A stretch of DNA of 64,000 nucleotides from Maridesulfovibrio sp. (GTDB taxonomy: Bacteria > Desulfobacterota > Desulfovibrionia > Desulfovibrionales > Desulfovibrionaceae), in contig NZ_OY781616.1 in assembly GCF_963677005.1 (NCBI RefSeq), forward strand, positions 4,016,501 to 4,080,500, in the 5' to 3' direction. Positions 1 to 64,000 of the stretch are shown here, piece by piece. A program made the translations under genes and the position numbers. The notes beneath the pieces were generated by a model. It saw nothing but the letters and a program-made list of their open reading frames with translations. It searched no databases and had not been told where the DNA came from. Each line of letters starts with the position of its first letter. Position 1 is the first letter of the stretch.

Positions 1-309
1 TCCGTTGAGCCGGATGTCCTGCCACGCGTCCAGGCTGTCGGCGTCCGTGGAGCCGAGTTCATAAATTACCCCCCACAAATCTTTTCCCGGCGCGGGGATA
101 ACCGTTTCCATGCCGCTGTCCCATATCCAGCTGTATCCGAAGAAGGCCATTTGGTATCCGGGGAGGCGGGCAGGACCTATTACTACCGGGTTGGAGCATC
201 TTTCCTGTATCTGTTCAGGATTCATGTTTGGTCCGTAGGCGAAATATCTTATTTTCGGTGCTCTCCGTTTTGCCGTAGGCACGGGTGTGAGAAGTATGTC
301 ATTGTTCAT
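1..309 (-). CDS. gamma-glutamylcyclotransferase-fold protein, 3' end beyond window
   Basis: This is an open frame on the minus strand starting at the ATG at 309 and running off the window edge, so only the first 103 residues are visible. After a basic leader of about 20 residues the protein reads RYFAYGPNMNPEQIQERC, which matches the N-terminal signature of the gamma-glutamylcyclotransferase (GGCT/AIG2-like) fold, Y-[FL]-A-Y-G-S-N-M. Here the usual Ser of YGSN is Pro. The gene lies about 100 bases downstream of anfK on the same strand and may belong to the nitrogenase operon, although a stem-loop separates them. Fold members act on gamma-glutamyl peptides; the substrate here is unknown. An AAGG element lies in front of the ATG. 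The fold call is fairly secure; any role in nitrogen fixation is inferred from position only. Confidence 0.7.
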   Translation of the reverse strand, partial: MNNDILLTPVPTAKRRAPKIRYFAYGPNMNPEQIQERCSNPVVIGPARLPGYQMAFFGYSWIWDSGMETVIPAPGKDLWGVIYELGSTDADSLDAWQDIRLNG

Positions 310-341
310 TTTCGCAACCTTTTGCTGAAGGATTTTATCCG

Positions 342-369
342 CCGGAGCCGGAAGCCGTTTCGGCTCCGG
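342..369 (-). terminator. stem-loop between anfK and the GGCT-like gene
   Basis: Perfect 9-bp inverted repeat, CCGGAGCCG at 342-350 and CGGCTCCGG at 361-369, with a 10-base loop. There is no T-run after it in the minus-strand direction, so it is more likely a 3'-end-stabilising or attenuating hairpin than a full intrinsic terminator. It could lower expression of the downstream gene relative to the nitrogenase structural genes. Confidence 0.45.
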
Positions 370-413
370 GCGGCTTGGAGGTTTTAGGGGATACCCCTGT
401 GAATTCGGTCGGG

Positions 414-1802
414 CTACCAGACGTTGAGAACCCATTCCTTGTTGTGTTTGTATTCCATGTCCGTGAACAGGGTGTTGGCCATCTGTTCGGCCAGCCAGAT
501 TGCTCCGGCGTACCCCACGACAGGGTGGCGGTAGAGTCCTGCCCGGTCATAGGTGGGGAATCCTACACGCACCATGGGAATATTGTTGTCTATGGCTATG
601 AACCGTCCCTTGGAGTGTCCGAGGATCAGGTCCAGCTCCAGTCCCTGGTTCTGGATACGGTCGCCAAGCACCCACAGGTCTGCGTTGGTTACGATTTCCA
701 TGTCGTAATCCACGTTTTCCTTCAGCGCTTTGACCCGCGGGTCTGATTCATAGTGTACGTTGTCGTCACCGAGCAGCAGCAGTTTGGGGCGCATTTCCAG
801 ATCCAGGCAGTACTCGGCCAGTCCGAGGACAAGGTCCGGAGCGCCGTAAATGGCCACGCGTTTGTCGGCCAGGAACATGTGTACAAGATCGGTCAGCGCA
901 TCGAGGGCAATGCCGCGCTCGCGCACCAGCGATTCCGGTATGGGTTTGCCGGTAATGTTCTTGAGGTGCTGGAGGAAGGTGTCGGTGTTGCGGATGCCGA
1001 TGGGAGTAGGTCCGATAACAGCGGGAACACCGAAGTTGTCCTCCAGATACTGCGCCGCCTTGCCTCCCTCGTACCGGTTGAGGGCTATTGTGCCCACGGC
1101 GTTGGCCGTTCCGCGCAGGTCTGCAATGGTTGTTTCCCCGTGCGAAACGTGGTTGCCCGAAGGCATAAGCGGGGAGTCGAAGGTTTCAATTTCAAAAAGG
1201 ACGGTGGCGTCAACATCCATCTCGGCGAGCAGATGTTTGAGATGGGTCACGTCGCCGGGGTTTACCCAGCCGGTTATCAGGTTGATCTTTTCACTCGGCT
1301 CCGTTTTTTCCGCAAAATAGGAGACGAATTCCTTTACCGCCAGATCGTAGCCGGTGATCATGCTGCCCACGAAGCTGGGTGTATGGATGGGGATGAGGTG
1401 CACCTCCCTGTCCGGATATTTTTCGGGCAGAAGCTCGGCGTTGAGCTTGGCTACCACACCGTCAATATCATCACCGATGACCTCGGTAGAGCAGGTTGAG
1501 ATGATCGGGACTACCTTTACGTCCGGGTAGCGCATGAGGAGCACGTCCACGGCTTCCTCAACGCGGGAGCAAGCACCGAATACAGCGCCGTCCTCATGGA
1601 CCGATGACGAGGCCAGCTCGAAACTCTCCTTGAAGTGCTGGGAGATGAGCATGCGTACGAACATTACACATCCCTGTCCGCCGTGGACGATGCCGATGCA
1701 TTCCTTTATGCTGATGCTGGCGAACTGTGCGCCGCACGGCTGGCAGGTAAATATCGGGTTGATGCACCCGACGCGTTCTTTTTCATTGATTTCACAGGAC
1801 AT
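414..1802 (-). CDS. anfK: iron-only nitrogenase FeFe protein beta chain AnfK
   Basis: Beta subunit of the iron-only nitrogenase, which with AnfD holds the P-cluster and takes electrons from AnfH. The start at 1802 gives MSCEINEKERVG, aligns with the usual AnfK N-terminus and has AAAGGA eight bases upstream; an in-frame ATG five codons earlier lacks this support. The 462-residue length is normal. P-cluster cysteines are visible at Cys20 (FTCQPCG), Cys45 (GGQGCVMF) and Cys104 (ISTCSTE). The C-terminus HNKEWVLNVW is highly typical of AnfK. The gene follows anfG by 11 bases and is the last structural gene of the operon. Identity as Anf rather than Vnf or Nif rests on recalled similarity to Azotobacter AnfK and on the linked delta subunit. 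Confidence 0.95.
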   Translation of the reverse strand: MSCEINEKERVGCINPIFTCQPCGAQFASISIKECIGIVHGGQGCVMFVRMLISQHFKESFELASSSVHEDGAVFGACSRVEEAVDVLLMRYPDVKVVPIISTCSTEVIGDDIDGVVAKLNAELLPEKYPDREVHLIPIHTPSFVGSMITGYDLAVKEFVSYFAEKTEPSEKINLITGWVNPGDVTHLKHLLAEMDVDATVLFEIETFDSPLMPSGNHVSHGETTIADLRGTANAVGTIALNRYEGGKAAQYLEDNFGVPAVIGPTPIGIRNTDTFLQHLKNITGKPIPESLVRERGIALDALTDLVHMFLADKRVAIYGAPDLVLGLAEYCLDLEMRPKLLLLGDDNVHYESDPRVKALKENVDYDMEIVTNADLWVLGDRIQNQGLELDLILGHSKGRFIAIDNNIPMVRVGFPTYDRAGLYRHPVVGYAGAIWLAEQMANTLFTDMEYKHNKEWVLNVW

Positions 1803-1813
1803 ATTATTTCCTT

Positions 1814-2164
1814 TCAATAATGCTGGTCGGTTAGTTCCTGATTGAGCGAGCCGGTGACGGTCAGATATTCGATGCGTTCGTACAGCTCGTCCATGAGGGC
1901 CGCTATTTCATCTTTGGACATGTCCGTGAGCCAGGCGCAGTTCTTCTTGAATGCCTCGGCCATTGTCACGGAATCCACCCAGTAACAGCGGTTCTCCGGG
2001 GTGCTTGTATCAACCGGTTCTCCGAGGAGAATCTGTTTGGTCATGCCCAGGATATTTTCATTCTGGCGTTTTCTGTCCCAGTTACGGGAATGGAATTGCC
2101 ACAGGCATTTTTTCATTATGTAGTTTTCCAGCTCCGATAACTTTTCATTTTTAGGTTCGGCCAT
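1814..2164 (-). CDS. anfG: iron-only nitrogenase delta subunit AnfG
   Basis: Small delta subunit (116 residues) found only in the alternative (V or Fe-only) nitrogenases, where it binds AnfD/VnfD. Diagnostic strings are CLWQFHSRNWDRKRQN, GEPVDTSTPENRCYWVDSV and the C-terminal EYLTVTGSLNQELTDQHY, all close to Azotobacter AnfG. Its presence shows this is not a molybdenum nitrogenase. It has a strong TAGGAGGGA ribosome site, begins 9 bases after anfD and ends 11 bases before the chosen anfK start, so it is co-transcribed with both. Confidence 0.95.
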   Translation of the reverse strand: MAEPKNEKLSELENYIMKKCLWQFHSRNWDRKRQNENILGMTKQILLGEPVDTSTPENRCYWVDSVTMAEAFKKNCAWLTDMSKDEIAALMDELYERIEYLTVTGSLNQELTDQHY

Positions 2165-2173
2165 GTCTCCCTC

Positions 2174-3751
<1,578 letters not shown>

Positions 3752-3774
3752 TTAGAATCGTTTTCGCGGCCTGA

Positions 3775-4146
3775 TTAGAGGATGGCTTTTTCCCCGTACT
3801 CATCGGTTCGTACACGCAGAGCGTCGTCCACAGGGCAGACAAAGATTCTTCCGTCTCCTACCTGGCCGGTTCTGTTGATCCTTACCAGGGTCTCGACCAC
3901 ATTATCCGCATCCTTATCCGGGACCACCACCGTGACCATACGCTTGGGGATGTAGGGCATGGTTCTGTACTTCGCCTGATCTATTTCTTCGGGTCGAAGG
4001 TCGACGTTGATCTCTCCGGCTATGCCGCGCTGTTTGCCCCGGCCCAGTACCTGAGTGGCGGTTATGCTGGGCAGGCCGAGTTCATCCAGGGCCTTCTTGG
4101 TACTGTTCATTTGTTTGGGCCTGATTATGGCGATGATTTCCTTCAT
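3775..4146 (-). CDS. nifI2: nitrogenase-associated PII protein NifI2
   Basis: PII-superfamily regulator of 123 residues with the NifI2-type elongated T-loop region (roughly residues 40-70, GKQRGIAGEINVDLRPEEIDQAKYRT) and the C-terminal signature GDGRIFVCPVDDALRVRT. In methanogens the NifI1-NifI2 complex binds the nitrogenase component directly and inactivates it when ammonia is available; 2-oxoglutarate relieves this. It sits between anfH and anfD next to nifI1 (8-base gap), the same place these genes take in nif operons of methanogens and deltaproteobacteria. An AGGAGG ribosome site precedes the ATG. That it controls the Fe-only enzyme is inferred from position. Confidence 0.9.
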   Translation of the reverse strand: MKEIIAIIRPKQMNSTKKALDELGLPSITATQVLGRGKQRGIAGEINVDLRPEEIDQAKYRTMPYIPKRMVTVVVPDKDADNVVETLVRINRTGQVGDGRIFVCPVDDALRVRTDEYGEKAIL

Positions 4147-4154
4147 GGCGCCTC

Positions 4155-4478
4155 CTACAGACCGTCTGCGCCCGTGCGCACCGTCACCGATTTTTCAACA
4201 GGGGTGACGAAGATCTTGCCGTCGCCGAAGTTGCCGGTGTAGGCCCTGCCCTGTATGAGCTTCATGACCTCGTCCACGTCCTTTTCCTCCACAACCATCA
4301 GCAGAATGGTGCGCGGCAGTTCATCGTAGTGGATGGTTCCGACGGTGATTCCTTTCTGCTTACCGCGCCCGAAGGCGTTGATTTTGGTCATGGAAGCAAA
4401 TCCGGCTTCGGCCAGGCTGTCGGCCACGCTGTCTGCGGCATCTGCACGCACGATCGCCTTTATCATTTTCATTGCCAT
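4155..4478 (-). CDS. nifI1: nitrogenase-associated PII protein NifI1
   Basis: PII-superfamily protein of 107 residues, partner of NifI2. It shows the PII core (MIKAIVRADAADSV), a T-loop without the uridylylated tyrosine of GlnB (GRGKQKGITVGTIHYDELPRT), and GDGKIFVTPVEKSVTVRTG at the C-terminus. Family knowledge: the NifI1/NifI2 hetero-oligomer provides ammonia switch-off of nitrogenase. The gap to the upstream anfH is about 170 bases, the longest in the operon, and contains weak inverted repeats that could set the level of the genes downstream of anfH. Confidence 0.88.
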   Translation of the reverse strand: MAMKMIKAIVRADAADSVADSLAEAGFASMTKINAFGRGKQKGITVGTIHYDELPRTILLMVVEEKDVDEVMKLIQGRAYTGNFGDGKIFVTPVEKSVTVRTGADGL

Positions 4479-4647
4479 AGTGTGTCTCCTTTTTCTCTTT
4501 CCTGGTAACAGGGAAGGTTGCCCGGACTTGCGGCCGGGATATCCGTTTCTCTGGCTGGCTTCTGTTTTGGAACACGGCTCCCTTGTAATTGAAGCTGTTT
4601 CAGGTGGATAAGCCGAAAAGGTTAAGCCGGTTCCAGGTTGAGGAGTT

Positions 4648-5749
<1,102 letters not shown>

Positions 5750-5767
5750 CTTTGTGCGGTGGGCAAT

Positions 5768-5798
5768 AAAAAAAGGCCGGGACTTTCGTCTCCGGCCT
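5768..5798 (-). terminator. intrinsic terminator, minus strand
   Basis: Inverted repeat AGGCCGG (5774-5780) / CCGGCCT (5792-5798), followed in the minus direction by seven T residues (the A-run at 5768-5774). It insulates the anf promoter region from transcription coming from the flavoprotein gene at 5937-6416. Confidence 0.8.
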
Positions 5799-5836
5799 CA
5801 GACTCTCGATAAAACACGGTCTGCTGCGTTGCTGTG

Positions 5837-5879
5837 AAAAAGCATGAAACGCCTGTATACGCTCAGCTTCATGCTTTTT
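5837..5879. terminator. bidirectional terminator-like inverted repeat
   Basis: Perfect 12-bp inverted repeat, AAAAAGCATGAA at 5837-5848 and TTCATGCTTTTT at 5868-5879, with A/T ends that give a T-run in either direction. It lies directly downstream of the minus-strand gene ending at 5937 and, with the hairpin at 5768-5798, forms a double terminator before the anf promoter region. Confidence 0.65.
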
Positions 5880-5936
5880 ACTGCACCTTACGGCACATTC
5901 TCAACAGTCTGTTGTCATCAAGATTTTAGCGAATGG

Positions 5937-6416
5937 TTATATCTGCGGATCGCCGGGGTAGGCGGGGTTGACCTTGCCGACCAGTTCGTCGAGATCAATG
6001 CGGACAACCGCAGTCTTCTGCAGCACTTTATCCGGGTATCCCCCGGTGGGGCCCTGATGCTGGGCAAGTATCACATCAAGTGCGGCTGCTTTGTCCTCCG
6101 GGGCCTCCAGAAGCGTGGCCTTCCCGAAGCCGGAAACAGATGTGTAGTGGGTGGTGTAGCCGCAGCCGTCCTCGGCCCGGATCAGTTCGCTTTCCACCAC
6201 CGTGGTGAAGGCTACCAGACCGTTGGCGCGGACGCAGTCCATCTTGAGTCCTTCCATTGCGCTGTGGAAATAGACGGCGTTGTCCGCGTATCCGAAGTTC
6301 ACCGTGACCGCATAGGGCTTTACGCCGTCCCAGAGTCCGAGCTGCATGGTTGTGCAGCTTTTGAGCAGTTCTTCAACCTTGTTTCTGTCTTTGATTTCGC
6401 GTTTTGGGTGCCGCAT
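5937..6416 (-). CDS. pyridoxamine 5'-phosphate oxidase-family (NimA-like) flavoprotein
   Basis: A 159-residue split-barrel flavin-binding protein of the PNPOx-like family. The opening MRHPKREIKDRNKVEELLKS and the stretch MQLGLWDGVKPYAVTVNFGY, followed by VYFHSAMEGLKMD, are typical of NimA-type members, which bind FMN or related cofactors and are often annotated as 5-nitroimidazole reductase-like. The substrate cannot be told from sequence. The gene stands alone between two terminator-like repeats and the tRNA cluster, with an AAGGAG ribosome site before the ATG. Its closeness to the anf operon is probably accidental, since two terminators lie between them. Confidence 0.8.
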   Translation of the reverse strand: MRHPKREIKDRNKVEELLKSCTTMQLGLWDGVKPYAVTVNFGYADNAVYFHSAMEGLKMDCVRANGLVAFTTVVESELIRAEDGCGYTTHYTSVSGFGKATLLEAPEDKAAALDVILAQHQGPTGGYPDKVLQKTAVVRIDLDELVGKVNPAYPGDPQI

Positions 6417-6780
6417 GGTTTTCTCCTTGGCTAGGCGGTTTTACAGAGGGTAGAGCGTTTTTGCACATCCGTTCGTATTTTCTGGGACTGCTTAGGCCCG
6501 GTGTCGTGCACTTGGGATGCGACTGCAATGTTATGAGGTGTGATTCAGGCCTCCGTAGTTGATAATTCAAACACCTTATGGGAGGAAACACAAAGCAAAT
6601 ATGGGACCAACTGATTCTGGCGGGGGCCGTAAGTTTTCCGGTCCGGAATTGTCTTTCATGGGGGCTTCTGGAACCGGCCATACATATATATTAACAAGGA
6701 GAGTTTTATCCGGGCTGGGGTGTTTGGCAGTACGTTTTTATTTTGCGGTATGAATCAGGATAAAAAGATTTAATTAATTG
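6417..6780. other. intergenic region, no gene seen
   Basis: About 360 bases between the flavoprotein gene and the tRNA promoter. I see no reading frame with family similarity. It should hold the minus-strand promoter of the flavoprotein gene, but no convincing -35/-10 pair could be assigned. Confidence 0.5.
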
Positions 6781-6809
6781 TTGACAGCGAGGGCAAATAC
6801 ACATAAAAG
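6781..6809 (+). promoter_or_regulatory. probable promoter of the tRNA cluster
   Basis: A consensus -35 TTGACA (6781-6786) is followed after 17 bases by TAAAAG (6804-6809) as -10, just ahead of tRNA-Gln. A 9-bp inverted repeat, ACAGCGAGG (6784-6792) and CCTCGCTGT (6815-6823), overlaps the -35 and ends at the first base before the tRNA. It could be an operator or a hairpin in the 5' leader, or may be coincidental. Confidence 0.55.
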
Positions 6810-6823
6810 TTTTTCCTCGCTGT

Positions 6824-6898
6824 TGGGACATCGTTCAATTGGCAGGACGACGGGTTCTGGCTCCGTTAATCAAGGTTCGAGTCCTTGTGTCCCAGCCA
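6824..6898 (+). tRNA. tRNA-Gln (anticodon CTG)
   Basis: Complete cloverleaf: acceptor stem TGGGACA/TGTCCCA, D arm GTTC...GGAC, anticodon stem ACGGG/TCCGT enclosing loop TTCTGGC with anticodon CTG, T arm with GGTTCGAGTCC, and an encoded CCA end. First of three tRNA genes in one transcription unit. Confidence 0.95.
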
Positions 6899-6918
6899 CA
6901 GCAATACTAATGAGATGT

Positions 6919-6996
6919 GTCCCCATCGTCTAGCCTGGCCCAGGACACCTGCCTTTCACGCAGGCGACAGGGGTTCAAATCCCCTTGGGGACGCCA
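6919..6996 (+). tRNA. tRNA-Glu (anticodon TTC), copy 1
   Basis: Acceptor stem GTCCCCA/TGGGGAC, anticodon stem CCTGC/GCAGG enclosing loop CTTTCAC with anticodon TTC, T loop GGTTCAAATCC and encoded CCA. It lies 20 bases after tRNA-Gln. Confidence 0.95.
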
Positions 6997-7089
6997 CTCA
7001 TCAAAGATCTGAATTGCCAGAGCAGGTCTTGCCCTTACCGGCTTCAACATCGTGATTCAGGCCACGGAAGCAGGTACATATTTTGATGC

Positions 7090-7167
7090 GTCCCCATCGT
7101 CTAGCCTGGCCCAGGACACCTGCCTTTCACGCAGGCGACAGGGGTTCAAATCCCCTTGGGGACGCCA
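7090..7167 (+). tRNA. tRNA-Glu (anticodon TTC), copy 2
   Basis: All 78 bases are identical to copy 1 at 6919-6996, while the 93-base spacer between them is unique. This points to a local tandem duplication or to conversion that keeps the copies identical. It is followed 11 bases later by a strong terminator. Confidence 0.95.
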
Positions 7168-7178
7168 AAGAAATTTCA

Positions 7179-7210
7179 AGGACCGATTCATGAAGAATCG
7201 GTCCTTTTTT
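7179..7210 (+). terminator. intrinsic terminator of the tRNA operon
   Basis: Perfect 11-bp stem AGGACCGATTC (7179-7189) / GAATCGGTCCT (7195-7205) with a 5-base loop, running into six T residues. It ends the Gln-Glu-Glu tRNA unit. Confidence 0.9.
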
Positions 7211-7295
7211 ATGGTTATCGTATCAATCCTTAGTACCCCTGTCTTTGAGGTAGAGCCGGTAGAGCCCTAAAAGGAGCAGTCCGCGGCCATGAAAT

Positions 7296-7324
7296 GAAAA
7301 AGCCAGGCTGTAAACAACCTGGCT
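7296..7324 (-). terminator. intrinsic terminator of the nfn operon
   Basis: Stem AGCCAGG (7301-7307) / CCTGGCT (7318-7324), followed in the minus direction by a short T-run. It lies about 50 bases past the nfnB stop codon. Confidence 0.8.
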
Positions 7325-7371
7325 GAAATAAAGGGCATTGTGGTAAAAAGTGCCTGCGGTTAACGGCCGCT

Positions 7372-8784
7372 TCACACTCCCAGCCGTTCGGCAATTGTTT
7401 TTGCCGCCCGGCGGCCTGCACCCATGGCGGATATGACTGTCGCTGATCCGCTGACGATGTCGCCGCCTGCGAAAACATTTTGGATCGATGTTTCTCCGGT
7501 TTCCGGATCAGCTTCTATATAGCCCCACCTGTTCAGATCAAGTCCGGGAGTGGCCTCAAGCAGGACCGGGTTGGCACCGGTTCCTACGGCCATAATGACC
7601 ATATCCACTTCAAGCTCCCTGGTCTTGCCTTTCACCGGTACGGGCCTGCGCCGACCTGAATCATCCGCTTCACCGAGTTCCATCACCTGCAGGGTCATGG
7701 ATTTCACATGCGAGTTCTCATCTCCGTTTATGGAGATGGGTGAGGTCAGCAGATCAAGCTTTACCCCTTCCTCAATCGCATGGTGCAGCTCTTCGAGACG
7801 CGCGGGCATTTCATCTCTGGTGCGGCGGTAGGTAATGTAGACGTTTTCCGCCCCAAGCCTGAGCGCCGTGCGCGCGGCGTCCATGGCCACGTTTCCGCCC
7901 CCGATAACGGCGACATTGCGCGGTCTGGGAGCCGGGGTGTCGTGTCCGGGAAAATCGTATGCCCGGCCGAGGTTGATGCGGGTAAGGTACTCGTTCGATG
8001 AATATACGCCGACAAGGTTTTCACCGGGAATATTCATGAATTTCGGAAGTCCTGCTCCCACGCCTATGAACACGGCATCGAAGCCTTCATCCATGAGGTC
8101 CTGAATTGTAACGGTCTTGCCGCCCACCCAGTTCGGCAGGAAGGTGACGCCCTTGCTCCACAATGCGCCCACTTCACGCGCGACGATGGATTTGGGCAGC
8201 CTGAATTCCGGTATCCCGTAGATAAGAACACCGCCGACTTCGTGCAGGGCTTCATAAACGGTGACAGGCACGCCCCTTGCCGCGAGGTATCCGGCAACGG
8301 TAAGGCTGGAGGGCCCGGAACCTATGCAGGCAACCTTGAGGTGCTCGTTGGGCAGGCTGCAGGCAGTATCGCCGGTTATCATCTCGCATGCCGAGTCGCT
8401 GTCGAAAGTATCTGCAACGTATCTTTCCAGCCGCCCGATGGCCACCGGTTCATATTTTTTGCCCAGTATGCACGAACCTTCACACTGATTTTCCTGCGGA
8501 CAGACCCTGCCGCAGACAGCAGGAAGGGCGTTGGTCTCTTTGATGACCTTGTATGCGGAGGGAACGTCTCCGGCAGCAAGGTGGCCGATGAATCCCTTGA
8601 TATCAATTTCCACCGGACAGCCTTTCTGACAGGGCGGTTCCTTGCACTGCAGGCATCTGGACGCTTCCACTACCGCCTGATCCCTAGTGTATCCACAGGC
8701 AACTTCCATAAAGTTCTTTTTACGCACATCTGCCGGCTGTTCAGGCATCGGGGTGCGGATAGGATTGAATTTCTTTCTAGCCAT
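7372..8784 (-). CDS. nfnB: NADH-dependent ferredoxin:NADP+ oxidoreductase large subunit (NfnB/NfnL)
   Basis: Large subunit of the electron-bifurcating transhydrogenase Nfn, which couples NADPH to NADH and ferredoxin redox pools in the cytoplasm of anaerobes. The 470 residues begin with a domain carrying two Cys-rich [4Fe-4S] motifs (CLQCKEPPCQKGC and CGRVCPQENQCEGSC, residues about 45-105). A Rossmann FAD site follows (ACIGSGPSSL, about 150-160), then an NADPH site (VAVIGGGNVAMDAART) and the C-terminal flavin motif VFAGGDIVSGSATVI. The family also includes the glutamate synthase small chain and is often annotated gltA or sudA. The gene overlaps nfnA by 8 bases, and the pair identifies Nfn rather than glutamate synthase. 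No glutamate synthase large subunit is nearby. Confidence 0.9.
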   Translation of the reverse strand: MARKKFNPIRTPMPEQPADVRKKNFMEVACGYTRDQAVVEASRCLQCKEPPCQKGCPVEIDIKGFIGHLAAGDVPSAYKVIKETNALPAVCGRVCPQENQCEGSCILGKKYEPVAIGRLERYVADTFDSDSACEMITGDTACSLPNEHLKVACIGSGPSSLTVAGYLAARGVPVTVYEALHEVGGVLIYGIPEFRLPKSIVAREVGALWSKGVTFLPNWVGGKTVTIQDLMDEGFDAVFIGVGAGLPKFMNIPGENLVGVYSSNEYLTRINLGRAYDFPGHDTPAPRPRNVAVIGGGNVAMDAARTALRLGAENVYITYRRTRDEMPARLEELHHAIEEGVKLDLLTSPISINGDENSHVKSMTLQVMELGEADDSGRRRPVPVKGKTRELEVDMVIMAVGTGANPVLLEATPGLDLNRWGYIEADPETGETSIQNVFAGGDIVSGSATVISAMGAGRRAAKTIAERLGV

Positions 8785-9613
8785 GTTCCCTCCTGAACAA
8801 ATCCATTGATTGCCTTTCCTGATCCTTGTACTGGCCGAGGCGCATTTTCAATTCATTGAAATCGACCTTATGACCGTCAAATTCGGGCCCGTCCACACAG
8901 GCGAAACGGGTTTCGCCACCGATGTTGCAGCGGCATGCACCGCACATTCCGACTCCATCGACCATGATCGAGTTCAGACTCACAACCGTGCGGACTCCGA
9001 ACGGTTTTGTTACTCCGGCAACGGCTTCCATCATGGGAACAGGGCCTACTGCTACAACTTCAGCCACGTCTTTGTCTTTCTCAAGGCGTTCCCTCAGGAC
9101 GTCCGTGACAAAGCCTTTATGCCCGCAGCTTCCGTCATCCGTGGCAATGATCAGTTCCGGGCAGAAGCCGCCGAGTTCGTCACAGAACAGCAGCAGATCC
9201 TTGCTTCTTGCGCCGACAATGGCGACAACATGGTTCCCGGCCATATGATGCCCTTTCGCTATGTGGTGCATTGCGGCAATTCCGGTTCCGCCCCCGACAC
9301 AGACTACCGTTCCGCATTTTTCTATATGGGTGGCCTTGCCCAGCGGGCCGCAAAGATCGAGGATGGAATCCCCTTCATTAAGGGTTTCAAGCAGGGCCGA
9401 GCTTTTACCCACTACAAGGTAGACAATGGTGATGGTGCCGGCCTGCGGGTCCGTATCCGCAATGGTCAGGGGAATGCGTTCCCCATTCTGGGAAACACGC
9501 AGAATTATGAAGTTCCCCGGCCTGGCTTTTTTAGCTATCTGGGGAGCGTCAATAACCAGCATGCTTGTCTGTCCGGGTATCAGCGCTCTTTTTTTTACAA
9601 TGGTGTTGGTCAT
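8777..9613 (-). CDS. nfnA: NADH-dependent ferredoxin:NADP+ oxidoreductase small subunit (NfnA/NfnS)
   Basis: Small subunit of Nfn, a 278-residue ferredoxin-NADP+ reductase-type protein. The N-terminal FAD barrel contains RIPLTIAD, the nucleotide domain contains VCVGGGTGIAAMHHIAKG (about residue 105), and the C-terminus carries a [2Fe-2S] motif (GMCGACRCNIGG...FACVDGPEFDGHKVD). It is upstream of and translationally coupled to nfnB. Family knowledge: this subunit binds NAD(H) and one FAD, while the large subunit holds the bifurcating FAD. The gene is also annotated as sulfide dehydrogenase beta subunit in some genomes. Confidence 0.9.
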   Translation of the reverse strand: MTNTIVKKRALIPGQTSMLVIDAPQIAKKARPGNFIILRVSQNGERIPLTIADTDPQAGTITIVYLVVGKSSALLETLNEGDSILDLCGPLGKATHIEKCGTVVCVGGGTGIAAMHHIAKGHHMAGNHVVAIVGARSKDLLLFCDELGGFCPELIIATDDGSCGHKGFVTDVLRERLEKDKDVAEVVAVGPVPMMEAVAGVTKPFGVRTVVSLNSIMVDGVGMCGACRCNIGGETRFACVDGPEFDGHKVDFNELKMRLGQYKDQERQSMDLFRREHG

Positions 9614-9693
9614 ATTTCACATACCGCCTGGTTGGTAGAAGTCCAAAGAACAGGCCCCCAGTCACCTGGAGGCCTGAAGGGGTTTGTGAAGGC

Positions 9694-9748
9694 CCGCGGT
9701 ATACCTCCCTGTGCGGGAAGGTCTTGTCGCACAGTTTTTTTACCGCGG
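9694..9748. repeat. nested inverted repeats upstream of nfnA
   Basis: An outer 8-bp inverted repeat, CCGCGGTA (9694-9701) / TACCGCGG (9741-9748), encloses an inner 7-bp stem, CTGTGCG (9709-9715) / CGCACAG (9728-9734), followed on the plus strand by seven T residues. Read on the plus strand the inner part is a good intrinsic terminator, yet no plus-strand gene is seen. On the minus strand it falls between the aldehyde dehydrogenase and nfnA and may be a 5' leader structure. Confidence 0.5.
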
Positions 9749-9811
9749 ACTTTCACTCTGAACACAATAAACAGCAGTTCAGGTTTTTTTCCAGCATGCT
9801 ATGAGGCAAGG

Positions 9812-11287
9812 TTAGTACAAGCCGTAGGCACCTTCATCCATGCTCAGGAATATGTTCTTTGTCTGGCTGTAGTGAGCCAGCATCATTTTATGCGTTTCAC
9901 GGCCGATGCCGGACTTCTTGTACCCGCCGAAGGGGCTGTGTGCGGGGAGCTGGTTGTAGGTGTTGATCCACATGCGTCCGGTTTCAACCTTGCGGGCCAC
10001 CCTCATTGCGCAGTTGATATCCTTGCTCCAGACAGCTCCGCCCAGGCCGAATTCGCTGTCGTTGGCCATGGCGATGACTTCGTCTTCGTCCTTGAACTTG
10101 ATGACGCAGACAACCGGGCCGAAGATTTCCTGCTGGGCGATTTCCATGGAGTTGTCCACATCGGCGAAGATGGTCGGGCTGAGGAAGCTGCCCTTGCCCA
10201 GTTCGCCCTCAGTGATTTTTGCACCGCCGGTAACGAGTTTTGCTCCTTCCTTTTTGCCTGTTTCCACGCATTCCATAACCTGTTTGAGCTGATTCTCGCT
10301 GATGATGCTGCCCATCATGGTGTCTTCTTCCCAGGGGAGGCCGACTTTAACGCTTTCGAATTTTTCGGTTATTGCTGCAAGAAAACGGTCGTAGATGTCT
10401 TCATGGACGAAGATTCTGGAACCGGCGCAACAGACCTGGCCCTGGTTGAAGAGGATACCCAGAAGAGCGCCTTCAACAGCTTTTTCCCAAGGGCAGTCGG
10501 GGAAATAGATGTTGGCCGATTTGCCGCCAAGTTCAAGGGTGGCCGGGATGAGTTTCTTGGCGGCTGCATCTGCGATCATGTAGCCGATATCGGTGGAACC
10601 GGTGAAGGCGAGCTTGCTGAAACCTTCATGTTCCAGAATGTAGTTCCCGGTAGTGGAGCCGCCGCCGGTGATAACGTTGACAACTCCCGGAGGCAGGACT
10701 CTGTCAAGAATCTTGGCAAATTCCAGCATGCTGAGGGAGGTTTCGGATGAGGGCTTGATTACAACGGTGTTTCCTGCGGCAAGGGCCGGGGCTATTTTCC
10801 AGGCCGCCATCAGGAAAGGAAAGTTCCAGGGGATGATCTGTCCTACAACGCCGATAGGTTCGTTGAGGATGATGCTCATCGTATCCTTGTCGATCATTAC
10901 CGCTGAGCCTTCTTCAGTCCGGATGGCGCTTGCGAAATATCTGAAATGGTCAGCGGCGAGGGGAACATCTATATTTCTTGTTTCACGGATGGGCTTGCCG
11001 TTATCCAGAGTTTCCACCATGGCAAGCTTTTCGGTTTCTTCATCTATGAGATCGGCAATCTTGAGAAGGATGCCCGCCCGGTCCTGCGGCGATACGTCTT
11101 TCCAGGTCTTGAAGGCCTTCTGGGCAGCTTCAACTGCCATATCGACGTCTTCTTTGCTTGCATTTGCGCATGTTGCCAGCTCTTCCCCGTTGGCCGGGCA
11201 ATATGCCTTGAATGTTTTACCGTCCTTACTGTCCACCCATTTGCCGTCTACATACAGTTTGTAATTTTGATCAATTGGCTTCTGCAT
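9812..11287 (-). CDS. NAD(P)-dependent aldehyde dehydrogenase
   Basis: A 491-residue member of the ALDH superfamily that oxidises an aldehyde to the acid in the cytoplasm. Cofactor-binding and catalytic features are intact: IPWNFPFLMAAWKIAPALAAGN, FTGSTDIGY, the catalytic Glu motif LELGGKSA, and the nucleophile region NQGQVCCAGSR around residue 300. GGAGG precedes the ATG. The gene is preceded by a sigma-54 promoter with upstream repeats and by a sigma-54 activator gene on the same strand, a layout typical of alcohol or aldehyde catabolism control (AcoR-type). The substrate is unknown; short-chain aldehydes formed during ethanol or other alcohol oxidation are a reasonable guess. Confidence 0.9.
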   Translation of the reverse strand: MQKPIDQNYKLYVDGKWVDSKDGKTFKAYCPANGEELATCANASKEDVDMAVEAAQKAFKTWKDVSPQDRAGILLKIADLIDEETEKLAMVETLDNGKPIRETRNIDVPLAADHFRYFASAIRTEEGSAVMIDKDTMSIILNEPIGVVGQIIPWNFPFLMAAWKIAPALAAGNTVVIKPSSETSLSMLEFAKILDRVLPPGVVNVITGGGSTTGNYILEHEGFSKLAFTGSTDIGYMIADAAAKKLIPATLELGGKSANIYFPDCPWEKAVEGALLGILFNQGQVCCAGSRIFVHEDIYDRFLAAITEKFESVKVGLPWEEDTMMGSIISENQLKQVMECVETGKKEGAKLVTGGAKITEGELGKGSFLSPTIFADVDNSMEIAQQEIFGPVVCVIKFKDEDEVIAMANDSEFGLGGAVWSKDINCAMRVARKVETGRMWINTYNQLPAHSPFGGYKKSGIGRETHKMMLAHYSQTKNIFLSMDEGAYGLY

Positions 11288-11364
11288 TAACGTTCCTCCG
11301 AAAGGGTTAAGTAATTAAGGGGTACTGCATTCAAACTGGCCAGTCTGATTATGTCAAAAAAGAC

Positions 11365-11380
11365 AGCAATAATGATGCCG
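11365..11380 (-). promoter_or_regulatory. sigma-54 promoter of the aldehyde dehydrogenase gene
   Basis: The minus strand reads CGGCATCATTATTGCTG, giving GG-N10-GC with a good TTGCT -12 element and GGCA -24 element. It is about 80 bases upstream of the aldehyde dehydrogenase ATG. A sigma-54-dependent activator is encoded by the next gene upstream. Confidence 0.65.
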
Positions 11381-11393
11381 CAGGATGTTTGTC

Positions 11394-11512
11394 TGTGTAA
11401 CATCTCGTAAATTCTGGATAAATAATGATACTCCTTTTTTTGTGTCACACCCCTGTGCTTTGTTTAAGGTTACACTTTGTGACAGGTGTTACATTTTATG
11501 GGGCATGTGACA
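11394..11512 (-). promoter_or_regulatory. cluster of TGTNACA repeats, likely activator sites
   Basis: Several TGT-N-ACA elements in both orientations occur 15-130 bp upstream of the sigma-54 promoter: TGTGTAACA (11394-11402), TGTGTCACA (11441-11449), the pair TTACACTTTGTGACA and GTGTTACA within 11470-11493, and ATGTGACA (near 11505-11512). Repeats at this distance fit upstream activating sequences for the adjacent AAA+ activator. Confidence 0.5.
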
Positions 11513-11605
11513 GTTGCGTTTCATGTATGTTGTTCAATGTGGTTTTATGAACCGGAGTGTGTCCGGCTTCAGGTCCGGTTTTTAAAACAGGAGTGGGTGG
11601 AGTGG

Positions 11606-11651
11606 CAAAAAAGAGCCTTCCTCAGCACCTTGCAGGCACAAGAGGAAGGCT
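11606..11651 (-). terminator. intrinsic terminator of the sigma-54 activator gene
   Basis: Perfect 10-bp stem AGCCTTCCTC (11614-11623) / GAGGAAGGCT (11642-11651) with a T-run in the minus direction (A-run 11607-11612). It lies about 55 bases past the regulator stop codon. Confidence 0.8.
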
Positions 11652-11705
11652 GTGGATTCGAAAAATTATTCCTGTGAACTCCCCGGCATGGTCCGGGGAT
11701 ATTCT

Positions 11706-13727
11706 TTAACTGAACAGCTGTTCCTTGGATATCTTGTAGAAGTTCATCTTGCGGTACACCGTGTTGCGTGAAAGGTTCATTTCTTTTGCGACCCTGCTCA
11801 CATTGCCCCGGTGTGTTGTCAGCAGCTGGATGATCAGTTCTTTTTCCATGACGAGGTCGGACATTTCCTTCTTCCTGCTGTCCCGGTCGGGGGTGGGGTA
11901 GAACGGTGATGAACAGACCAAAGGAGCTTTCTGCTTTGCGGCTATCCTGCTCGGCAGGTGTTCTATGCCCAGGTTTATGGCCTCCAAGTCGGAACTGAGC
12001 ATTTTTTCCACAACATTTTCCAGTTCCCGGACATTGCCGGGCCAGTCATGCCGCAGCAGATGCTGCATAAGCTTTTCCGATACAAATCCTATGCAGCGGT
12101 CCTGCCGTTTGCAGATTTTGTCGAGAAGATGATTGAAAAGGTCCCGCAGGTCGTTGATGCGGTCCCGCAGGGGAGGAATACGGATCTGTATGACATTGAG
12201 CCTGTAGTACAGGTCCGCCCGGAAGTTGCCTTTCTGCACCTCTTCCATGAGATTTCTGTTCGTGGCACAGACGATTCTTGCGTTTACGGGAATGATGTGG
12301 TCCCCGCCGATGCGGTTAATCCTTTTGTCCTGGAGCACGCGCAGGAGCATGGCCTGCTGGTCGAGGGGCATGTCGCCGATTTCATCAAGGAACAGGGTCC
12401 CTCCGTCAGCCATTTCGAATTTGCCCGGCCTTCCGCCTTTTCTGGCTCCGGTGAATGCTCCGTCTGTGTATCCGAAGAGTTCGCTGGCGATCAGCTCCCT
12501 TGGGAATGCCGCACAGTTCATGGCAATAAAAGGTCCGTTACGGCGAGGGCTGTGGTTGTGGATGGACTGGGCGAAAAGCTCTTTACCGGTCCCGCTTTCG
12601 CCGGAAATGAGGATGTTGCTGGTGCTCGATGCGGCACTCTTGGCTGTATTTATCGCTTTCAGAAGTTCCGGGCTTGCCCCTATGATGTCGGAAAAGTTGA
12701 AGGACGCCTGAGCGCCGCTGAAGCGGTTAACAAGCTTTTTTACATTGTTTATCTGGTTTAAAAAGATGACCGCACCGTCATTTTCCCCGGAGCCGTCCTT
12801 AAGAGGCGTTCCTGTGACCAGACAGTGGAAGGAGCCTTTTCCGGTGTCGACCATCAATTCAACATCGGAATAAGCCTTTCCCCTGTCCAGATCATGCCAG
12901 ATTCCGGGTCTGCTGTTCAGAATTTTTTTTATCGATCGGCCTTCAATGTCATCGCCGAGAATCTGTTTTCCTGATTTGTTGATCTGGCAGACTATTCCGT
13001 CCTTGTTTGTGATCAACGCCCCGTCCGACATAGTATGGAAAATTTTGTTCAGGCTGTGGTTGAGTCTGTTCAGTTCCCTGTTTTTTCTTTTTATCCTTAT
13101 CTGATTGCGTATGGCTTCCACTGCGGCAACCACCATGCCCAGTGTGTGCAGGTGCACTTCATCAGAAGGTCCGGAAACCTGCAGCACTCCTATGATCCGG
13201 CCCTCATCGTTGATTATGGGCGCGGCTGAACAGGTCCAGTGGTGCAGGCTAGCACAGTAGTGCTCCTTGCCGGATATCTGTATGGGAACTCGCAGCTTCA
13301 GCGCAGTCCCTATGCCGTTTGTGCCGACTTCTTCTTCCTGCCAGTTGGTGCCGTTTACGAGATTGACCTTCGATGCACTGTCCCGCACTTCATAGTCGCC
13401 GATATTTTCAAGTATTACGCCGTTCTCATCGGAGAGAAAAACCACCAGTCTTGATCCTGCTGTGAATTCGTAGAGCTTGTCCATGAAAGGTCTGGCTATC
13501 TCGAGAAGCTCCGAGTGGCGTCTTTTTAAATCCGCAACAATTTTTCCGTTCAGAATATGAACACAGCATTTGCCGTAGGGGTCTACTCTTGCCCTGAAGC
13601 ATCTCTTCCACGACTGGGATATTTCCGGTCTTACTCTTACATTATCCGGATTCCCAGTGAGGATGAACTGCTCCCATGCTTCTCCCATAACAGCGCCTGC
13701 CGGTTCGGATACTCTATCGGAATACAT
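11706..13727 (-). CDS. sigma-54-dependent transcriptional activator (GAF-PAS-AAA+-Fis, AcoR-like)
   Basis: A 673-residue enhancer-binding protein. A GAF-like sensor covers about residues 75-205, a PAS domain about 225-330, and the AAA+ sigma-54 interaction domain about 350-580 with Walker A GESGTGKE, the sigma-54-contacting loop GAFTGA, and Walker B GGTLFLDEIGD. A Fis-type helix-turn-helix ends the protein (GNVSRVAKEMNLSRNTVYRKM). The N-terminal RPEISQSWKRC is typical of AcoR-type regulators, which lack a phosphoacceptor domain and sense a small molecule. AGGAGG lies upstream of the ATG. The adjacent aldehyde dehydrogenase with a sigma-54 promoter and repeats is the likely target; the inducer is unknown. 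Confidence 0.9.
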   Translation of the reverse strand: MYSDRVSEPAGAVMGEAWEQFILTGNPDNVRVRPEISQSWKRCFRARVDPYGKCCVHILNGKIVADLKRRHSELLEIARPFMDKLYEFTAGSRLVVFLSDENGVILENIGDYEVRDSASKVNLVNGTNWQEEEVGTNGIGTALKLRVPIQISGKEHYCASLHHWTCSAAPIINDEGRIIGVLQVSGPSDEVHLHTLGMVVAAVEAIRNQIRIKRKNRELNRLNHSLNKIFHTMSDGALITNKDGIVCQINKSGKQILGDDIEGRSIKKILNSRPGIWHDLDRGKAYSDVELMVDTGKGSFHCLVTGTPLKDGSGENDGAVIFLNQINNVKKLVNRFSGAQASFNFSDIIGASPELLKAINTAKSAASSTSNILISGESGTGKELFAQSIHNHSPRRNGPFIAMNCAAFPRELIASELFGYTDGAFTGARKGGRPGKFEMADGGTLFLDEIGDMPLDQQAMLLRVLQDKRINRIGGDHIIPVNARIVCATNRNLMEEVQKGNFRADLYYRLNVIQIRIPPLRDRINDLRDLFNHLLDKICKRQDRCIGFVSEKLMQHLLRHDWPGNVRELENVVEKMLSSDLEAINLGIEHLPSRIAAKQKAPLVCSSPFYPTPDRDSRKKEMSDLVMEKELIIQLLTTHRGNVSRVAKEMNLSRNTVYRKMNFYKISKEQLFS

Positions 13728-14712
13728 TTTGTCATGCCTCCTCTTGAAAACAACTTCACAATATGATGTCAGCCAATTTAAGCAACAATCGTCTTCCAGT
13801 CCTTACATTTTTTACAAAGTCGGCGATGGGACTGTCTTTATATGCCTTTAACTACTCTTGCTATTTCATATAACTATATGTTTTTCTGATGTGTTTAAGC
13901 TGTTTTGATTATCCGTATTGATGTATTGCCGGTGTTGACCGGAACTCGTTCCATCTCGGTTGTATTCTACTCTGGTGAATTGTGCTGCACATCATGGGTA
14001 TTGGCTTGTTCGGTTTTTTTCTTTTGTTTCAGCTGGATGAGTAACAGTATTTGATGCTTAATATATAACGTTCTTTTTTGCATACCATTAAATTATGCAT
14101 AAAAAAAGTCTCATAATAGCATGAAAACAGTAGAAGCTTAAAAAACAGTATTACTACTGCCTGTTAGCGTTTTAAAAAATTGATAGCAGGAAAAGTTTCC
14201 CTTTTTTCTTTGTTGCGCTTGTTACGATTCATGATGTTGCCGCGCTGAGAGTCGCTTTGGTGAACACTGTGGGTATGGACGTTGGTATAGGTGTTTTGGC
14301 TGCTTGATAAACTAATTTGTTATTTTGTTGTTTTTTATTCTTCAATATAATTTGAAATTAATTCCTTTTGTGTAATAATGCTTGTGAATTTTAGGTTTAT
14401 ATATGTTTGTTTTTTACAAAAAACGTATGTTTTCTAAAGTTTGCAACTGTTTTCACTTGCAGAGCTGTCTGTGGAAACGTTCTTTGTATCGCGGCCGGAG
14501 GGGCCGCCTGAGGCTTGAGAGGAAGCGGTCTTTCTGGGAGTTGTCTCTTTAAATCCACAGTGTTTTGTGCACGGCATGTGCATGAAAGACTATCCGGGAC
14601 CGGGGGAGGTCCTGCGGTGGGTTAAGCATGGAAGACTGATTGTGAAAACACGGCCTGTGTCAGTTGGTGGGGAACCTGCTGATGCCGGTTTCAGGTGGAA
14701 AACAGGTGGAGT
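13728..14712. other. AT-rich intergenic region of about 1 kb
   Basis: No reading frame here resembles a protein, and base composition is visibly more AT-rich than the flanking genes up to about 14460. It holds the start region of the activator gene (minus) and of the CheW fusion gene (plus). Minor structure: TGCAT/ATGCA with flanking T and A runs around 14073-14107, and a GC hairpin GCGGCC/GGCCGC at 14491-14507. The length is unusual for this compact genome; an unrecognised small RNA or decayed gene is possible but nothing specific supports it. Confidence 0.5.
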
Positions 14713-17352
14713 ATGTCCAGTTTTGTCTATCGCGACGTTACTGTCCCGGAAGAGTTGAGGGGTATCATCAATTACATGGTCGGTGTTGAGCGGTACAGGG
14801 AGGAACTTTCAAATCTGGGCAGCCAGTGGGATCTGCTCACCATACTCGGGCAGATGAGCGGGACCGGTACCGATATGACCGGGACGCGCAAGGGATTTAT
14901 GACTCTTACTTCCGAGCTCCTTGGACAGTTGGGGCTTGAAACCATGAAAAAGACATCACAGGCTATCGGGGCCAAAGCACAGGTTGCTGTCGATATCGTG
15001 ATCAGAAACCTGTTTGAGCGTACAGCGGATATAGGATTTCTTGCTACGGATAATGATGTCCGTGAATTTTTAAGAGTGCTGGCCCGGGCGCGGGATGAAG
15101 ATGAAATAGATTCCGAAGTAATTGACGATATGCTTTCCTCCATGGTCGACAGGTTTCGCGAGTATGTGGATAAGTATTCGGTATATTTTGATATAGTTCT
15201 GATGGATACCGATGGGCAGGTGGTGGCCCGGCTGGACCGGAACTGGATGATAGCCAGTTCCGCATCGCCGTTTGTGGCAGAGGCGTTATCCACGGCGCGC
15301 GATTATGTTGAATACTTCGGCCCCAGTGATCTCCTTCCCGGAGCTGGGGACTCCCTTATTTACGCTTATCGAGTTACGGAAACCGATGATTCTGCTTCTC
15401 CGGCACTTGGTGTTCTGGCGCTTTGCTTTCGTTTCCAGAACGAGATGGAAGGGATTTTCAGGAAGTTGACCAACGAGGGAGACTGGGCGGTTCTGTCTCT
15501 TCTGGACAGCAACGGACGGGTGATTGCCAGTTCGGATGAAGATCAGGTCCGGCGCGGTGCCATAATGGAACCGGCCCTCGGTGATGAATGCACGGTGGTG
15601 CGCTTTGCCGGGCGGGAGTATCTTGCCAAAACATGCCGGACAAACGGTTATGAGGGCTTTTTCGGTCTCGGCTGGTACGGCCATGCAATGTTGCCTCTTG
15701 AGCACGCTTTTGATGATGAGATCAGAACCCTTTCCCAGAGGGTGGATGAGAAGGTGCTGGAAGCCGTGATGAGCGACCCGCGTCTTTTTTCCGAGGAACT
15801 GCGCGGAATTCCTGTTCAGGCCGACAGGATTCAGGCCGAACTTGAAAGGACTGTCTGGAACGGAAACGTGCGTGAGAACGATGCCCAGTCCAAGGTGCTG
15901 CTGTGGAATATCTCCGATGCCGGGGCCAGAACCAAGTCCGTTTTCGAGAAATCCATAGGCAATCTCCATGAGACTGTTGTTTCAGCCATTCTGGACGATG
16001 TGGAGTTTCAGGCCGCACTGACCGTGGACATAATGGATCGAAATCTTTATGAGCGGGCCAATGACTGCCGCTGGTGGGCTTTGACAACCGCTTTCAGGAA
16101 AATTCTGTCCCAGCCCAGGACGAGCGCAGCGGACATAGAAACCGTTTCAGGCATTCTGGCTTACATAAACGGGTTGTATACCGTGTACACCAATCTGTTC
16201 GTGTATGACTCCAAAGGCAGGATACTGGCGGTATCCAATCCGAAAGAGCAGCAATTGGTCGGAACCATGCTTAATGCTGCCTGGACCCATGAAACCCTGA
16301 ATATCAAGGACAGCCAGAAATACAGCGTATCAGCCTTTGAACCGACTTCTCTTTATGGCGGCGAGTATACATATATATATGGGGCGTCCATCACGGATAT
16401 TGATAATTCGCGAAAGGTTGTCGGCGGAATCGGTATTGTTTTCGACGGCCTTCCGCAGTTCAAGGCCATGTTGCAGGACTCGCTGCCCAAGGACGGAACA
16501 GACGGCTGTTTCGGTGTTTTTGCCGACCGCAACCATATCATCATAAGTTCCACAGACGAAAACCATCAGGTCGGAGACAGACTCAATATTCACGATGATT
16601 TTTTTGCACTGGATAACGGACGGAAGACTTCGCGCATAATTGAATATGCCGGGCAGTATTACGCAGTGGGAGCCTGCACGAGTTCCGGATATCGCGAGTA
16701 CAAGACAGAAGACAGCTATTGTAATGATGTGGTCGGACTTGTCTTCGTTCCTCTTGCTGAGATATCTGAAAATGTTGTGGTAGCGACCCGTCAGCGGGAG
16801 ATCGGCATGGATGTGGTCAAGGCCCGTTCAGGAAATGAAGATTGTGTGGAAATAGCTTCTTTTTATGTAGGGGATAAATGGCTCGGCATCAAGGCCGAAA
16901 AGGTTGTGGAGGCCATCCGGCTGGAGGATGTTACCGATATTCCGGGCTCGCATCCTTCCCTGCGGGGCAAGATTCACTATAAGAACGAAATTGTCCCGGT
17001 TATACAGATTCATGAGCAGGTCGGCGGGAATTACCCGGAAGACGAGAGCCGACTGCAGGTTGTCGTTGTAAATTATAAGCAGGACGAAGGAAGTTTCCGG
17101 CTGCTGGGCATCATTGTTGATTCCCTGGCTGAAATACCGGAGGTCTGCAACAGTCGTCTGGACTGCACCATGTCTACTCTGGATCGCAACGGGTACATTG
17201 AGTGTCTGGTTAAGCCGGAAATGAATTCAAAGCGTAAGGGTATGCTGGTTGTGATAAGTCCGGAAGGTCTTATGAATCACCTTGCAGAATATTCCTGCCG
17301 AGGCGACGGCAAGGTAAAAAAACTGGTCTTGCCGGAAACTGAAAAAATATAA
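14713..17352 (+). CDS. soluble tandem-sensor protein with C-terminal CheW domain
   Basis: An 879-residue protein without a signal peptide or clear membrane helix. Two related sensor-like modules stand in tandem, each starting with RNL[FY]ER-x-(A/N)D (RNLFERTAD near residue 98, RNLYERAND near 443), followed by Cache-like stretches such as FDIVLMDTDGQVVARL and NLFVYDSKGRILAVSN. A CheW domain closes the protein (about 711-860: IASFYVGDKWLGIKAEKVVEAIR...GIIVDSLAEIPEV). CheW couples receptors to the kinase CheA, so this may be a cytoplasmic one-piece input adaptor for chemotaxis or a related pathway. The ATG at 14713 with AGGTGG before it is preferred over a GTG at 14695. No other chemotaxis gene is nearby; the ligand is unknown. 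Confidence 0.8.
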   Translation: MSSFVYRDVTVPEELRGIINYMVGVERYREELSNLGSQWDLLTILGQMSGTGTDMTGTRKGFMTLTSELLGQLGLETMKKTSQAIGAKAQVAVDIVIRNLFERTADIGFLATDNDVREFLRVLARARDEDEIDSEVIDDMLSSMVDRFREYVDKYSVYFDIVLMDTDGQVVARLDRNWMIASSASPFVAEALSTARDYVEYFGPSDLLPGAGDSLIYAYRVTETDDSASPALGVLALCFRFQNEMEGIFRKLTNEGDWAVLSLLDSNGRVIASSDEDQVRRGAIMEPALGDECTVVRFAGREYLAKTCRTNGYEGFFGLGWYGHAMLPLEHAFDDEIRTLSQRVDEKVLEAVMSDPRLFSEELRGIPVQADRIQAELERTVWNGNVRENDAQSKVLLWNISDAGARTKSVFEKSIGNLHETVVSAILDDVEFQAALTVDIMDRNLYERANDCRWWALTTAFRKILSQPRTSAADIETVSGILAYINGLYTVYTNLFVYDSKGRILAVSNPKEQQLVGTMLNAAWTHETLNIKDSQKYSVSAFEPTSLYGGEYTYIYGASITDIDNSRKVVGGIGIVFDGLPQFKAMLQDSLPKDGTDGCFGVFADRNHIIISSTDENHQVGDRLNIHDDFFALDNGRKTSRIIEYAGQYYAVGACTSSGYREYKTEDSYCNDVVGLVFVPLAEISENVVVATRQREIGMDVVKARSGNEDCVEIASFYVGDKWLGIKAEKVVEAIRLEDVTDIPGSHPSLRGKIHYKNEIVPVIQIHEQVGGNYPEDESRLQVVVVNYKQDEGSFRLLGIIVDSLAEIPEVCNSRLDCTMSTLDRNGYIECLVKPEMNSKRKGMLVVISPEGLMNHLAEYSCRGDGKVKKLVLPETEKI

Positions 17353-17448
17353 ATATCGCTGCTTGCAAGGGGATTTGTGAACAGATGGAAACCATTTATC
17401 GTGAGTGTGGTTATTTAAAATATCTATGATTGAGCGCTTTCTGTATCT

Positions 17449-17489
17449 GTGTTAAAAATACGTCTATGAGTTGGAAGTATTTTAAACAC
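17449..17489. repeat. imperfect inverted repeat upstream of the selenoprotein-like gene
   Basis: GTGTTAAAAATAC (17449-17461) and GTATTTTAAACAC (17477-17489) form a 13-bp inverted repeat with one mismatch, 20 bases before the ATG at 17510. It could be an operator or the end of the upstream transcript. Confidence 0.45.
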
Positions 17490-17509
17490 ATTCAGGAGAG
17501 AAAGCTGAA

Positions 17510-17860
17510 ATGATCCTTGTTCACTACCCCAGTTGAACCACTTCCCGCAAAGCCAAGGCTTGGCTTGAGGAAAACGGCATTGATTTCACCATACGGCATA
17601 TAGTCAAGGAAACCCCTTCTCGTGAGGAATTTCTTGCCTGGCAGAAGATCGCCGGGGTGGATAAAAAGAAATTCGTTAATACCAACGGGAAAAAATACAA
17701 GGAATCCGGTCTCAAGGATTCCATAGACACAATGCCGGACTCCGAGCTTTTCGAGTTGATTTCCGGTGACGGCATGCTGGTCAAGCGTCCCATACTGGTT
17801 GGGAACGATTTTGTGCTGATAGGGTTCAAGCTGGCGGAGTGGGAAGCCCGGTTGTTATGA
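17510..17860 (+). CDS. ArsC/Spx-family thioredoxin-fold protein, probable selenoprotein (Sec9 encoded by TGA)
   Basis: The frame starts at ATG 17510 (AGGAG at 17494-17498) and reads through a TGA at 17534-17536 to a stop at 17858-17860, giving 116 residues. With the TGA as selenocysteine (U) the start is MILVHYPSUTTSRKAKAW, matching the ArsC/Spx/YffB pattern YPKC-x-x-[CS]-x-KA with U exactly at the active-site cysteine. The rest is a complete family member: FVNTNGKKYKESGLKD, GMLVKRPILV and VLIGFKLAEWE. A bacterial SECIS-like hairpin follows the TGA. The Sec residue would act as the redox nucleophile in a glutaredoxin-like reaction; arsenate reduction is one option but not shown. Gene callers would take only the fragment from 17657. 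A nonsense mutation is the alternative, but the exact position and hairpin argue against it. Confidence 0.82.
17537..17567 (+). promoter_or_regulatory. candidate bacterial SECIS element
   Basis: Directly after the in-frame TGA, a 7-bp perfect stem AAGCCAA (17550-17556) / TTGGCTT (17560-17566) encloses the loop GGC. The loop starts 20 bases after the TGA, and a G is first in the loop. Both fit the known requirements for bacterial SECIS elements (hairpin close behind UGA, G in the first loop positions). Confidence 0.65.
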
Positions 17861-19015
17861 TCCGGCCCTTTTCTCTATAAAACCGACTGTGAGCGGAATG
17901 ATCAGGAAGCTCAGCAGAAAGGTTATGATTCCGTTCCAGCCCGAAAATTCGTATGCGAACCCGGCTGCGGTAATGCCTATCCATCCTCCGGTGTAATAGA
18001 AAAGCACGTACAGTGCGTTGGCTTTGCCATGGCTGCAGGTCAGCTTTCTGTTGACCAGCACCACTGCTACAGTGTGCATGGAGAAAAATCCGGCGCATAC
18101 CCCGAGAAGCCCGATGATTATGGCCACCACAGATGGAAGCAGAAGCAGCAGTAGGGAAAGACCTAGCACCACCGAACTGCCGATCAGCATTATTCCACCC
18201 CCGATGCGGCTGCTCAGCCGCCCAGCCATGGGGCCGAGGAAAATCCCCAGAATATACACCAGATATACCAGTGTTATGAGTTCGGTGGGCAGGTTGAACG
18301 GTGGGTGCGACAGCCTGTACGGAAGGTAGTTGAAAACAGGGGAGAATATGAGCAGGCTGCCTGCACCGCAGGCATAGACCAGCAGCAGTTCCTTTTTTTT
18401 GAGCAGGGACAGATAGGTCTCTTTGCCGTTTGTAGTGCGTGCGGCCGCGGTGGCTTTTTTGTCTGAATGCGGAAGAATGGTCACGGCCAGGATCGTGGTT
18501 ACGGCTATAAGCCCGGCTGCGGAGAAAAAAGCATAGCGCCAGTGCAGGGGAGGGTGAATCCATCCTCCCAACAGCCTTCCGCCCAGACCTCCCAGAATTG
18601 TGGCCGAAACGTATGATCCCATGACCACGCTCAGGCGTTCTATCGGAAGCGTCCGGGCCAGCCACGCTGCCAGGCTGGTTGTAAGCGCCGGGATGAAAAG
18701 TCCCTGCAGCAGTCTGGCTGCAACGAGAATGTGGAAGTTGTCGGTGAGCCCGCATACTATCCCGCCGACCGCGACGAAAAACCCCCCGGCTACGATAATA
18801 GGCTGTATAGGATATCTGTCCGATAGATAACCGAAAAACAGGTTTGCCAGAACTATGCCCAGGATGACGAAAGAAACGGCCTGGGATGCCTGGACTGTGT
18901 TTATGTTGAATTCAGCCTGCAGAACGGGGAGCACGGGCTGGGGAAGGTAGATATTGGTGAAAGATGCCGAAACGAGTGCGAAAACCGCAATCTGCATCTT
19001 GGCCAGTTTGTTCAT
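17855..19015 (-). CDS. MFS-family transporter (efflux type)
   Basis: A 12-helix major facilitator of about 386 residues in the inner membrane. The MFS A-motif appears as LFFGYLSDRYPIQP after helix 2, and hydrophobic segments run to IITFLLSFLIIPLTVGF near the C-terminus. The start at 19015 (MNKLAKMQ) has AAGGAG in front; the open frame reaches 26 codons further but that part is not family-like. The fold resembles YnfM/AraJ-type drug or sugar efflux carriers, and no substrate can be assigned. It is convergent with the selenoprotein-like gene, their ends overlapping by 6 bases (17855-17860). Confidence 0.85.
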   Translation of the reverse strand: MNKLAKMQIAVFALVSASFTNIYLPQPVLPVLQAEFNINTVQASQAVSFVILGIVLANLFFGYLSDRYPIQPIIVAGGFFVAVGGIVCGLTDNFHILVAARLLQGLFIPALTTSLAAWLARTLPIERLSVVMGSYVSATILGGLGGRLLGGWIHPPLHWRYAFFSAAGLIAVTTILAVTILPHSDKKATAAARTTNGKETYLSLLKKKELLLVYACGAGSLLIFSPVFNYLPYRLSHPPFNLPTELITLVYLVYILGIFLGPMAGRLSSRIGGGIMLIGSSVVLGLSLLLLLLPSVVAIIIGLLGVCAGFFSMHTVAVVLVNRKLTCSHGKANALYVLFYYTGGWIGITAAGFAYEFSGWNGIITFLLSFLIIPLTVGFIEKRAGS

Positions 19016-19288
19016 CGGGAGTCTCCTTGGCGGGATCACGGTTATGTCTCTGAGTTGTGCAGTGACATCTGTAATAACCATGCCGCTCAACATTATTTAC
19101 GGTGCCTTGAGTTGTCAAGACACCATATCTGCGCGATAATGTTTCTTTTTTGTCTTCATGAGGTCTGCAGGTTCGCTTGCTTAAACCGTCTACCCGTATT
19201 AGCCTTTGCTGTGCCTGTGTTTTGCGCATCCGGACAGGCGTACATGTAATCTTTTTTGATTTTTTAATTTATGGAGGGTGTTCCGGAA

Positions 19289-19753
19289 ATGAAATCCGTA
19301 AAGAACATAGCGGTGGTCGCGCATGACCATTGCAAAAAGGAACTGCTTGATTTTGTTGATTGCAATTTCGAGGCTTTGGTCAGACACAACCTTCTGGCCA
19401 CCGGCACAACCGGGGGGCTGGTGGAGGATCTTATCAGCAGAAGGGCCGCCGAAGCAGGGCTTGAGCACAAACCCGTGAACAGAATGAAATCCGGGCCGCT
19501 GGGCGGCGATCAGCAGCTCGGGGCAAGCATAGCAGAGGGCCGTATAGACGTGCTTATTTTTTTCTGGGACCCCATGCAGCCCCAGCCCCATGATGTTGAC
19601 GTGAAGGCGCTGCTGCGGCTGGCCGTACTGTATAACATCCCGACCGCGAGCAATCGGTCTTCAGCTGAATTTCTTATCTCGTCACCTTATTTTCAAAAGG
19701 AATATGAAATCAGGCCGGAAGATTTTTCGTATTACACGGGGCGTGCTGTTTAA
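19289..19753 (+). CDS. mgsA: methylglyoxal synthase
   Basis: Converts dihydroxyacetone phosphate to methylglyoxal and phosphate, a bypass of lower glycolysis used when phosphate is short or sugar phosphates accumulate. The 154 residues match the E. coli enzyme closely: IAVVAHDHCKKELL, ATGTTGGLVEDLI, KSGPLGGDQQLGA, VLIFFWDPMQPQPHDVDVKALLRLA. The catalytic Asp of SGPLGGDQ and the phosphate-binding GTTG are present. The start at 19289 is preferred because GGAGGG lies about 9 bases upstream; the ATG at 19271 would contain that ribosome site. It is a single gene followed by a terminator. Confidence 0.95.
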   Translation: MKSVKNIAVVAHDHCKKELLDFVDCNFEALVRHNLLATGTTGGLVEDLISRRAAEAGLEHKPVNRMKSGPLGGDQQLGASIAEGRIDVLIFFWDPMQPQPHDVDVKALLRLAVLYNIPTASNRSSAEFLISSPYFQKEYEIRPEDFSYYTGRAV

Positions 19754-19802
19754 GTACAGGAGTGATTCCGTGAACTAATCTTCATAGTTGTCATTTATTT
19801 GC

Positions 19803-19826
19803 GGCGGGAAATATCCCGCCCTTTTT
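19803..19826 (+). terminator. intrinsic terminator of mgsA
   Basis: Stem GGCGGGA (19803-19809) / TCCCGCC (19814-19820) with a 4-base loop and a T-run. Confidence 0.85.
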
Positions 19827-19942
19827 TATGATAAATTATATCTGTTTTACGAAGAAAACTTGACATGATTAAAATATTTTATAAACTTCCACTTAAAAAT
19901 ATGTTGATACTGTGTTTATCTGGTTTGCTTGGGAGGTAAAAT

Positions 19943-20860
19943 ATGAGTAAATCTATATTAGAGCTTTGCATTGCAGGCTGCTTGTGTCTTTGTCTCTCGG
20001 CTTGTTCTTTCAATTCTTTAATAGCCGACAAACGCAATCCGCAGAAGACGGGGGGTGAATACTCGGCCCGAAATGACGATAGACAGAATTCTGCCGCACC
20101 GGGCATGGAGCAGTCCAATCCCCCTGCATTGAATAACAGTGTTTCGTCAGAAAGTGTCTCCAAGCCGGAAACCAGGATTGTGATCAGTCCGCAGATCAAG
20201 ATATTCACCGTGCCCGAGAACAGTTCCAAGGGAGTCTATAAGCCGGTGAGTGTAACCGGGGTAAGATATCCGGGGATGGTATTCTTTGATACCGACATGC
20301 ATGTGTTGAAAGGCGGTTCTGTTGCGGTGGTTTCCGATGTGGTCAAACGCATTCTCGAAAACGGCCCCGGAACCAAGGTGCTCATATTGGGGCATACCGA
20401 CAGTGTGGGGACTAGCAGGCATAACAAGCGCTTGTCTGAAGAAAGGGCACTGAGCGTCATGAAAGAGATGCACATGGAAGGTGTGCCCTATGAAATAATG
20501 TCCACCATCGGAATAGGAGAACTTCAACCTCTTGCCTCCAACGATAGTCAGGATGGGCGGGCTATGAACAGGCGGGTTGAATTTCTTATTTCAACGGACG
20601 CGACTGCCAACAGGATTGTGGCCAATAAAGGGGCGTTCGACAAGGATACGGCTGCTGTTGTGGAAAAGGCCGAACCTGTTCATGAAGAGGAAGTTGCGGC
20701 GTTGCCTGAAGTTGGGCTGCACGAAGATTCCGGAGGCAGGCCGGTCAAAGTGGTTGTTGAGAGGACTTCGCCGGAACTGGCAGCAAGTGTCAGCGCTGAC
20801 CGTCCTGTGAAAATAATTAAGGCTCGTAACATCAAGATCAAAGTAGTACGGGATCGATAA
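19943..20860 (+). CDS. OmpA-family peptidoglycan-binding lipoprotein
   Basis: A 305-residue outer-membrane lipoprotein. The N-terminal signal ends in the lipobox LSAC with Cys21 as the lipidated residue. A low-complexity linker (about 25-95) leads to an OmpA C-terminal domain (about 110-215): GMVFFDTDMHVLKGG, ILGHTDSVGTSRHNKRLSEERA and the peptidoglycan-binding Asp/Arg pattern AMNRRVEFLI. An 85-residue tail rich in Val, Lys and Glu follows, which is unusual because the OmpA domain generally ends such proteins. It is the first gene of a three-gene unit with the four-TM protein (11-base gap) and the VWA-like protein, suggesting an envelope-spanning assembly anchored to peptidoglycan. Confidence 0.85.
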   Translation: MSKSILELCIAGCLCLCLSACSFNSLIADKRNPQKTGGEYSARNDDRQNSAAPGMEQSNPPALNNSVSSESVSKPETRIVISPQIKIFTVPENSSKGVYKPVSVTGVRYPGMVFFDTDMHVLKGGSVAVVSDVVKRILENGPGTKVLILGHTDSVGTSRHNKRLSEERALSVMKEMHMEGVPYEIMSTIGIGELQPLASNDSQDGRAMNRRVEFLISTDATANRIVANKGAFDKDTAAVVEKAEPVHEEEVAALPEVGLHEDSGGRPVKVVVERTSPELAASVSADRPVKIIKARNIKIKVVRDR

Positions 20861-20871
20861 AGGAGTAATGC

Positions 20872-22200
20872 ATGCAGGCGGAACGGGTGGATGACTCACT
20901 GCGGGAAAGTTATGATCGATGCCAGAAATGGGTCGCTTCCGATGGGGTTGATATTGATGACGAAATTGTGGAGGAGGCAGTAAGGGAGGCGGAACGCGGG
21001 ACTCTTTTCTGCCAGAAAAATGGAATGACCAACCGGATGCAAACTGTGTGTACCGCGCATGTGCGTGATTCGTTGGGCGGTTTTCAGCAGGTCTATTCCG
21101 AGTTCATGCTTGCCTGCTCACCTTATATAGAAAAGATCAGGCAGGTTACTCATCTGGAGGAACGGTATCGCATGGTGGATGATGAAGTTGACCAGAAGAT
21201 ACGGGACGAGGAGAGGACTCTTAAGTCGACGGCCGGGTATGATGAAGCGTGTATAGAGCTTGATGAAGCGGTCACCCATTACAGGAAGATCAGGCAGAGT
21301 GAGGGAAACCGTGTTGTTACACTGCGACCTTTCTGGCTTTATGTCATTCTCCTTTCCCTAGTCGCTGTAGGCGAGGTGATGATCAACTATAATTTCCTGC
21401 TCAAGTTCATGGATATTCCGGCCTTTGCGCTGGCCACCTCGGCCGCTATCGGCGGTGTGGTCGCCTGGGCTTCGCATGAGCACGGCAGGGCGCTTAAGCA
21501 GTTCACCTTTTATTTCGGAAGCCATGTCCGCCCTGAGGAGAAGAAGCATGTCGGCTGGCATTTTGCTGTTGCAACCATGTTTCTTGCCGTGGTTTTTGTG
21601 GCGGTCTATTACGTGCGCTACATTGCTGTGGTCAACGCAAATGCCAACATGATGGTGCAGCTGGGCAATAATATTCTGGACAATGGTTACAAGGCAGGCA
21701 GGGGTATGGGACCGACCGCCGCTGCCCTGACCAGTCTCGGGTCCAACGTTGCCGTATGGGGATTGAGCATCTGGATTTCAACCATGTTTCACGACAGGAA
21801 TCCTCATTACATGGAAGCGGCCCTGCAGAAGAAAAAGGCCGAGGCCAGGCTGAATAAAATTACAAAAACAAGAAACGCCAATGTCAATGCCTACAATGCC
21901 GGAAGGTCAGTTGGCAGGGAAGAGGTCCGCAACGAGATCAAGGCGTTGACCGAGGATCTCGGCGAGCAGTTGCAACTCTACAAGCAGGTGCAGGCCAAGC
22001 GGGACAAGATAATCAGCCAGATGGTCAACGAGACCAACAGGAATCTGGTTCTCTACAAGCAGACGCTTATGAGTTTTTTGTCCAGCAACGGTTCCGTGAA
22101 AATTTACGGCGAAGGCAACGAACCGATCAGTTATGATGAATATGACCGGATGAATGTCAGCGCAGACGAAAACTACATAATGCAGCTGATACGCTGGTAA
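20872..22200 (+). CDS. four-TM coiled-coil membrane protein, family not recognised
   Basis: I do not recognise the family. The 442 residues show a charged, helical N-terminal cytoplasmic-type region (1-150, with coiled-coil character at about 90-145), four hydrophobic helices (about 153-173, 183-201, 228-251, 282-304), and a second long charged helical region (310-410) with coiled-coil character (KKKAEARLNKI, LGEQLQLYKQVQAKRDK). GSNVAVWGLSIWIS forms the last helix. The ribosome site AGGAG precedes the ATG. It sits between an OmpA-like lipoprotein and a secreted VWA-like protein, so it may be the inner-membrane part of the same complex. No catalytic motif is visible. Confidence 0.7.
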   Translation: MQAERVDDSLRESYDRCQKWVASDGVDIDDEIVEEAVREAERGTLFCQKNGMTNRMQTVCTAHVRDSLGGFQQVYSEFMLACSPYIEKIRQVTHLEERYRMVDDEVDQKIRDEERTLKSTAGYDEACIELDEAVTHYRKIRQSEGNRVVTLRPFWLYVILLSLVAVGEVMINYNFLLKFMDIPAFALATSAAIGGVVAWASHEHGRALKQFTFYFGSHVRPEEKKHVGWHFAVATMFLAVVFVAVYYVRYIAVVNANANMMVQLGNNILDNGYKAGRGMGPTAAALTSLGSNVAVWGLSIWISTMFHDRNPHYMEAALQKKKAEARLNKITKTRNANVNAYNAGRSVGREEVRNEIKALTEDLGEQLQLYKQVQAKRDKIISQMVNETNRNLVLYKQTLMSFLSSNGSVKIYGEGNEPISYDEYDRMNVSADENYIMQLIRW

Positions 22201-22211
22201 GGGGGCTGGTG

Positions 22212-23294
22212 ATGTATAGATTCTGTGTTTCTTTTGTATTGGTTATGGTCCTGACCGCTGCCGCTCCTGCCCATGCTCTGCTTGGGTCTGGAGTTCCCGA
22301 TATTGAGAAATTCAAGGGGAAAAATCAAGTCCGGCAGACTCTGGTTTATATTGATCTGGGCATGATGCGAAACGGTGATAAAAAATGGGCGGGCAGGATT
22401 GATGCCAAACTCGCGAGTTCGCTCATGCCCGGAGAGCGGGTAACTGTTCTCAGTCTGGACACTGCAAACGGGGTTTCCGAGGAAATCTGGTCCGCGTGCT
22501 GGCCGGATTATTCCCGTGAGGAAAAGGATAAAATCAGTAAAGAACAGGGCGGTATAAGCGGTTTTTTTTCCAAGAATCCGCTTTCGAGTCTGGAAGATGA
22601 GCAGCGTTTTTTTCGCAGTCTGCTTGGGAATGCGCTGGGTACTGTCTATGAGCGTGGTCAGTCACGCCCTGCAACTGATGGAAAAAGGATACTGTCCGCT
22701 CTTGCCTCGGATGAGGATCGTTTTAACAAGTCTGGGATGGTCACAAGGGTAATAATCTATTCGGATATGGGGTCATTGCCGCTCGAAAATAATCTGTCCC
22801 TTGATCTGGGCTATTCCATATTTTACATTTACGGTGTCGATGCCAAGCATGCGGAAAGCAGGGAGGAGTGGGAAAAGGCCCTCATGAAAGCACATGGGTT
22901 GCTTGCTTCATTCAGTTATGATCTGGGGATTACAAGCGGTGCTCCTGTTAAGGCTCTGCGCTATAATATTGATTACAGTACCACAAAAAACAAGTACCTT
23001 GGAGATCTGGTCCTGCTGGTTACCGGGGATGGAAAGCTTCAGGACAGTTATGCCGCAATAAGAAGCAGCCAAGATCCCCTGGCCTCAGTTCTCCGGGGAT
23101 CGTGCAAACTCAGTTCGGGGGTCATAAAGATCAATGCTGTTACCAGAATGGGACTCGCCACCGAGGACGAGCATGAGCAGATAGAGCTTTCCGGGCGGGA
23201 AGTCCTTAACGGGATTATCGGACATCCGGAATACAAACTGGAAGGCAAAAATACTCCTGCCAAGTTCAAGCTTACCGCCTATCCGGCCAGGTGA
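22212..23294 (+). CDS. secreted VWA-like protein, family not recognised
   Basis: A 360-residue protein with a signal peptide (cleavage likely after PAHA, about residue 22) and no other membrane helix. The order RQTLVYIDLGMMRNGDKKWAGRI, then MPGERVTVLSLD, and later TRVIIYSDMGSLP resembles a von Willebrand A / Rossmann-like scaffold (beta-strand with Asp, then a later strand ending in SDMGS), but the classical MIDAS DxSxS is not present. The C-terminal third is of unknown fold. The ATG at 22212 is preferred over an in-frame GTG at 22209, with GGGGG six bases upstream. It is the last gene of the lipoprotein unit, ended by a terminator at 23384-23405. Confidence 0.6.
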   Translation: MYRFCVSFVLVMVLTAAAPAHALLGSGVPDIEKFKGKNQVRQTLVYIDLGMMRNGDKKWAGRIDAKLASSLMPGERVTVLSLDTANGVSEEIWSACWPDYSREEKDKISKEQGGISGFFSKNPLSSLEDEQRFFRSLLGNALGTVYERGQSRPATDGKRILSALASDEDRFNKSGMVTRVIIYSDMGSLPLENNLSLDLGYSIFYIYGVDAKHAESREEWEKALMKAHGLLASFSYDLGITSGAPVKALRYNIDYSTTKNKYLGDLVLLVTGDGKLQDSYAAIRSSQDPLASVLRGSCKLSSGVIKINAVTRMGLATEDEHEQIELSGREVLNGIIGHPEYKLEGKNTPAKFKLTAYPAR

Positions 23295-23383
23295 CGTGTG
23301 GCCGATTGATTTTAGGAATCCGGAGGGGCGTGCTGTTGTGCATTGCCCCCCTTTGATTTATACGTGTGGGAACCAGTACATTC

Positions 23384-23405
23384 GGAGCCGGAAGGCTCCT
23401 TTTTT
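23384..23405 (+). terminator. intrinsic terminator
   Basis: Stem GGAGCC (23384-23389) / GGCTCC (23394-23399) with GGAA loop followed by six T residues. It separates the three-gene lipoprotein unit from the next two genes. Confidence 0.8.
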
Positions 23406-23443
23406 AATTGCCCGTTTTCGCGGCACTGAAAATATGAGGGATT

Positions 23444-23719
23444 ATGACACTTCCTGCAGTAAAAAAAGTTGTTTATAAGGATCTGCCCATCAGATACTAC
23501 GTTGTCGGCACTGTGGCCTATATCTGTCCTGACGATCTTGTTCCCATCATGGAACTGGATTCAAAGAGTATAGAGACTAACGGAGAAAAGGCCTGGGACA
23601 AGGTTGAAGCGGGACGGAGAATTTTTCCCTTTTTTGATTTTTTTGATTGGTTTTCCGAGCAGTTCGATGACTATGAGTATTCAGACGATGTTGTAATGCT
23701 GGACCCCATGCCCTGGTAG
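23444..23719 (+). CDS. small acidic protein of unknown function
   Basis: I do not recognise this 91-residue protein. It has no signal peptide or membrane helix. The first half looks like a small beta/alpha fold (LPIRYYVVGTVAYICPDDLVPIMELD); the second half is rich in Phe and Asp (FPFFDFFDWFSEQFDDYEY), an amphipathic acidic tail. GAGG lies close upstream of the ATG. It is 36 bases ahead of a secreted protein gene on the same strand and may be co-transcribed with it. Confidence 0.6.
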   Translation: MTLPAVKKVVYKDLPIRYYVVGTVAYICPDDLVPIMELDSKSIETNGEKAWDKVEAGRRIFPFFDFFDWFSEQFDDYEYSDDVVMLDPMPW

Positions 23720-23755
23720 GTCTGTTTTGTTTTGCCCGTAGTCCGGAGATCAGGA

Positions 23756-24739
23756 ATGTTAAAACAGATTTTGGTCATGTTTGCCGTTTTGCTGCTTTTA
23801 CCGGCAGCTTCCATGGCAGACACCTATCACGTTCGTGCTTCGTCATTTCGTCCTTCCGGGGATGAATCCGTGTTCGATGGACGGTTTCTGGTTGACGGAA
23901 ATTGTTCCACCGGATGGATTGAAAACGGTTACGGCAATGGTACTGGCGAGTGGCTGCATTTCTTTTTCCCGGCGACCGTGATTGTGGATTCCGTTACCCT
24001 GCGTAACGGACTGGGAACCGGGGCTGATTTTTCTAAAATCAACCGGCTTAAGGATATCAGTGTTTCTTATTCCGGGGGGCAGCGGCAGGAGTTCCGCCTT
24101 CAGGATACGCAAAAGTCGCAGCGGCCGCAGGTGAAGGGATATCCTACCACAAGTCTGGGGCTTACAATTCACTCTGTTTACGCCAATGGGACCTCGGATG
24201 ATGCAGGGTTCTCAGAGATGGACATCCGTTATCACCGCCCAAGTCGTGATGAACTTGAGGCTTTTGAGCGGGCACAGGCAAAGCTGGTAGCTGCGGCAGC
24301 CCCTCCCCCGCGTAAGATTACAGAAAAGGAAAAGAAGGTTCTCAAGCAGAAAATGGGCAAGCTTGAGCACAAGAAAGCCGTGCTTGAAGAACTGAAGGTC
24401 TTTTTCGATCAGTTTTACACAAATTTCGTAACCATAAACGAAGAATATCCGCGTATGTTCACGGAAAAAAATTTTCTGCGCGAAAGTGCCATGTTCGAGA
24501 GTTTTCGGTCCATGCTGGAACTGCGCGGTGTTCTGCAGAAGTACCACGAAGCAGTGGTTTCAACTTCCGGTCTGCGATTTTCCATAAGAACCCTGACTCC
24601 CACGGAAGTGGAGTTGTGGGTCAAGGGTGATTACACCGTTATTTACGACCTGCGAAGCCACCCGATGCATGAGAACTCATTGTTTCATTTGAAAAAAGAG
24701 TACGGAGAGTGGAAGGTCGAGAACAAGACTGAATACTGA
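23756..24739 (+). CDS. secreted protein with NADase-type glycan-binding-like domain
   Basis: A 327-residue exported protein. The signal peptide is MLKQILVMFAVLLLLPAASMA. Residues about 25-155 resemble the NADase-type glycan-binding (discoidin-like) domain: ASSFRPSGDE, FLVDGNCSTGWIENGYGNGTGEWLHFFF, VDSVTLRNG and SVYANGTSDDAGFSEMDIR. The remainder is a charged helical region (about 190-225) and a C-terminal alpha/beta part of unknown fold. The start at 23756 with GGAG upstream is chosen over an earlier ATG eight codons away. The gene follows the small acidic protein and ends the envelope gene set; a role in binding a surface glycan is inferred from the domain only. Confidence 0.7.
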   Translation: MLKQILVMFAVLLLLPAASMADTYHVRASSFRPSGDESVFDGRFLVDGNCSTGWIENGYGNGTGEWLHFFFPATVIVDSVTLRNGLGTGADFSKINRLKDISVSYSGGQRQEFRLQDTQKSQRPQVKGYPTTSLGLTIHSVYANGTSDDAGFSEMDIRYHRPSRDELEAFERAQAKLVAAAAPPPRKITEKEKKVLKQKMGKLEHKKAVLEELKVFFDQFYTNFVTINEEYPRMFTEKNFLRESAMFESFRSMLELRGVLQKYHEAVVSTSGLRFSIRTLTPTEVELWVKGDYTVIYDLRSHPMHENSLFHLKKEYGEWKVENKTEY

Positions 24740-24754
24740 TTAAATTTTAGAATA

Positions 24755-24794
24755 TGCCTGCCCGGAACTGATCCGGACAGGCATGCGTTTTTTA
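24755..24794 (+). terminator. intrinsic terminator between convergent genes
   Basis: Nearly perfect 12-bp stem, TGCCTGCCCGGA starting at 24755 and its complement TCCGGACAGGCA ending at 24783, with a single mismatch, followed by TGCG and six T residues. It lies between the secreted protein gene and the convergent aspartase gene. Confidence 0.8.
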
Positions 24795-26213
24795 CTATTT
24801 GCGTACAGCTTCGAGACTAAGAGGGTGGACCTGGACCATGCTTTCCGGTGACAGCGCCTTTTCAAGCTCCTCCTTGGACATGTATCCTTTTTCTATCACG
24901 ATTTCGTATACCGATCTGCCGGACTTGAGAGCCTCGTTGGCAACCTCGGTTGATTTTTCGTAGCCTATATACGGATTGAGTGCGGTAACAAGGCCGATGC
25001 TGTTTTCAACATATCTGCGGCAGATATCTTCGTTGGCGGTTATGCCGGTTACGCAGCGGTCAGCCAGTGTGCGGAATCCCCGGCGCATTATGGTCAGGGA
25101 ATTCAGCAGGCTTGCCGCAATGGCAGGTTCCATTACGTTGAGTTCCAGCTGTCCTGCTTCTGCTGCCATGGTCACAGTCATGTCTCCCCCGATAACGGTG
25201 AAGGCAATCTGGTTGACCACTTCCGGGATAATAGGATTGACCTTGCCCGGCATTATGGAAGATCCGGGAGCCATGGGCGGAAGATTTATCTCGTTCAGTC
25301 CGCAGCGCGGGCCGGAGGAAAGCAGGCGCAGGTCGTTGCATATCTTGGACACTTTGACTGCGACACGTTTGAGAACTCCGGAGAGCTGAACGTACGCCCC
25401 CGTGTCCTGAGTGGCTTCAACCAGATCCGGGGCCAGTTCAAGCTTGAATCCGGTAAGATCTCGCAGTTTTTCGGTGACAATCTGCGCATATTTCGGAGGA
25501 GCGTTGAGGCCGGTACCTATTGCGGTTCCGCCCATGTTTATTTCGCAGATAAGTTTTTTTGCTTCACGGACCCGGTCCAGGTCTTCCCCTATCATTGTTG
25601 CATATGAGCCGAATTCCTGGCCCAGAGTCATGGGAACTGCATCCTGCAGCTGGGTGCGGCCCATTTTCAGGACATGGGAAAATTCTCTGCTTTTTGCAGC
25701 GAATGCGCTCCGCAGATAATCCATGGATTCGATGAGCTGATTCATTTTGGCAATCAGTGTCAGCCGCAGGCAGGTCGGGTAGACATCGTTTGTAGACTGG
25801 GCCATGTTTACATGGATATTCGGGTGCAGGTGATCATATTCACCGTATTTGAATCCCATGTGTCCAAGCCCTATGTTGGCGATTACCTCGTTGGCGTTCA
25901 TGTTCGTGGAGGTGCCTGCACCGCCTTGTATTATATCAACAATGAACTGATCATGGTATTTGTCATCCAGCAGTTCGTTGCAGGCGAAAACGATGGCTTC
26001 GGTTTTTTCATCATCAAGCTTGCCGAGTTCGTTATTGGTGATTGCCGCGGCTTTTTTGATGTTGGCCAGTGAGTATATTATCTGCGGATAATGGGAAACC
26101 GGAATGCCGGTGATGTGAAAGTTCTCAGAGGCCCTTAAGGTCTGGGCTCCGTACAGGGCTTCTGCAGGGACCTCTTTGGGCCCGATGCAGTCGTGTTCCT
26201 TGCGAAAGTTCAT
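24795..26213 (-). CDS. aspA: aspartate ammonia-lyase (aspartase)
   Basis: Reversibly converts aspartate to fumarate and ammonia in the cytoplasm. The 472 residues belong to the aspartase/fumarase class II family: QGGAGTSTNMNANEVIAN, MAQSTNDVYPT, KMGRTQLQDAVPMTLGQE, and the signature GSSIMPGKVNP with the catalytic Ser loop. The strings ICNDLRLLSSGPRCGLNEINLP and ALNPYIGYEKSTEVANEAL are closer to AspA than to FumC. In a sulfate reducer it can feed fumarate to fumarate reductase or supply ammonia. The gene appears to be transcribed alone; the upstream 270 bases to the diguanylate cyclase gene hold its promoter. Confidence 0.9.
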   Translation of the reverse strand: MNFRKEHDCIGPKEVPAEALYGAQTLRASENFHITGIPVSHYPQIIYSLANIKKAAAITNNELGKLDDEKTEAIVFACNELLDDKYHDQFIVDIIQGGAGTSTNMNANEVIANIGLGHMGFKYGEYDHLHPNIHVNMAQSTNDVYPTCLRLTLIAKMNQLIESMDYLRSAFAAKSREFSHVLKMGRTQLQDAVPMTLGQEFGSYATMIGEDLDRVREAKKLICEINMGGTAIGTGLNAPPKYAQIVTEKLRDLTGFKLELAPDLVEATQDTGAYVQLSGVLKRVAVKVSKICNDLRLLSSGPRCGLNEINLPPMAPGSSIMPGKVNPIIPEVVNQIAFTVIGGDMTVTMAAEAGQLELNVMEPAIAASLLNSLTIMRRGFRTLADRCVTGITANEDICRRYVENSIGLVTALNPYIGYEKSTEVANEALKSGRSVYEIVIEKGYMSKEELEKALSPESMVQVHPLSLEAVRK

Positions 26214-26485
26214 TTTATTCTCCGAAAATTACTTGTGATAAGATTACGGCGCAAGCCGTCGAGGACCCGTTTTGTCCCGTTAGGGAACTACAGTCAAGTT
26301 CTACATTGTTTTCATATAGTATCAGTCTTCCTTATTGCAACAAAGACACATGCGGACAATATGTTTTTTGTCAGGCTATACCAGTGTGAAGGTTTCAGCA
26401 TAGGATCGCCGTGCCGATTCAGAAAAGGATTGTTGCAAATTGGATTGCGGCATCGGGTAGCTGGTTGCTGCTGTTTTTCAGGAGC

Positions 26486-28798
26486 TCAATTTTTCTTTTC
26501 AGGCCCGTATGAAAAATTGTTCTTCCCGCCGGCCTTGGCCTTGTACATGGCATCGTCTGCAAGGCGGACCAGAACCTCTTTTTCCTCGCTGTCATCAGGA
26601 TAAATGCTTATACCTATGCTTACCCCAAGCCGGTAAACCTTTTCGGCAAGATAGAAGGGGGACCGCATTGTATCAATAATGCGCTGCGCTACGACATCAA
26701 TTTCATTTTTGGAGCCGATATCCTGCAGGATGAAGATAAATTCGTCTCCGCCTATTCTGGAAACCGTGTCGCTTGTCCGCAGGCAGTCGCTGAATCTTCC
26801 GGCCACCTCTCTTAATACCGTATCTCCGGCAATATGCCCAAGCTCGTCGTTGACCGGTTTGAAGTTGTCCAGATCAGCGTAGAGGACCGCGATCATCATT
26901 CCGCTACGTTCCGCGTGCGAAATGGCCTGTTTTATTCTATCATCAAACAGAACTCTATTCGGGAGGCCGGTCAGACTGTCATACATTGCCAGTCTGCGCA
27001 TGGTCTCTTCGTGCCCCTTGCGTTCGGATATATCCACCATAAATCCGTCATAGCGGATTACGTTTCCGGCATCGTCTTCTACTGCATTGATTGTTTCAGC
27101 TGCCCAGAAAGAAGAACCGTCCCTGCAGCGGTGTTCGGCTTCGAAGTTGGCAGTCCTGCCGAATTCCTTCAAGATGGTCGATAAACGTTTTCGGGTGTCC
27201 GTTGAGACATAGCACTGACTGGATATATCGTATATTTCCCGGATCATATCTTCGGGAGAAGAATATCCGTAGTACCGGGCCATCTGAGGATTGACGCTTA
27301 TAAACTTTCCTTCGGGCGTAGACTGGTAGATGCCCAGCGGAGCATTATCCACTATCTGACGGTATTTTTCCTGCGCAGTGTGCAGGGCCTGGGCTTCTTC
27401 CCTGCGCTCGGAAATATCCACAATGAATCCGACGATGCTGTCTTCATCGGACAGTCTGTTGCCCCGTTCATACACCCAGCGGTGTTTGCCGTCGTTACGC
27501 AGGATTCTGTATTCAACGGAAAAAGGCTTCTTCTCGGCGACGGCTGCTTCAATAGCGGTCCGTACTTTATGGCGGTCTTCGGGGTGGATCAATTCATTGA
27601 ACCGTGATCTGCCTCCGTAGATGAAGTCATACTGGTCATATCCGGTCAACCTGTTGATTTTAGGGCTGATGTAATCAAGGGTGAATGGCGGAGTTAGCTC
27701 CGATTTGTAGATAATCCCCGGCACATTCATGGCTATGGCTTCGAACAGGTCGTCCTTGCGTTTAAGTTCCTTGTTCTGGGAAATGAGAATCTGTTTTGAG
27801 CGGTAGTAGTAGAAGAAGAAAATAACACCGAATATCGTAAATCCCATGAATGCAACCATGGCGATGCGTGCAGTACGTATTGATGTCATTGTTTCGGTTG
27901 CTTCGGATTCCGGGGCTGAAACTGCTACAACGAGTTTCAATTCACCCATTTCAACGGTATTCCAGGCAATCAGTTTTCGGACCTTGCTGCCTCCGCGTCT
28001 GGTGTAGAACTCATATTCTCCGGTACCGGAGCGGTCATTGAGCATCCGCGAGTCAAGTTTGATCAGATTCGGAAAATTTTTGTGCAGCGAAAAAATATTC
28101 TGGCCCAGAATTTCCTTTTCCTGATCAAAAAGAACCATTCCGGCCCCGTCTACGATAAAACCGGAACCGAATTTACCTATTCGCAATGGGTTCATGTACT
28201 TGTCTGCCAGTTGGCCGAAATCTATGATTACGGTCAGCACGCCGAGAAATTCTTTTTCTGACCATATGGGAACCAGCATTCCCCCCAGACGGAGATCTCC
28301 TGTGATTACCGGCTTAGGGGTCAGGAAGCCTTCAGGCATGCCTGAAAGGGCAGAAAAATATTTTCCTGTCCACTTGGCAGCCTGCCGTCCGGCCTGAATC
28401 GATACAGGGGTGGAGGGGTCAGAATTTATGATTGCTGCGGAAGGAGATGAGTATAGGCCTATGTACGCGATAGATTCTATGCCCTTCTGCTGGATTTTAA
28501 ACAATTTGTGAATGGATTCTTCCGATATCTGACCCTGCAGGAAGCATTTCAGGGCATATCGGGCCATTGCTTTTGATGTTGCTGCTATATTATGCAGCCT
28601 CTCGCTTAAGGCGACTGCAGCCAGACTGGTCTGCAGTGCCTGCTGCTGGTTGTAGGTCTTTTCCTGATCACGGATTACCATGTTATCAAGTGTAAGTCCT
28701 ACCCCCCCTCCTATTCCCAGGATGAGCAGCAATGCCAGCAGCAGTTTCAGGGGAATCCACCTGTTCAGAAAAAACTGTTCGCTCTTTGTCTGCAGCAA
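26486..28798 (-). CDS. membrane diguanylate cyclase with Cache, two PAS and GGDEF domains
   Basis: Makes cyclic di-GMP from GTP. The 770 residues start with a membrane helix (about 17-37), then an extracytoplasmic Cache sensor (about 40-310) and a second helix (about 315-340, VAFMGFTIFGVIFFFYYY). Two PAS/PAC units follow (about 355-465 and 475-590), then the GGDEF domain (about 600-765). The active site RIGGDEF is intact, and RTSD five residues ahead forms an inhibitory I-site, so product inhibition is expected. An EAL phosphodiesterase gene lies 1.1 kb away on the same strand, but a transporter gene separates them. The signal it senses is unknown. Confidence 0.9.
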   Translation of the reverse strand: MLQTKSEQFFLNRWIPLKLLLALLLILGIGGGVGLTLDNMVIRDQEKTYNQQQALQTSLAAVALSERLHNIAATSKAMARYALKCFLQGQISEESIHKLFKIQQKGIESIAYIGLYSSPSAAIINSDPSTPVSIQAGRQAAKWTGKYFSALSGMPEGFLTPKPVITGDLRLGGMLVPIWSEKEFLGVLTVIIDFGQLADKYMNPLRIGKFGSGFIVDGAGMVLFDQEKEILGQNIFSLHKNFPNLIKLDSRMLNDRSGTGEYEFYTRRGGSKVRKLIAWNTVEMGELKLVVAVSAPESEATETMTSIRTARIAMVAFMGFTIFGVIFFFYYYRSKQILISQNKELKRKDDLFEAIAMNVPGIIYKSELTPPFTLDYISPKINRLTGYDQYDFIYGGRSRFNELIHPEDRHKVRTAIEAAVAEKKPFSVEYRILRNDGKHRWVYERGNRLSDEDSIVGFIVDISERREEAQALHTAQEKYRQIVDNAPLGIYQSTPEGKFISVNPQMARYYGYSSPEDMIREIYDISSQCYVSTDTRKRLSTILKEFGRTANFEAEHRCRDGSSFWAAETINAVEDDAGNVIRYDGFMVDISERKGHEETMRRLAMYDSLTGLPNRVLFDDRIKQAISHAERSGMMIAVLYADLDNFKPVNDELGHIAGDTVLREVAGRFSDCLRTSDTVSRIGGDEFIFILQDIGSKNEIDVVAQRIIDTMRSPFYLAEKVYRLGVSIGISIYPDDSEEKEVLVRLADDAMYKAKAGGKNNFSYGPEKKN

Positions 28799-28877
28799 TT
28801 ACAAGCTCCGGGTTGATTTCATATTGAGGCATTTTCCGGCATCGATATGCGAGATGAGTAATTTTATATATTATAAT

Positions 28878-29786
28878 CTAATTTCGCGTATGACCTATCC
28901 TTTTCAGTATATGTACATTACTGCGAAGTCCGTCTGCAACATATATCGCGATGCCCAACCAGATAAAGGCGAAAGTTACAAATCTGGTTTCTCCGAAAGG
29001 TTCATCATACATGAAAACTCCCAGCAGTAGCGCCAGTGTGGGAGCGATGTACTGCATCATACCCAGAGTCACCAGTCGAAGACGTCTTGCTCCGTGAGCG
29101 AAAAAGATCAGCGGCAGCGAAGTGGCCGCGCCAGAGCAAAGAAGCAGCAGGTTTTCTGGCAGCCCTACTTCGGGATAGCTTATTTTTCCGTTGAATGCCA
29201 GCCAGATCAGATATCCGGCGGAAAGGGGAAAGAGTACAGCTGTTTCGATGAAAAGGCCCGGCAGGGATTCCACCTTCATCACCTTGCGAACCAGTCCGTA
29301 CAGTCCGAAGGATACGGCAAGGGCAAGCGCTATGGAGGGAATTTTACCGTAATCAAGTATAGCCCAGCCAACCCCGCAGGTAGCCAGCACAATTGCAGCC
29401 GCTTGAAGCCTGTTAAGCCGCTCTTTCATGAAGATAAAGCCAAGCAGTGTATTCATAAGCGGGGTCATGTAGTAGCCCATGCTGGTGTCAATCACGTGTC
29501 CGTGGTTGACCGCCCAGATGTATACGAACCAGTTGCAGCCTATGAGACAACTGCTCGCGCACAAAAGGAGTTTTCCCTTTGTGTCGGAAAGGGCCGTACG
29601 GACTTCCCTCCAGCGGTTTTTGAAGCAAATGAGTCCGGCTACGAAAAACATGGACCAGACGATTCTGTTACACAGCAATTCAAGGGCCGGTACGGCTTCA
29701 AGAGCTTTCCAGTATACGGGCAGCAGTCCCCACAGTATGAAAGCCGCTGCTGCGAAATAAAGGCCTTCATGGGTATTCTTATCCAT
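28878..29786 (-). CDS. rarD: RarD-type EamA-family transporter
   Basis: An inner-membrane drug/metabolite-transporter superfamily protein of about 302 residues with ten hydrophobic helices. GLYFAAAAFILWGLLPVYWKAL at the N-terminus and HGHVIDTSMGYYMTPLMNTLLGF in the middle are characteristic of the RarD subfamily (named after a chloramphenicol-sensitivity phenotype; transport substrate unsettled). The start at 29786 (MDKNTHEG) has AAGGAA upstream; the open frame reaches 34 codons further without family similarity. It lies about 100 bases after the EAL gene on the same strand. Confidence 0.85.
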   Translation of the reverse strand: MDKNTHEGLYFAAAAFILWGLLPVYWKALEAVPALELLCNRIVWSMFFVAGLICFKNRWREVRTALSDTKGKLLLCASSCLIGCNWFVYIWAVNHGHVIDTSMGYYMTPLMNTLLGFIFMKERLNRLQAAAIVLATCGVGWAILDYGKIPSIALALAVSFGLYGLVRKVMKVESLPGLFIETAVLFPLSAGYLIWLAFNGKISYPEVGLPENLLLLCSGAATSLPLIFFAHGARRLRLVTLGMMQYIAPTLALLLGVFMYDEPFGETRFVTFAFIWLGIAIYVADGLRSNVHILKRIGHTRN

Positions 29787-29888
29787 TATTCCCGAATTCC
29801 TTGGTAAAAAGTATAAAGAAGCGGGAACGGTATGCTGAACACCGGCACCCTGCAACAGACATATGTCGTAAAAATCCGTCGCAGGCAA

Positions 29889-31109
29889 TCAGGTGCTTAT
29901 GTCGATGCAGAGGATGGGGGATTTGGGAGTATCGTAGAGTTTGGTGGAAACCGTAACGCAGTTGTTGCCGGATGCCAGAGATATGTAGGAAGCCGTGCTG
30001 TTCCAGTTCTTTCCGGCCTTGATGGTCAGGTAATACTCCTTGAGCGAGTGATCCGCGCCCGAAGGGGCCGGCTGATATATCAGCCTTCTGTTTTCCATCA
30101 GTTTATACGGGTTGCATATTGTCTCTGAAATCTGGATACCATGCGTGTCCAGAATGTATGCGCACTCTATATTCGAGTTGTCGGTAATGAAAGACGAAAG
30201 TATGGAATCCGCAGTATTGGGCATACCGTCCATCAATGCCTCACGCAACTTGGCGGTGAGCCTTTTATAGCTGTTTTCCCTGATTTTCTGATGGTTCAGT
30301 TTTTCAAGCATATGGGTCTTGAATTTGGAAGCCAGCAGCTTGATTGATTTATTGTCATAGTCCAGCGCTGTATTTGCCGGGCCGGGTTTTCCGAAGAAAT
30401 AACCCTGAAATACATCTATGCCCATGCTCATGAGCGTCAGAGCTTCATCAACGGTTTCAATTCCTTCGGCCAGGGGGAGTGATCCGGTACGTTCCGCCAG
30501 GTCTATCAATGAACGGGTCACTGCCTGGTTGTGAAATTTTTTGTGGATGTCGGTAATGAGTGACCGGTCTATCTTGATAATGTCCGGGAGCAGCCTGGGT
30601 ATACGGTCAAGGTTGGAATGTCCCGTACCTACATCGTCCAGGGCTATCAGAAAACCGTTGGTGCGGGATTTCTCCACAAAAGATGATAACGCCTTGTCGC
30701 TGCCGGCCTTGGATTCGATTATCTCGATGACGATGTTGTTAGCCGGAATACCGCAGGAGCTGACCATTTTGGCTGTTATGCCATGGTTTATTGTCTCGTG
30801 GTTGATAACAGCCGCATCAATGTTTACGGATAGCAGCAGTGACCGGTTTTCTCTGGAGATCGGCGCAAAGGTTTCGAATGCTTTTTTACGGCAGGACCGG
30901 TCAAGCAGAGTCAGATCCTGGAGATCTTCACACATTGAGAACAGGGCAACCGGCGGAATGAGTTTGCCGTCGCGAGGGTCAATGGCCCTGCTGAGAGCTT
31001 CAAATCCGATCAGGGATTTTCTGTTCATGGATACAAGCGGCTGAAGATAGGTAACCAGGCATTCGCGCTCAAGCAGCTCATGGATGGATAAATTCGGTAT
31101 TGTCGTCAT
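29889..31109 (-). CDS. EAL-domain cyclic di-GMP phosphodiesterase
   Basis: Hydrolyses cyclic di-GMP to pGpG. The 406-residue soluble protein has an EAL domain at about 10-250 with catalytic and metal motifs present: GFEALSR, SVNIDAAVIN, IEIIES, ALDDVGTGHSNLD, KIDRSLI, LAEGIET and GYFFGKP. The C-terminal 150 residues form a PAS/Cache-like sensor similar to the YkuI C-terminal domain (ILDTHGIQISETICN, KEYYLTIKAG). It has no membrane helix. It stands between amtB-glnK and rarD on the same strand, with tandem hairpins separating it from glnK. Confidence 0.88.
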   Translation of the reverse strand: MTTIPNLSIHELLERECLVTYLQPLVSMNRKSLIGFEALSRAIDPRDGKLIPPVALFSMCEDLQDLTLLDRSCRKKAFETFAPISRENRSLLLSVNIDAAVINHETINHGITAKMVSSCGIPANNIVIEIIESKAGSDKALSSFVEKSRTNGFLIALDDVGTGHSNLDRIPRLLPDIIKIDRSLITDIHKKFHNQAVTRSLIDLAERTGSLPLAEGIETVDEALTLMSMGIDVFQGYFFGKPGPANTALDYDNKSIKLLASKFKTHMLEKLNHQKIRENSYKRLTAKLREALMDGMPNTADSILSSFITDNSNIECAYILDTHGIQISETICNPYKLMENRRLIYQPAPSGADHSLKEYYLTIKAGKNWNSTASYISLASGNNCVTVSTKLYDTPKSPILCIDIST

Positions 31110-31142
31110 TTCTCAGTCGCTTCTTCGGTGATTGATACTTCT

Positions 31143-31181
31143 AAAAGGGACGGCCGGAAGGGTGGGAAGTCCCTTCCGGCC
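31143..31181 (-). terminator. terminator hairpin downstream of glnK
   Basis: Perfect 11-bp stem GGCCGGAAGGG (31152-31162) / CCCTTCCGGCC (31171-31181), with TTTT a few bases further in the minus direction (31143-31146). Two more inverted repeats lie between it and glnK: one with a mismatch around 31187-31213 and GCCGGGCT/AGCCCGGT around 31216-31249. Confidence 0.65.
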
Positions 31182-31268
31182 GGGAAGGTCCGGTGGAGGT
31201 GGTCACCGGTCCGGGGGCCGGGCTCTTCTGCCGATGAAAAGCCCGGTCTAGCTGTACACTAATTGGGG

Positions 31269-31598
31269 TTATAGTGATTCTTCTCCTGTTCTGATGCGGA
31301 TGGTGCGTCCCAGGTCCTGTACGAAGATGACACCGTCACCTTCCTTGCCTGTCTGGGCACCTGTCTTGATTGCTTCAAGAGCTTCGTCCAGTTTTTCGGG
31401 AGAAATCCCGAGTTCGATGCGGACTTTCTTGAGCAGGTTAACTTCCATTACAACTCCGCGGTAGGTTTCAGTGAATCCTGCCTGTCTGCCGGAACCGAGA
31501 ATGTTGGTTACAGACATGGAGTATATTCCTTTGGTGTAGAGAGCCTGTTTTACCTGAGTAAGGCACTCGGGGCGAATATATGCGATGATAAGTTTCAT
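31269..31598 (-). CDS. glnK: PII signal protein GlnK
   Basis: A 109-residue PII trimer subunit that binds ATP/ADP and 2-oxoglutarate and plugs the ammonium channel when nitrogen is plentiful. PII signatures: Y46-R-G in the T-loop (GRQAGFTETYRGVVMEV) and the C-terminal signature GKEGDGVIFVQDLGRTIRIRTGE. Residue 51, the tyrosine uridylylated by GlnD in enterics, is Met here, so control by uridylylation is not expected. It follows amtB by 30 bases in the same transcript, the reverse of the common glnK-amtB order. Confidence 0.92.
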   Translation of the reverse strand: MKLIIAYIRPECLTQVKQALYTKGIYSMSVTNILGSGRQAGFTETYRGVVMEVNLLKKVRIELGISPEKLDEALEAIKTGAQTGKEGDGVIFVQDLGRTIRIRTGEESL

Positions 31599-31628
31599 TG
31601 TCTTGTTCCTTTATTTCTGGTGGTTCGG

Positions 31629-32999
31629 TTATTCGTTGGAGAAGATCTGGAAACCGTTGTAAGATTCGGAACCATGTTCAGAGATATCAAGGCCTTTCAT
31701 TTCTTCTTCAGCGGTTACGCGTATACCCATGATGGCTTTGGCGATGTTGAAGGCGATCAGGCCGGCACCGAATGCCCATACAAAGCAGGCTACTACACCG
31801 ATGATCTGAGTGGTCAGTATTCCGAAGCCGCCGCCGTAGAAGAGGCCGCCAACGCCGTCGTTGAGTTCGGGAGAGGTGAACAGACCGCAGGCTATGGTTC
31901 CCCATGCGCCGCATACACCGTGAACGGATACTGCGCCGACCGGGTCGTCGATTTTCAGGACCTTATCAATGAAGTCGATGGAAAGAACTACCAGCACGCC
32001 GGCGATGATACCGATGATGATGGATGCTGCCGGGGAAACGGTTGCACAGGGAGCGGTAATACCTACCAGGCCGGCAAGCGCGCCGTTACAGGTCATGGAG
32101 ATATCCGGCTTTCCGTATCTGAACCAGGATGTGAACATTGCGCCCAGGGTACCTGCGCAGGCGGAGAGGCTGGTGGTCATGGCGATCAGGCCGATGGAAC
32201 CGTCTGCAGTGGTGGTAGAACCGGGGTTGAATCCGAACCAACCGAACCAGAGAATGAATACACCAAGAGCTGCCAGCGGAATATTGTGGCCGGGAATAGC
32301 CTTGGCTTTACCGTCTGCGGCGTATTTGCCGATACGGGGTCCGAGTACGATGGCACCTGCGAGGGCTACCCATCCACCTACGGAGTGAACAACGGTGGAA
32401 CCTGCGAAGTCCATGAAACCGAGGCCTTCAAGCCAGCCGGCACCGGAATCGCCGAGCCACAGAGAACCCCAGGCCCAGTGGCCGGATATGGGATAGATGA
32501 GGCCGGTTACGAGTACGGTAACGAGCAGATAGCTGCTGAATTTGGTGCGTTCAGCGATACCGCCGGAAACGATTGTTGCTGCGGTTGCTGCGAACACGGA
32601 CTGGAAGAACCAGAAAGTGATGGTCCACTGTGAGTCAGGATCGGTGAGACCGGTTCCGGCAAGAGAGAAGCCGGAGGTGCCGATGAATCCGCCTGCATCG
32701 AGTCCGAACATGAGGCCGAAACCGAACAGGAAAAAGATGATCGATCCTGCAGCAAAGTCGACAAAGTTTTTCATCAGGATGTTACCGGCGCTTTTAGCTC
32801 TGGTGAATCCTGTTTCGACACAGGCAAATCCAGCCTGCATGAACATGACCAGGATCGCTGCTATAAGTGTCCAGAGAATGTTGCCGTGAGCCTGAGTCAG
32901 GTACTCTTCGCCGGCGAAAGCCGCGGAAGGTGCTGCCAGGAGCATGAGAAGTGCAAGGGCCGGGATTTTGCGGCCAGCCATTGAAAGTTTAGTAGTCAT
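31629..32999 (-). CDS. amtB: ammonium transporter AmtB
   Basis: Trimeric inner-membrane ammonia/ammonium channel of 456 residues. A cleavable signal sequence (LALLMLLAAPSAAFA) is followed by eleven expected helices. Family motifs include MQAGFACVETGFTRAKSAGNILMKNFVDFA, FWFFQSVFAATAATIVSGGIAERTKF and DFAGSTVVHSVGGWVALAGA, with pore His residues in VVHSVGG and VSVHGVCGAWG. It is the first gene of amtB-glnK and lies behind a sigma-54 promoter, so expression under nitrogen limitation is expected. Confidence 0.95.
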   Translation of the reverse strand: MTTKLSMAGRKIPALALLMLLAAPSAAFAGEEYLTQAHGNILWTLIAAILVMFMQAGFACVETGFTRAKSAGNILMKNFVDFAAGSIIFFLFGFGLMFGLDAGGFIGTSGFSLAGTGLTDPDSQWTITFWFFQSVFAATAATIVSGGIAERTKFSSYLLVTVLVTGLIYPISGHWAWGSLWLGDSGAGWLEGLGFMDFAGSTVVHSVGGWVALAGAIVLGPRIGKYAADGKAKAIPGHNIPLAALGVFILWFGWFGFNPGSTTTADGSIGLIAMTTSLSACAGTLGAMFTSWFRYGKPDISMTCNGALAGLVGITAPCATVSPAASIIIGIIAGVLVVLSIDFIDKVLKIDDPVGAVSVHGVCGAWGTIACGLFTSPELNDGVGGLFYGGGFGILTTQIIGVVACFVWAFGAGLIAFNIAKAIMGIRVTAEEEMKGLDISEHGSESYNGFQIFSNE

Positions 33000-33045
33000 A
33001 CAGTCCTCCTTAGGGGTGTTGATTGCTTCAAGGATGTTTCAAACA

Positions 33046-33062
33046 AAGCATGGAATGTGCCA
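33046..33062 (-). promoter_or_regulatory. sigma-54 promoter of amtB-glnK
   Basis: The minus strand reads TGGCACATTCCATGCTT, an excellent fit to TGGCACG-N4-TTGCW with GG-N10-GC spacing. It is 47 bases upstream of the amtB start. Nitrogen regulation through NtrC or a similar activator is expected from knowledge of amtB promoters. Confidence 0.8.
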
Positions 33063-33271
33063 AAAAAATAATATATTGAAATATAAGGATTTTTTTTAAA
33101 ATCTATTCAAATATCTAGTACAAAAATGTATTTTTGTACTTTTTTGTCGTATTCTGGTGAAGGTGAAATTACAAAAAGGTAAATATGACAAAAAGAAGTG
33201 TTCCGTGTGGTATTGCAAAATTACAAATCCTTTCCATTATATTAATGATGGGGAAAAAATAAATAAAGTTG

Positions 33272-33301
33272 TTGACACCTTTTGCACATGTCGGGTAGAA
33301 A
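33272..33301 (+). promoter_or_regulatory. probable promoter of the aromatic amino acid operon
   Basis: Consensus -35 TTGACA (33272-33277) and TAGAAA (33296-33301) as -10 with an 18-base spacer. Transcription would begin near 33308, right at the leader-peptide ATG, implying a leaderless or very short 5' end. An alternative is a TATATT -10 element near 33238 with TTGCAA 19 bases upstream, giving a leader of about 55 bases. Confidence 0.5.
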
Positions 33302-33307
33302 ATCCCC

Positions 33308-33418
33308 ATGCAAACTTTCAACACCTTGGGCACCGGCCTCTCATATTTTTTCTACTTTTTTTATTTTTGGTGCTCCCACGCTTGTGGTCAGGTGGAGGTT
33401 TGCTCGTACAAAAAGTAG
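33308..33418 (+). CDS. aromatic leader peptide (attenuator peptide)
   Basis: A 36-codon frame upstream of the aromatic operon encodes [18 protein letters not shown] followed by [10 protein letters not shown] and ends at TAG 33416-33418. The run Y-F-F-Y-F-F-Y-F-W puts nine consecutive Tyr, Phe and Trp codons just before the downstream pairing regions, as in classical leader peptides. Ribosome stalling for lack of any charged aromatic tRNA would favour the antiterminator: GGAGGTTTGCTCGT near 33393-33406 can pair with AGCAAACGACCTC near 33430-33442, in competition with the terminator at 33450-33488. No clear ribosome site precedes the ATG. An in-frame stop (TAG at 33296) lies upstream. Confidence 0.8.
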
Positions 33419-33449
33419 AACACGAACAAAGCAAACGACCTCTACGAAA

Positions 33450-33488
33450 GGGCCGCAGGCGAAAACTCGCCGGCGGCCCTTTTCTTTT
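33450..33488 (+). terminator. attenuator terminator of the aromatic operon
   Basis: GGGCCGC (33450-33456) pairs with GCGGCCC (33473-33479), with an inner stem GGCGA/TCGCC around an AAAC loop, followed by TTTTCTTTT. It lies 32 bases after the leader-peptide stop and 62 bases before the first structural gene, so it must be overcome for expression of the operon. Confidence 0.85.
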
Positions 33489-33549
33489 AACGGGTCGCCA
33501 AAGGGAAGCGGATCTTGGAGAAACAGAGGCGAACTTCAGGAGAACAAAA

Positions 33550-34347
33550 ATGCAGATTGGGAAAAGCATCAGACTGGAAAGGATTTTCAACCGTGAAACC
33601 GAACGTACAATCATCGTCCCCATGGACCACGGCATAAGCGTAGGCCCCATTGAAGGGCTGCAGGATATGCGGGAGGCAGTCGGGGACATGGTTAAAGGCG
33701 GGGCCAACGCAGTGCTTATGCACAAAGGCCTTGTCCGCTGCGGTCACCGCATGGAAGGCCGTGACGTAGGCCTCATTGTCCACCTTTCCGCTTCCACCTC
33801 CCTCTCCCCGTTTCCCAATGCCAAAACTCTCGTAGGTACAGTTGAAGACGGTATCCGCCTCGGAGCCGATGCTGTCTCAGTGCACGTAAACCTCGGTGAC
33901 GAAACCGAATCCAGAATGCTTAAGGATCTCGGAGATGTTGCTTCATGCGCGCAGGGATGGGGAATACCTGTCCTGGCAATGGTTTATGCCCGCGGACCGA
34001 AAGTTAAGAGTGAATTCGATCCTGAAACAGTGGCTCACTGTGCCCGCGTAGGTGAAGAGCTCGGAGCGGATATAGTGAAAGTGCCTTACACCGGGGATAT
34101 TGATTCCTTTGGAAGAGTCGTCGACGGTTGCTGTATCCCCGTTGTTATCGCCGGCGGACCCAAGCTTGATTCCACCCGCGACTTCCTGCAGATGGTCTCC
34201 GACTCCCTCAAAGCAGGCGGTTCCGGGCTTTCCGTCGGTCGCAATGTCTTCCAGCACAAGAATCGCGTGAAGCTCGTGGAAGCATTGCACAAAATTGTAC
34301 ATGAAGATGAAGGCGTTGACGAAGCCCTTGCATACATCGGTGAATAA
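33550..34347 (+). CDS. 2-amino-3,7-dideoxy-D-threo-hept-6-ulosonate (ADTH) synthase
   Basis: Class I aldolase-type enzyme (265 residues) that starts the archaeal-type route to dehydroquinate from 6-deoxy-5-ketofructose phosphate and aspartate semialdehyde, replacing DAHP synthase. Typical strings: [17 protein letters not shown] near the N-terminus, [14 protein letters not shown], the Schiff-base region [28 protein letters not shown], and [13 protein letters not shown]. The start at 33550 is set by AGGAG and family length; the frame is open further upstream through the leader region, but this is chance. First gene of the aromatic supra-operon, followed after 17 bases by DHQ synthase II. Confidence 0.9.
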
Positions 34348-34364
34348 GCACTCAGGAAATCATA

Positions 34365-35348
34365 ATGAAGAAAATTATTTTTAAAGCTATCCCGTTTGAT
34401 AAAAATCTCGTTACCCTCGCTCTTGAATCAGGAGTTGATGCAGTGCTGAGTGACGAGGAATATAAAAAAGATATTGAAGCACTGGGCAGGGTAACTGTTG
34501 TCACCCCGGATGAGATGCCTTGTGTGGCGGTTAACGAGAAGGCGGATGAAGAGTCCGCAGTGGAACTTTACAAAAAAGGTAAGAGTGTCTGCCTGCAGGC
34601 CGGTTGGGAGATTATCCCGGTTGAAAACATACTTGCACAGGTGGATTCCCTCGCCCTTGAAGCGGAATCTCTGGACCGGGCCAGACTGGCTGCCGGAGTA
34701 CTGGAAAGGGGTGCGGATATAATCGTGGTTACTCCCGAAGGCGCAGCGGACCTTAAGCAGATTGTTGCGGAACTGAAACTCTCACAGGGTAAAATGGAAC
34801 TCCAGAAAGCAAAGGTAACCTCCATCGAACCGGCAGGGCTCGGACACCGTGTCTGCGTGGACACCACCTCCATGCTTAAAAAGGGTCAGGGAATGCTGAC
34901 CGGAAATTCTTCGGCATTCTCCTTTCTGGTCCACGCCGAAACCGAATCCAACCCTTATGTCGCGGCGCGTCCTTTCAGAGTAAATGCCGGAGCCGTTCAT
35001 GCCTATGCCCAGATGCCCGGTGACAGGACCACCTATCTGGAAGAACTTTCTTCCGGTACCGAGGTGCTGATTGTGGATGCTCAAGGGAACACTTCCGTTG
35101 CAGTGGTCGGACGCAGCAAGGTAGAGGTTCGGCCCATGCTGTTGATAACTGCCGAAGTCGCAACTCCGAATGGACCGATCGCAGGCAAGGTCTTCCTGCA
35201 GAATGCGGAAACCATCCGCGTTGTCAGCAGTCAGGGAGAACCCGTGAGCGTGGTTACGCTTGAACCCGGAGATGAAATTCTTTGCCGTATTGATGATGCG
35301 GGTCGCCATTTCGGTATGCGCATCAAGGAAGAAATTGTAGAGGAATAG
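34365..35348 (+). CDS. 3-dehydroquinate synthase II
   Basis: Oxidatively deaminates and cyclises ADTH to 3-dehydroquinate with NAD+, replacing the AroB reaction. The 327-residue protein has family strings GVDAVLSDEEY, ERGADIIVVTPEGAADLKQIV, GLGHRVCVDTTSMLKKGQGMLTGNSS, ARPFRVNAGAVHAYAQMP and RPMLLITAEV. Together with the preceding ADTH synthase it forms the complete archaeal-type entry to the shikimate pathway known from methanogens and Desulfovibrio relatives. The next gene, pheA, starts four bases after its stop. Confidence 0.9.
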   Translation: MKKIIFKAIPFDKNLVTLALESGVDAVLSDEEYKKDIEALGRVTVVTPDEMPCVAVNEKADEESAVELYKKGKSVCLQAGWEIIPVENILAQVDSLALEAESLDRARLAAGVLERGADIIVVTPEGAADLKQIVAELKLSQGKMELQKAKVTSIEPAGLGHRVCVDTTSMLKKGQGMLTGNSSAFSFLVHAETESNPYVAARPFRVNAGAVHAYAQMPGDRTTYLEELSSGTEVLIVDAQGNTSVAVVGRSKVEVRPMLLITAEVATPNGPIAGKVFLQNAETIRVVSSQGEPVSVVTLEPGDEILCRIDDAGRHFGMRIKEEIVEE

Positions 35349-35352
35349 GTAA

Positions 35353-36456
35353 ATGTCAGAGTCCAGCAATAAAAATCTAGTTGATCTCAGGGACGAAATA
35401 GATTCCCTGGATAGCGATATTCTTGAACTTCTGAACAGAAGAGCCGCCGCTTCACTTGCCGTAGGGGCAATCAAGGCCGGTTCCTCGGATCAGATATTCA
35501 AACCCTTCCGCGAGCAGGAAGTCCTGCGCGGGCTAACCGGGCGCAACCCCGGACCGCTTCCGGCAGAACATCTGGAAGCCATATATCGCGAAATAATTTC
35601 ATCTTCACGCAGACTGCAGAGGCCTGAGCGGGTGGTTTATCTCGGGCCCGAAGGCACATTTTCGTATTTTGCAGGACTACAGCACATGGGACGTCAGGCC
35701 GACCTGATCCCCAAGAATAATTTCGAGGATATTTTTGTGGCGGTCTCCAAAGGAGAGGCCGATCTCGGCATTATCCCTCTTGAAAACTCCCTCAAGGGCA
35801 CAGTGGGACAGAATGTCGATCTCTTCATGCGCTATCCTGTCTACATCCAGGCTGAGCTGTTTCACCGCATCAGTCACGGACTCATCAGCAAGGGCGTAGG
35901 ACTGGACGGAATCAAGACAGTCTATTCCCATTCCAAGGCTCTGGAGCAGTGCACCGGGTGGCTGCGGGCCAATCTGCCGGGGGCGGAACTTGTGGCCGTG
36001 GAATCAACCGCACAGGCTGCAAAAATGGTTTCCGAAAGCGATGGCCCCATTGCCGCGCTCGGCCATGTTAAGCTCGCCAACATCTTCGGTCTGCACGTCG
36101 TTGCCGAAGCGGTGGAGGACCTGCCCGACAACTGGACGAGGTTTCTCATCATCGGCCCCAAGCCGGGCGAAGAGGGCAAAAGAGACAAGACAACCATACT
36201 GTTCACCACACCGGACAGGCCCGGAGCCCTTGTTTCCGTGCTTAACGAACTGTCTGGAAAAGATATCAACATGACCAAACTTGAATCACGTCCGTTTCTC
36301 GGAGAAAAGTGGAAGTACATGTTTTTCGTGGACCTGCAGGGAGACCTGGGAGCCGCTGAGCACGAATCCCTTATCGAGAGTCTCAAGGCACGCTGTCTGA
36401 CGTTCAGGATTCTGGGCAGCTATCCTGCCGGATCGCAGAATGGAAGCAAGTTTTAA
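35353..36456 (+). CDS. pheA: bifunctional chorismate mutase / prephenate dehydratase
   Basis: Converts chorismate to prephenate and then to phenylpyruvate for Phe synthesis. The 367 residues show an AroQ chorismate mutase (about 8-90: LVDLRDEIDSLDSDILELLNRRA), a prephenate dehydratase domain (about 95-270: VYLGPEGTFSYFA, IIPLENSLKGTVGQNVDL) and a C-terminal ACT regulatory domain (about 275-355: PDRPGALVSVLNEL, KLESRP). The ESRP motif is known to take part in Phe feedback inhibition, so allosteric control is expected in addition to attenuation of the operon. Confidence 0.95.
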   Translation: MSESSNKNLVDLRDEIDSLDSDILELLNRRAAASLAVGAIKAGSSDQIFKPFREQEVLRGLTGRNPGPLPAEHLEAIYREIISSSRRLQRPERVVYLGPEGTFSYFAGLQHMGRQADLIPKNNFEDIFVAVSKGEADLGIIPLENSLKGTVGQNVDLFMRYPVYIQAELFHRISHGLISKGVGLDGIKTVYSHSKALEQCTGWLRANLPGAELVAVESTAQAAKMVSESDGPIAALGHVKLANIFGLHVVAEAVEDLPDNWTRFLIIGPKPGEEGKRDKTTILFTTPDRPGALVSVLNELSGKDINMTKLESRPFLGEKWKYMFFVDLQGDLGAAEHESLIESLKARCLTFRILGSYPAGSQNGSKF

Positions 36457-36465
36457 TATTTTGAA

Positions 36466-36490
36466 TTTGATGCGCTTTGCGCTTTTGATA
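36466..36490 (+). repeat. short dispersed repeat, copy 1
   Basis: TTTGATGCGCTT followed by TGCGCTTTTGATA in the pheA-aroA gap. The same element, inverted and with two differences over 23 bases, occurs at 40856-40878 in the trpG-trpD gap. Its core GCGCTTTGCGC is partly self-complementary. Confidence 0.55.
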
Positions 36491-36526
36491 TAACCAAACA
36501 GACTTGACCAGTCAGGAAAAAATATA

Positions 36527-37861
36527 ATGACTTCTGAGGACTGTATAATTGTAAAAGCACCTTCATCAAAGTCTCTGTCCCACAGAGCTTTGATAGCGGG
36601 AGCGCTTTCCGAGGGAACGACAGTAGTGCTTGATCCTTTGGACAGTAACGATATCAACAGGACCATGGACTGCCTGACCACTATGGGGGCGCAGTTCAGC
36701 ATTGACGGTACAGCTACAACCGTAACCGGCATGCATGAAGGGCCCAGAGGCGGGGAAAAAGAGCCCGCGGTTCTTGAAATGCGTGATTCGGGAACGACCT
36801 GCCGCCTGATTACCGCACTGGCCGGAGCCGGGCGCGGACTGTTCAGAGTTCAGGGTACCCCGCGCATGCATGATCGGCCCATCGGAGCGCTGACCGGTGC
36901 ACTGGAATCTCAGGGCGTAAAGGTGACTTTTTCCGATAAACCGGGATATCCTCCGGTAACCCTTGAAGCGGACGGATTTCGCGGAAAGAATATGGATATT
37001 TCCCTTGAGGAATCTAGCCAGTACCTTTCCGGCCTGCTGCTGGCCGCCCCGCTTGCCGATGAAACCACCATCATAAATGTGGTCGGAAGGAAGGCTGTTT
37101 CGTGGCCTTACGTGGCTCTTACACTCAATGTGATGGAGGATTTCAGAATAAAATTTGAAGTCCAGACCCTGCATGACGGTAAATGGAAAAAAGTTGACTG
37201 GCGCAAGGTGGAGAAGGTTGTACCCGGAGAAATCCGTTTCAAGGTGGAACCCTCCAGATTTGACCGCGAAGAATACCGGGTGGAGGGAGACTGGTCCAAC
37301 GGGTCCTATTTTCTGGCAGCAGGGGCTGTCGGTAACAAACCTGTTAAAATTGAGGGGCTGTCCACAAAATCTCTTCAGGGTGACATCGCAATAATGTATA
37401 TCCTCAAGGCCATGGGGGCCAAAATAGAGAGTGACGCGCATAGCGTAACTGTGTATCCTTCCAAACTCCACGGGGTGGAAGTGGACATGAGCAAGTGTCC
37501 TGATCTGGTTCCGACCGTGGCCGTTGCAGCAGCCTTTGCGGATAGTCCCACTACGATAACCAACGTGGCTCATCTGCGCATCAAGGAATGCGACCGTCTG
37601 GAAGCGAGTGCCGCTGAGGTGATGCGCGCAGGCGGAAAGGCTGAAATAACGGAAGATTCCATAACCATAATTCCTGCTCCGCTGAAAAAAGGGGAGCGTA
37701 TAGTTTTTTCCACTTACGATGACCACAGGCTGGCAATGTGCACGGCTATTTTCGCACTTGCCGGTATTGAGTCCGTTCCGGAAGAACCGGGCTGCGTAGC
37801 CAAGTCCTTTCCGGGGTTCTGGGATGAGTGGGCAATAATCACCAAGGGTAACGGTTGTTGA
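36527..37861 (+). CDS. aroA: 3-phosphoshikimate 1-carboxyvinyltransferase (EPSP synthase)
   Basis: Joins shikimate 3-phosphate and phosphoenolpyruvate to EPSP, the penultimate step to chorismate. The 444 residues contain the substrate-binding motifs PSSKSLSHRAL, MRDSGTTCRLITALAG, EGDWSNGSYFLAAGA, HLRIKECDRLEA and YDDHRLAM. The central part (about 205-245, FEVQTLHDGKWKKVDWRKVEKVVPGEIRF) is longer than in E. coli AroA and may be a lineage insertion. It is preceded by a 70-base gap holding a short dispersed repeat and followed after one base by tyrA. Confidence 0.93.
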   Translation: MTSEDCIIVKAPSSKSLSHRALIAGALSEGTTVVLDPLDSNDINRTMDCLTTMGAQFSIDGTATTVTGMHEGPRGGEKEPAVLEMRDSGTTCRLITALAGAGRGLFRVQGTPRMHDRPIGALTGALESQGVKVTFSDKPGYPPVTLEADGFRGKNMDISLEESSQYLSGLLLAAPLADETTIINVVGRKAVSWPYVALTLNVMEDFRIKFEVQTLHDGKWKKVDWRKVEKVVPGEIRFKVEPSRFDREEYRVEGDWSNGSYFLAAGAVGNKPVKIEGLSTKSLQGDIAIMYILKAMGAKIESDAHSVTVYPSKLHGVEVDMSKCPDLVPTVAVAAAFADSPTTITNVAHLRIKECDRLEASAAEVMRAGGKAEITEDSITIIPAPLKKGERIVFSTYDDHRLAMCTAIFALAGIESVPEEPGCVAKSFPGFWDEWAIITKGNGC

Positions 37862-37862
37862 T

Positions 37863-38639
37863 ATGGACTGCGGGTTTGATAAAATTCACAGCATAGCCGT
37901 CATCGGGTCCAGAGGGCAGATGGGCGGTTTCCTGGCACTGAAGGCGGAACGGGCCGGTTTGCTGGTGCACCGTTTCGACCAGCCTATCGATGAGTCCGAG
38001 ATGGCTCGTCTGCTGCCGGGAACCGATTTCGTACTCTTGTGTGTGCCCGTTACCGTAATGGATGAAGTACTGACCAAGGTTGTGCCTCACATGAAGAAAG
38101 GAGCAGTCCTTTCCGATGTCGGTTCGGTTAAAGGGCGGCCTGTGCAGCAGATGCTCAGGGCCTATTCCGGTCCTGTTGTCGGCACCCATCCCCTTTTCGG
38201 TCCCGTTATTCCCACTGATTTCAATCCTACCGTGGCTCTTGTTGCCGAGCGCAAGGAAGATCATCCGGCACTGCTTGCGGTTAAGGATTTTTTCGAACGC
38301 CTTGATTTTGGGGCTTTCGAGTCTTCCGTAGATGAGCATGACAAGGCCATGGCCATGATTCAGGCTCTTAATTTCAGTTCCACCATAGCTTTTCTGGCCT
38401 GTTCCAGAGAAATTCCCAATATCAAGAAATTTGTTACCCCGTCTTTCAGGCGCAGACTTGAATCCGCTCAGAAGATGGTGACTCAGGACAGCGATCTCTT
38501 TGTGACTATTTCCGATGCCAACCAGTACAGCCTCGAAGCAATTCGTCTGTTCCGTTCTTTTCTCTCCCTTGCTGCAGCCGGTGACATGGACCTGCTGGCA
38601 GACCGTGCATCCTGGTGGTGGCGTGAAAATAATACCTAG
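37863..38639 (+). CDS. tyrA: prephenate dehydrogenase
   Basis: NAD(P)-dependent oxidative decarboxylation of prephenate to 4-hydroxyphenylpyruvate for Tyr synthesis. The 258-residue protein has the Rossmann start IAVIGSRGQMGGFLALKAERAG, DVGSVKGRPVQQM, and the catalytic His motif VGTHPLFGP, then a helical dimerisation half. It lacks a fused chorismate mutase or ACT domain. It abuts aroA (one-base gap) and is followed by a strong terminator before trpE. Confidence 0.9.
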   Translation: MDCGFDKIHSIAVIGSRGQMGGFLALKAERAGLLVHRFDQPIDESEMARLLPGTDFVLLCVPVTVMDEVLTKVVPHMKKGAVLSDVGSVKGRPVQQMLRAYSGPVVGTHPLFGPVIPTDFNPTVALVAERKEDHPALLAVKDFFERLDFGAFESSVDEHDKAMAMIQALNFSSTIAFLACSREIPNIKKFVTPSFRRRLESAQKMVTQDSDLFVTISDANQYSLEAIRLFRSFLSLAAAGDMDLLADRASWWWRENNT

Positions 38640-38666
38640 GGAGAAGTGCATCTAAAAAAAGGATAA

Positions 38667-38703
38667 GGCCGCATTCTCCCGGAGGATGCGGCCTTTTTTT
38701 ATA
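38667..38703 (+). terminator. terminator between tyrA and trpE
   Basis: Perfect 8-bp stem GGCCGCAT (38667-38674) / ATGCGGCC (38686-38693) with a long T-run. It splits the supra-operon into an aro-phe-tyr half and a trp half. Either trp has its own promoter in the 60 bases before trpE (AT-rich, TATATAAAA present) or this is partial read-through control. No second leader peptide is seen. Confidence 0.8.
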
Positions 38704-38760
38704 TATAAAACTGGTGTGAGAATTTAAAAATACAGCGCTTAATAAAATGGAGATTTGAAA

Positions 38761-40176
38761 ATGAAGATTGAATTGACACAGTACGGCAAATGGTTGCCGG
38801 CTGACACGCAGACACCGATCAGTCTTTATCTCGGGCTGGTCGGGGATGCGCCCGGTATCCTGCTGGAAAGTGCAGAGGTTGACGGCCGTCTCGGCCGCTA
38901 CAGCCTGATTGCCTGGGATTTCAGGCTGAAGCTTTCTCCGGTTTGCGGCAAGCTTTCCGTGGAATGCGCGGATTCGAGGCTGGCCGGTCTGGCCACTTAT
39001 TCCGGAATGGATTTTCTGGACGGTATGCGTGCGGTGATGAAGGCTCTGCATGTTAATACCGGTCCGGAAGTCGGGGAACTTCCTCCGTTGACCCGAGGTC
39101 TTTACGGAACGCTCGGATACGGAATTGCAGGCATGCTTGAACCCAAGCTGAAGGACAAGCTTCCGGCCGAAGACGCCGAGGTCCGGCTCGCTCTTCCGGG
39201 CAGGGTGGTTCTGTTTGACCACCTCAAGCACAGCTGCTGTTTCCTGTCGCTGGACAAGGATGCCGAGCCTGAATTCACTCCGCCTGTCTTCGGGGTATCC
39301 TGCGAACCTACAAAGGTCGGCGAACCTGTGGCTGAGCCCGGACAGGAGAAATACAAGAAGGGTGTGGAAAAGATCAAGGAACTCATTGCCGAGGGCGAAT
39401 GCATACAGGTTGTGCTTTCCACCCGTTTTTCCGCACCGTTCAGCGGTAATTCCTTCGACCTGTATCGCAGGTTGCGGCAGGCCAACCCTTCGCCGTTCAT
39501 GTTCTACATGAAATTCAGCCGCGAGGAGATTCTGCTTGGTTCCTCACCGGAAATGATGGCCAGATGCGAGAAGGGCAGACTTGAAGTCCGTCCTATTGCG
39601 GGAACAAGGCCGCGCGGTAAGGATGCAGCAGGAGACCGCAGATTCGTGGAGGAGCTGCTGGCTGATCCCAAGGAACGTGCAGAACACGTTATGCTGGTCG
39701 ATCTCGGCCGCAACGATCTCGGGCGCATAGCAAAGCCCGGTTCCGTTACCGTGGAGAAGTTCATGCAGATAGAATACTTCAGCCACGTCATGCACATCAC
39801 TTCATATGTGGAAGCTGATCTTCGGGACGATCACGATGCAATTGACGTGCTGCAGGCCACTTTCCCGGCCGGGACACTTTCCGGGGCACCCAAGATCAGG
39901 GCCATGGAGATAATTTCGGAGATAGAGGAAGTGCCGCGCGGCCCTTACGGAGGTTGCATCGGTTTCATCGGTCTGGACAAGGACTCCGTGAATCTGGACA
40001 CCGGCATAACCATCCGGTCCATGTGGATTCGTGACGGCAAGTGCCACTGGCAGGCCGGGGCCGGGATCGTCTATGATTCCGATCCTGAAATGGAATGGCT
40101 GGAATGCAACAACAAGGCTCGTGTTCTCAAGGAAATTCTGCAGTCGGAGGGCGGTGATGTTTTTACTCGTGGATAA
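38761..40176 (+). CDS. trpE: anthranilate synthase component I
   Basis: Makes anthranilate from chorismate with ammonia delivered by TrpG. The 471 residues include the N-terminal Trp-binding element LLESAEVDGRLGRYSLI and the chorismate-binding core: IAEGECIQVVLSTRFSAP, LGSSPEMMARCEKGRLEVRPIAGTRPRG, LADPKERAEHVMLVDLGRNDLGR, FPAGTLSGAPKIRAMEII, YGGCIGFIG and QAGAGIVYDSDPEMEW. The LLES motif suggests feedback inhibition by Trp. The start at 38761 with TGGAGA is preferred over an in-frame TTG two codons upstream. It overlaps trpG by 20 bases. Confidence 0.95.
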   Translation: MKIELTQYGKWLPADTQTPISLYLGLVGDAPGILLESAEVDGRLGRYSLIAWDFRLKLSPVCGKLSVECADSRLAGLATYSGMDFLDGMRAVMKALHVNTGPEVGELPPLTRGLYGTLGYGIAGMLEPKLKDKLPAEDAEVRLALPGRVVLFDHLKHSCCFLSLDKDAEPEFTPPVFGVSCEPTKVGEPVAEPGQEKYKKGVEKIKELIAEGECIQVVLSTRFSAPFSGNSFDLYRRLRQANPSPFMFYMKFSREEILLGSSPEMMARCEKGRLEVRPIAGTRPRGKDAAGDRRFVEELLADPKERAEHVMLVDLGRNDLGRIAKPGSVTVEKFMQIEYFSHVMHITSYVEADLRDDHDAIDVLQATFPAGTLSGAPKIRAMEIISEIEEVPRGPYGGCIGFIGLDKDSVNLDTGITIRSMWIRDGKCHWQAGAGIVYDSDPEMEWLECNNKARVLKEILQSEGGDVFTRG

Positions 40177-40729
40177 CTTTGATTCGTTTACCTTCAATCT
40201 GGTGCAGGCGTTTCAGCAGCTCGGGGCCGATCCTCTGGTTCTGCGCAATGACCGGGAAGAAATTCTAGAGCTGGCCGAATCAGGCAAGCTGGAAAGGGTC
40301 TGCCTTTCCCCCGGACCGAGCAATCCGGAAAATGCCGGGCTTTCGCTGGAATTCCTTTCCAGACTGCCTGTCGATGTCCCGGTGCTGGGCGTCTGCCTCG
40401 GTCATCAGACTCTGGGCCACTTTGCGGGAGCTTCCGTGGTACGGGCCGGACGCATCATGCACGGCAAGACTTCGGACATATATCATAAGGGCGAGGGAAT
40501 ATTCAGCGGACTGGACAATCCGTTCAACGTCTGCCGCTATCATTCCCTTGTAGTCAACGTGGATGAGGCCCCGGATCTGCTGGAGCTTACTGCCTGGACC
40601 GATCAGGATGAGGTGATGGGACTGCGTTACAAGGACCGGCCATGGACCGGCGTGCAGTTTCATCCGGAATCAATTCTGACACCGGAAGGCCCCAAGCTTC
40701 TGAAGAATTTTCTGGACGGCAATATTTAA
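40157..40729 (+). CDS. trpG: anthranilate synthase component II (glutamine amidotransferase)
   Basis: Class I glutamine amidotransferase that supplies ammonia to TrpE. The 190 residues begin MFLLVDNFDSFTFNLVQAF; the catalytic triad is Cys in VLGVCLGHQTLGHFAGA and His/Glu in GVQFHPESILTPEG. The start at 40157 lies inside the end of trpE with GGAGGG six bases upstream, so translation is coupled. It is not fused to trpD, unlike in enterics. Confidence 0.95.
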   Translation: MFLLVDNFDSFTFNLVQAFQQLGADPLVLRNDREEILELAESGKLERVCLSPGPSNPENAGLSLEFLSRLPVDVPVLGVCLGHQTLGHFAGASVVRAGRIMHGKTSDIYHKGEGIFSGLDNPFNVCRYHSLVVNVDEAPDLLELTAWTDQDEVMGLRYKDRPWTGVQFHPESILTPEGPKLLKNFLDGNI

Positions 40730-40809
40730 GGAAACGCTGGCTAACGTTATAGTTTGATATGGCTGTTGCCATAGCTTCGCAAAACATTTGATTTAAACTG
40801 CCAGGGATT

Positions 40810-40832
40810 CCAAAGGGTCGCGGACCCTTTGG
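40810..40832. repeat. hairpin in trpG-trpD gap
   Basis: Perfect 10-bp inverted repeat CCAAAGGGTC (40810-40819) / GACCCTTTGG (40823-40832) with a GCG loop, without a T-run. Hairpins of this kind in intergenic gaps are commonly mRNA-stabilising or repeat-family elements. Confidence 0.6.
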
Positions 40833-40855
40833 CCGTCGGAGACAAAATCAAATTG

Positions 40856-40878
40856 CCAAAAGCGCGAAGCGCATCAAA
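40856..40878 (-). repeat. short dispersed repeat, copy 2
   Basis: Inverted copy of the element at 36466-36490, differing at two positions. It lies 24 bases after the hairpin at 40810-40832, so the two may be parts of one repeat family of which the pheA-aroA copy is a shorter remnant. Confidence 0.55.
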
Positions 40879-40939
40879 CGAAAAATCAAACAGTGATTTC
40901 TTAACCCCTACATTAATATATAAGGACACAGGTGAAAAA

Positions 40940-41929
40940 ATGTCACAGATAGTTACTGAATCCCTGAACGCCATCTCCGCTGGAAAGGATTTGACCACTG
41001 AACAGGCCGATGCTGTTTTCGAGGAACTTTTTTCCGGTGAAATGACTTCTTCACAGGCCGGGGCACTGCTTATGGGGCTGGGCATGAAAGGTGTGACTTC
41101 CGTTGAAGTCGCTGCCGGTGTGCGTGCTGCCCTGCGTGAAGCAAAGCTGATCAAGGGACTGAACAGCGCCAGGATCGATACCTGCGGTACCGGCGGCGAC
41201 ATGACCAACAGCTTCAACTGCTCCACAGCCGTGGCCCTTTATCTGGCCGACATGGGTTATGAAGTGGTCAAGCACGGCAACCGTGCGGTTTCATCGTCCT
41301 GCGGCAGCGCGGATGTTCTGGAAGATCTCGGAATTTCCCTCGGAACCACTGCCGGTGAAGCCCGTGACGTGCTTGTGCGTGACAGATTCGTGTTTCTTTT
41401 CGCTCCCAACTATCATCCGGCCTTCGGTAAAATAGCTCCTATCCGCAGGGAACTGGGCATCCCGACCATGTTCAATCTCATGGGACCGCTGCTCAACCCC
41501 GCCCGTCCGACCCACCAGATTCTCGGTGTCGGAAAACCGGAAACAATGCGGCTTATGGCTGAGGTTCTGGCTATTACCAATGTTGAAAAAGCCTATGTCG
41601 TACACGGTGCGGGCAATTTCGATGAACTGACTCCTTTCGGAATCAACGATGCGATCCTGCTGGAAGACGGTGAACTGACCGAACTCCGTATTGATCCCGC
41701 CGAGTACGGTTTTGCCAAGTCTGACCCTGCTGAAGTTGCGGTAAAGGACCGTGTTGACGCACTGGCCACTATCCGGAAAGTGCTTTCCGGCAGGGCTCCC
41801 CAGCCTATGATGGACATGGTTTCTCTGAATCTGGGTGCTGCGCTTTCCCTTCTGGACAGCTCTTCTCTTGGAGATGGTATTGAAAAAGCCAGGTCCAAGA
41901 CGGCCAAAGGCATAAGCAGGGAATACTAG
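40940..41929 (+). CDS. trpD: anthranilate phosphoribosyltransferase
   Basis: Transfers the phosphoribosyl group from PRPP to anthranilate. The 329 residues show [21 protein letters not shown] (PRPP-binding glycine loop), [57 protein letters not shown] and [15 protein letters not shown]. The start at 40940 ([10 protein letters not shown]) is preferred; the frame is open back to 40829 through the repeat-containing gap but without similarity. It is followed by trpC two bases after its stop. Confidence 0.95.
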
Positions 41930-41931
41930 TC

Positions 41932-42711
41932 ATGCTGGATAAATTCAGGAAATCCAAGCAGGCCGAGGTGGACATGCTTCACCGTCTTGATGCGGAAGGG
42001 AAGATGCCTGCTCCATATACCGGGAGCCGGCCTTCGTTTGCCGAGGCCATACGCAGGGACGCTTCCGGGATGAAGGTCATTGCCGAATACAAGCGCGCAT
42101 CTCCGTCCAAGGGGGATATCAACCTCGGACTGAGCGCGGCACAGGTGGCGGGTATGTATGCTGCGGGAGGGGCTTCGGCCATTTCCGTGCTTACCGAAGA
42201 GGCCTACTTCAAGGGCGACCTGCGTTATCTGGATGAAATAAAGCCCAGCGGATTGCCCATGCTGCGCAAGGATTTTCTGGTGGACCTGCTGCAGGTGGAC
42301 CAGACCCTTGCCACACCAGCCTCGGCTCTGCTGGTCATAGTGCGCATGTTCGCGGATGACGGAATGCTCCGGGAAATGATAGAGCGCACCCATGCCGCGG
42401 GGCTGGACGCCGTTGTGGAAGCTTTTGATAAGACTGATCTGGACCGGGCCAAGAAAGCCGGGGCTAAAATTATCCAGATCAACAACCGAGACCTTGATAC
42501 CCTCGGTATCGACATGAACCGGTCCGTTGAATCCATTAAAAGGAAAGAAGAGGGTGAAATATGGATTTGCGCCAGCGGCATCAATGAGCCGGAAGACTGC
42601 GCACTGATGAATTCGCTGGGCTATGATACCGTGCTGGTAGGCACTTCCATAATGTCCAGCCCGGACCCGCAGGCCAAGCTTGCGGCACTTGTCGCCGGAG
42701 GTAGATCATGA
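41932..42711 (+). CDS. trpC: indole-3-glycerol phosphate synthase
   Basis: Ring closure of carboxyphenylamino-deoxyribulose phosphate to indole-3-glycerol phosphate. The 259-residue TIM barrel contains VIAEYKRASPSKGDI with the catalytic Glu/Lys pair, ISVLTEEAYFKGDLRYLDEI, LPMLRKDFLVD, IQINNRDLDTLGID and the C-terminal phosphate loop VLVGTSIMSSPDP. It is a single-function enzyme, not fused to TrpF, and overlaps trpF by four bases (ATGA type). Confidence 0.95.
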   Translation: MLDKFRKSKQAEVDMLHRLDAEGKMPAPYTGSRPSFAEAIRRDASGMKVIAEYKRASPSKGDINLGLSAAQVAGMYAAGGASAISVLTEEAYFKGDLRYLDEIKPSGLPMLRKDFLVDLLQVDQTLATPASALLVIVRMFADDGMLREMIERTHAAGLDAVVEAFDKTDLDRAKKAGAKIIQINNRDLDTLGIDMNRSVESIKRKEEGEIWICASGINEPEDCALMNSLGYDTVLVGTSIMSSPDPQAKLAALVAGGRS

Positions 42712-43337
42712 GTCTGCTGGTAAAGGTCTGCGGCATGACCCGTGCAGAGGATGCGGCTTTTTGCGAGGAGTCGGGGGCTGATTTCCTAGGCTTCATCTTC
42801 CATCCTTCCAGTCCGCGTAATGTGGATGAGGCTTTTGCCCGGTCCGTCAAGACTTCTTCAGCCAAAAAGGTGGGGGTTTTTGTCAAGCAGAGTGCGGCCG
42901 AGGTGATAGAGATAATGAAAAACGGACGGCTTGATTTCGCCCAGTTGCACGGGGGACAGAACGAAGAGTTCTGTGACACTGTCGGTCGGGAGCGGGTCAT
43001 AAAGGTTCTCTGGCCTCAGCGCTATGAATCATCCAAGGAATTTCAGGACGACATAGACCGTTTTGCCCCGCATTGTGCCTACCTGCTTTTCGATGCCGGG
43101 AAGTCCGGTGGCGGGCATGGGGTGTCCATGGCGTTCGATGTGTTTGAAGATGTGGAAATACCGGTGCCCTGGCTGCTCGCCGGGGGGCTTTCGGCCGAGA
43201 ATCTGGAGCATGCCCTGATCACGGCAAAACCGTCCGGGGTTGATCTTAATTCCGGAGTGGAATCGGAACCGGGTATAAAGGATAAAAACAGGCTTGGCGA
43301 CGCATTCGCGTGCATTGCCCGGCAAAGACGAGGATAA
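42708..43337 (+). CDS. trpF: phosphoribosylanthranilate isomerase
   Basis: Amadori rearrangement of phosphoribosylanthranilate. The 209 residues carry KVCGMTRAEDAAFCEESGADFLGFIF with the catalytic Cys, LDFAQLHGGQ, LLFDAGKSGGGHGVSMAFD with the catalytic Asp, WLLAGGLSAENL and DLNSGVESEPGIKD. It overlaps trpC and ends five bases before trpB. Confidence 0.93.
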   Translation: MSLLVKVCGMTRAEDAAFCEESGADFLGFIFHPSSPRNVDEAFARSVKTSSAKKVGVFVKQSAAEVIEIMKNGRLDFAQLHGGQNEEFCDTVGRERVIKVLWPQRYESSKEFQDDIDRFAPHCAYLLFDAGKSGGGHGVSMAFDVFEDVEIPVPWLLAGGLSAENLEHALITAKPSGVDLNSGVESEPGIKDKNRLGDAFACIARQRRG

Positions 43338-43341
43338 TGTA

Positions 43342-44520
43342 ATGAAAAAAGGATATTTCGGAGACTTCGGAGGACAATTTGTTCCGGAACTGCTCATGCC
43401 GCCGCTGCTTGAGCTTGAGGAAGCAATGGAAAAAATTGTCAAGTCGGACGAATTTCAGCAGGAGTATACACGTCTGCTCAAGGATTTTGTCGGCAGACCC
43501 ACGGCGCTGACTCATTGTGCCAATATTTCAAGTGAACTCGGTTTCAACCTCTGGCTGAAGCGTGAAGATCTGGCTCATACCGGTGCCCATAAGGTCAACA
43601 ACACCGTCGGACAGGCCCTGCTGACCAAGATGATGGGCAAGCCCATGATGCTGGCTGAGACCGGCGCCGGACAGCACGGAGTGGCAACCGCGACCGCAGC
43701 TGCTCTGCTCGGACTTGAATGCGAGATATACATGGGAGCCGTTGACGTAAAACGCCAGTCCCACAACGTACGCCGCATGGAACTGCTGGGCGCGAGATGC
43801 GTCCCGGTGGAATCCGGCACACAGACTCTCAAGGATGCCATCAATGCTGCACTGCGCAAATGGATAGCCGACCAGCGCACTACCCATTACTGCTTCGGAA
43901 CAGCTGCCGGACCGCACCCCTTTCCGCTTCTTGTACGTAATTTCCAGTCGGTCATAGGACGCGAGGCCAAGGCCCAGTTCAAGGAAAAGACCGGGGAACT
44001 TCCGTATATGGTCGTGGCCTGTGTCGGCGGCGGCTCCAACGCCATAGGCATGTTCCACGAATTCGTGCAGGAAGAGTCGGTTAAGATCGTGGGTGTCGAG
44101 GCTGCCGGAACCGGAGAGCCGGGCTGTTACAACTCCGCGCCCATTAACCTCGGAACTCCCGGCGTGCTTCATGGAACCCATTCCCTGCTGCTGCAGACCG
44201 AGGACGGACAGATAATGCCTTCCCACTCCATTGCCCCGGGACTTGATTATCCCGGAGTAGGCCCGGAACACGTGCATCTGCATTCTATCGGAAGGGCACA
44301 GTACGGCACGGTCAACGACCATCAGGCACTGGCCGCTTTCAGGATGCTCTGCCGCAAGGAAGGCATTCTCCCCGCGCTGGAAAGTTCCCATGCCGTCGCC
44401 TGGGTACTGGAAAACCGGGAATCCATCCCCAAGGGCGCAAACGTCATAGTCAACCTGTCCGGTCGCGGCGACAAGGACATGGGCATTCTTGAAGAATACC
44501 TTGCCAAATACGGCGAATAG
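43342..44520 (+). CDS. trpB: tryptophan synthase beta subunit
   Basis: PLP enzyme that condenses indole with serine. The 392 residues start MKKGYFGDFGGQFVPELLMPPL. The PLP lysine is in LAHTGAHKVNNTVGQAL; LAETGAGQHGVATATAAALLG, VACVGGGSNAIGMFHEF and the C-terminal SGRGDKDMGI are all present. The start at 43342 fits TrpB1-type proteins and lies four bases after the trpF stop. It is the canonical, TrpA-dependent form. Confidence 0.96.
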   Translation: MKKGYFGDFGGQFVPELLMPPLLELEEAMEKIVKSDEFQQEYTRLLKDFVGRPTALTHCANISSELGFNLWLKREDLAHTGAHKVNNTVGQALLTKMMGKPMMLAETGAGQHGVATATAAALLGLECEIYMGAVDVKRQSHNVRRMELLGARCVPVESGTQTLKDAINAALRKWIADQRTTHYCFGTAAGPHPFPLLVRNFQSVIGREAKAQFKEKTGELPYMVVACVGGGSNAIGMFHEFVQEESVKIVGVEAAGTGEPGCYNSAPINLGTPGVLHGTHSLLLQTEDGQIMPSHSIAPGLDYPGVGPEHVHLHSIGRAQYGTVNDHQALAAFRMLCRKEGILPALESSHAVAWVLENRESIPKGANVIVNLSGRGDKDMGILEEYLAKYGE

Positions 44521-44533
44521 GGAGAGTCCGAAA

Positions 44534-45301
44534 ATGAGTATCACCAAACTTGCAGATAAAATTAAAGAAGCCAACGCTCAAGGCCGGATCGGCCTTATCC
44601 CGTTTCTGCCCGGAGGATATCCGAGCCGAGACCGGTTCTGGAATGAAATCATGGAACTGGACGAAAACGGTGCGGACGTGATCGAGATAGGCATGCCCTT
44701 TTCCGATCCGGTTGCAGACGGACCGGTGGTTGAGGCCGCTTCCCTGAAGTGCCTTGAAGACGGCATCAATCTGAAATGGATTCTGGAAGGGCTGTCCGTG
44801 AACAGGGCGAAAATAAGCGCCGGTGTGCTGCTGATGGGTTATTACAATCCCGTCCTGAAGTACGGACTGGAAAAATTCGCCAAGGATGCCTGTGCTGCAG
44901 GGGTCAACGGATTGATCATTGCCGACCTGCCCTACGAGGAAGGAGTTGAATTCCGCGACCTGCTTGCAAAATATGATATTGCCCTGATCCCGCTGGTCGG
45001 ACTGAATACGAAAGCTGACCGCATGTCCCTTTATGCAAATGGCGGCAACGGATTCTGCTATTATGTCTCCGTGCTGGGAACCACCGGGGATCGCGATTCC
45101 CTGCCGGAAGAAATCAAAGATGGACTTGCTCAGGCCAAGGAAGTCTTCGACATTCCCGTGGCGCTGGGATTCGGTCTCAAGAATCCTTCACAGCTCGCGG
45201 CTCTGGACGGTCTTGTGGATGCCGCGGTCTTCGGATCGGCTCTTATCAGGCACATTGATTCCGGAAAAAGTTCCGCTGATTTCATGAAGGCCTGGAAATA
45301 A
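44534..45301 (+). CDS. trpA: tryptophan synthase alpha subunit
   Basis: Cleaves indole-3-glycerol phosphate and passes indole to TrpB through the tunnel. The 255-residue TIM barrel has LIPFLPGGYPSRDRF, ADVIEIGMPFSDPVADGPVVEAAS (both catalytic acids), GVLLMGYYNPVLKYG, GLIIADLPYEE and the phosphate loop YVSVLGTTGDR. Last gene of the supra-operon, followed by a strong terminator. Confidence 0.95.
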   Translation: MSITKLADKIKEANAQGRIGLIPFLPGGYPSRDRFWNEIMELDENGADVIEIGMPFSDPVADGPVVEAASLKCLEDGINLKWILEGLSVNRAKISAGVLLMGYYNPVLKYGLEKFAKDACAAGVNGLIIADLPYEEGVEFRDLLAKYDIALIPLVGLNTKADRMSLYANGGNGFCYYVSVLGTTGDRDSLPEEIKDGLAQAKEVFDIPVALGFGLKNPSQLAALDGLVDAAVFGSALIRHIDSGKSSADFMKAWK

Positions 45302-45312
45302 TTACGGTAAAG

Positions 45313-45348
45313 TCAGGGCTCCGGCAGAAAGATCTGCCGGAGCCCTGA
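45313..45348. terminator. terminator of the aromatic operon
   Basis: Perfect 16-bp stem, starting TCAGGGCTCC at 45313 and ending GGAGCCCTGA at 45348, with an AAGA loop, followed on the plus strand by TTTATT. The minus-strand GNAT gene ends 36 bases away, so it may serve both directions. Confidence 0.85.
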
Positions 45349-45383
45349 TTTATTATAGAACGATTCCTGAGGGCACAACCTGG

Positions 45384-45809
45384 TTATTTCAGATAACCCC
45401 TTTCCGTCATTCCCTGAGCATCCTTGAAATTTCCCATTGCCGTGAGCATGGTCCTGAATCCAAGCTTATCGTAAAATCCTTCCTTGCCCGGCACGGCGAA
45501 GAGAATGACGTTGAGCGGCTCCAGTTTTTTCATGGCCGCGGTCATAATCATTCTGCCTATCCCTTTGGATTGATATTCCGGAAGCACACAAAGGTCGTAA
45601 ATTACGCCGTTGTATTCTCCGTCCGTTATCGCCCGTGCAAAGCCGATTGTTTTTGCTCCGTCCTTGGCAAAGCAGACCAGTTCGCTGTTTTCAGCTGCGC
45701 GGCGGAGTTTTTCCGGTTCTCTGGTGCCGAGGGGGGCTTTTTCGAATATTGTCGAGATTTCCTTCCAGTCTATGCCGTCCAGTTCGTGACTGATAATTAT
45801 ACTGCTCAT
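45384..45809 (-). CDS. GNAT-family N-acetyltransferase
   Basis: A 141-residue acetyl-CoA-dependent acyltransferase. The fold is shown by IGFARAITDGEYNGVIYDLCVLPEYQSKGIGRMIM, where Q-S-K-G-I-G is the acetyl-CoA pyrophosphate loop, and by FYDKLGFRT near the C-terminus. The substrate cannot be predicted. It overlaps the preceding solute-binding gene by four bases (ATGA) and is the last gene of the response regulator-kinase-binding protein unit. Confidence 0.85.
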   Translation of the reverse strand: MSSIIISHELDGIDWKEISTIFEKAPLGTREPEKLRRAAENSELVCFAKDGAKTIGFARAITDGEYNGVIYDLCVLPEYQSKGIGRMIMTAAMKKLEPLNVILFAVPGKEGFYDKLGFRTMLTAMGNFKDAQGMTERGYLK

Positions 45810-46714
45810 TTAGTTACCTGAGGCTTTGATTTGCCGGGAGCATCCTGCGGCATGGTCTCATTATCGGAATATATGACTTTCCAGTTCCGCACTCTTTCGT
45901 CCTTTAACCCCGCCTGATAGAGAGCTTTTTGAATGATTCCTTTTTGCCGCAAGATTTTAAGGCCGCGTTCAAGTGCTTCGTAAATGGCTTTCCCGTCCGG
46001 ATGCGTTTTTGAAACCATGAAATGCCGACTGTTGGGGAACAGCACTTTTATTCCTTTTACCGGGTAAAGTTTGTGTCCGTTTATGGCGTGGAGCATATCC
46101 GGTTCCCTGGCGAATTCAAGCAGAGTGAAATCCGCACGTTTTTTCCCCATCATCTTAAGAAGCAGTTCGTAGCGCGGCGCTGTTTCAATCTTGGGAAAAC
46201 CCATTTTTTTCAGGGTCATGATGTCTATGGTCCAGGACATTTCAGTCAGAGGAACAAGCTGGAGAAGTTCGTTCATGTCCGGTTTCGCCTTCAGCAAGGG
46301 AGAGTCCTTATGGGTATAGATTCCCTTTTCAAAATCTCCTCTGCCTATAAAAGGTTCAGTCTTGTATACGGAATAGTCAAAATCATCTTCCCACATATCG
46401 GTCGCCAGCAGAGGAATTTTCCCTCTTTTCACCTCTGCTATGCATCGGGTGAGGTTCGGAAACTGGACGAACCTTATCTCGGCATCCATGCCACCGGCAT
46501 GAAGTGCCTGATTGAGTATAAGCAGGGCAAGGGCGGGGCGGGTCGCGAAGGTTGATTTGAAATCAGTTATCTTCAGCGGATCCCCGCCTTTTTCTTTTAC
46601 AAGGGACAGGTAATTGGATTCCGTGCTTTCCACGCCGGTCAGATAAATTATCTTTCCGGCCATGGTTTCGATAGGAAGCGCTACCAACAGCAGCATAAAC
46701 AGAAGTATTTTCAT
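45806..46714 (-). CDS. periplasmic solute-binding protein (SBP_bac_3-like), no ABC partner
   Basis: A 302-residue exported protein with signal peptide MKILLFMLLLVALPIETMAG and a type II periplasmic-binding fold: FATRPALALLILNQALHAGGMDAEIRFVQFPNLTRCIAEVKRGKIPLLATDMW, then GIYTHKDSPLL and FMVSKTHPDGKAIYEALERGLKIL. Such proteins usually feed ABC importers of amino acids, but no permease or ATPase is nearby. It directly follows the histidine kinase gene (44-base gap), so a role in signal capture for that kinase is possible. Confidence 0.75.
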   Translation of the reverse strand: MKILLFMLLLVALPIETMAGKIIYLTGVESTESNYLSLVKEKGGDPLKITDFKSTFATRPALALLILNQALHAGGMDAEIRFVQFPNLTRCIAEVKRGKIPLLATDMWEDDFDYSVYKTEPFIGRGDFEKGIYTHKDSPLLKAKPDMNELLQLVPLTEMSWTIDIMTLKKMGFPKIETAPRYELLLKMMGKKRADFTLLEFAREPDMLHAINGHKLYPVKGIKVLFPNSRHFMVSKTHPDGKAIYEALERGLKILRQKGIIQKALYQAGLKDERVRNWKVIYSDNETMPQDAPGKSKPQVTK

Positions 46715-46758
46715 TCAGACACATCTTTTTTGGGTGTTTCGATACGAATCTACATCAG

Positions 46759-48132
46759 TTATGTCGGGATTTCCACAATAATCGTGAATCCTTTGCTGCT
46801 GTTTGCGGCTCTTATACTCCCGCCGTGTATACCGGTTATTTTTCTGGCAGCGGCCAGCCCCAGTCCTGAGCCGGGAAGCTCCTGTCCTTTCAGCCGGTGA
46901 AAAGGATTGAATATTTCCTCAAGGTCTTCTTCGGTCAGGGGAGGGTGGGTGTTGGCAACTTCAATGTGCGCGGTATTGTCCTCTTCTTTCAAGCTTATTG
47001 AAACATCTCCGTCCGGATCTGTGTATTTGAAAGCGTTGCCCAGAATATTGTCCAGCACCACAGTGAGGGCATTGCGGTTGCAGTTGCCGGTCTTGACGTC
47101 TTCAAGATGCAGCTCGATAGAAATCCGGTTTCTCGTTGCAATGTGGCTGTACTGGCTGATCAGGTCTTCGATTATGGCTTTAAGGTCGGCGGTTTCGTTC
47201 ATTGCCGGAAGTTTGTGTATATCCAGCTTTGAAAATTTTATAATTTTACCGATCAGTTCATCCATATGGCTTATCTCGAACTGCATGCCGTTTATAAAAC
47301 CTTCGCAGCCGGGCGAGCCGTTCTCTTCTATCTTTTCCTTGAGCATCTCCAGCGAGATGCGCATTCTGGCCAGCGGACTGCGTAGTTCGTGCGACACATT
47401 CGCCGTCAGTTCGCGGCTTGATTTGACCATTTTTTCCAGTTCTTCGGCCATGTGATTGAAGGCCGTCCCGAGTTCGGCGATTTCGTCCCGGCCTTTGATC
47501 CTGACCCTTTGTTTCAGGTCCCCCCGGCCCATTCGCGAGGCCGAAACGGTCAGTTCCTTCACCGGACTTATCATGCGTCGCGATACGGGGATGAGAAACA
47601 GTGCCGCAAGCACTATGAGCACAATCTGTGAACGCATGAACCACACATCTTCATTGAATTTCGGGATGGAGTGGAAGACGTGGTATGTGTACGGGTAGCC
47701 GCGAGGCTTTGAGGATGTGTATAAACCGTAGACGCTTTTCAGCCCGGCAACTTTTTTCTTGTATATGTAGGCTCCTTCCATTGATTTAACCGCTTCTCCG
47801 GAGGTCCAGTCGTGCATGTCCGGAATTGTTTCCGTGGATGAAGCAACCAGTTCTCCGTATGGTCCGGTTATCCAGATGTCCGCCTGAATGGATCTGCCCA
47901 GCGTCTGCAGCAGGGTGGTCAGATCACTGTGCCGAGTTTCTGCAGCCGGGTCGGTTTGTTCCATATTCATCTCGGCAAGGTTTTTTACCGTGATCAGCTG
48001 TCGTTCCATATGGCTGACTCTGGGACTCTGGGACCAGGAAAGAGTCATGAACCAGAACAGGATCAGTTCGGAAAGTATGAGTACCAGCATGAAGGCCAGA
48101 AAAAATTTCAGATAAAGTCGGCTTATTTTCAT
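46759..48132 (-). CDS. sensor histidine kinase (CpxA-like)
   Basis: A 457-residue inner-membrane kinase. One helix (about 7-33) and another (about 165-187) flank a periplasmic sensor of about 130 residues. A HAMP domain follows (RRMISPVKELTVSASRMGRGDL), then a HisKA domain with phosphoacceptor His in TANVSHELRSPLARMRISLEML and a HATPase_c domain with N box DNILGNAFKYTDPDG and G2 region GSGLGLAAARKITGIHGG. The start at 48132 overlaps the response regulator stop by four bases (ATGA); an earlier ATG exists eleven codons upstream. The partner is the regulator at 48129-48836. Confidence 0.9.
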   Translation of the reverse strand: MKISRLYLKFFLAFMLVLILSELILFWFMTLSWSQSPRVSHMERQLITVKNLAEMNMEQTDPAAETRHSDLTTLLQTLGRSIQADIWITGPYGELVASSTETIPDMHDWTSGEAVKSMEGAYIYKKKVAGLKSVYGLYTSSKPRGYPYTYHVFHSIPKFNEDVWFMRSQIVLIVLAALFLIPVSRRMISPVKELTVSASRMGRGDLKQRVRIKGRDEIAELGTAFNHMAEELEKMVKSSRELTANVSHELRSPLARMRISLEMLKEKIEENGSPGCEGFINGMQFEISHMDELIGKIIKFSKLDIHKLPAMNETADLKAIIEDLISQYSHIATRNRISIELHLEDVKTGNCNRNALTVVLDNILGNAFKYTDPDGDVSISLKEEDNTAHIEVANTHPPLTEEDLEEIFNPFHRLKGQELPGSGLGLAAARKITGIHGGSIRAANSSKGFTIIVEIPT

Positions 48133-48836
48133 TTTTCGCTCACGAACATATAACCGGTTCCCCATACCGTTTTGATGCGTGATTCATGGTCCGGATACGG
48201 TTTGAGTATTGCCCGCAGTTTGCTTATGTGCACGTCTATTGATCTGTCAAAGGCATTGAAATCCTTACCCCATACCGAAGTCATCAGATCATCTCTGGTC
48301 AGCGGGCGGTCGGGGTTTTCCATCAGGGCTTTGAGCAGCTTGAATTCCGTGGAGGAAAGTTCCAGAGATTCTCCATTGATTTCAAGCTTCTGGTAGGTCA
48401 TGTGCAGGATTATGTCTGCGACCCTCAACTGTCCGGTTGAAGGTTCGGAAACATGGTCCGGTTCATTGGCCCTTCTGAGCACCGCTTTTATTCTGGCCAG
48501 CAGTTCCCGCGGATTGAAAGGCTTGGAGATGTAATCGTCCGCTCCGAGTTCCAGCCCCACTATGCGGTCGGTGTCCTCGCCCTTGGCGGTGAGCATTATG
48601 ACCGGCACATTGGAGTGGGGCCGAAGGTCGCGCAGAACTTCGAGTCCGTCCTTGCCCGGCATCATGATGTCCAGAATGACTATTTCGGGCGGTTTTGTCC
48701 TTATTTCGTCCAACAGGCCCTCCCCGGAGGGCAGGGTGTTGACCGTATAGCCGTAACCTTCAAGGTACTGGGTAAGCAGTTCCCTGAGTTTGGCATCATC
48801 GTCCACTATCAGTACCGGATGTTCTTTTTCCATCAT
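48129..48836 (-). CDS. OmpR/CpxR-family response regulator
   Basis: A 235-residue two-component regulator. The receiver domain (about 1-120) has the acidic pair in LIVDDDAKLRE, the phosphoacceptor Asp in PEIVILDIMMPGKDG, Thr in MLTAKGED and Lys in YISKPFNPREL. The C-terminal winged helix (about 140-232) has SLELSSTEFKLLKALMENPDRPLTRDDLM and IDVHISKLRAIL. The gene starts the minus-strand unit and is divergent from the RND efflux operon, which is its probable target. Confidence 0.92.
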   Translation of the reverse strand: MMEKEHPVLIVDDDAKLRELLTQYLEGYGYTVNTLPSGEGLLDEIRTKPPEIVILDIMMPGKDGLEVLRDLRPHSNVPVIMLTAKGEDTDRIVGLELGADDYISKPFNPRELLARIKAVLRRANEPDHVSEPSTGQLRVADIILHMTYQKLEINGESLELSSTEFKLLKALMENPDRPLTRDDLMTSVWGKDFNAFDRSIDVHISKLRAILKPYPDHESRIKTVWGTGYMFVSEK

Positions 48837-48889
48837 TTCCTGTTACCCGTGCGGCTCCGCATGAGAAAGGGTCTGTAACCTGTTTTTAC

Positions 48890-48903
48890 AATTGTTAACA
48901 ATT
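48890..48903. promoter_or_regulatory. palindrome in the divergent promoter region
   Basis: A perfect 14-bp palindrome AATTGTTAACAATT lies in the 144-base gap between the response regulator and the efflux operon, in an AT-rich stretch that must contain both promoters. It is a candidate operator. OmpR-type proteins normally bind direct repeats, so another regulator is also possible. Confidence 0.4.
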
Positions 48904-48980
48904 TTTAGCATCAGACTAAAACTATTTAACCTCCATGCAGTTATTAAATTTGAAAATGTAATGCAATGGAGAATCCCTTA

Positions 48981-50474
48981 ATGTTGCCTTCCAAACTGAA
49001 AATTTTGACTCTCTGCGTGCTGACGGCCTTTCTGCTCTCGGCATGCTCTCCGTTCAAGCCTGATCCCCGCGACGGGATGACGCTCGGGCTGCCCATGCAG
49101 TATTCCCTTTATTCAGCCGAGCCTCCGCAGCCGGGAAAATGGTGGGAGAAATTCAATAATCCGGACCTCAATAAACTGGTTGAGGAAGCTCTGGACGCGA
49201 ACTTCGATGTACGCACCGCCTGGGCTAAACTCCGCCAGCTGCGGGCCACGGCAGTAAAGTCGCGGGCCGATCTTTATCCCAAGCTGAACGGCGAAGGTTC
49301 CTACAAGGATGCCCGTTCCGGCAACGATGGTACCGAGGGCAAAAAAGGCTCAACCTATACCGATACCCACAAGCTGGGATTATCCGCTTCTTATGAATTT
49401 GACCTCTGGGGCAAGATAGAGGCCCAGTCCGCGTCCGGCGAATTGAATTATCTGGCCTCGCGCGAAGACGTGAACACCGCAGCCATGACAGTGGCCTCGG
49501 AAGTTGTCACCCGTTGGATAAATATCCAGCTGCAACGCCAGAAGAAAGCCATCCTCAAGAAACAGCTCGAAACAAACGAAACTTATCTGGAACTTATTGA
49601 ACTCCGCTTCCGCAACTCTCTGGCCACGGCACTCGATGTCTATCAGCAGCGCGAAACAGTGGCCCGTACCAAGGCTCTTATTCCTCCTGTGGAATCAACG
49701 GAGCAGCTGCTTCTGCATGAACTTGCTCTGCTGCTGGGGCGTCCGGCCGGCAGTATTTACGTCAAGACCGCTCCATATCCGGACCTTCCGAAAATGCCGG
49801 GACTGGGCATTCCGTTAGACCTGATGGCCAATCGTCCTGATGTCCGTTCGGCAGGGCTGGCCCTGAAGTCCTCGGACTGGGCCGTAACGGCCGCACGCGC
49901 AGACCGGCTGCCGACTCTCAGCCTTTCCGGTGAAGCTGCATTGTCCAGCATACAGCTGGCCAACATCTTTTCCGGCTGGATGACTTCGCTGACCGCCTCG
50001 CTGGTCGGGCCTATTTTCGACGGCTATGAACGCGAAGCCGAAGTGGAACGCACCAGAGCGGTGGTTGATGAAAAACTGCTGGCCTACAAGGAGACCGTTT
50101 ATACGGCCTTCAAGGAAGTTCAGGATGCTCTGGTGCAGGAAAAATGGCAGCACGAGTACATCAAAGCCCGCAAGAATCAGTTGGAAGCGGCCAGAATCAA
50201 CCTGCAGGAAGCCGGTTCTCGCTATCTGCAGGGGCTTGACGATTACCTGCCTGTTCTCAACGCTCTGGTCAGTGTGCAGGAACTTGAAACCAGCATTGCG
50301 GAGGATGAAGCCAACCTGCGCAATTACAGGATCGCTCTTTACAGGGCCCTTGGCGGTTCCTGGACGAACAGCCTGACTGATGCCGCGGAACTGAAGCCGG
50401 AAAGCGATGATGAAGTTGCTGTTGCCGCTGCCGCAAAACTGGAAACAGAAAAATCTCCTGAAAGCGGGGAATAG
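48981..50474 (+). CDS. outer-membrane efflux lipoprotein (NodT/OprM-type TolC family)
   Basis: Outer-membrane channel of the tripartite efflux pump, 497 residues. The signal ends in the lipobox LLSAC, giving an acylated Cys. Two OEP repeats are seen: WWEKFNNPDLNKLVEEALDANFDVRTAWAKLRQLRA for the first, and DRLPTLSLSGEAALSS...GPIFDGYEREAEVERTRA for the second. DLMANRPDVRSAGLALKSS is typical of the NodT subfamily. The start at 48981 has GGAG upstream; the frame opens five codons earlier. It is followed after three bases by the adaptor gene. Confidence 0.92.
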   Translation: MLPSKLKILTLCVLTAFLLSACSPFKPDPRDGMTLGLPMQYSLYSAEPPQPGKWWEKFNNPDLNKLVEEALDANFDVRTAWAKLRQLRATAVKSRADLYPKLNGEGSYKDARSGNDGTEGKKGSTYTDTHKLGLSASYEFDLWGKIEAQSASGELNYLASREDVNTAAMTVASEVVTRWINIQLQRQKKAILKKQLETNETYLELIELRFRNSLATALDVYQQRETVARTKALIPPVESTEQLLLHELALLLGRPAGSIYVKTAPYPDLPKMPGLGIPLDLMANRPDVRSAGLALKSSDWAVTAARADRLPTLSLSGEAALSSIQLANIFSGWMTSLTASLVGPIFDGYEREAEVERTRAVVDEKLLAYKETVYTAFKEVQDALVQEKWQHEYIKARKNQLEAARINLQEAGSRYLQGLDDYLPVLNALVSVQELETSIAEDEANLRNYRIALYRALGGSWTNSLTDAAELKPESDDEVAVAAAAKLETEKSPESGE

Positions 50475-50477
50475 AAT

Positions 50478-51695
50478 ATGACCAAAAAATTTATGTATTA
50501 TGTCAAACAGATCGGATTGAAGGGGGTAGTTCCCCTGCTTATTCTTGTCCTGGCTGTGGTCGGGGCCAGAATGATCATAAAAACCAAACCGGTAGCCAAG
50601 AAAAGACCTCCGGTTGTCACCGCCCCGCTGGTCAACACAAGGATTCTGGCATCTCAGACCTACGAGGTCTGGACTCCGGTCATGGGTACGGTGGAAGCGG
50701 CAAGGGAGATTACTCTTGAACCGGAAGTGGCCGGAAGGGTTGTCGAGGTCAGCGAATCCTTTATTCCCGGTGGACACCTGAAAAAGGGCGAGCAGGTTCT
50801 GCGCATAGACCCGATGGACTATGAACTTGCCGTTAAACAGCAGGAAGCCGTGGTCGTTGAGGCGGAATACAACCTCAAAGTGGAAAGCGGGTATCAGCGG
50901 GTGGCAGGCAGAGAGTGGAAGCTGCTCAAAAAGTCTTCCGGCGGGACAGCGCAGGAGGCGGAACTGGCCTTGCGCAAACCGCACCTGCAAAAAGCTCAGG
51001 CAGACCTCTCTTCCTCCAAGGCAAAACTTCAGCAGGCCCGGATAGATCTTGACCGCACCAGCGTGCGTGTCCCGTTTTCCTGCATGGTGCTGGACAAGAG
51101 TGCCGACCTTGGAGCCTATCTCAGCCTCAATGAATCCATAGGAAGTATTGTCGGGACTGACGAGTTCTGGGTGATGGTTTCCGTTCCGGTCGACCGTCTC
51201 AACCGCATTGCGATTCCCTCTGCGGCAAACGGGTTCAAAGGGTCGCGGGCCCGCGTAGTGGTCGGCTCCGGCAGCGATACCTTCGAGCGTGAAGGTGAAG
51301 TGCTGCGTCTTCTTCCCTCTCTTGAATCCAAGGGACGCATGGCCAGAATCATCGTTTCCGTGAAAGATCCTCTGAATCTCGGCGGTGACGGAACGCATCC
51401 GATGCTGCTCGGCAGCTATGTCAACGTGTACATCGATTCCGGAAAACTGGATAACGTGATCGCCATTCCCCGCTCCGCCTTCCGCGACAACGATACCATC
51501 TGGATAATGAAGGACGGCGGCACACTGGACATCCGCAGCGTAAATCCTGTCTGGCGTGATCTGGATAACATCTATCTGGCAAGCGGCGTAAGCTCCGGTG
51601 AAAAACTCGTTGTTACCGATATTTCCGCACCACTGCAGGGCATGGGATTGCGCGAAAACGTTCAGAAAGCCGAAAAGGTGAACAACGATGGCTGA
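50478..51695 (+). CDS. RND efflux periplasmic adaptor (membrane fusion protein)
   Basis: A 405-residue adaptor linking the inner-membrane pump to the outer-membrane channel. One N-terminal helix (about 16-34), a lipoyl-like half (VMGTVEAAREITLEPEVAGRVVEVSESF...GGHLKKGEQVLRIDPMDYELAV), a coiled-coil hairpin (about 120-185), the second lipoyl half (ARIDLDRTSVRVPFSCMVLDKSADLGAYLSL) and a beta-barrel/MP domain follow in order. It overlaps the pump gene by eight bases. Confidence 0.92.
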   Translation: MTKKFMYYVKQIGLKGVVPLLILVLAVVGARMIIKTKPVAKKRPPVVTAPLVNTRILASQTYEVWTPVMGTVEAAREITLEPEVAGRVVEVSESFIPGGHLKKGEQVLRIDPMDYELAVKQQEAVVVEAEYNLKVESGYQRVAGREWKLLKKSSGGTAQEAELALRKPHLQKAQADLSSSKAKLQQARIDLDRTSVRVPFSCMVLDKSADLGAYLSLNESIGSIVGTDEFWVMVSVPVDRLNRIAIPSAANGFKGSRARVVVGSGSDTFEREGEVLRLLPSLESKGRMARIIVSVKDPLNLGGDGTHPMLLGSYVNVYIDSGKLDNVIAIPRSAFRDNDTIWIMKDGGTLDIRSVNPVWRDLDNIYLASGVSSGEKLVVTDISAPLQGMGLRENVQKAEKVNNDG

Positions 51696-54600
51696 TCAGA
51701 ACAAAAAAGGCGGCGCCATAGCATGGATGGCCGGTAACCCGGTCGCCTCCAACCTGCTGATGATCATTCTGCTGGTCGGCGGGCTGGTTATGGGCTTCAA
51801 TATCAAGCAGGAAGTCTTTCCTGAATTTTCGACAGACACTGTAACCGTAAGTGTCGCTTATTCCGGCGCGAGTCCGGAAGAGGTCGAGCAGGGCATTGTC
51901 CTCGCAATCGAAGAGGGGGTAATGGGGCTCGACGGGGTGAAGGAAGTCTCCAGTTCTGCGGCCGAGGGTTCCGCCACCGTAACGGTTGAGGCCATCGAAG
52001 GATATGATCTGCAGAAGCTCAGTCAGGATATAAAAAGCGAAGTGGACCGCATAACCTCGTTCCCTGAGGAGTCCGAAGACCCGGTAATCAGCATTTCTTC
52101 CCATAAACGCGGGGTGCTCTCACTGATGGTTTACGGTGATGCATCTCCTCTGGCTCTGCGTAAAGTGGCCGAGCAGTTGCGCGAGGATCTGATCAATGAT
52201 CCCGGCATAACCCAGGTGGAACTGACCGAGGCCAGCGGGCTGCAGGTTACCATTGAAATTCCGCAGGACAAGCTCAGGGCTTACGGATTGACCCTTGCTG
52301 ATGTGGCCGACACCATAGGCAAAACCGCTGTGGAACTTCCCGGCGGCGGAATCAAGACCGAAGGCGGCGAAATACTGGTGCGGTTCAAGGAACGCCGGGA
52401 TTATGCCCGCGAATTTGCCCGCGTACCCATTGTCACGGAAGAAGATGGAACACAGGTGCTGCTTGAAGATGTGGCCGTGGTCAAGGAGGATTTTCAGAAC
52501 GAGGACATAGTAACTTCTTTTGACGGCAAACCGGCTGTCCGTATCGAGGTCTACCGCATTGGCGACCAGACTCCCATAGGGGTTTCCGAGGCCGTGCATA
52601 AGCGGCTGGAAGCCTTCAACCGCAGTCTGCCCAAGGGTGTTCATGTTGCCGTGCGAAATGATTTTTCGGATGTATTCCGGCAGCGCATGGACCTGCTTTT
52701 GAACAACGCCTACATGGGGCTGGGGCTGGTCTTCATCTGTCTGGCTCTTTTTCTTGAACCCCGGCTGGCCTTCTGGGTTGCCATGGGTATTCCTATCTCC
52801 TTTCTCGGCGGTATGCTCATCCTCACTCCGTCTGGCGCCAGCGTAAACATGATATCCATGTTCGCTTTCATCATAACCCTCGGTATTGTCGTGGACGATG
52901 CCATTGTGGTCGGTGAAAACGTCTACACCATGCGTCAGCAGGGGATGAGTTGGACTGATGCCGCCTGCGAGGGAGCCAAAAGGATTGCCATGCCGGTTGT
53001 GTTCAGCGTGCTGACCAACATTGTGGCGTTCATGCCCATGTTTTTCGTGCCCGGAGTCATGGGCAAAATCTTCAAGGTTATCCCTCTTGTAGTCGTCAGC
53101 GTGTTTACCATTTCCCTTGTGGAATCACTCTTTGTGCTGCCTGCCCATCTGGGCCATGGCAGCGAGCGCAAACCCGGAAAAATAATGAGTTTTGTCCTGC
53201 GTTATCAGCAGGTCATTTCAAACGGGCTGCTTAAATTCATTAACAAAATCTACAGGCCTTTTCTTGATCGGGCCGTTACCTGGCGATATATGACAGTCGC
53301 TCTCGGGCTGGCCTGCCTGATAGTGTCCTTCGCTTTCATCAAGAGCGGACGCCTGGGCTTCACTCTTTTCCCGAAAATTGAATCCGATTACGCATACCTT
53401 ACTGTCGACCTTCCTTACGGTACGGCTCTGGAAGTTACGCAGAAGATTCAAGGCAAGGCTGTTTCCGCAGCCGAAGAGATTGCTGCTGAAAACGGCGGCG
53501 AAACTCTGGTTGAAGGTATTTATTCCAAGATCGGAGGCTCCGGCAGAAGGGGAACCAGCGGAAGCCACGTGCTCAAGGTGCAGGTCTTCCTGACCGATGC
53601 CGACATCAGGCCCATTTCCACTGACGAATTCGTACGGAAATGGAGGACAAGGCTGGGGCCGATTCCGGGCGCGGAATCCGTGCTGTTCGAATCGGACAGG
53701 GGCGGACCGGGATCAGGCGGATCGCTTGAAATTGAGCTCAGTCACAGTGACATCGAGGTGCTCAAGAAGGCTTCCGCGGATCTGGCAAAGGCGTTGAGCA
53801 CCTATCCGAAAGTTAAGGACATAGACCCCGGATATTCTCCGGGCAAAAGACAGCTCGACTTTGAGCTGCTTCCCGCAGGCCGCAGTCTGGGGCTTACCTC
53901 CCAGAGCGTAGGCAAGCAGATACGCGCTTCCTATTATGGAGCGGAAGTGCTCAGGCAGCAGCGCGGCAGGAACGAAGTCAAGGTTATGGTCCGTCTGCCG
54001 GAAGCAGAGCGCGAGTCCAGATACGACTTCGAGGAACTCATGATCCGGACCCCGGACGGTACGGACGTACCCCTGCGCGAAGTGGTAAAAATAAAGGAAG
54101 GCCGGGCCTACACCACCATCGACCGCCGCAACGGCCGCCGGGTAGTCTCTGTTGAGGCTGATGTTACCCCCCGCAAGGAGACTTCACAGATACTTGCCGA
54201 TGTCACCGCAAATGTGATGCCCCAGCTGAAGGCCGATTATCCCGGTCTGGGCTATTCCTTTGAAGGCCGACAGGCCGACATGCAGGAAAGTACCGACAGC
54301 CTGATTACCGGTTTGATGATGGCCATGCTGGTTATCTATGCCCTGCTGGCCATACCGTTCAGGAGCTACTTCCAGCCTCTCATCGTCATGCTCTGCATAC
54401 CATTCGGCATAGTCGGGGCGGTAATCGGGCACATCCTGCTCGGGTACAGCCTGAGCCTGATGAGTCTGTTCGGTATCGTCGCCCTCAGCGGTGTTGTGGT
54501 CAACGATTCGCTGGTGTTCATTGATTACGTGAATATTCAGCGGCGCAAGGGACATTGCGCCTATGATGCTGTTCTGGAAGCCGGAACAGCCCGTTTCCGG

Positions 54601-54888
54601 CCCATCATGCTGACGACACTGACCACGTTCGGCGGGTTGGCGCCCATGATTCTGGAAACTTCTAGGCAGGCAAAGTTTCTGATACCAATGGCGGTTTCAT
54701 TGGGATTCGGCATACTTTTCGCCACGGGAATAACCCTGCTGCTGGTGCCGGCGTTCTATCTCATCTTTGAAGATGTGCGGTTGTGGCTGCGCAAGCTCTT
54801 CAAACGTTCCGATGAGGATCTGCACGCCGATGGTGTTACCGAGCATTATCCGGTTACCAAGTGCGAGCATAAGCCGGAGCATTTGTAG
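51688..54888 (+). CDS. RND-family efflux transporter, inner-membrane pump
   Basis: Proton-driven exporter of 1066 residues with twelve helices and two large periplasmic loops. The N-terminus is WMAGNPVASNLLMIILLVGGLVMG; the first loop has VSVAYSGASPEEVEQGI. The proton-relay Asp pair is in LGIVVDDAIVVGENVYTM (helix 4), and the helix 10-11 region holds MSLFGIVALSGVVVNDSLVFIDYVN. Subfamily-wise it looks like an AcrB/MdtB-type drug pump rather than a heavy-metal CusA type. It ends the three-gene operon, closed by a terminator near 54921-54963. Confidence 0.93.
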   Translation: MADQNKKGGAIAWMAGNPVASNLLMIILLVGGLVMGFNIKQEVFPEFSTDTVTVSVAYSGASPEEVEQGIVLAIEEGVMGLDGVKEVSSSAAEGSATVTVEAIEGYDLQKLSQDIKSEVDRITSFPEESEDPVISISSHKRGVLSLMVYGDASPLALRKVAEQLREDLINDPGITQVELTEASGLQVTIEIPQDKLRAYGLTLADVADTIGKTAVELPGGGIKTEGGEILVRFKERRDYAREFARVPIVTEEDGTQVLLEDVAVVKEDFQNEDIVTSFDGKPAVRIEVYRIGDQTPIGVSEAVHKRLEAFNRSLPKGVHVAVRNDFSDVFRQRMDLLLNNAYMGLGLVFICLALFLEPRLAFWVAMGIPISFLGGMLILTPSGASVNMISMFAFIITLGIVVDDAIVVGENVYTMRQQGMSWTDAACEGAKRIAMPVVFSVLTNIVAFMPMFFVPGVMGKIFKVIPLVVVSVFTISLVESLFVLPAHLGHGSERKPGKIMSFVLRYQQVISNGLLKFINKIYRPFLDRAVTWRYMTVALGLACLIVSFAFIKSGRLGFTLFPKIESDYAYLTVDLPYGTALEVTQKIQGKAVSAAEEIAAENGGETLVEGIYSKIGGSGRRGTSGSHVLKVQVFLTDADIRPISTDEFVRKWRTRLGPIPGAESVLFESDRGGPGSGGSLEIELSHSDIEVLKKASADLAKALSTYPKVKDIDPGYSPGKRQLDFELLPAGRSLGLTSQSVGKQIRASYYGAEVLRQQRGRNEVKVMVRLPEAERESRYDFEELMIRTPDGTDVPLREVVKIKEGRAYTTIDRRNGRRVVSVEADVTPRKETSQILADVTANVMPQLKADYPGLGYSFEGRQADMQESTDSLITGLMMAMLVIYALLAIPFRSYFQPLIVMLCIPFGIVGAVIGHILLGYSLSLMSLFGIVALSGVVVNDSLVFIDYVNIQRRKGHCAYDAVLEAGTARFRPIMLTTLTTFGGLAPMILETSRQAKFLIPMAVSLGFGILFATGITLLLVPAFYLIFEDVRLWLRKLFKRSDEDLHADGVTEHYPVTKCEHKPEHL

Positions 54889-54920
54889 CTGTAAGCTTCC
54901 GATTTATCATGTTTGTTTAA

Positions 54921-54963
54921 TCTCAGGCTGCGGCGATTGGTTGTCGTGGCCTGAGATTTTTTT
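54921..54963 (+). terminator. terminator of the RND efflux operon
   Basis: TCTCAGGC starting at 54921 pairs with GCCTGAGA ending at 54956, followed by TTTTTTT. It marks the left edge of the AT-rich island. Confidence 0.8.
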
Positions 54964-55006
54964 ATGGGGGATTTGTTAGTGTTTATGGATGGGAGGGTTG
55001 GTGGTT

Positions 55007-55765
55007 TTAGGGGGGCGGGTTATTTTGTGGATCGTGTATATCTAAATTGAGAATATTTCCAACGTTAGTTCTCCAACAGTCAGATCCGCTAACCTTGCAA
55101 ACATGCGAAAATAAAACACGATCAATCTTATCTACGAGATCCTTTAAATCCTGAACAACTTTCTTAATTTCAGACCAAGTATAAGTAAGATCACGCGAGG
55201 TATGCGCTATCTCATTCCTTTTATCAGAAAAAGAAGTTAGCAAACTTCTGTAGTCCTTTCTTCCTTTCTTACTCATTTCTAAGAAGACATCACTTATACC
55301 AAATCGAAAAAAAAGCCTTTCAATATTTTTGACTGATGGATATTTGCGATCTTTAATGTGTCCTTTAAAAGACTTCACTTTCTTTACTTGATGCTCCTCA
55401 TCAAACAAAGCAGGCAAATCGCAAAGGCTACTATATTTCTTTATGACCTTTGATTCATCACCAGAAGAAAAAAAATTATTGAAGATATGTTTTTGAGCAC
55501 ACACCGCAGACCAACAAACTAATTCATTGGGAACATATCGTATTGTCATTCCTAATGATGATAACATATATATCCAATCTGTTAGTGAATCTTTTATATA
55601 ATCTTCTAAAGCAGCTGAGCTTTGAAATATCGTAGCCTTGTACACGACCTGCTGAATATTATAATCAACTTTGTTTTTCTTAACAGACACGTAACGACTA
55701 TTTGAAGAGAACTCATGCACATCCTTTTCAAAGACTTTTCTGGCTAAACTTTTTGCGTACGGCAT
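55007..55765 (-). CDS. RiboL-PSP-HEPN-like domain protein
   Basis: A 252-residue cytoplasmic, helical protein. The key element is SDKRNEIAHTSRD near residue 185, an R-x4-H motif typical of HEPN ribonucleases, and the N-terminal SAALEDYIKDSLTDWI resembles the RiboL-PSP-HEPN family found in defence and RNA-damage contexts. It starts in a TAATG overlap with the DUF262 gene, so the two are translationally coupled. Coding sequence is much more AT-rich than the neighbouring efflux and flagellar genes, a sign of transfer. Ribonuclease activity is inferred from the motif only. Confidence 0.7.
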   Translation of the reverse strand: MPYAKSLARKVFEKDVHEFSSNSRYVSVKKNKVDYNIQQVVYKATIFQSSAALEDYIKDSLTDWIYMLSSLGMTIRYVPNELVCWSAVCAQKHIFNNFFSSGDESKVIKKYSSLCDLPALFDEEHQVKKVKSFKGHIKDRKYPSVKNIERLFFRFGISDVFLEMSKKGRKDYRSLLTSFSDKRNEIAHTSRDLTYTWSEIKKVVQDLKDLVDKIDRVLFSHVCKVSGSDCWRTNVGNILNLDIHDPQNNPPP

Positions 55766-56880
55766 TATTGAAAATGTTCCGTTAACAATTTTTTGAAACG
55801 CTTAATTCGATACCTGATAGACGGCGGATCACTTGTAGCAGAACTAATTCTTGAATGAAACTTTTCTTCATGCAACATTTCAACATACTCAATTTCAAAT
55901 CTTTTAATATCGGAACCCTCTACATCATTTAATGATATATCACTCTCATAGAGTGCGACCATTGCAGCATCACAAAGGGCTGCATTCACGCTTCTGCCTG
56001 TAGTTTTTCCTCCTTTGTCTAATAATTTGAAAGCTTTTTTGTCCCAAAGAAAGCCTGCAACTGCAACAGAGCGTAAAAAATTATTCTTAATTTTAAGTTG
56101 CCTCTTCGCATCTATATCTCTATTTTTTTCACAAAAGTCATTCAAGAAACGTTTCAAAGGTTTTTTATAACTCTCCCTGTTTTCGGCAAGAGCAATAGTT
56201 CTTAAAACAAGCTCACTACGTTTCATACGTTTATCTTTGTTAATTCCAGTAATGTTTTTCCAAATTTTCTCTTTTGAAAGAGTATCTAAAAGATCTGCAA
56301 AATTACCATGATATATACCATGTCTTATTTCTTGTGGGTTCAGCTGAACTGCACCAGTATTGATACGTTCAAAAACATCAAATTTAATTTGCGGATGAGT
56401 CTCTTTAAGTATTGTAATACATCTTAAAGTCCTATTTTCCATATGTCTTTGGATTCTTGAATCCAAATCAGAAAAAAACATTCCCTCAAGCTCTGGATAA
56501 GCAGTTAAGCCTTGGAGTGGAAATTCATTATCCAAAAACAACCTGATGCTGGTTAATCGTTGATTACCATCAATAACAGAAAGACGTTCATCAGATTCTT
56601 GGGAAAGATAAATTACTGGTATTGGACACTGGATGACTAAGGATTCAATTAACCGCGAAGCTTGTGCTCTATTCCATACATACTTCCGCTGAAACTCAGG
56701 GATAAACATAGACCCTTTATTTAAGTAATCCTTTATTGTAGCCACTGAAAAATCGTATGTTTCCGTTAATAGCCTACGCTTTTCGGGAGGTATGTCGACG
56801 ACTGATATTTCATCTCTTTCATCCTCGACGGGGAACAAGAGATCAGCAATTTTTTGGGTCTTTTTGACTCTTTTACGCAC
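55765..56880 (-). CDS. DUF262 (GmrS/ParB-like) domain protein
   Basis: A 371-residue protein of the DUF262 family, the NTP-hydrolysing ParB-like module also seen in the GmrSD type IV restriction enzymes and in BrxU and SspE. Diagnostic motifs: FIPEFQRKYVWNRAQASRLIESL, the DGQQR-like VIDGNQRLTSIRLF, and FERINTGAVQLNPQEIRHGIYHG. It lacks the DUF1524 HNH nuclease domain, so the effector is probably the coupled HEPN protein. It starts with GTG at 56880 behind GAGGA. AT-rich like its partner. A phage-defence role is inferred from family and context. Confidence 0.8.
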   Translation of the reverse strand: MRKRVKKTQKIADLLFPVEDERDEISVVDIPPEKRRLLTETYDFSVATIKDYLNKGSMFIPEFQRKYVWNRAQASRLIESLVIQCPIPVIYLSQESDERLSVIDGNQRLTSIRLFLDNEFPLQGLTAYPELEGMFFSDLDSRIQRHMENRTLRCITILKETHPQIKFDVFERINTGAVQLNPQEIRHGIYHGNFADLLDTLSKEKIWKNITGINKDKRMKRSELVLRTIALAENRESYKKPLKRFLNDFCEKNRDIDAKRQLKIKNNFLRSVAVAGFLWDKKAFKLLDKGGKTTGRSVNAALCDAAMVALYESDISLNDVEGSDIKRFEIEYVEMLHEEKFHSRISSATSDPPSIRYRIKRFKKLLTEHFQ

Positions 56881-57098
56881 GTTTTCCTCGTTTTCTGTTG
56901 ATCCGGCTTTAATTTGAGATATAACTTATTCAACAAATGATTAATTGCCAATATTTTTCTTAACATAAGCGAATAAAGAACTCTTAGCATTAAATCCCGC
57001 CAGTTCGTGCCGCAGGAACTTAAGTCACAAATAAGCATATTGACTTATCAGCATGCGAGGCCTAATTACTGAATAGGAAAATGAAGGAGGCGGAAGTC

Positions 57099-57527
57099 AT
57101 GGCAAATTGTCTTGATGTTGCAGCATATATTTTGGAGAAAAAACAAGAACTCACCACCATAAAACTTCAAAAGCTTGTATACTATAGTCAAGCTTGGTCA
57201 TTAGTTTGGGATGAAGCCCCACTTTTTGCCGAACCAATACAAGCTTGGGCGAATGGGCCTGTTGTTCCTTCTCTGTTTGCTAAACACAGAGGCCAATTTA
57301 AGGTAAGCATTATAGAAGATGGAAATTCTTCCAATCTATCTGCTGACGAGAAAGAAACTATAGACTCCGTTTTAAAAACATACGGAGACAAAAGTGCTCA
57401 ATGGTTAGTAGCTTTGACTCACTTAGAAAAACCTTGGCTTGACGCAAGGGCAGGGTGCCCTGATGGTTCTTCTTGTAATACGGAAATTACTCAAAGTGCT
57501 ATGGCAGAATACTATAGTGGTCTTTAG
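57099..57527 (+). CDS. Panacea-domain (SocA/GepA-like) antitoxin
   Basis: A 142-residue protein with the Panacea (DUF4065) domain: ANCLDVAAYILEKKQELTTIKLQKLVYYSQAWSLVWDEAPLFAEPIQAWANGPVVPSLFAKHRG is close to the family pattern KLQKLLYYAQ...F.. IEAW.YGPVVP. Panacea proteins are known to neutralise many unrelated toxins. The start at 57099 has AAGGAGG nine bases upstream; an ATG at 57081 lies before that site. It is three bases ahead of the putative toxin gene and divergent from the DUF262 gene. Confidence 0.85.
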   Translation: MANCLDVAAYILEKKQELTTIKLQKLVYYSQAWSLVWDEAPLFAEPIQAWANGPVVPSLFAKHRGQFKVSIIEDGNSSNLSADEKETIDSVLKTYGDKSAQWLVALTHLEKPWLDARAGCPDGSSCNTEITQSAMAEYYSGL

Positions 57528-57530
57528 AAG

Positions 57531-57968
57531 ATGGCGAAGAAGAAAGCTAAGATTAAGCAAAATCCCACACCGTCTAAAACGGTTAAATTTTTAGAAAATC
57601 CAGAACAAATTTTGGATAGTCATATTTCATGGCACTTTAACTTGATGGACCAGGCTCCTGATTCTCCGTGGACTTCTTTACCCAAACATTTGAATAGGTA
57701 TGCAGACAAAATAAATGCATATGAAAAACAAACTATAGCCGAAATATTTCACGAAAATCAACAATATAATCATGCCGTTCCTGTTGGCCGATTAGTTCCA
57801 CGAGCACAAACAAGACTGAACACATTGAAAATAAAAGTTGATGCTCTGTATCGATTAAGGTTTGGGGGAAAACATCGACTTTGGGGAATATTGAAAGGAA
57901 ATATTTTTCAGATATTATGGTGTGATCCTCAGCACCAAGTCTGCCTTTCCGAGAAAAAGCACACATAA
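57531..57968 (+). CDS. putative toxin partner of the Panacea antitoxin
   Basis: A 145-residue basic protein. The C-terminal half (LRFGGKHRLWGILKGNIFQILWCDPQHQVC) has the look of a small RelE-like or related ribonuclease toxin core, in which a strand with KHR is followed by a hydrophobic strand and a DPxHxV end. The N-terminal half (ILDSHISWHFNLMDQAPDSPW) is not recognised. Its position directly after a Panacea antitoxin is the order expected for PanAT modules. The coding sequence is AT-rich. The toxin assignment rests mainly on context. Confidence 0.55.
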   Translation: MAKKKAKIKQNPTPSKTVKFLENPEQILDSHISWHFNLMDQAPDSPWTSLPKHLNRYADKINAYEKQTIAEIFHENQQYNHAVPVGRLVPRAQTRLNTLKIKVDALYRLRFGGKHRLWGILKGNIFQILWCDPQHQVCLSEKKHT

Positions 57969-58179
57969 CACAAATTACTCCCACTCCGGTTCCGACACAA
58001 CCGTGACGCAAGTACTCAATTTTAATTTTTTACAATTCATTTTTTTCAGTCCCTCCCCCTTTGCGAGCCCTGCCCAATCTTCCGAAACTCCCGTAACATC
58101 CCCATACCCCTGATCCCCCATCAGTTCCGCACAACTCTGCGGGATAGATATTCATCCAGTATTCCTGTATGGTTCGCCC

Positions 58180-59586
58180 ATGTCCAAAGCTCCGATACTT
58201 GTTCTTCAGATGCAGCGCATGGGGGATCTCATCCTCTCTTTTCCGCTTTTCCTCTGGCTTGAGAGAACCTATCCCGGCCATCCCATATGGGTTGTGGCCG
58301 AGGAGAAATTTTTCCGGCCGCTCATGCAGATCAGCCCGCGGGTTACCTATTTCCCGTGGGAGGGAATCGGGGTTCTCAAGCAGCACCAATACGAGCTTAT
58401 AATCAACCTCAGCATACGTAGCCGGGCTGCCGGGCTGGCCGGGGAACTCAAAGCGGAGGCGAAACTGGGACCTGTCACGGTTTCCGGGTCCACTTATATA
58501 ATAGGTGACTGGCAGTTGTACCGGGCCAGCGTGGTGGAAAACAACCGGCACAACCGTTTCCACTGGGCCGACCTCAATGCTCTGGACTGTATACCAAGGG
58601 ACAGCATGGGCCGGACAACGTGGCCGCAGCCCCGGACTCTGCAACCTCAGTCCAATCGCATTGGGCTCTTTCTGGGCGCCAGCGAGGAGGCCAAAAGACC
58701 CGGAGTTGAATTCTGGGCCGGTCTCTGTTCGGAACTTCTGGGCCGGGGAATGCGTCCGGTGCTGTTCGGCGGTCCCATGGAGCAGGGGATGGGGCAGGAG
58801 GTTGCAAGGATATTCGGCGGACCCGTGCTTGATATGTCCGGCAGGCTGAATCTAAGCGAGCTTGTCGCCGTGGGGCAGTCCCTGCAGCTTTTCATCACCC
58901 CGGATACCGGGCCGATGCATCTTGCCGCCTGGACCGGGCTGAAGGTGCTCAACCTTTCCATGGGCAATGTGAATCCATGGGAAACCGGGCCTTACCAGAC
59001 CGGACACTATGTTTTGCGCCCGACCATGAGCTGTGCTCTCGGATGCTGGAGCTGCAAACGGGATCGGCTTTATTGCCACGGGCCGTTCACTCCTTCCCGG
59101 ATAGCGGTTATCGCCAGACGCATGATACTTGATGACCGGGCCGGGCTATCGAAGACCGGCATGCCCGGACTCGGACTTTACCTTTCTTCCAGAAACGCGG
59201 CCGGGCTGTATTCCCTTGATCGGCTGGGTCGTAACATCTCCGGGGCAGGGGATGTGCTGGGCGCATTCTGGCAGCATTTTTTTCTGTCCGCGTTCGGTTC
59301 CGGTGATTTTTCACAGGCGGCCGTGCGCTGGGATGAATTAGAGAGCAGGTATCCGGCTCCGGCTGAAAAAATGTGTACCCACCTTCCCCGGATCGGACGT
59401 GAGTTCAGCCGCGGTCTGGCCAGGGGCACCCGCCTGCCGGATTCATTCTGGAATTCCTGCCCGCTTATCCTTAGACAATTTTCAGGCTACGTTCATCTTT
59501 TCCTGCAAAACAACGATTACGACCGATGCTCCTGGGCAAGAGTCCTTACCCTATACGAGCAGCTTGCCGCGTTGATCTCCCGCTGA
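58180..59586 (+). CDS. glycosyltransferase family 9 protein (heptosyltransferase-like)
   Basis: A 468-residue GT-B enzyme of family 9, relatives of which transfer heptose from ADP-heptose. MSKAPILVLQMQRMGDLILSFPLFLWLERTYPGHPIWVVAE is the N-terminal half, while IGLFLGASEEAKRPGVEFWAGLCSELL and ITPDTGPMHLAAWTGLKVLNLSMG form the nucleotide-sugar half. A C-terminal extension of about 150 residues is not part of the core fold. It stands directly upstream of fliK on the same strand with a 135-base gap, so it might glycosylate a flagellar component, but lipopolysaccharide or another acceptor is equally possible. No clear ribosome site is visible. Confidence 0.85.
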   Translation: MSKAPILVLQMQRMGDLILSFPLFLWLERTYPGHPIWVVAEEKFFRPLMQISPRVTYFPWEGIGVLKQHQYELIINLSIRSRAAGLAGELKAEAKLGPVTVSGSTYIIGDWQLYRASVVENNRHNRFHWADLNALDCIPRDSMGRTTWPQPRTLQPQSNRIGLFLGASEEAKRPGVEFWAGLCSELLGRGMRPVLFGGPMEQGMGQEVARIFGGPVLDMSGRLNLSELVAVGQSLQLFITPDTGPMHLAAWTGLKVLNLSMGNVNPWETGPYQTGHYVLRPTMSCALGCWSCKRDRLYCHGPFTPSRIAVIARRMILDDRAGLSKTGMPGLGLYLSSRNAAGLYSLDRLGRNISGAGDVLGAFWQHFFLSAFGSGDFSQAAVRWDELESRYPAPAEKMCTHLPRIGREFSRGLARGTRLPDSFWNSCPLILRQFSGYVHLFLQNNDYDRCSWARVLTLYEQLAALISR

Positions 59587-59681
59587 TTCCGGCATGGAAC
59601 ATTTTTTCCCAAGCGGAAGAAAGTGCCTTGCTAAACCGGTTTTTGTCTTTATAACTATCCATAATTAAAGTGTTTTTGTTT

Positions 59682-59697
59682 TGGCACGCCTCGTGAA
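59682..59697 (+). promoter_or_regulatory. possible sigma-54 promoter before fliK
   Basis: TGGCACGCCTCGTGAA carries a perfect -24 element TGGCACG, but the -12 element is GTGAA rather than TTGCA. Start of transcription would be near 59708, just before the GAGGAG ribosome site. Sigma-54 control of hook genes is common in polar flagella systems; the imperfect -12 lowers confidence. Confidence 0.4.
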
Positions 59698-59721
59698 TAC
59701 AAATTGCCGAGGAGTTACAAT

Positions 59722-61467
59722 ATGAAAATACTTCCACATCTTGAACAAAACAATCAGGACCTGTCCGCTCTTCTGGACAGATCTTCACAGGTTGAAAGTT
59801 CGTATCGGTCAGCAATGTTCGATACCTTTCTTTATTCCAGTCAGTCGGCTGCCGAGGAAATTTATCGGCCCCTTGAGGAGTCCGTGAACAATCTTCAGTC
59901 TTCGGCCCGGGATATGGCAACGGACCGGAGGACGGCAGAGTCCGCGTCCGAGCGTATCGACGAGGCAGCCCACAACGTGGCCATGCAGTCTGTTGAGGAG
60001 AAGCCGCAGGATCTGAAGGTCAGCCGCGAGGACTGGGAGGATATCCGCGAGAGTCTTGAAGAATACGGCATGGACTCCAAGGATATCAACGACATTGAAG
60101 AAAAGGTCCTCAGTGAAAACGGGCTGACCTACGGGCAGCTTGTATCGCAGATTTCTACCATGATGCAGGGGCTGAAAGGGATTGAACTTACCCCTTATCA
60201 GGAGCAGAACCTGAATTCGATCTTTTCCAAGATGGGTTTCACGGCGGACGAGTCCACATCCATGCTTGCATCCATACGGCAGGGTAATCTCGGCGATGTT
60301 GTCGAGAAAATGCAGCAGAAGCTTTCTTCCATGTCGGACAGCAAGAGCATTCAGTTTTCCGAGGAGGAAACCAGTACCCTCAGCGGCCTTTTCAATCTTT
60401 CCGGTGAAGACGGCAAGAAGATTGCGCAGTTCTTTACTTCCGAAGGTGCTACTGCGGCTGATCTCAAAAAGGGCTTTGCCGTTTTGAAGGATGCCCTGAT
60501 CAAGCAGCAGAACGAGCAGGATGCCAAGGATCTCAAGCTGGTCAAGAGTGTGGGGGATTCCCTGCATTCGGCCATGGAAAAGGCCTCCGACCAGTCTCCC
60601 AGCAATTTCCGCATGGCTTCGTCGGAAGTTATCAGCGATTCCATGGGCGCTGCAAAGGACGTAAGTGAAAGCGTAAGGCAGAACGCGCAGAATGCTTCGG
60701 ATAATGCCGGACAGAACGGGCAGGGGCATGACCGCAAGGGCAACGGCTCCGAAAACGGTCAGGGTAACGGCCAGAACATGACCGAAGCCGATTCCAAGCA
60801 CGGACACCGGCACTGGCTGGAGCAGGTGCTTGACGATTCCAACGATGTGGACAGCTGGAGTGATTTTTTCGGCAAGCTGAGCGATGAAACTTCCGCTGGG
60901 TTGAAGGGCTCCAAGGCCGGAGATGTTTTCGGCGGACTGGCCGGTACTCTCCAGAACGCGGCAAAATCTGCGCAGGCAGGCAAGACCAGTTCCCTGTGGG
61001 AAAATACTGCCCGGTCGAATGTTCTCGATCAGGTCAAGGAAGGGGTCTTCAAGAATCTCGGACAGGGACGTTCTCAGTTCTCCCTGCAGCTCAACCCTAA
61101 TGATCTCGGTACCGTAAACGTGATGCTGCAGGTCAAGAACAAGGAAGTTCAGGCTGTTATCAAGGCTGAAAACCCTGAAACCGCCAAGGTCATCGCCGAA
61201 CATTTAGAAACTGTTAAGCAGGCGTTGGAGGATCAGGGTCTCAAGGTGGAAAAACTTGAAGTGCAAACCGGTATTGCCGACCATGAAACACAGAATTCAT
61301 GGCAGAATGCTGAAGATCATAACCATGCGCAATACCAGGAAATGATGTCTGAAATGCGTCGTCGTTGGAATGGAATGAGGCAGGGCGGGACCTCTTTGGC
61401 CCAGGAAATGCAAGATGTCGGTCATACGGCATCAATTTCCGGGAACGGACTGTACATTGTGGCTTAA
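59722..61467 (+). CDS. fliK: flagellar hook-length control protein FliK
   Basis: Secreted molecular ruler that measures the hook and switches the export gate from hook to filament substrates. The 581 residues are mostly a low-complexity, Gln/Ser/Asp-rich ruler region (about 1-430, including an NGQGHDRKGNGSENGQGNGQ stretch). They are followed by the conserved C-terminal Flg_hook domain (about 445-535: RSQFSLQLNPNDLGTVNVMLQVKNKEVQAVIKAENPETAKVIAEHLETVKQAL). The start at 59722 with GAGGAG upstream is preferred over a TTG at 59704. It precedes flgD by about 40 bases. Confidence 0.9.
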   Translation: MKILPHLEQNNQDLSALLDRSSQVESSYRSAMFDTFLYSSQSAAEEIYRPLEESVNNLQSSARDMATDRRTAESASERIDEAAHNVAMQSVEEKPQDLKVSREDWEDIRESLEEYGMDSKDINDIEEKVLSENGLTYGQLVSQISTMMQGLKGIELTPYQEQNLNSIFSKMGFTADESTSMLASIRQGNLGDVVEKMQQKLSSMSDSKSIQFSEEETSTLSGLFNLSGEDGKKIAQFFTSEGATAADLKKGFAVLKDALIKQQNEQDAKDLKLVKSVGDSLHSAMEKASDQSPSNFRMASSEVISDSMGAAKDVSESVRQNAQNASDNAGQNGQGHDRKGNGSENGQGNGQNMTEADSKHGHRHWLEQVLDDSNDVDSWSDFFGKLSDETSAGLKGSKAGDVFGGLAGTLQNAAKSAQAGKTSSLWENTARSNVLDQVKEGVFKNLGQGRSQFSLQLNPNDLGTVNVMLQVKNKEVQAVIKAENPETAKVIAEHLETVKQALEDQGLKVEKLEVQTGIADHETQNSWQNAEDHNHAQYQEMMSEMRRRWNGMRQGGTSLAQEMQDVGHTASISGNGLYIVA

Positions 61468-61509
61468 CATAAATTTACAGTCCTGAATAAAAATGAAGAG
61501 GTAAATGTC

Positions 61510-62253
61510 ATGGGATACGTAGGGTTCAGCAACATACTCGGCAGGGCTGAGGCGGATATGGCCGCCAGCAACCAGCCTGACCACAAGAGTTCTCTCGGTC
61601 AGGATGATTTCCTGAAGCTCCTGCTGACCCAGATGCAGAATCAGGACCCTGCCAACCCGATGGAAGATAAGGAATACATGGCCCAGATGACCCAGTTCTC
61701 AAGCCTTGAACAGCTCACCCAGCTCAACACTTCCATGCAGACCATGATCGACAACAACGCTCAGGACCAGATGGTCTCGGCAGTCGGCTTCATCGGCAAG
61801 GAAGTGCGGGCGGAAGGTTACAACGTGAGCCGGGAAGGGGACAAGATCAGCAAGGTCTTCTACGGACTCGGCGAACCTGTGGCAAACGCTTTCATCAACA
61901 TTTACGACCAGAACAACAACCTTGTCCGTACGGTTCAGCTCGGTTCAAAGGCCGAAGGGACCTATGAATTCGAGTGGGACGGAAAGGACTGGGCCGGTGA
62001 TAACGCCAAGGACGGTGTGTACACCATCGCCATGGCGGCAGAAGACGCCACCGGATCTCCGGTCATGGTCAAGACGGAAGTCAGTGGAGAGGTAACCGGC
62101 GTAGTGGCAGACGGAGGACAGCAGTATCTGCACCTCAAGGACGGACGCTACCTCAACTTCCTCAATATCAGAGAAGTGGTAAGTCCTACGGATGTAGCCG
62201 AGGAAACAACCGGAACCGGAGAAACTGAAGATACCGATTCTTCCGCAAGTTAA
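61510..62253 (+). CDS. flgD: flagellar hook-capping protein FlgD
   Basis: Scaffold cap for hook polymerisation, 247 residues. The N-terminal export/cap region has LGQDDFLKLLLTQMQNQDPANPMEDKEYMAQMTQFSSLEQLTQLNTSM, the hallmark of FlgD. The middle has the FlgD Ig-like and Tudor-like domains (DGKDWAGDNAKDGVYTIAM), and a C-terminal Thr/Glu-rich tail follows. GAGG lies upstream. It is 75 bases ahead of flgE. Confidence 0.94.
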   Translation: MGYVGFSNILGRAEADMAASNQPDHKSSLGQDDFLKLLLTQMQNQDPANPMEDKEYMAQMTQFSSLEQLTQLNTSMQTMIDNNAQDQMVSAVGFIGKEVRAEGYNVSREGDKISKVFYGLGEPVANAFINIYDQNNNLVRTVQLGSKAEGTYEFEWDGKDWAGDNAKDGVYTIAMAAEDATGSPVMVKTEVSGEVTGVVADGGQQYLHLKDGRYLNFLNIREVVSPTDVAEETTGTGETEDTDSSAS

Positions 62254-62328
62254 GGGCTCAACGGCATGAGTTAGCGGAATCGGTAGACGGCATTCGAGAG
62301 TCAACAGGACTTTTTCAAGGAGGACCTT

Positions 62329-63975
62329 ATGGGTATTTCAGCATCATTATTCTCAGGAATTACGGGATTACAGGCCCACGGCGACAAGATGTCGGTGCTG
62401 GGTAACAACATCGCCAACGTTAACACAGTCGGCTTCAAGAGCGCTAAAATGCATTTTGAAGACGCCATCAGTCAGGATACCACTACCGCAACCGGTACCG
62501 CACAGGTCGGACGCGGTGTGCAGGTCGGAGCCATCTACGCAGACTTCGCACAGGGTTCTTTCGAGACAACTTCGGAAGCAACCGACCTGGCAATAGGCGG
62601 TGAAGGATTTTTCATAGTTTCCCCCAAGAGTGAGGAAACAACATATTATACCAGAGCCGGGAACTTCCGGTTCGACAAGGACGGTTATCTCACCGATCCT
62701 CACGGCTACGTGCTGCAGGGCTGGCAGGTTCAGGGCGACAGCAACAACCAGGTCGCAACCGGCACAACCGTCAACACAACTGATACCGTGCGTACCATCG
62801 GTGTGCCTACCGACATCAGGCTGGAAAACTTTCAGTCCGCGCCACAGGCCACCAGCCGTATCAACATGATCACCAACCTTGATTCCGGTGAGGCCAGCCG
62901 CTCGACCAGTGCCGACAATCCGTACTTTTCACTCTTTGAAGCCTGGGACGGAACAGCAACTCCGCCTCTTGGTGACTCCCTGTACGGCTATCAGTCCACC
63001 ATCAAGGTCTATGACGCCAACGGTTCCTCACACAACGTGACCACCTATTTCGATCAGGTTACCCTGAGCAACGCCGGCGGCAAGAAGGTATGGGAATTCA
63101 TAGTTACCTGTGATCCTGCTGAAGACGGTCGAATCGTCAGCGGCACGGATACCTTCCTGAATACCTCTGCAGCAGGGCTGCTCATGACCGGAACCCTGAC
63201 TTTCAACGCGGCCGGAGATCTGACCGGTGTTTCAGCCTTCACCCTCAAGAGCGGTGTCGGTGCATCCGAACTCAAGACTCTTTCGAACTGGACCCTGGCC
63301 AACTTCTCGCAGGACGGTCTGCCGGTGCTTACCGCCAACTTCCTGTCGACTTCAAACGCCAGCTTTACGAACTCGACTGATCCGACCACCATTGAGATGA
63401 ACTTCGGGCTTTCCAATAAGGACCTGTCCGGCAGCGGTATCACCAAGGGTTGGAATACCGGTTCATCCACAATCTCCAACGCTTCACAGCTTGGTACGGA
63501 TGTGACTGACATAACCCGCATTCCGAATTTCGGTTCAGCGGAAAAAAGTGCCCTGGCAACAACCAGCTACAGTTCCGGTTCAACCACGCTGTTCCAGTCT
63601 CAGGACGGCTACACCGCAGGTTTCCTGCAGAGCGTATCCGTAAGCAGGGACGGTGTTCTGACCGGCCGTTACTCCAACGGCCAGATTCAGGAACTGTACG
63701 TGCTGACCATCGCCGACTTCAACAACAACTGGGGGCTGCGCAGAGAAGGCGGCAACCTTTTCAGTGAAACCCGGGAATCCGGCGATGCGCTTACCGGCCG
63801 CCCGAATACCGGCGGACGCGGTTCAATCGCCTCCAACTCGCTTGAACAGTCTAACGTGGACCTCGCTGTGGAATTCGTCAACATGATCACCACACAGCGC
63901 GGTTTCCAGGCTAACTCCAAGGTCATAACCACGACAGACTCGATGATGGGTGAACTCATCCAGCTCAAGCGTTAA
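62329..63975 (+). CDS. flgE: flagellar hook protein FlgE
   Basis: Structural subunit of the hook, 548 residues. The N-terminal rod-type motif MGISASLFSGITGLQAHGDKMSVLGNNIANVNTVGFKSA, the middle FlgE D2 domain with DANGSSHNVTTYFDQ, and the C-terminal LEQSNVDLAVEFVNMITTQRGFQANSKVITTTDSMMGELIQLKR are complete, so the gene ends just inside the window. It is longer than E. coli FlgE (about 400 residues), as is common in Desulfovibrio and relatives, with extra surface domains. AAGGAGG precedes the ATG. Confidence 0.95.
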   Translation: MGISASLFSGITGLQAHGDKMSVLGNNIANVNTVGFKSAKMHFEDAISQDTTTATGTAQVGRGVQVGAIYADFAQGSFETTSEATDLAIGGEGFFIVSPKSEETTYYTRAGNFRFDKDGYLTDPHGYVLQGWQVQGDSNNQVATGTTVNTTDTVRTIGVPTDIRLENFQSAPQATSRINMITNLDSGEASRSTSADNPYFSLFEAWDGTATPPLGDSLYGYQSTIKVYDANGSSHNVTTYFDQVTLSNAGGKKVWEFIVTCDPAEDGRIVSGTDTFLNTSAAGLLMTGTLTFNAAGDLTGVSAFTLKSGVGASELKTLSNWTLANFSQDGLPVLTANFLSTSNASFTNSTDPTTIEMNFGLSNKDLSGSGITKGWNTGSSTISNASQLGTDVTDITRIPNFGSAEKSALATTSYSSGSTTLFQSQDGYTAGFLQSVSVSRDGVLTGRYSNGQIQELYVLTIADFNNNWGLRREGGNLFSETRESGDALTGRPNTGGRGSIASNSLEQSNVDLAVEFVNMITTQRGFQANSKVITTTDSMMGELIQLKR

Positions 63976-64000
63976 TAAGTGAATGATGTATCCTTACAGA

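Follow-up and report, generated by a model that had tools for sequence, protein, structure and literature searches.

Selenocysteine (Sec)-containing relatives of arsenate reductase have been reported under several names. Table 1 of a 2005 paper lists 14 'Arsenate reductase' selenoprotein sequences under COG1393 (PMC1088965), and a 2006 study lists an 'ArsC-like' protein of Desulfotalea psychrophila and a 'distant ArsC homolog' of Desulfuromonas acetoxidans (PMC1794560). Two types appear in a 2008 study, 'ArsC 1' (pfam03960, UxxS, 77 sequences) and 'Arsenate reductase 2' (cd03032, UxxC) (PMC2398784). A 2026 review equates arsenate reductase with TIGR00014 and a UxxS motif, and an 'Arsenate reductase-like protein' with NF041106 and UxxC; the terms 'TIGR01617' and 'Spx' are absent from its main text, and the subfamily described below is no entry of its table (PMC13188914). 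That table holds one regulator-like entry, 'Putative regulatory protein, FmdB family', with a UxxU motif and no sequence, and the review considers most uncharacterised selenoproteins likely to be redox in function (PMC13188914). Among Spx-like proteins, the YusI subfamily is reported to include OseR (CD1777) of Clostridioides difficile, a CXXV-type protein that lacks Gly52 and is placed with non-clostridial YusI proteins; it is an O2-responsive repressor, which keeps O2-reductase genes repressed as long as oxygen is absent (PMC11481553). In the open-licence literature, among the matches listed, no title or abstract concerns a Sec subfamily of TIGR01617, and none a Spx-type selenoprotein regulator. 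The terms 'ArsC' and 'arsenate' are absent from PMC5029168, PMC1914089 and PMC12013277, and in the available text of PMC12822559 selenocysteine figures solely as a toxic amino acid.

Here we describe a candidate gene of this kind in a window of 64,000 nucleotides that corresponds to positions 4016501-4080500 of the complete 4.26-Mb genome of a sulfate-reducing bacterium (Desulfovibrionaceae); all coordinates below are window positions. A read-through CDS on the plus strand (17510..17860) would encode a Sec-containing protein of ArsC fold (TIGR01617, Spx/MgsR-like) of 116 aa plus stop. It opens with ATG at 17510 and closes with a terminal TGA at 17858-17860. A ribosome-binding site, AGGAGA, was read from the sequence at 17494..17499 (+), 10 nt before the ATG, and GGAG-like purine-rich sites lie upstream of the gene in most displayed relatives. 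The sole interruption is an in-frame TGA at codon 9 (17534..17536, +), which falls just before helix 1 at the family's catalytic Cys position and aligns with C12 of E. coli ArsC. An earlier note, made from the window's letters, had claimed that this TGA is the only break in an otherwise intact frame and that standard gene calling would yield a truncated gene from 17657. Both claims hold: read-through gives 116 residues with no further interruption, and the only entry of the conventional ORF list in this frame is a 67-aa tail with a GTG start (17657..17860, +). The U-x-x-S arrangement that the note read is likewise present in the translation, with Sec9 followed by Ser12 (17543..17545, +), which replaces the second Cys of CxxC forms. 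Sec9 is the sole Cys or Sec residue of the window protein; Cys91 is the sole extra Cys in three of 15 Desulfovibrionales Sec proteins.

Codon 9 was compared in 152 distinct loci (159 chosen, minus seven exact duplicates). It is TGA in 52, TGT in 51, TGC in 49 and never any other codon. By this comparison, agreement among relatives at codon 9 far exceeds what chance would give. Cys homologues, which the earlier note had proposed to look for, align exactly at the TGA in 100 of the 152 loci, one of them from a congeneric species. The note had named any other sense codon at this place as evidence against Sec, and none of the 152 loci has one. One TGA carrier, G001 (L008), was left out, and the codon and pN/pS counts therefore use 15 of the 16 Desulfovibrionales Sec loci. 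Also outside the counts are a broken second copy in G313 and a contig-end fragment in G303 (L108-L111), together with six weak phylum-level hits (L113-L118). The second copy in G313 (L206, G313:C1:2533000-2540000; hits L108, L110 and L111) keeps the TGA and is broken downstream into three pieces in different frames, the appearance of a decaying duplicate; L105, the genome's second locus for this gene, can be read through. One of the weak hits, L116 (G684:C3:331512-331796, same phylum), is a distant ArsC-family relative of 24% identity with TGA at the Cys position, then TTC (UxxC), and may belong to the ArsC-related UxxC selenoproteins already on record.

Among near relatives the gene was found in 12 of 58, with TGA in 11 and TGT in one (G014, L012); across the order Desulfovibrionales it occurs in 17 of 348 genomes and three of 59 genera, with 16 TGA and one TGT (Cys). 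A scan of genome contigs retrieved 61 relatives, seven with TGA and 54 with Cys at codon 9. In the order of Peptacetobacter hominis a homologue is present in 150 of 297 genomes; among the matches listed, at least 37 rows (36 genomes) contain TGA, all at codon 9, and codon 9 was read in 44 rows without a stop (25 + 19). Sixty named loci of the 152 span seven phyla, and the TGA loci, where named, belong to Thermodesulfobacteriota and Bacillota. Plasmid records gave 1,777 matches at <60% identity. Of two plasmid-listed records examined, both chromosome-sized, the one of Acetoanaerobium noterae has TGA at codon 9 and the other has TGT. The records NZ_CP154629.1 (2.6 Mb) and NZ_CP084075.1 (2.1 Mb) are listed as plasmids, are of chromosome-like size and have almost no gene table. 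Viral contigs yielded 51 pattern matches, none of them a relative.

Downstream of the TGA lies a putative bacterial SECIS hairpin, AAGCCAA-GGC-TTGGCTT (17550..17566, +), that fits the published bacterial SECIS model. Its 7-bp stem pairs 17550-17556 with 17560-17566 around a GGC loop (17557-17559), with a spacer of 13 nt between TGA and stem and of 20 nt between TGA and first loop base. Published bSECIS values are a loop of 3-9 nt with G among its first two bases and at a distance of 16-37 nt after the UGA, a stem of 4-16 bp and an MFE <= -7.5 kcal/mol (PMC13188914, Fig. 2 legend). The 7-bp hairpin with a GGC loop 20 bases past the TGA, as reported in the earlier note, was confirmed and lies within all of these values (3-nt GGC loop, 7 bp, spacing of 20, 54-nt fold of -11.6); its upper stem by itself scores -6.3. 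Energy thresholds of -3, -5, -7 and -8 kcal/mol were compared across the 152 loci. A SECIS-like hairpin of <= -3 kcal/mol is present in 52 of 52 TGA loci versus 19 of 100 Cys loci, and one of <= -5 kcal/mol in 45 of 52 versus nine of 100; at -7 kcal/mol the upper-stem score leaves two of 52 Sec loci versus two of 100 Cys loci, and the contrast is gone. Hairpin codons 15-17 are invariant in the Desulfovibrionales Sec loci (GCC in 15/15, AAG in 15/15 and GCT in 12/12 with Ala), whereas most degenerate codons around the hairpin vary in the same 15 loci. Synonymous recoding of the same peptide produced an equal or better SECIS-like hairpin in only 37 of 5,000 trials. The folding energy of the 48 nt downstream is unremarkable, with 31.65% of 2,000 recodings as low. 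A mechanical scan of both strands of the 64 kb, requiring >=70 open codons after a TGA and a hairpin of <= -6 kcal/mol, found seven read-through TGAs, the window case included. By itself, the hairpin is weak evidence for Sec.

At the same-genus Cys locus (L012, G014), GCT has become GCC and the loop has widened from 3 to 5 nt; the hairpin still scores -6.1 and is therefore a relic, not lost. At one Sec locus, L010, the hairpin is absent from the predicted minimum-energy fold. The same hairpin was found in Clostridia too. In the clostridial Sec genomes G915 and G729 (L177, L180) the best SECIS-like element is another perfect 7-bp hairpin, ATTGGCT-GGA-AGCCAAT, 29 nt past the TGA, which suggests, by its sequence, a separate origin of the element.

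The source genome encodes the whole Sec machinery. The earlier note had called for a search for selA, selB, selC and selD, with absence of selB or selC to count against Sec; all four are there. Scores are 609 bits for selA (cut-off 268), 385 bits for selB (cut-off 242), 336 bits for selD (cut-off 125) and 83 bits for tRNA-Sec (cut-off 47), the last with anticodon TCA (ARAGORN). The selD of this genome (L029, G000:C1:2289173-2290096) has an in-frame TGA of its own and is therefore itself a probable selenoprotein. Among 18 other distinct carriers, one of them the Cys carrier, SelB exceeds its cut-off in 17 (18 of 19 genome labels, G303 and G350 being one genome). The exception, at E 1e-60, is one TGA carrier, the fragmented MAG G029, in which tRNA-Sec is present. 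All 20 other genomes tested have tRNA-Sec, including six of the same genus where the gene was not found; the Sec system is thus in place with or without this gene, which makes optional use of it.

Collectively, the TGA at the Cys codon of relatives, the SECIS-like hairpin and the complete Sec machinery identify the gene as a candidate selenoprotein gene, and we regard Sec insertion at codon 9, as predicted from these sequences, as nearly certain. Two accounts would do without it. The TGA could be a real stop in a nonsense-mutated gene, or an error of sequencing, and conventional ORF callers do return only the tail, as a broken gene would have it. We consider this scarcely credible: the same TGA recurs across the order (16 genomes) and in the clostridial rows counted above, the hairpin is conserved, and purifying selection extends past the TGA (median pN/pS 0.19 over 105 pairs from 15 loci, with pS near saturation). 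Conservation of the TGA in the 16 genomes of the order was the ground on which a pseudogene or sequencing error was ruled out. The TGA might instead be read as another amino acid, such as Trp, by leaky termination that needs no selenium. This is just as hard to credit: nothing was found in its favour, all 100 sense-codon loci encode Cys and none Trp, and Sec machinery and hairpin are present.

The earlier note assigned the protein to the ArsC/Spx family, and profile searches agree: PF03960 (Pfam ArsC) matches with 59.5 bits against a gathering cut-off of 24, and TIGR01617 (Spx/MgsR family) with 99.2 bits against a curated cut-off of 75.05. TIGR01617 also matches 12 of 12 members of alignment A1 at E 0.001, and ten of ten other relatives score 88-112 bits. 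Three other profiles score below their cut-offs, namely TIGR00014 arsenate reductase (51.3 bits; 106.05), canonical Spx (NF002459 and kin; 60.4 bits; 123) and NF041106 ArsC_rel_Se_1 (23.5 bits; 85). By these profile scores, the predicted protein belongs to TIGR01617 (Spx/MgsR-like), not to the arsenate reductases. An AlphaFold2 model has a mean pLDDT of 96.7 and places residue 9 directly before a helix of residues 10-21. The nearest solved fold is 3gkx of Bacteroides fragilis (TM 0.93, 46% identity), and 3fz4 of Streptococcus mutans (TM 0.89, 35% identity) and 2m46 of Staphylococcus aureus (TM 0.87, 40% identity) are similar; Spx itself (3gfk) reaches TM 0.87 and E. coli ArsC 0.78-0.79. Unlike the window protein, 3gkx, 2m46 and 3fz4 have Cys in a CxxC motif, and their titles give functions only as 'putative'.

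Sec and Cys have been exchanged repeatedly at this position. A tree of 152 rows was built from 118 columns, few for that number of rows, and its bootstrap is not fully settled. The best tree implies at least 12 Sec/Cys exchanges, of which well-supported branches force at least eight. Cases in point are L012, which falls within the window's genus, L217 beside L153, and a group of ten CxxV proteins among UxxV proteins. One group (support 100/98) unites 16 Desulfovibrionales proteins with four clostridial Sec proteins (G898, G801, G752 and G883), a grouping that points to a transfer between phyla, in one direction or the other. Clostridial CxxV and UxxV loci have upstream genes in common, which supports orthology, though it names no function, and from which we infer a swap in place in Clostridia. 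By eye, these upstream genes have the look of an amino-acid ABC transporter. In raw counts the second Cys is kept in nine of 52 Sec loci versus 84 of 100 Cys loci. A coupling of Sec to loss of the second Cys was rejected on a tree-aware comparison, in which none of eight independent pairs differs. The association of Sec with a residue other than Lys at position 17, a codon inside the hairpin, is non-significant (about four of eight pairs agree, none is opposite, median p 0.125).

The gene neighbourhood was rejected as a functional clue: it is common only within the genus and indicates no function. Neighbouring genes in the window encode a Cache/CheW protein, an MFS transporter (opposite strand) and an MGS-domain protein. 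A short protein is the commonest neighbour across the 17 Desulfovibrionales loci; it lies within the retrieved stretch of 11 of 11 same-genus loci and of none of the six others. By mechanical ORF calls, gene order is common within the genus and is not shared with the six loci of other genera; the commonest neighbour being confined to the genus, sharing reaches no further than kinship. The 885-aa protein at 14695-17352 has a C-terminal CheW domain, a Cache match below cut-off and no hit to a chemoreceptor signalling domain. The MGS-domain (methylglyoxal-synthase-like) protein is encoded at 19271-19753, and relatives lie near the Sec gene in eight of the 17 Desulfovibrionales loci, all same-genus. 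Further downstream, a 442-aa ORF at 20872-22200 has no Pfam match at 1e-5. A three-tRNA cluster, Gln(CTG), Glu(TTC) and Glu(TTC), occupies 6824-7167.

Several traits connect the window protein with the YusI/OseR subfamily. It has the Spx-like fold and an RPI motif (K-R93-P-I); Arg93 (17786..17788, +) aligns with R94 of E. coli ArsC in 46 of 46 sequences. Gly52 of Spx, which contacts the RNA polymerase alpha CTD, is absent and replaced by Asp51 (hand-counted numbering). The ten CxxV proteins that group among UxxV proteins share 44-48% identity with the window protein, and in one of their genomes a neighbouring stretch is 87% identical to a C. difficile plasmid record. From the motif and this DNA match, not from the OseR sequence, we infer that the ten are probably OseR orthologues. 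UxxV and CxxV proteins are close relatives of each other; on sequence identity, the window protein is a more distant relative of the ten.

We hold it very probable that the gene specifies a Sec-containing one-selenol redox protein of the TIGR01617 Spx-like subfamily. SelB with Sec-tRNA would decode the UGA, and the resulting 116-residue ArsC-fold protein would present Sec9, its sole redox residue, at the tip of helix 1. Because the window protein is devoid of Cys, its sequence makes an internal selenenylsulfide impossible, and so a partner thiol would be needed. Once oxidised, Sec9 would have to pair with a second protein or with a small thiol, giving a mixed selenenylsulfide, and its reset would have to come from outside the protein. 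Judged from sequence, the protein would most likely stand alone as a one-selenol redox protein within the YusI/OseR branch of Spx-like proteins; in an anaerobe it could act as an oxidation-sensitive switch or as a thiol oxidoreductase. The earlier note's view of a one-nucleophile enzyme thus stands as to the single nucleophile, no other Cys being present; its 'highly reactive' goes beyond the evidence, which also gives no clear preference to an enzyme over a redox sensor.

Given Sec, a role as redox sensor or regulator, drawn by analogy, is a realistic prospect short of being probable, a Grx-like reductase role by the same kind of analogy is rated alike, and some different role seems improbable. 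Judged from sequence, switch and one-selenol reductase would be about equally likely. A Sec glutaredoxin-like monothiol reductase would act on mixed disulfides or a small oxidised substrate and be recycled by thioredoxin or a low-molecular thiol; we rate it a serious contender, if not a probable one. The H-x3-U-x3-R motif together with R93 could bind an anion or thiolate; the protein has the ArsC/Grx fold with its nucleophile at the start of helix 1, and the expectation that uncharacterised selenoproteins are mostly redox proteins (PMC13188914) also fits a reductase. However, no reductase or substrate gene travels along across genera. Moreover, to our knowledge OseR and Spx are the nearest kin with any tested role, and both are regulators. 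This regulatory role of the kin, as described in PMC11481553, speaks against a reductase. A more specific proposal makes the protein a Sec-based redox sensor. As a transcription regulator within the YusI/OseR branch, it would have Sec for the sensing Cys and detect trace oxygen in anaerobes of two phyla, Sec and Cys having been swapped repeatedly and, in Clostridia, at one shared locus; by analogy with OseR we regard this as conceivable but less likely than not. The family name would instead suggest a Sec-containing arsenate reductase, and the PF03960 match, the H5-x3-U9-x3-R13 spacing, equal to that of H8, C12 and R16 of E. coli ArsC, and the published UxxS 'arsenate reductase' selenoproteins (PMC1088965, PMC2398784) lend that name some support. 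Against it stand the TIGR00014 score, at about half its cut-off, and the five neighbouring window ORFs scanned, which include no ars gene. In addition, we take arginines 60, 94 and 107 of E. coli ArsC to have a role in its arsenate reductase activity, and R94 is kept in 46 of 46 sequences, but R60 is replaced by Asn57 and R107 falls in a gap in all 46. A classical arsenate reductase was rejected as most unlikely on the residues at R60 and R107 and the TIGR00014 score, and we give an arsenate-reducing role very little credence.

If the proposed reading is true, ordinary gene calling truncates the gene, and an annotation that follows the family name would wrongly call it an arsenate reductase. 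With so many natural Sec/Cys exchanges at a single active site, including one in the genus of the window, the family offers a good natural experiment on when Sec repays its cost. Should the protein be a regulator, selenium chemistry would enter bacterial oxygen sensing; given the published FmdB-family entry, any claim to a first such regulator would have to be restricted to the Spx type.

ArsC-fold selenoproteins have been known since 2005, and the TIGR01617 Sec subfamily appears to be undescribed, set apart from the published UxxS proteins by their descriptions. Like the published TIGR00014 UxxS ArsC selenoproteins, the window protein has an ArsC fold, Sec at the catalytic Cys, a UxxS motif and a bSECIS downstream; unlike them, it falls below the TIGR00014 cut-off, lacks two of the three arsenate arginines and belongs to TIGR01617. 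The NF041106 and cd03032 UxxC proteins are likewise ArsC-related selenoproteins, with UxxC in place of the window protein's UxxS. We take cd03032 to be a Spx-type domain; if so, the 2008 study already included a Spx-type Sec protein, named there as an arsenate reductase. The Desulfotalea and Desulfuromonas proteins are deltaproteobacterial Sec-containing ArsC relatives that, as described, may or may not be of this subfamily (PMC1794560). OseR and the window protein have in common a YusI-type ArsC fold, the absence of Gly52, the RPI motif and a redox residue that lacks the CxxC partner Cys; OseR has Cys in CXXV and is a regulator, whereas the window protein has a predicted Sec in UxxS. New relative to these systems are a subfamily in Desulfovibrionales and Clostridia, its repeated Sec/Cys exchange and its kinship to OseR-type regulators.
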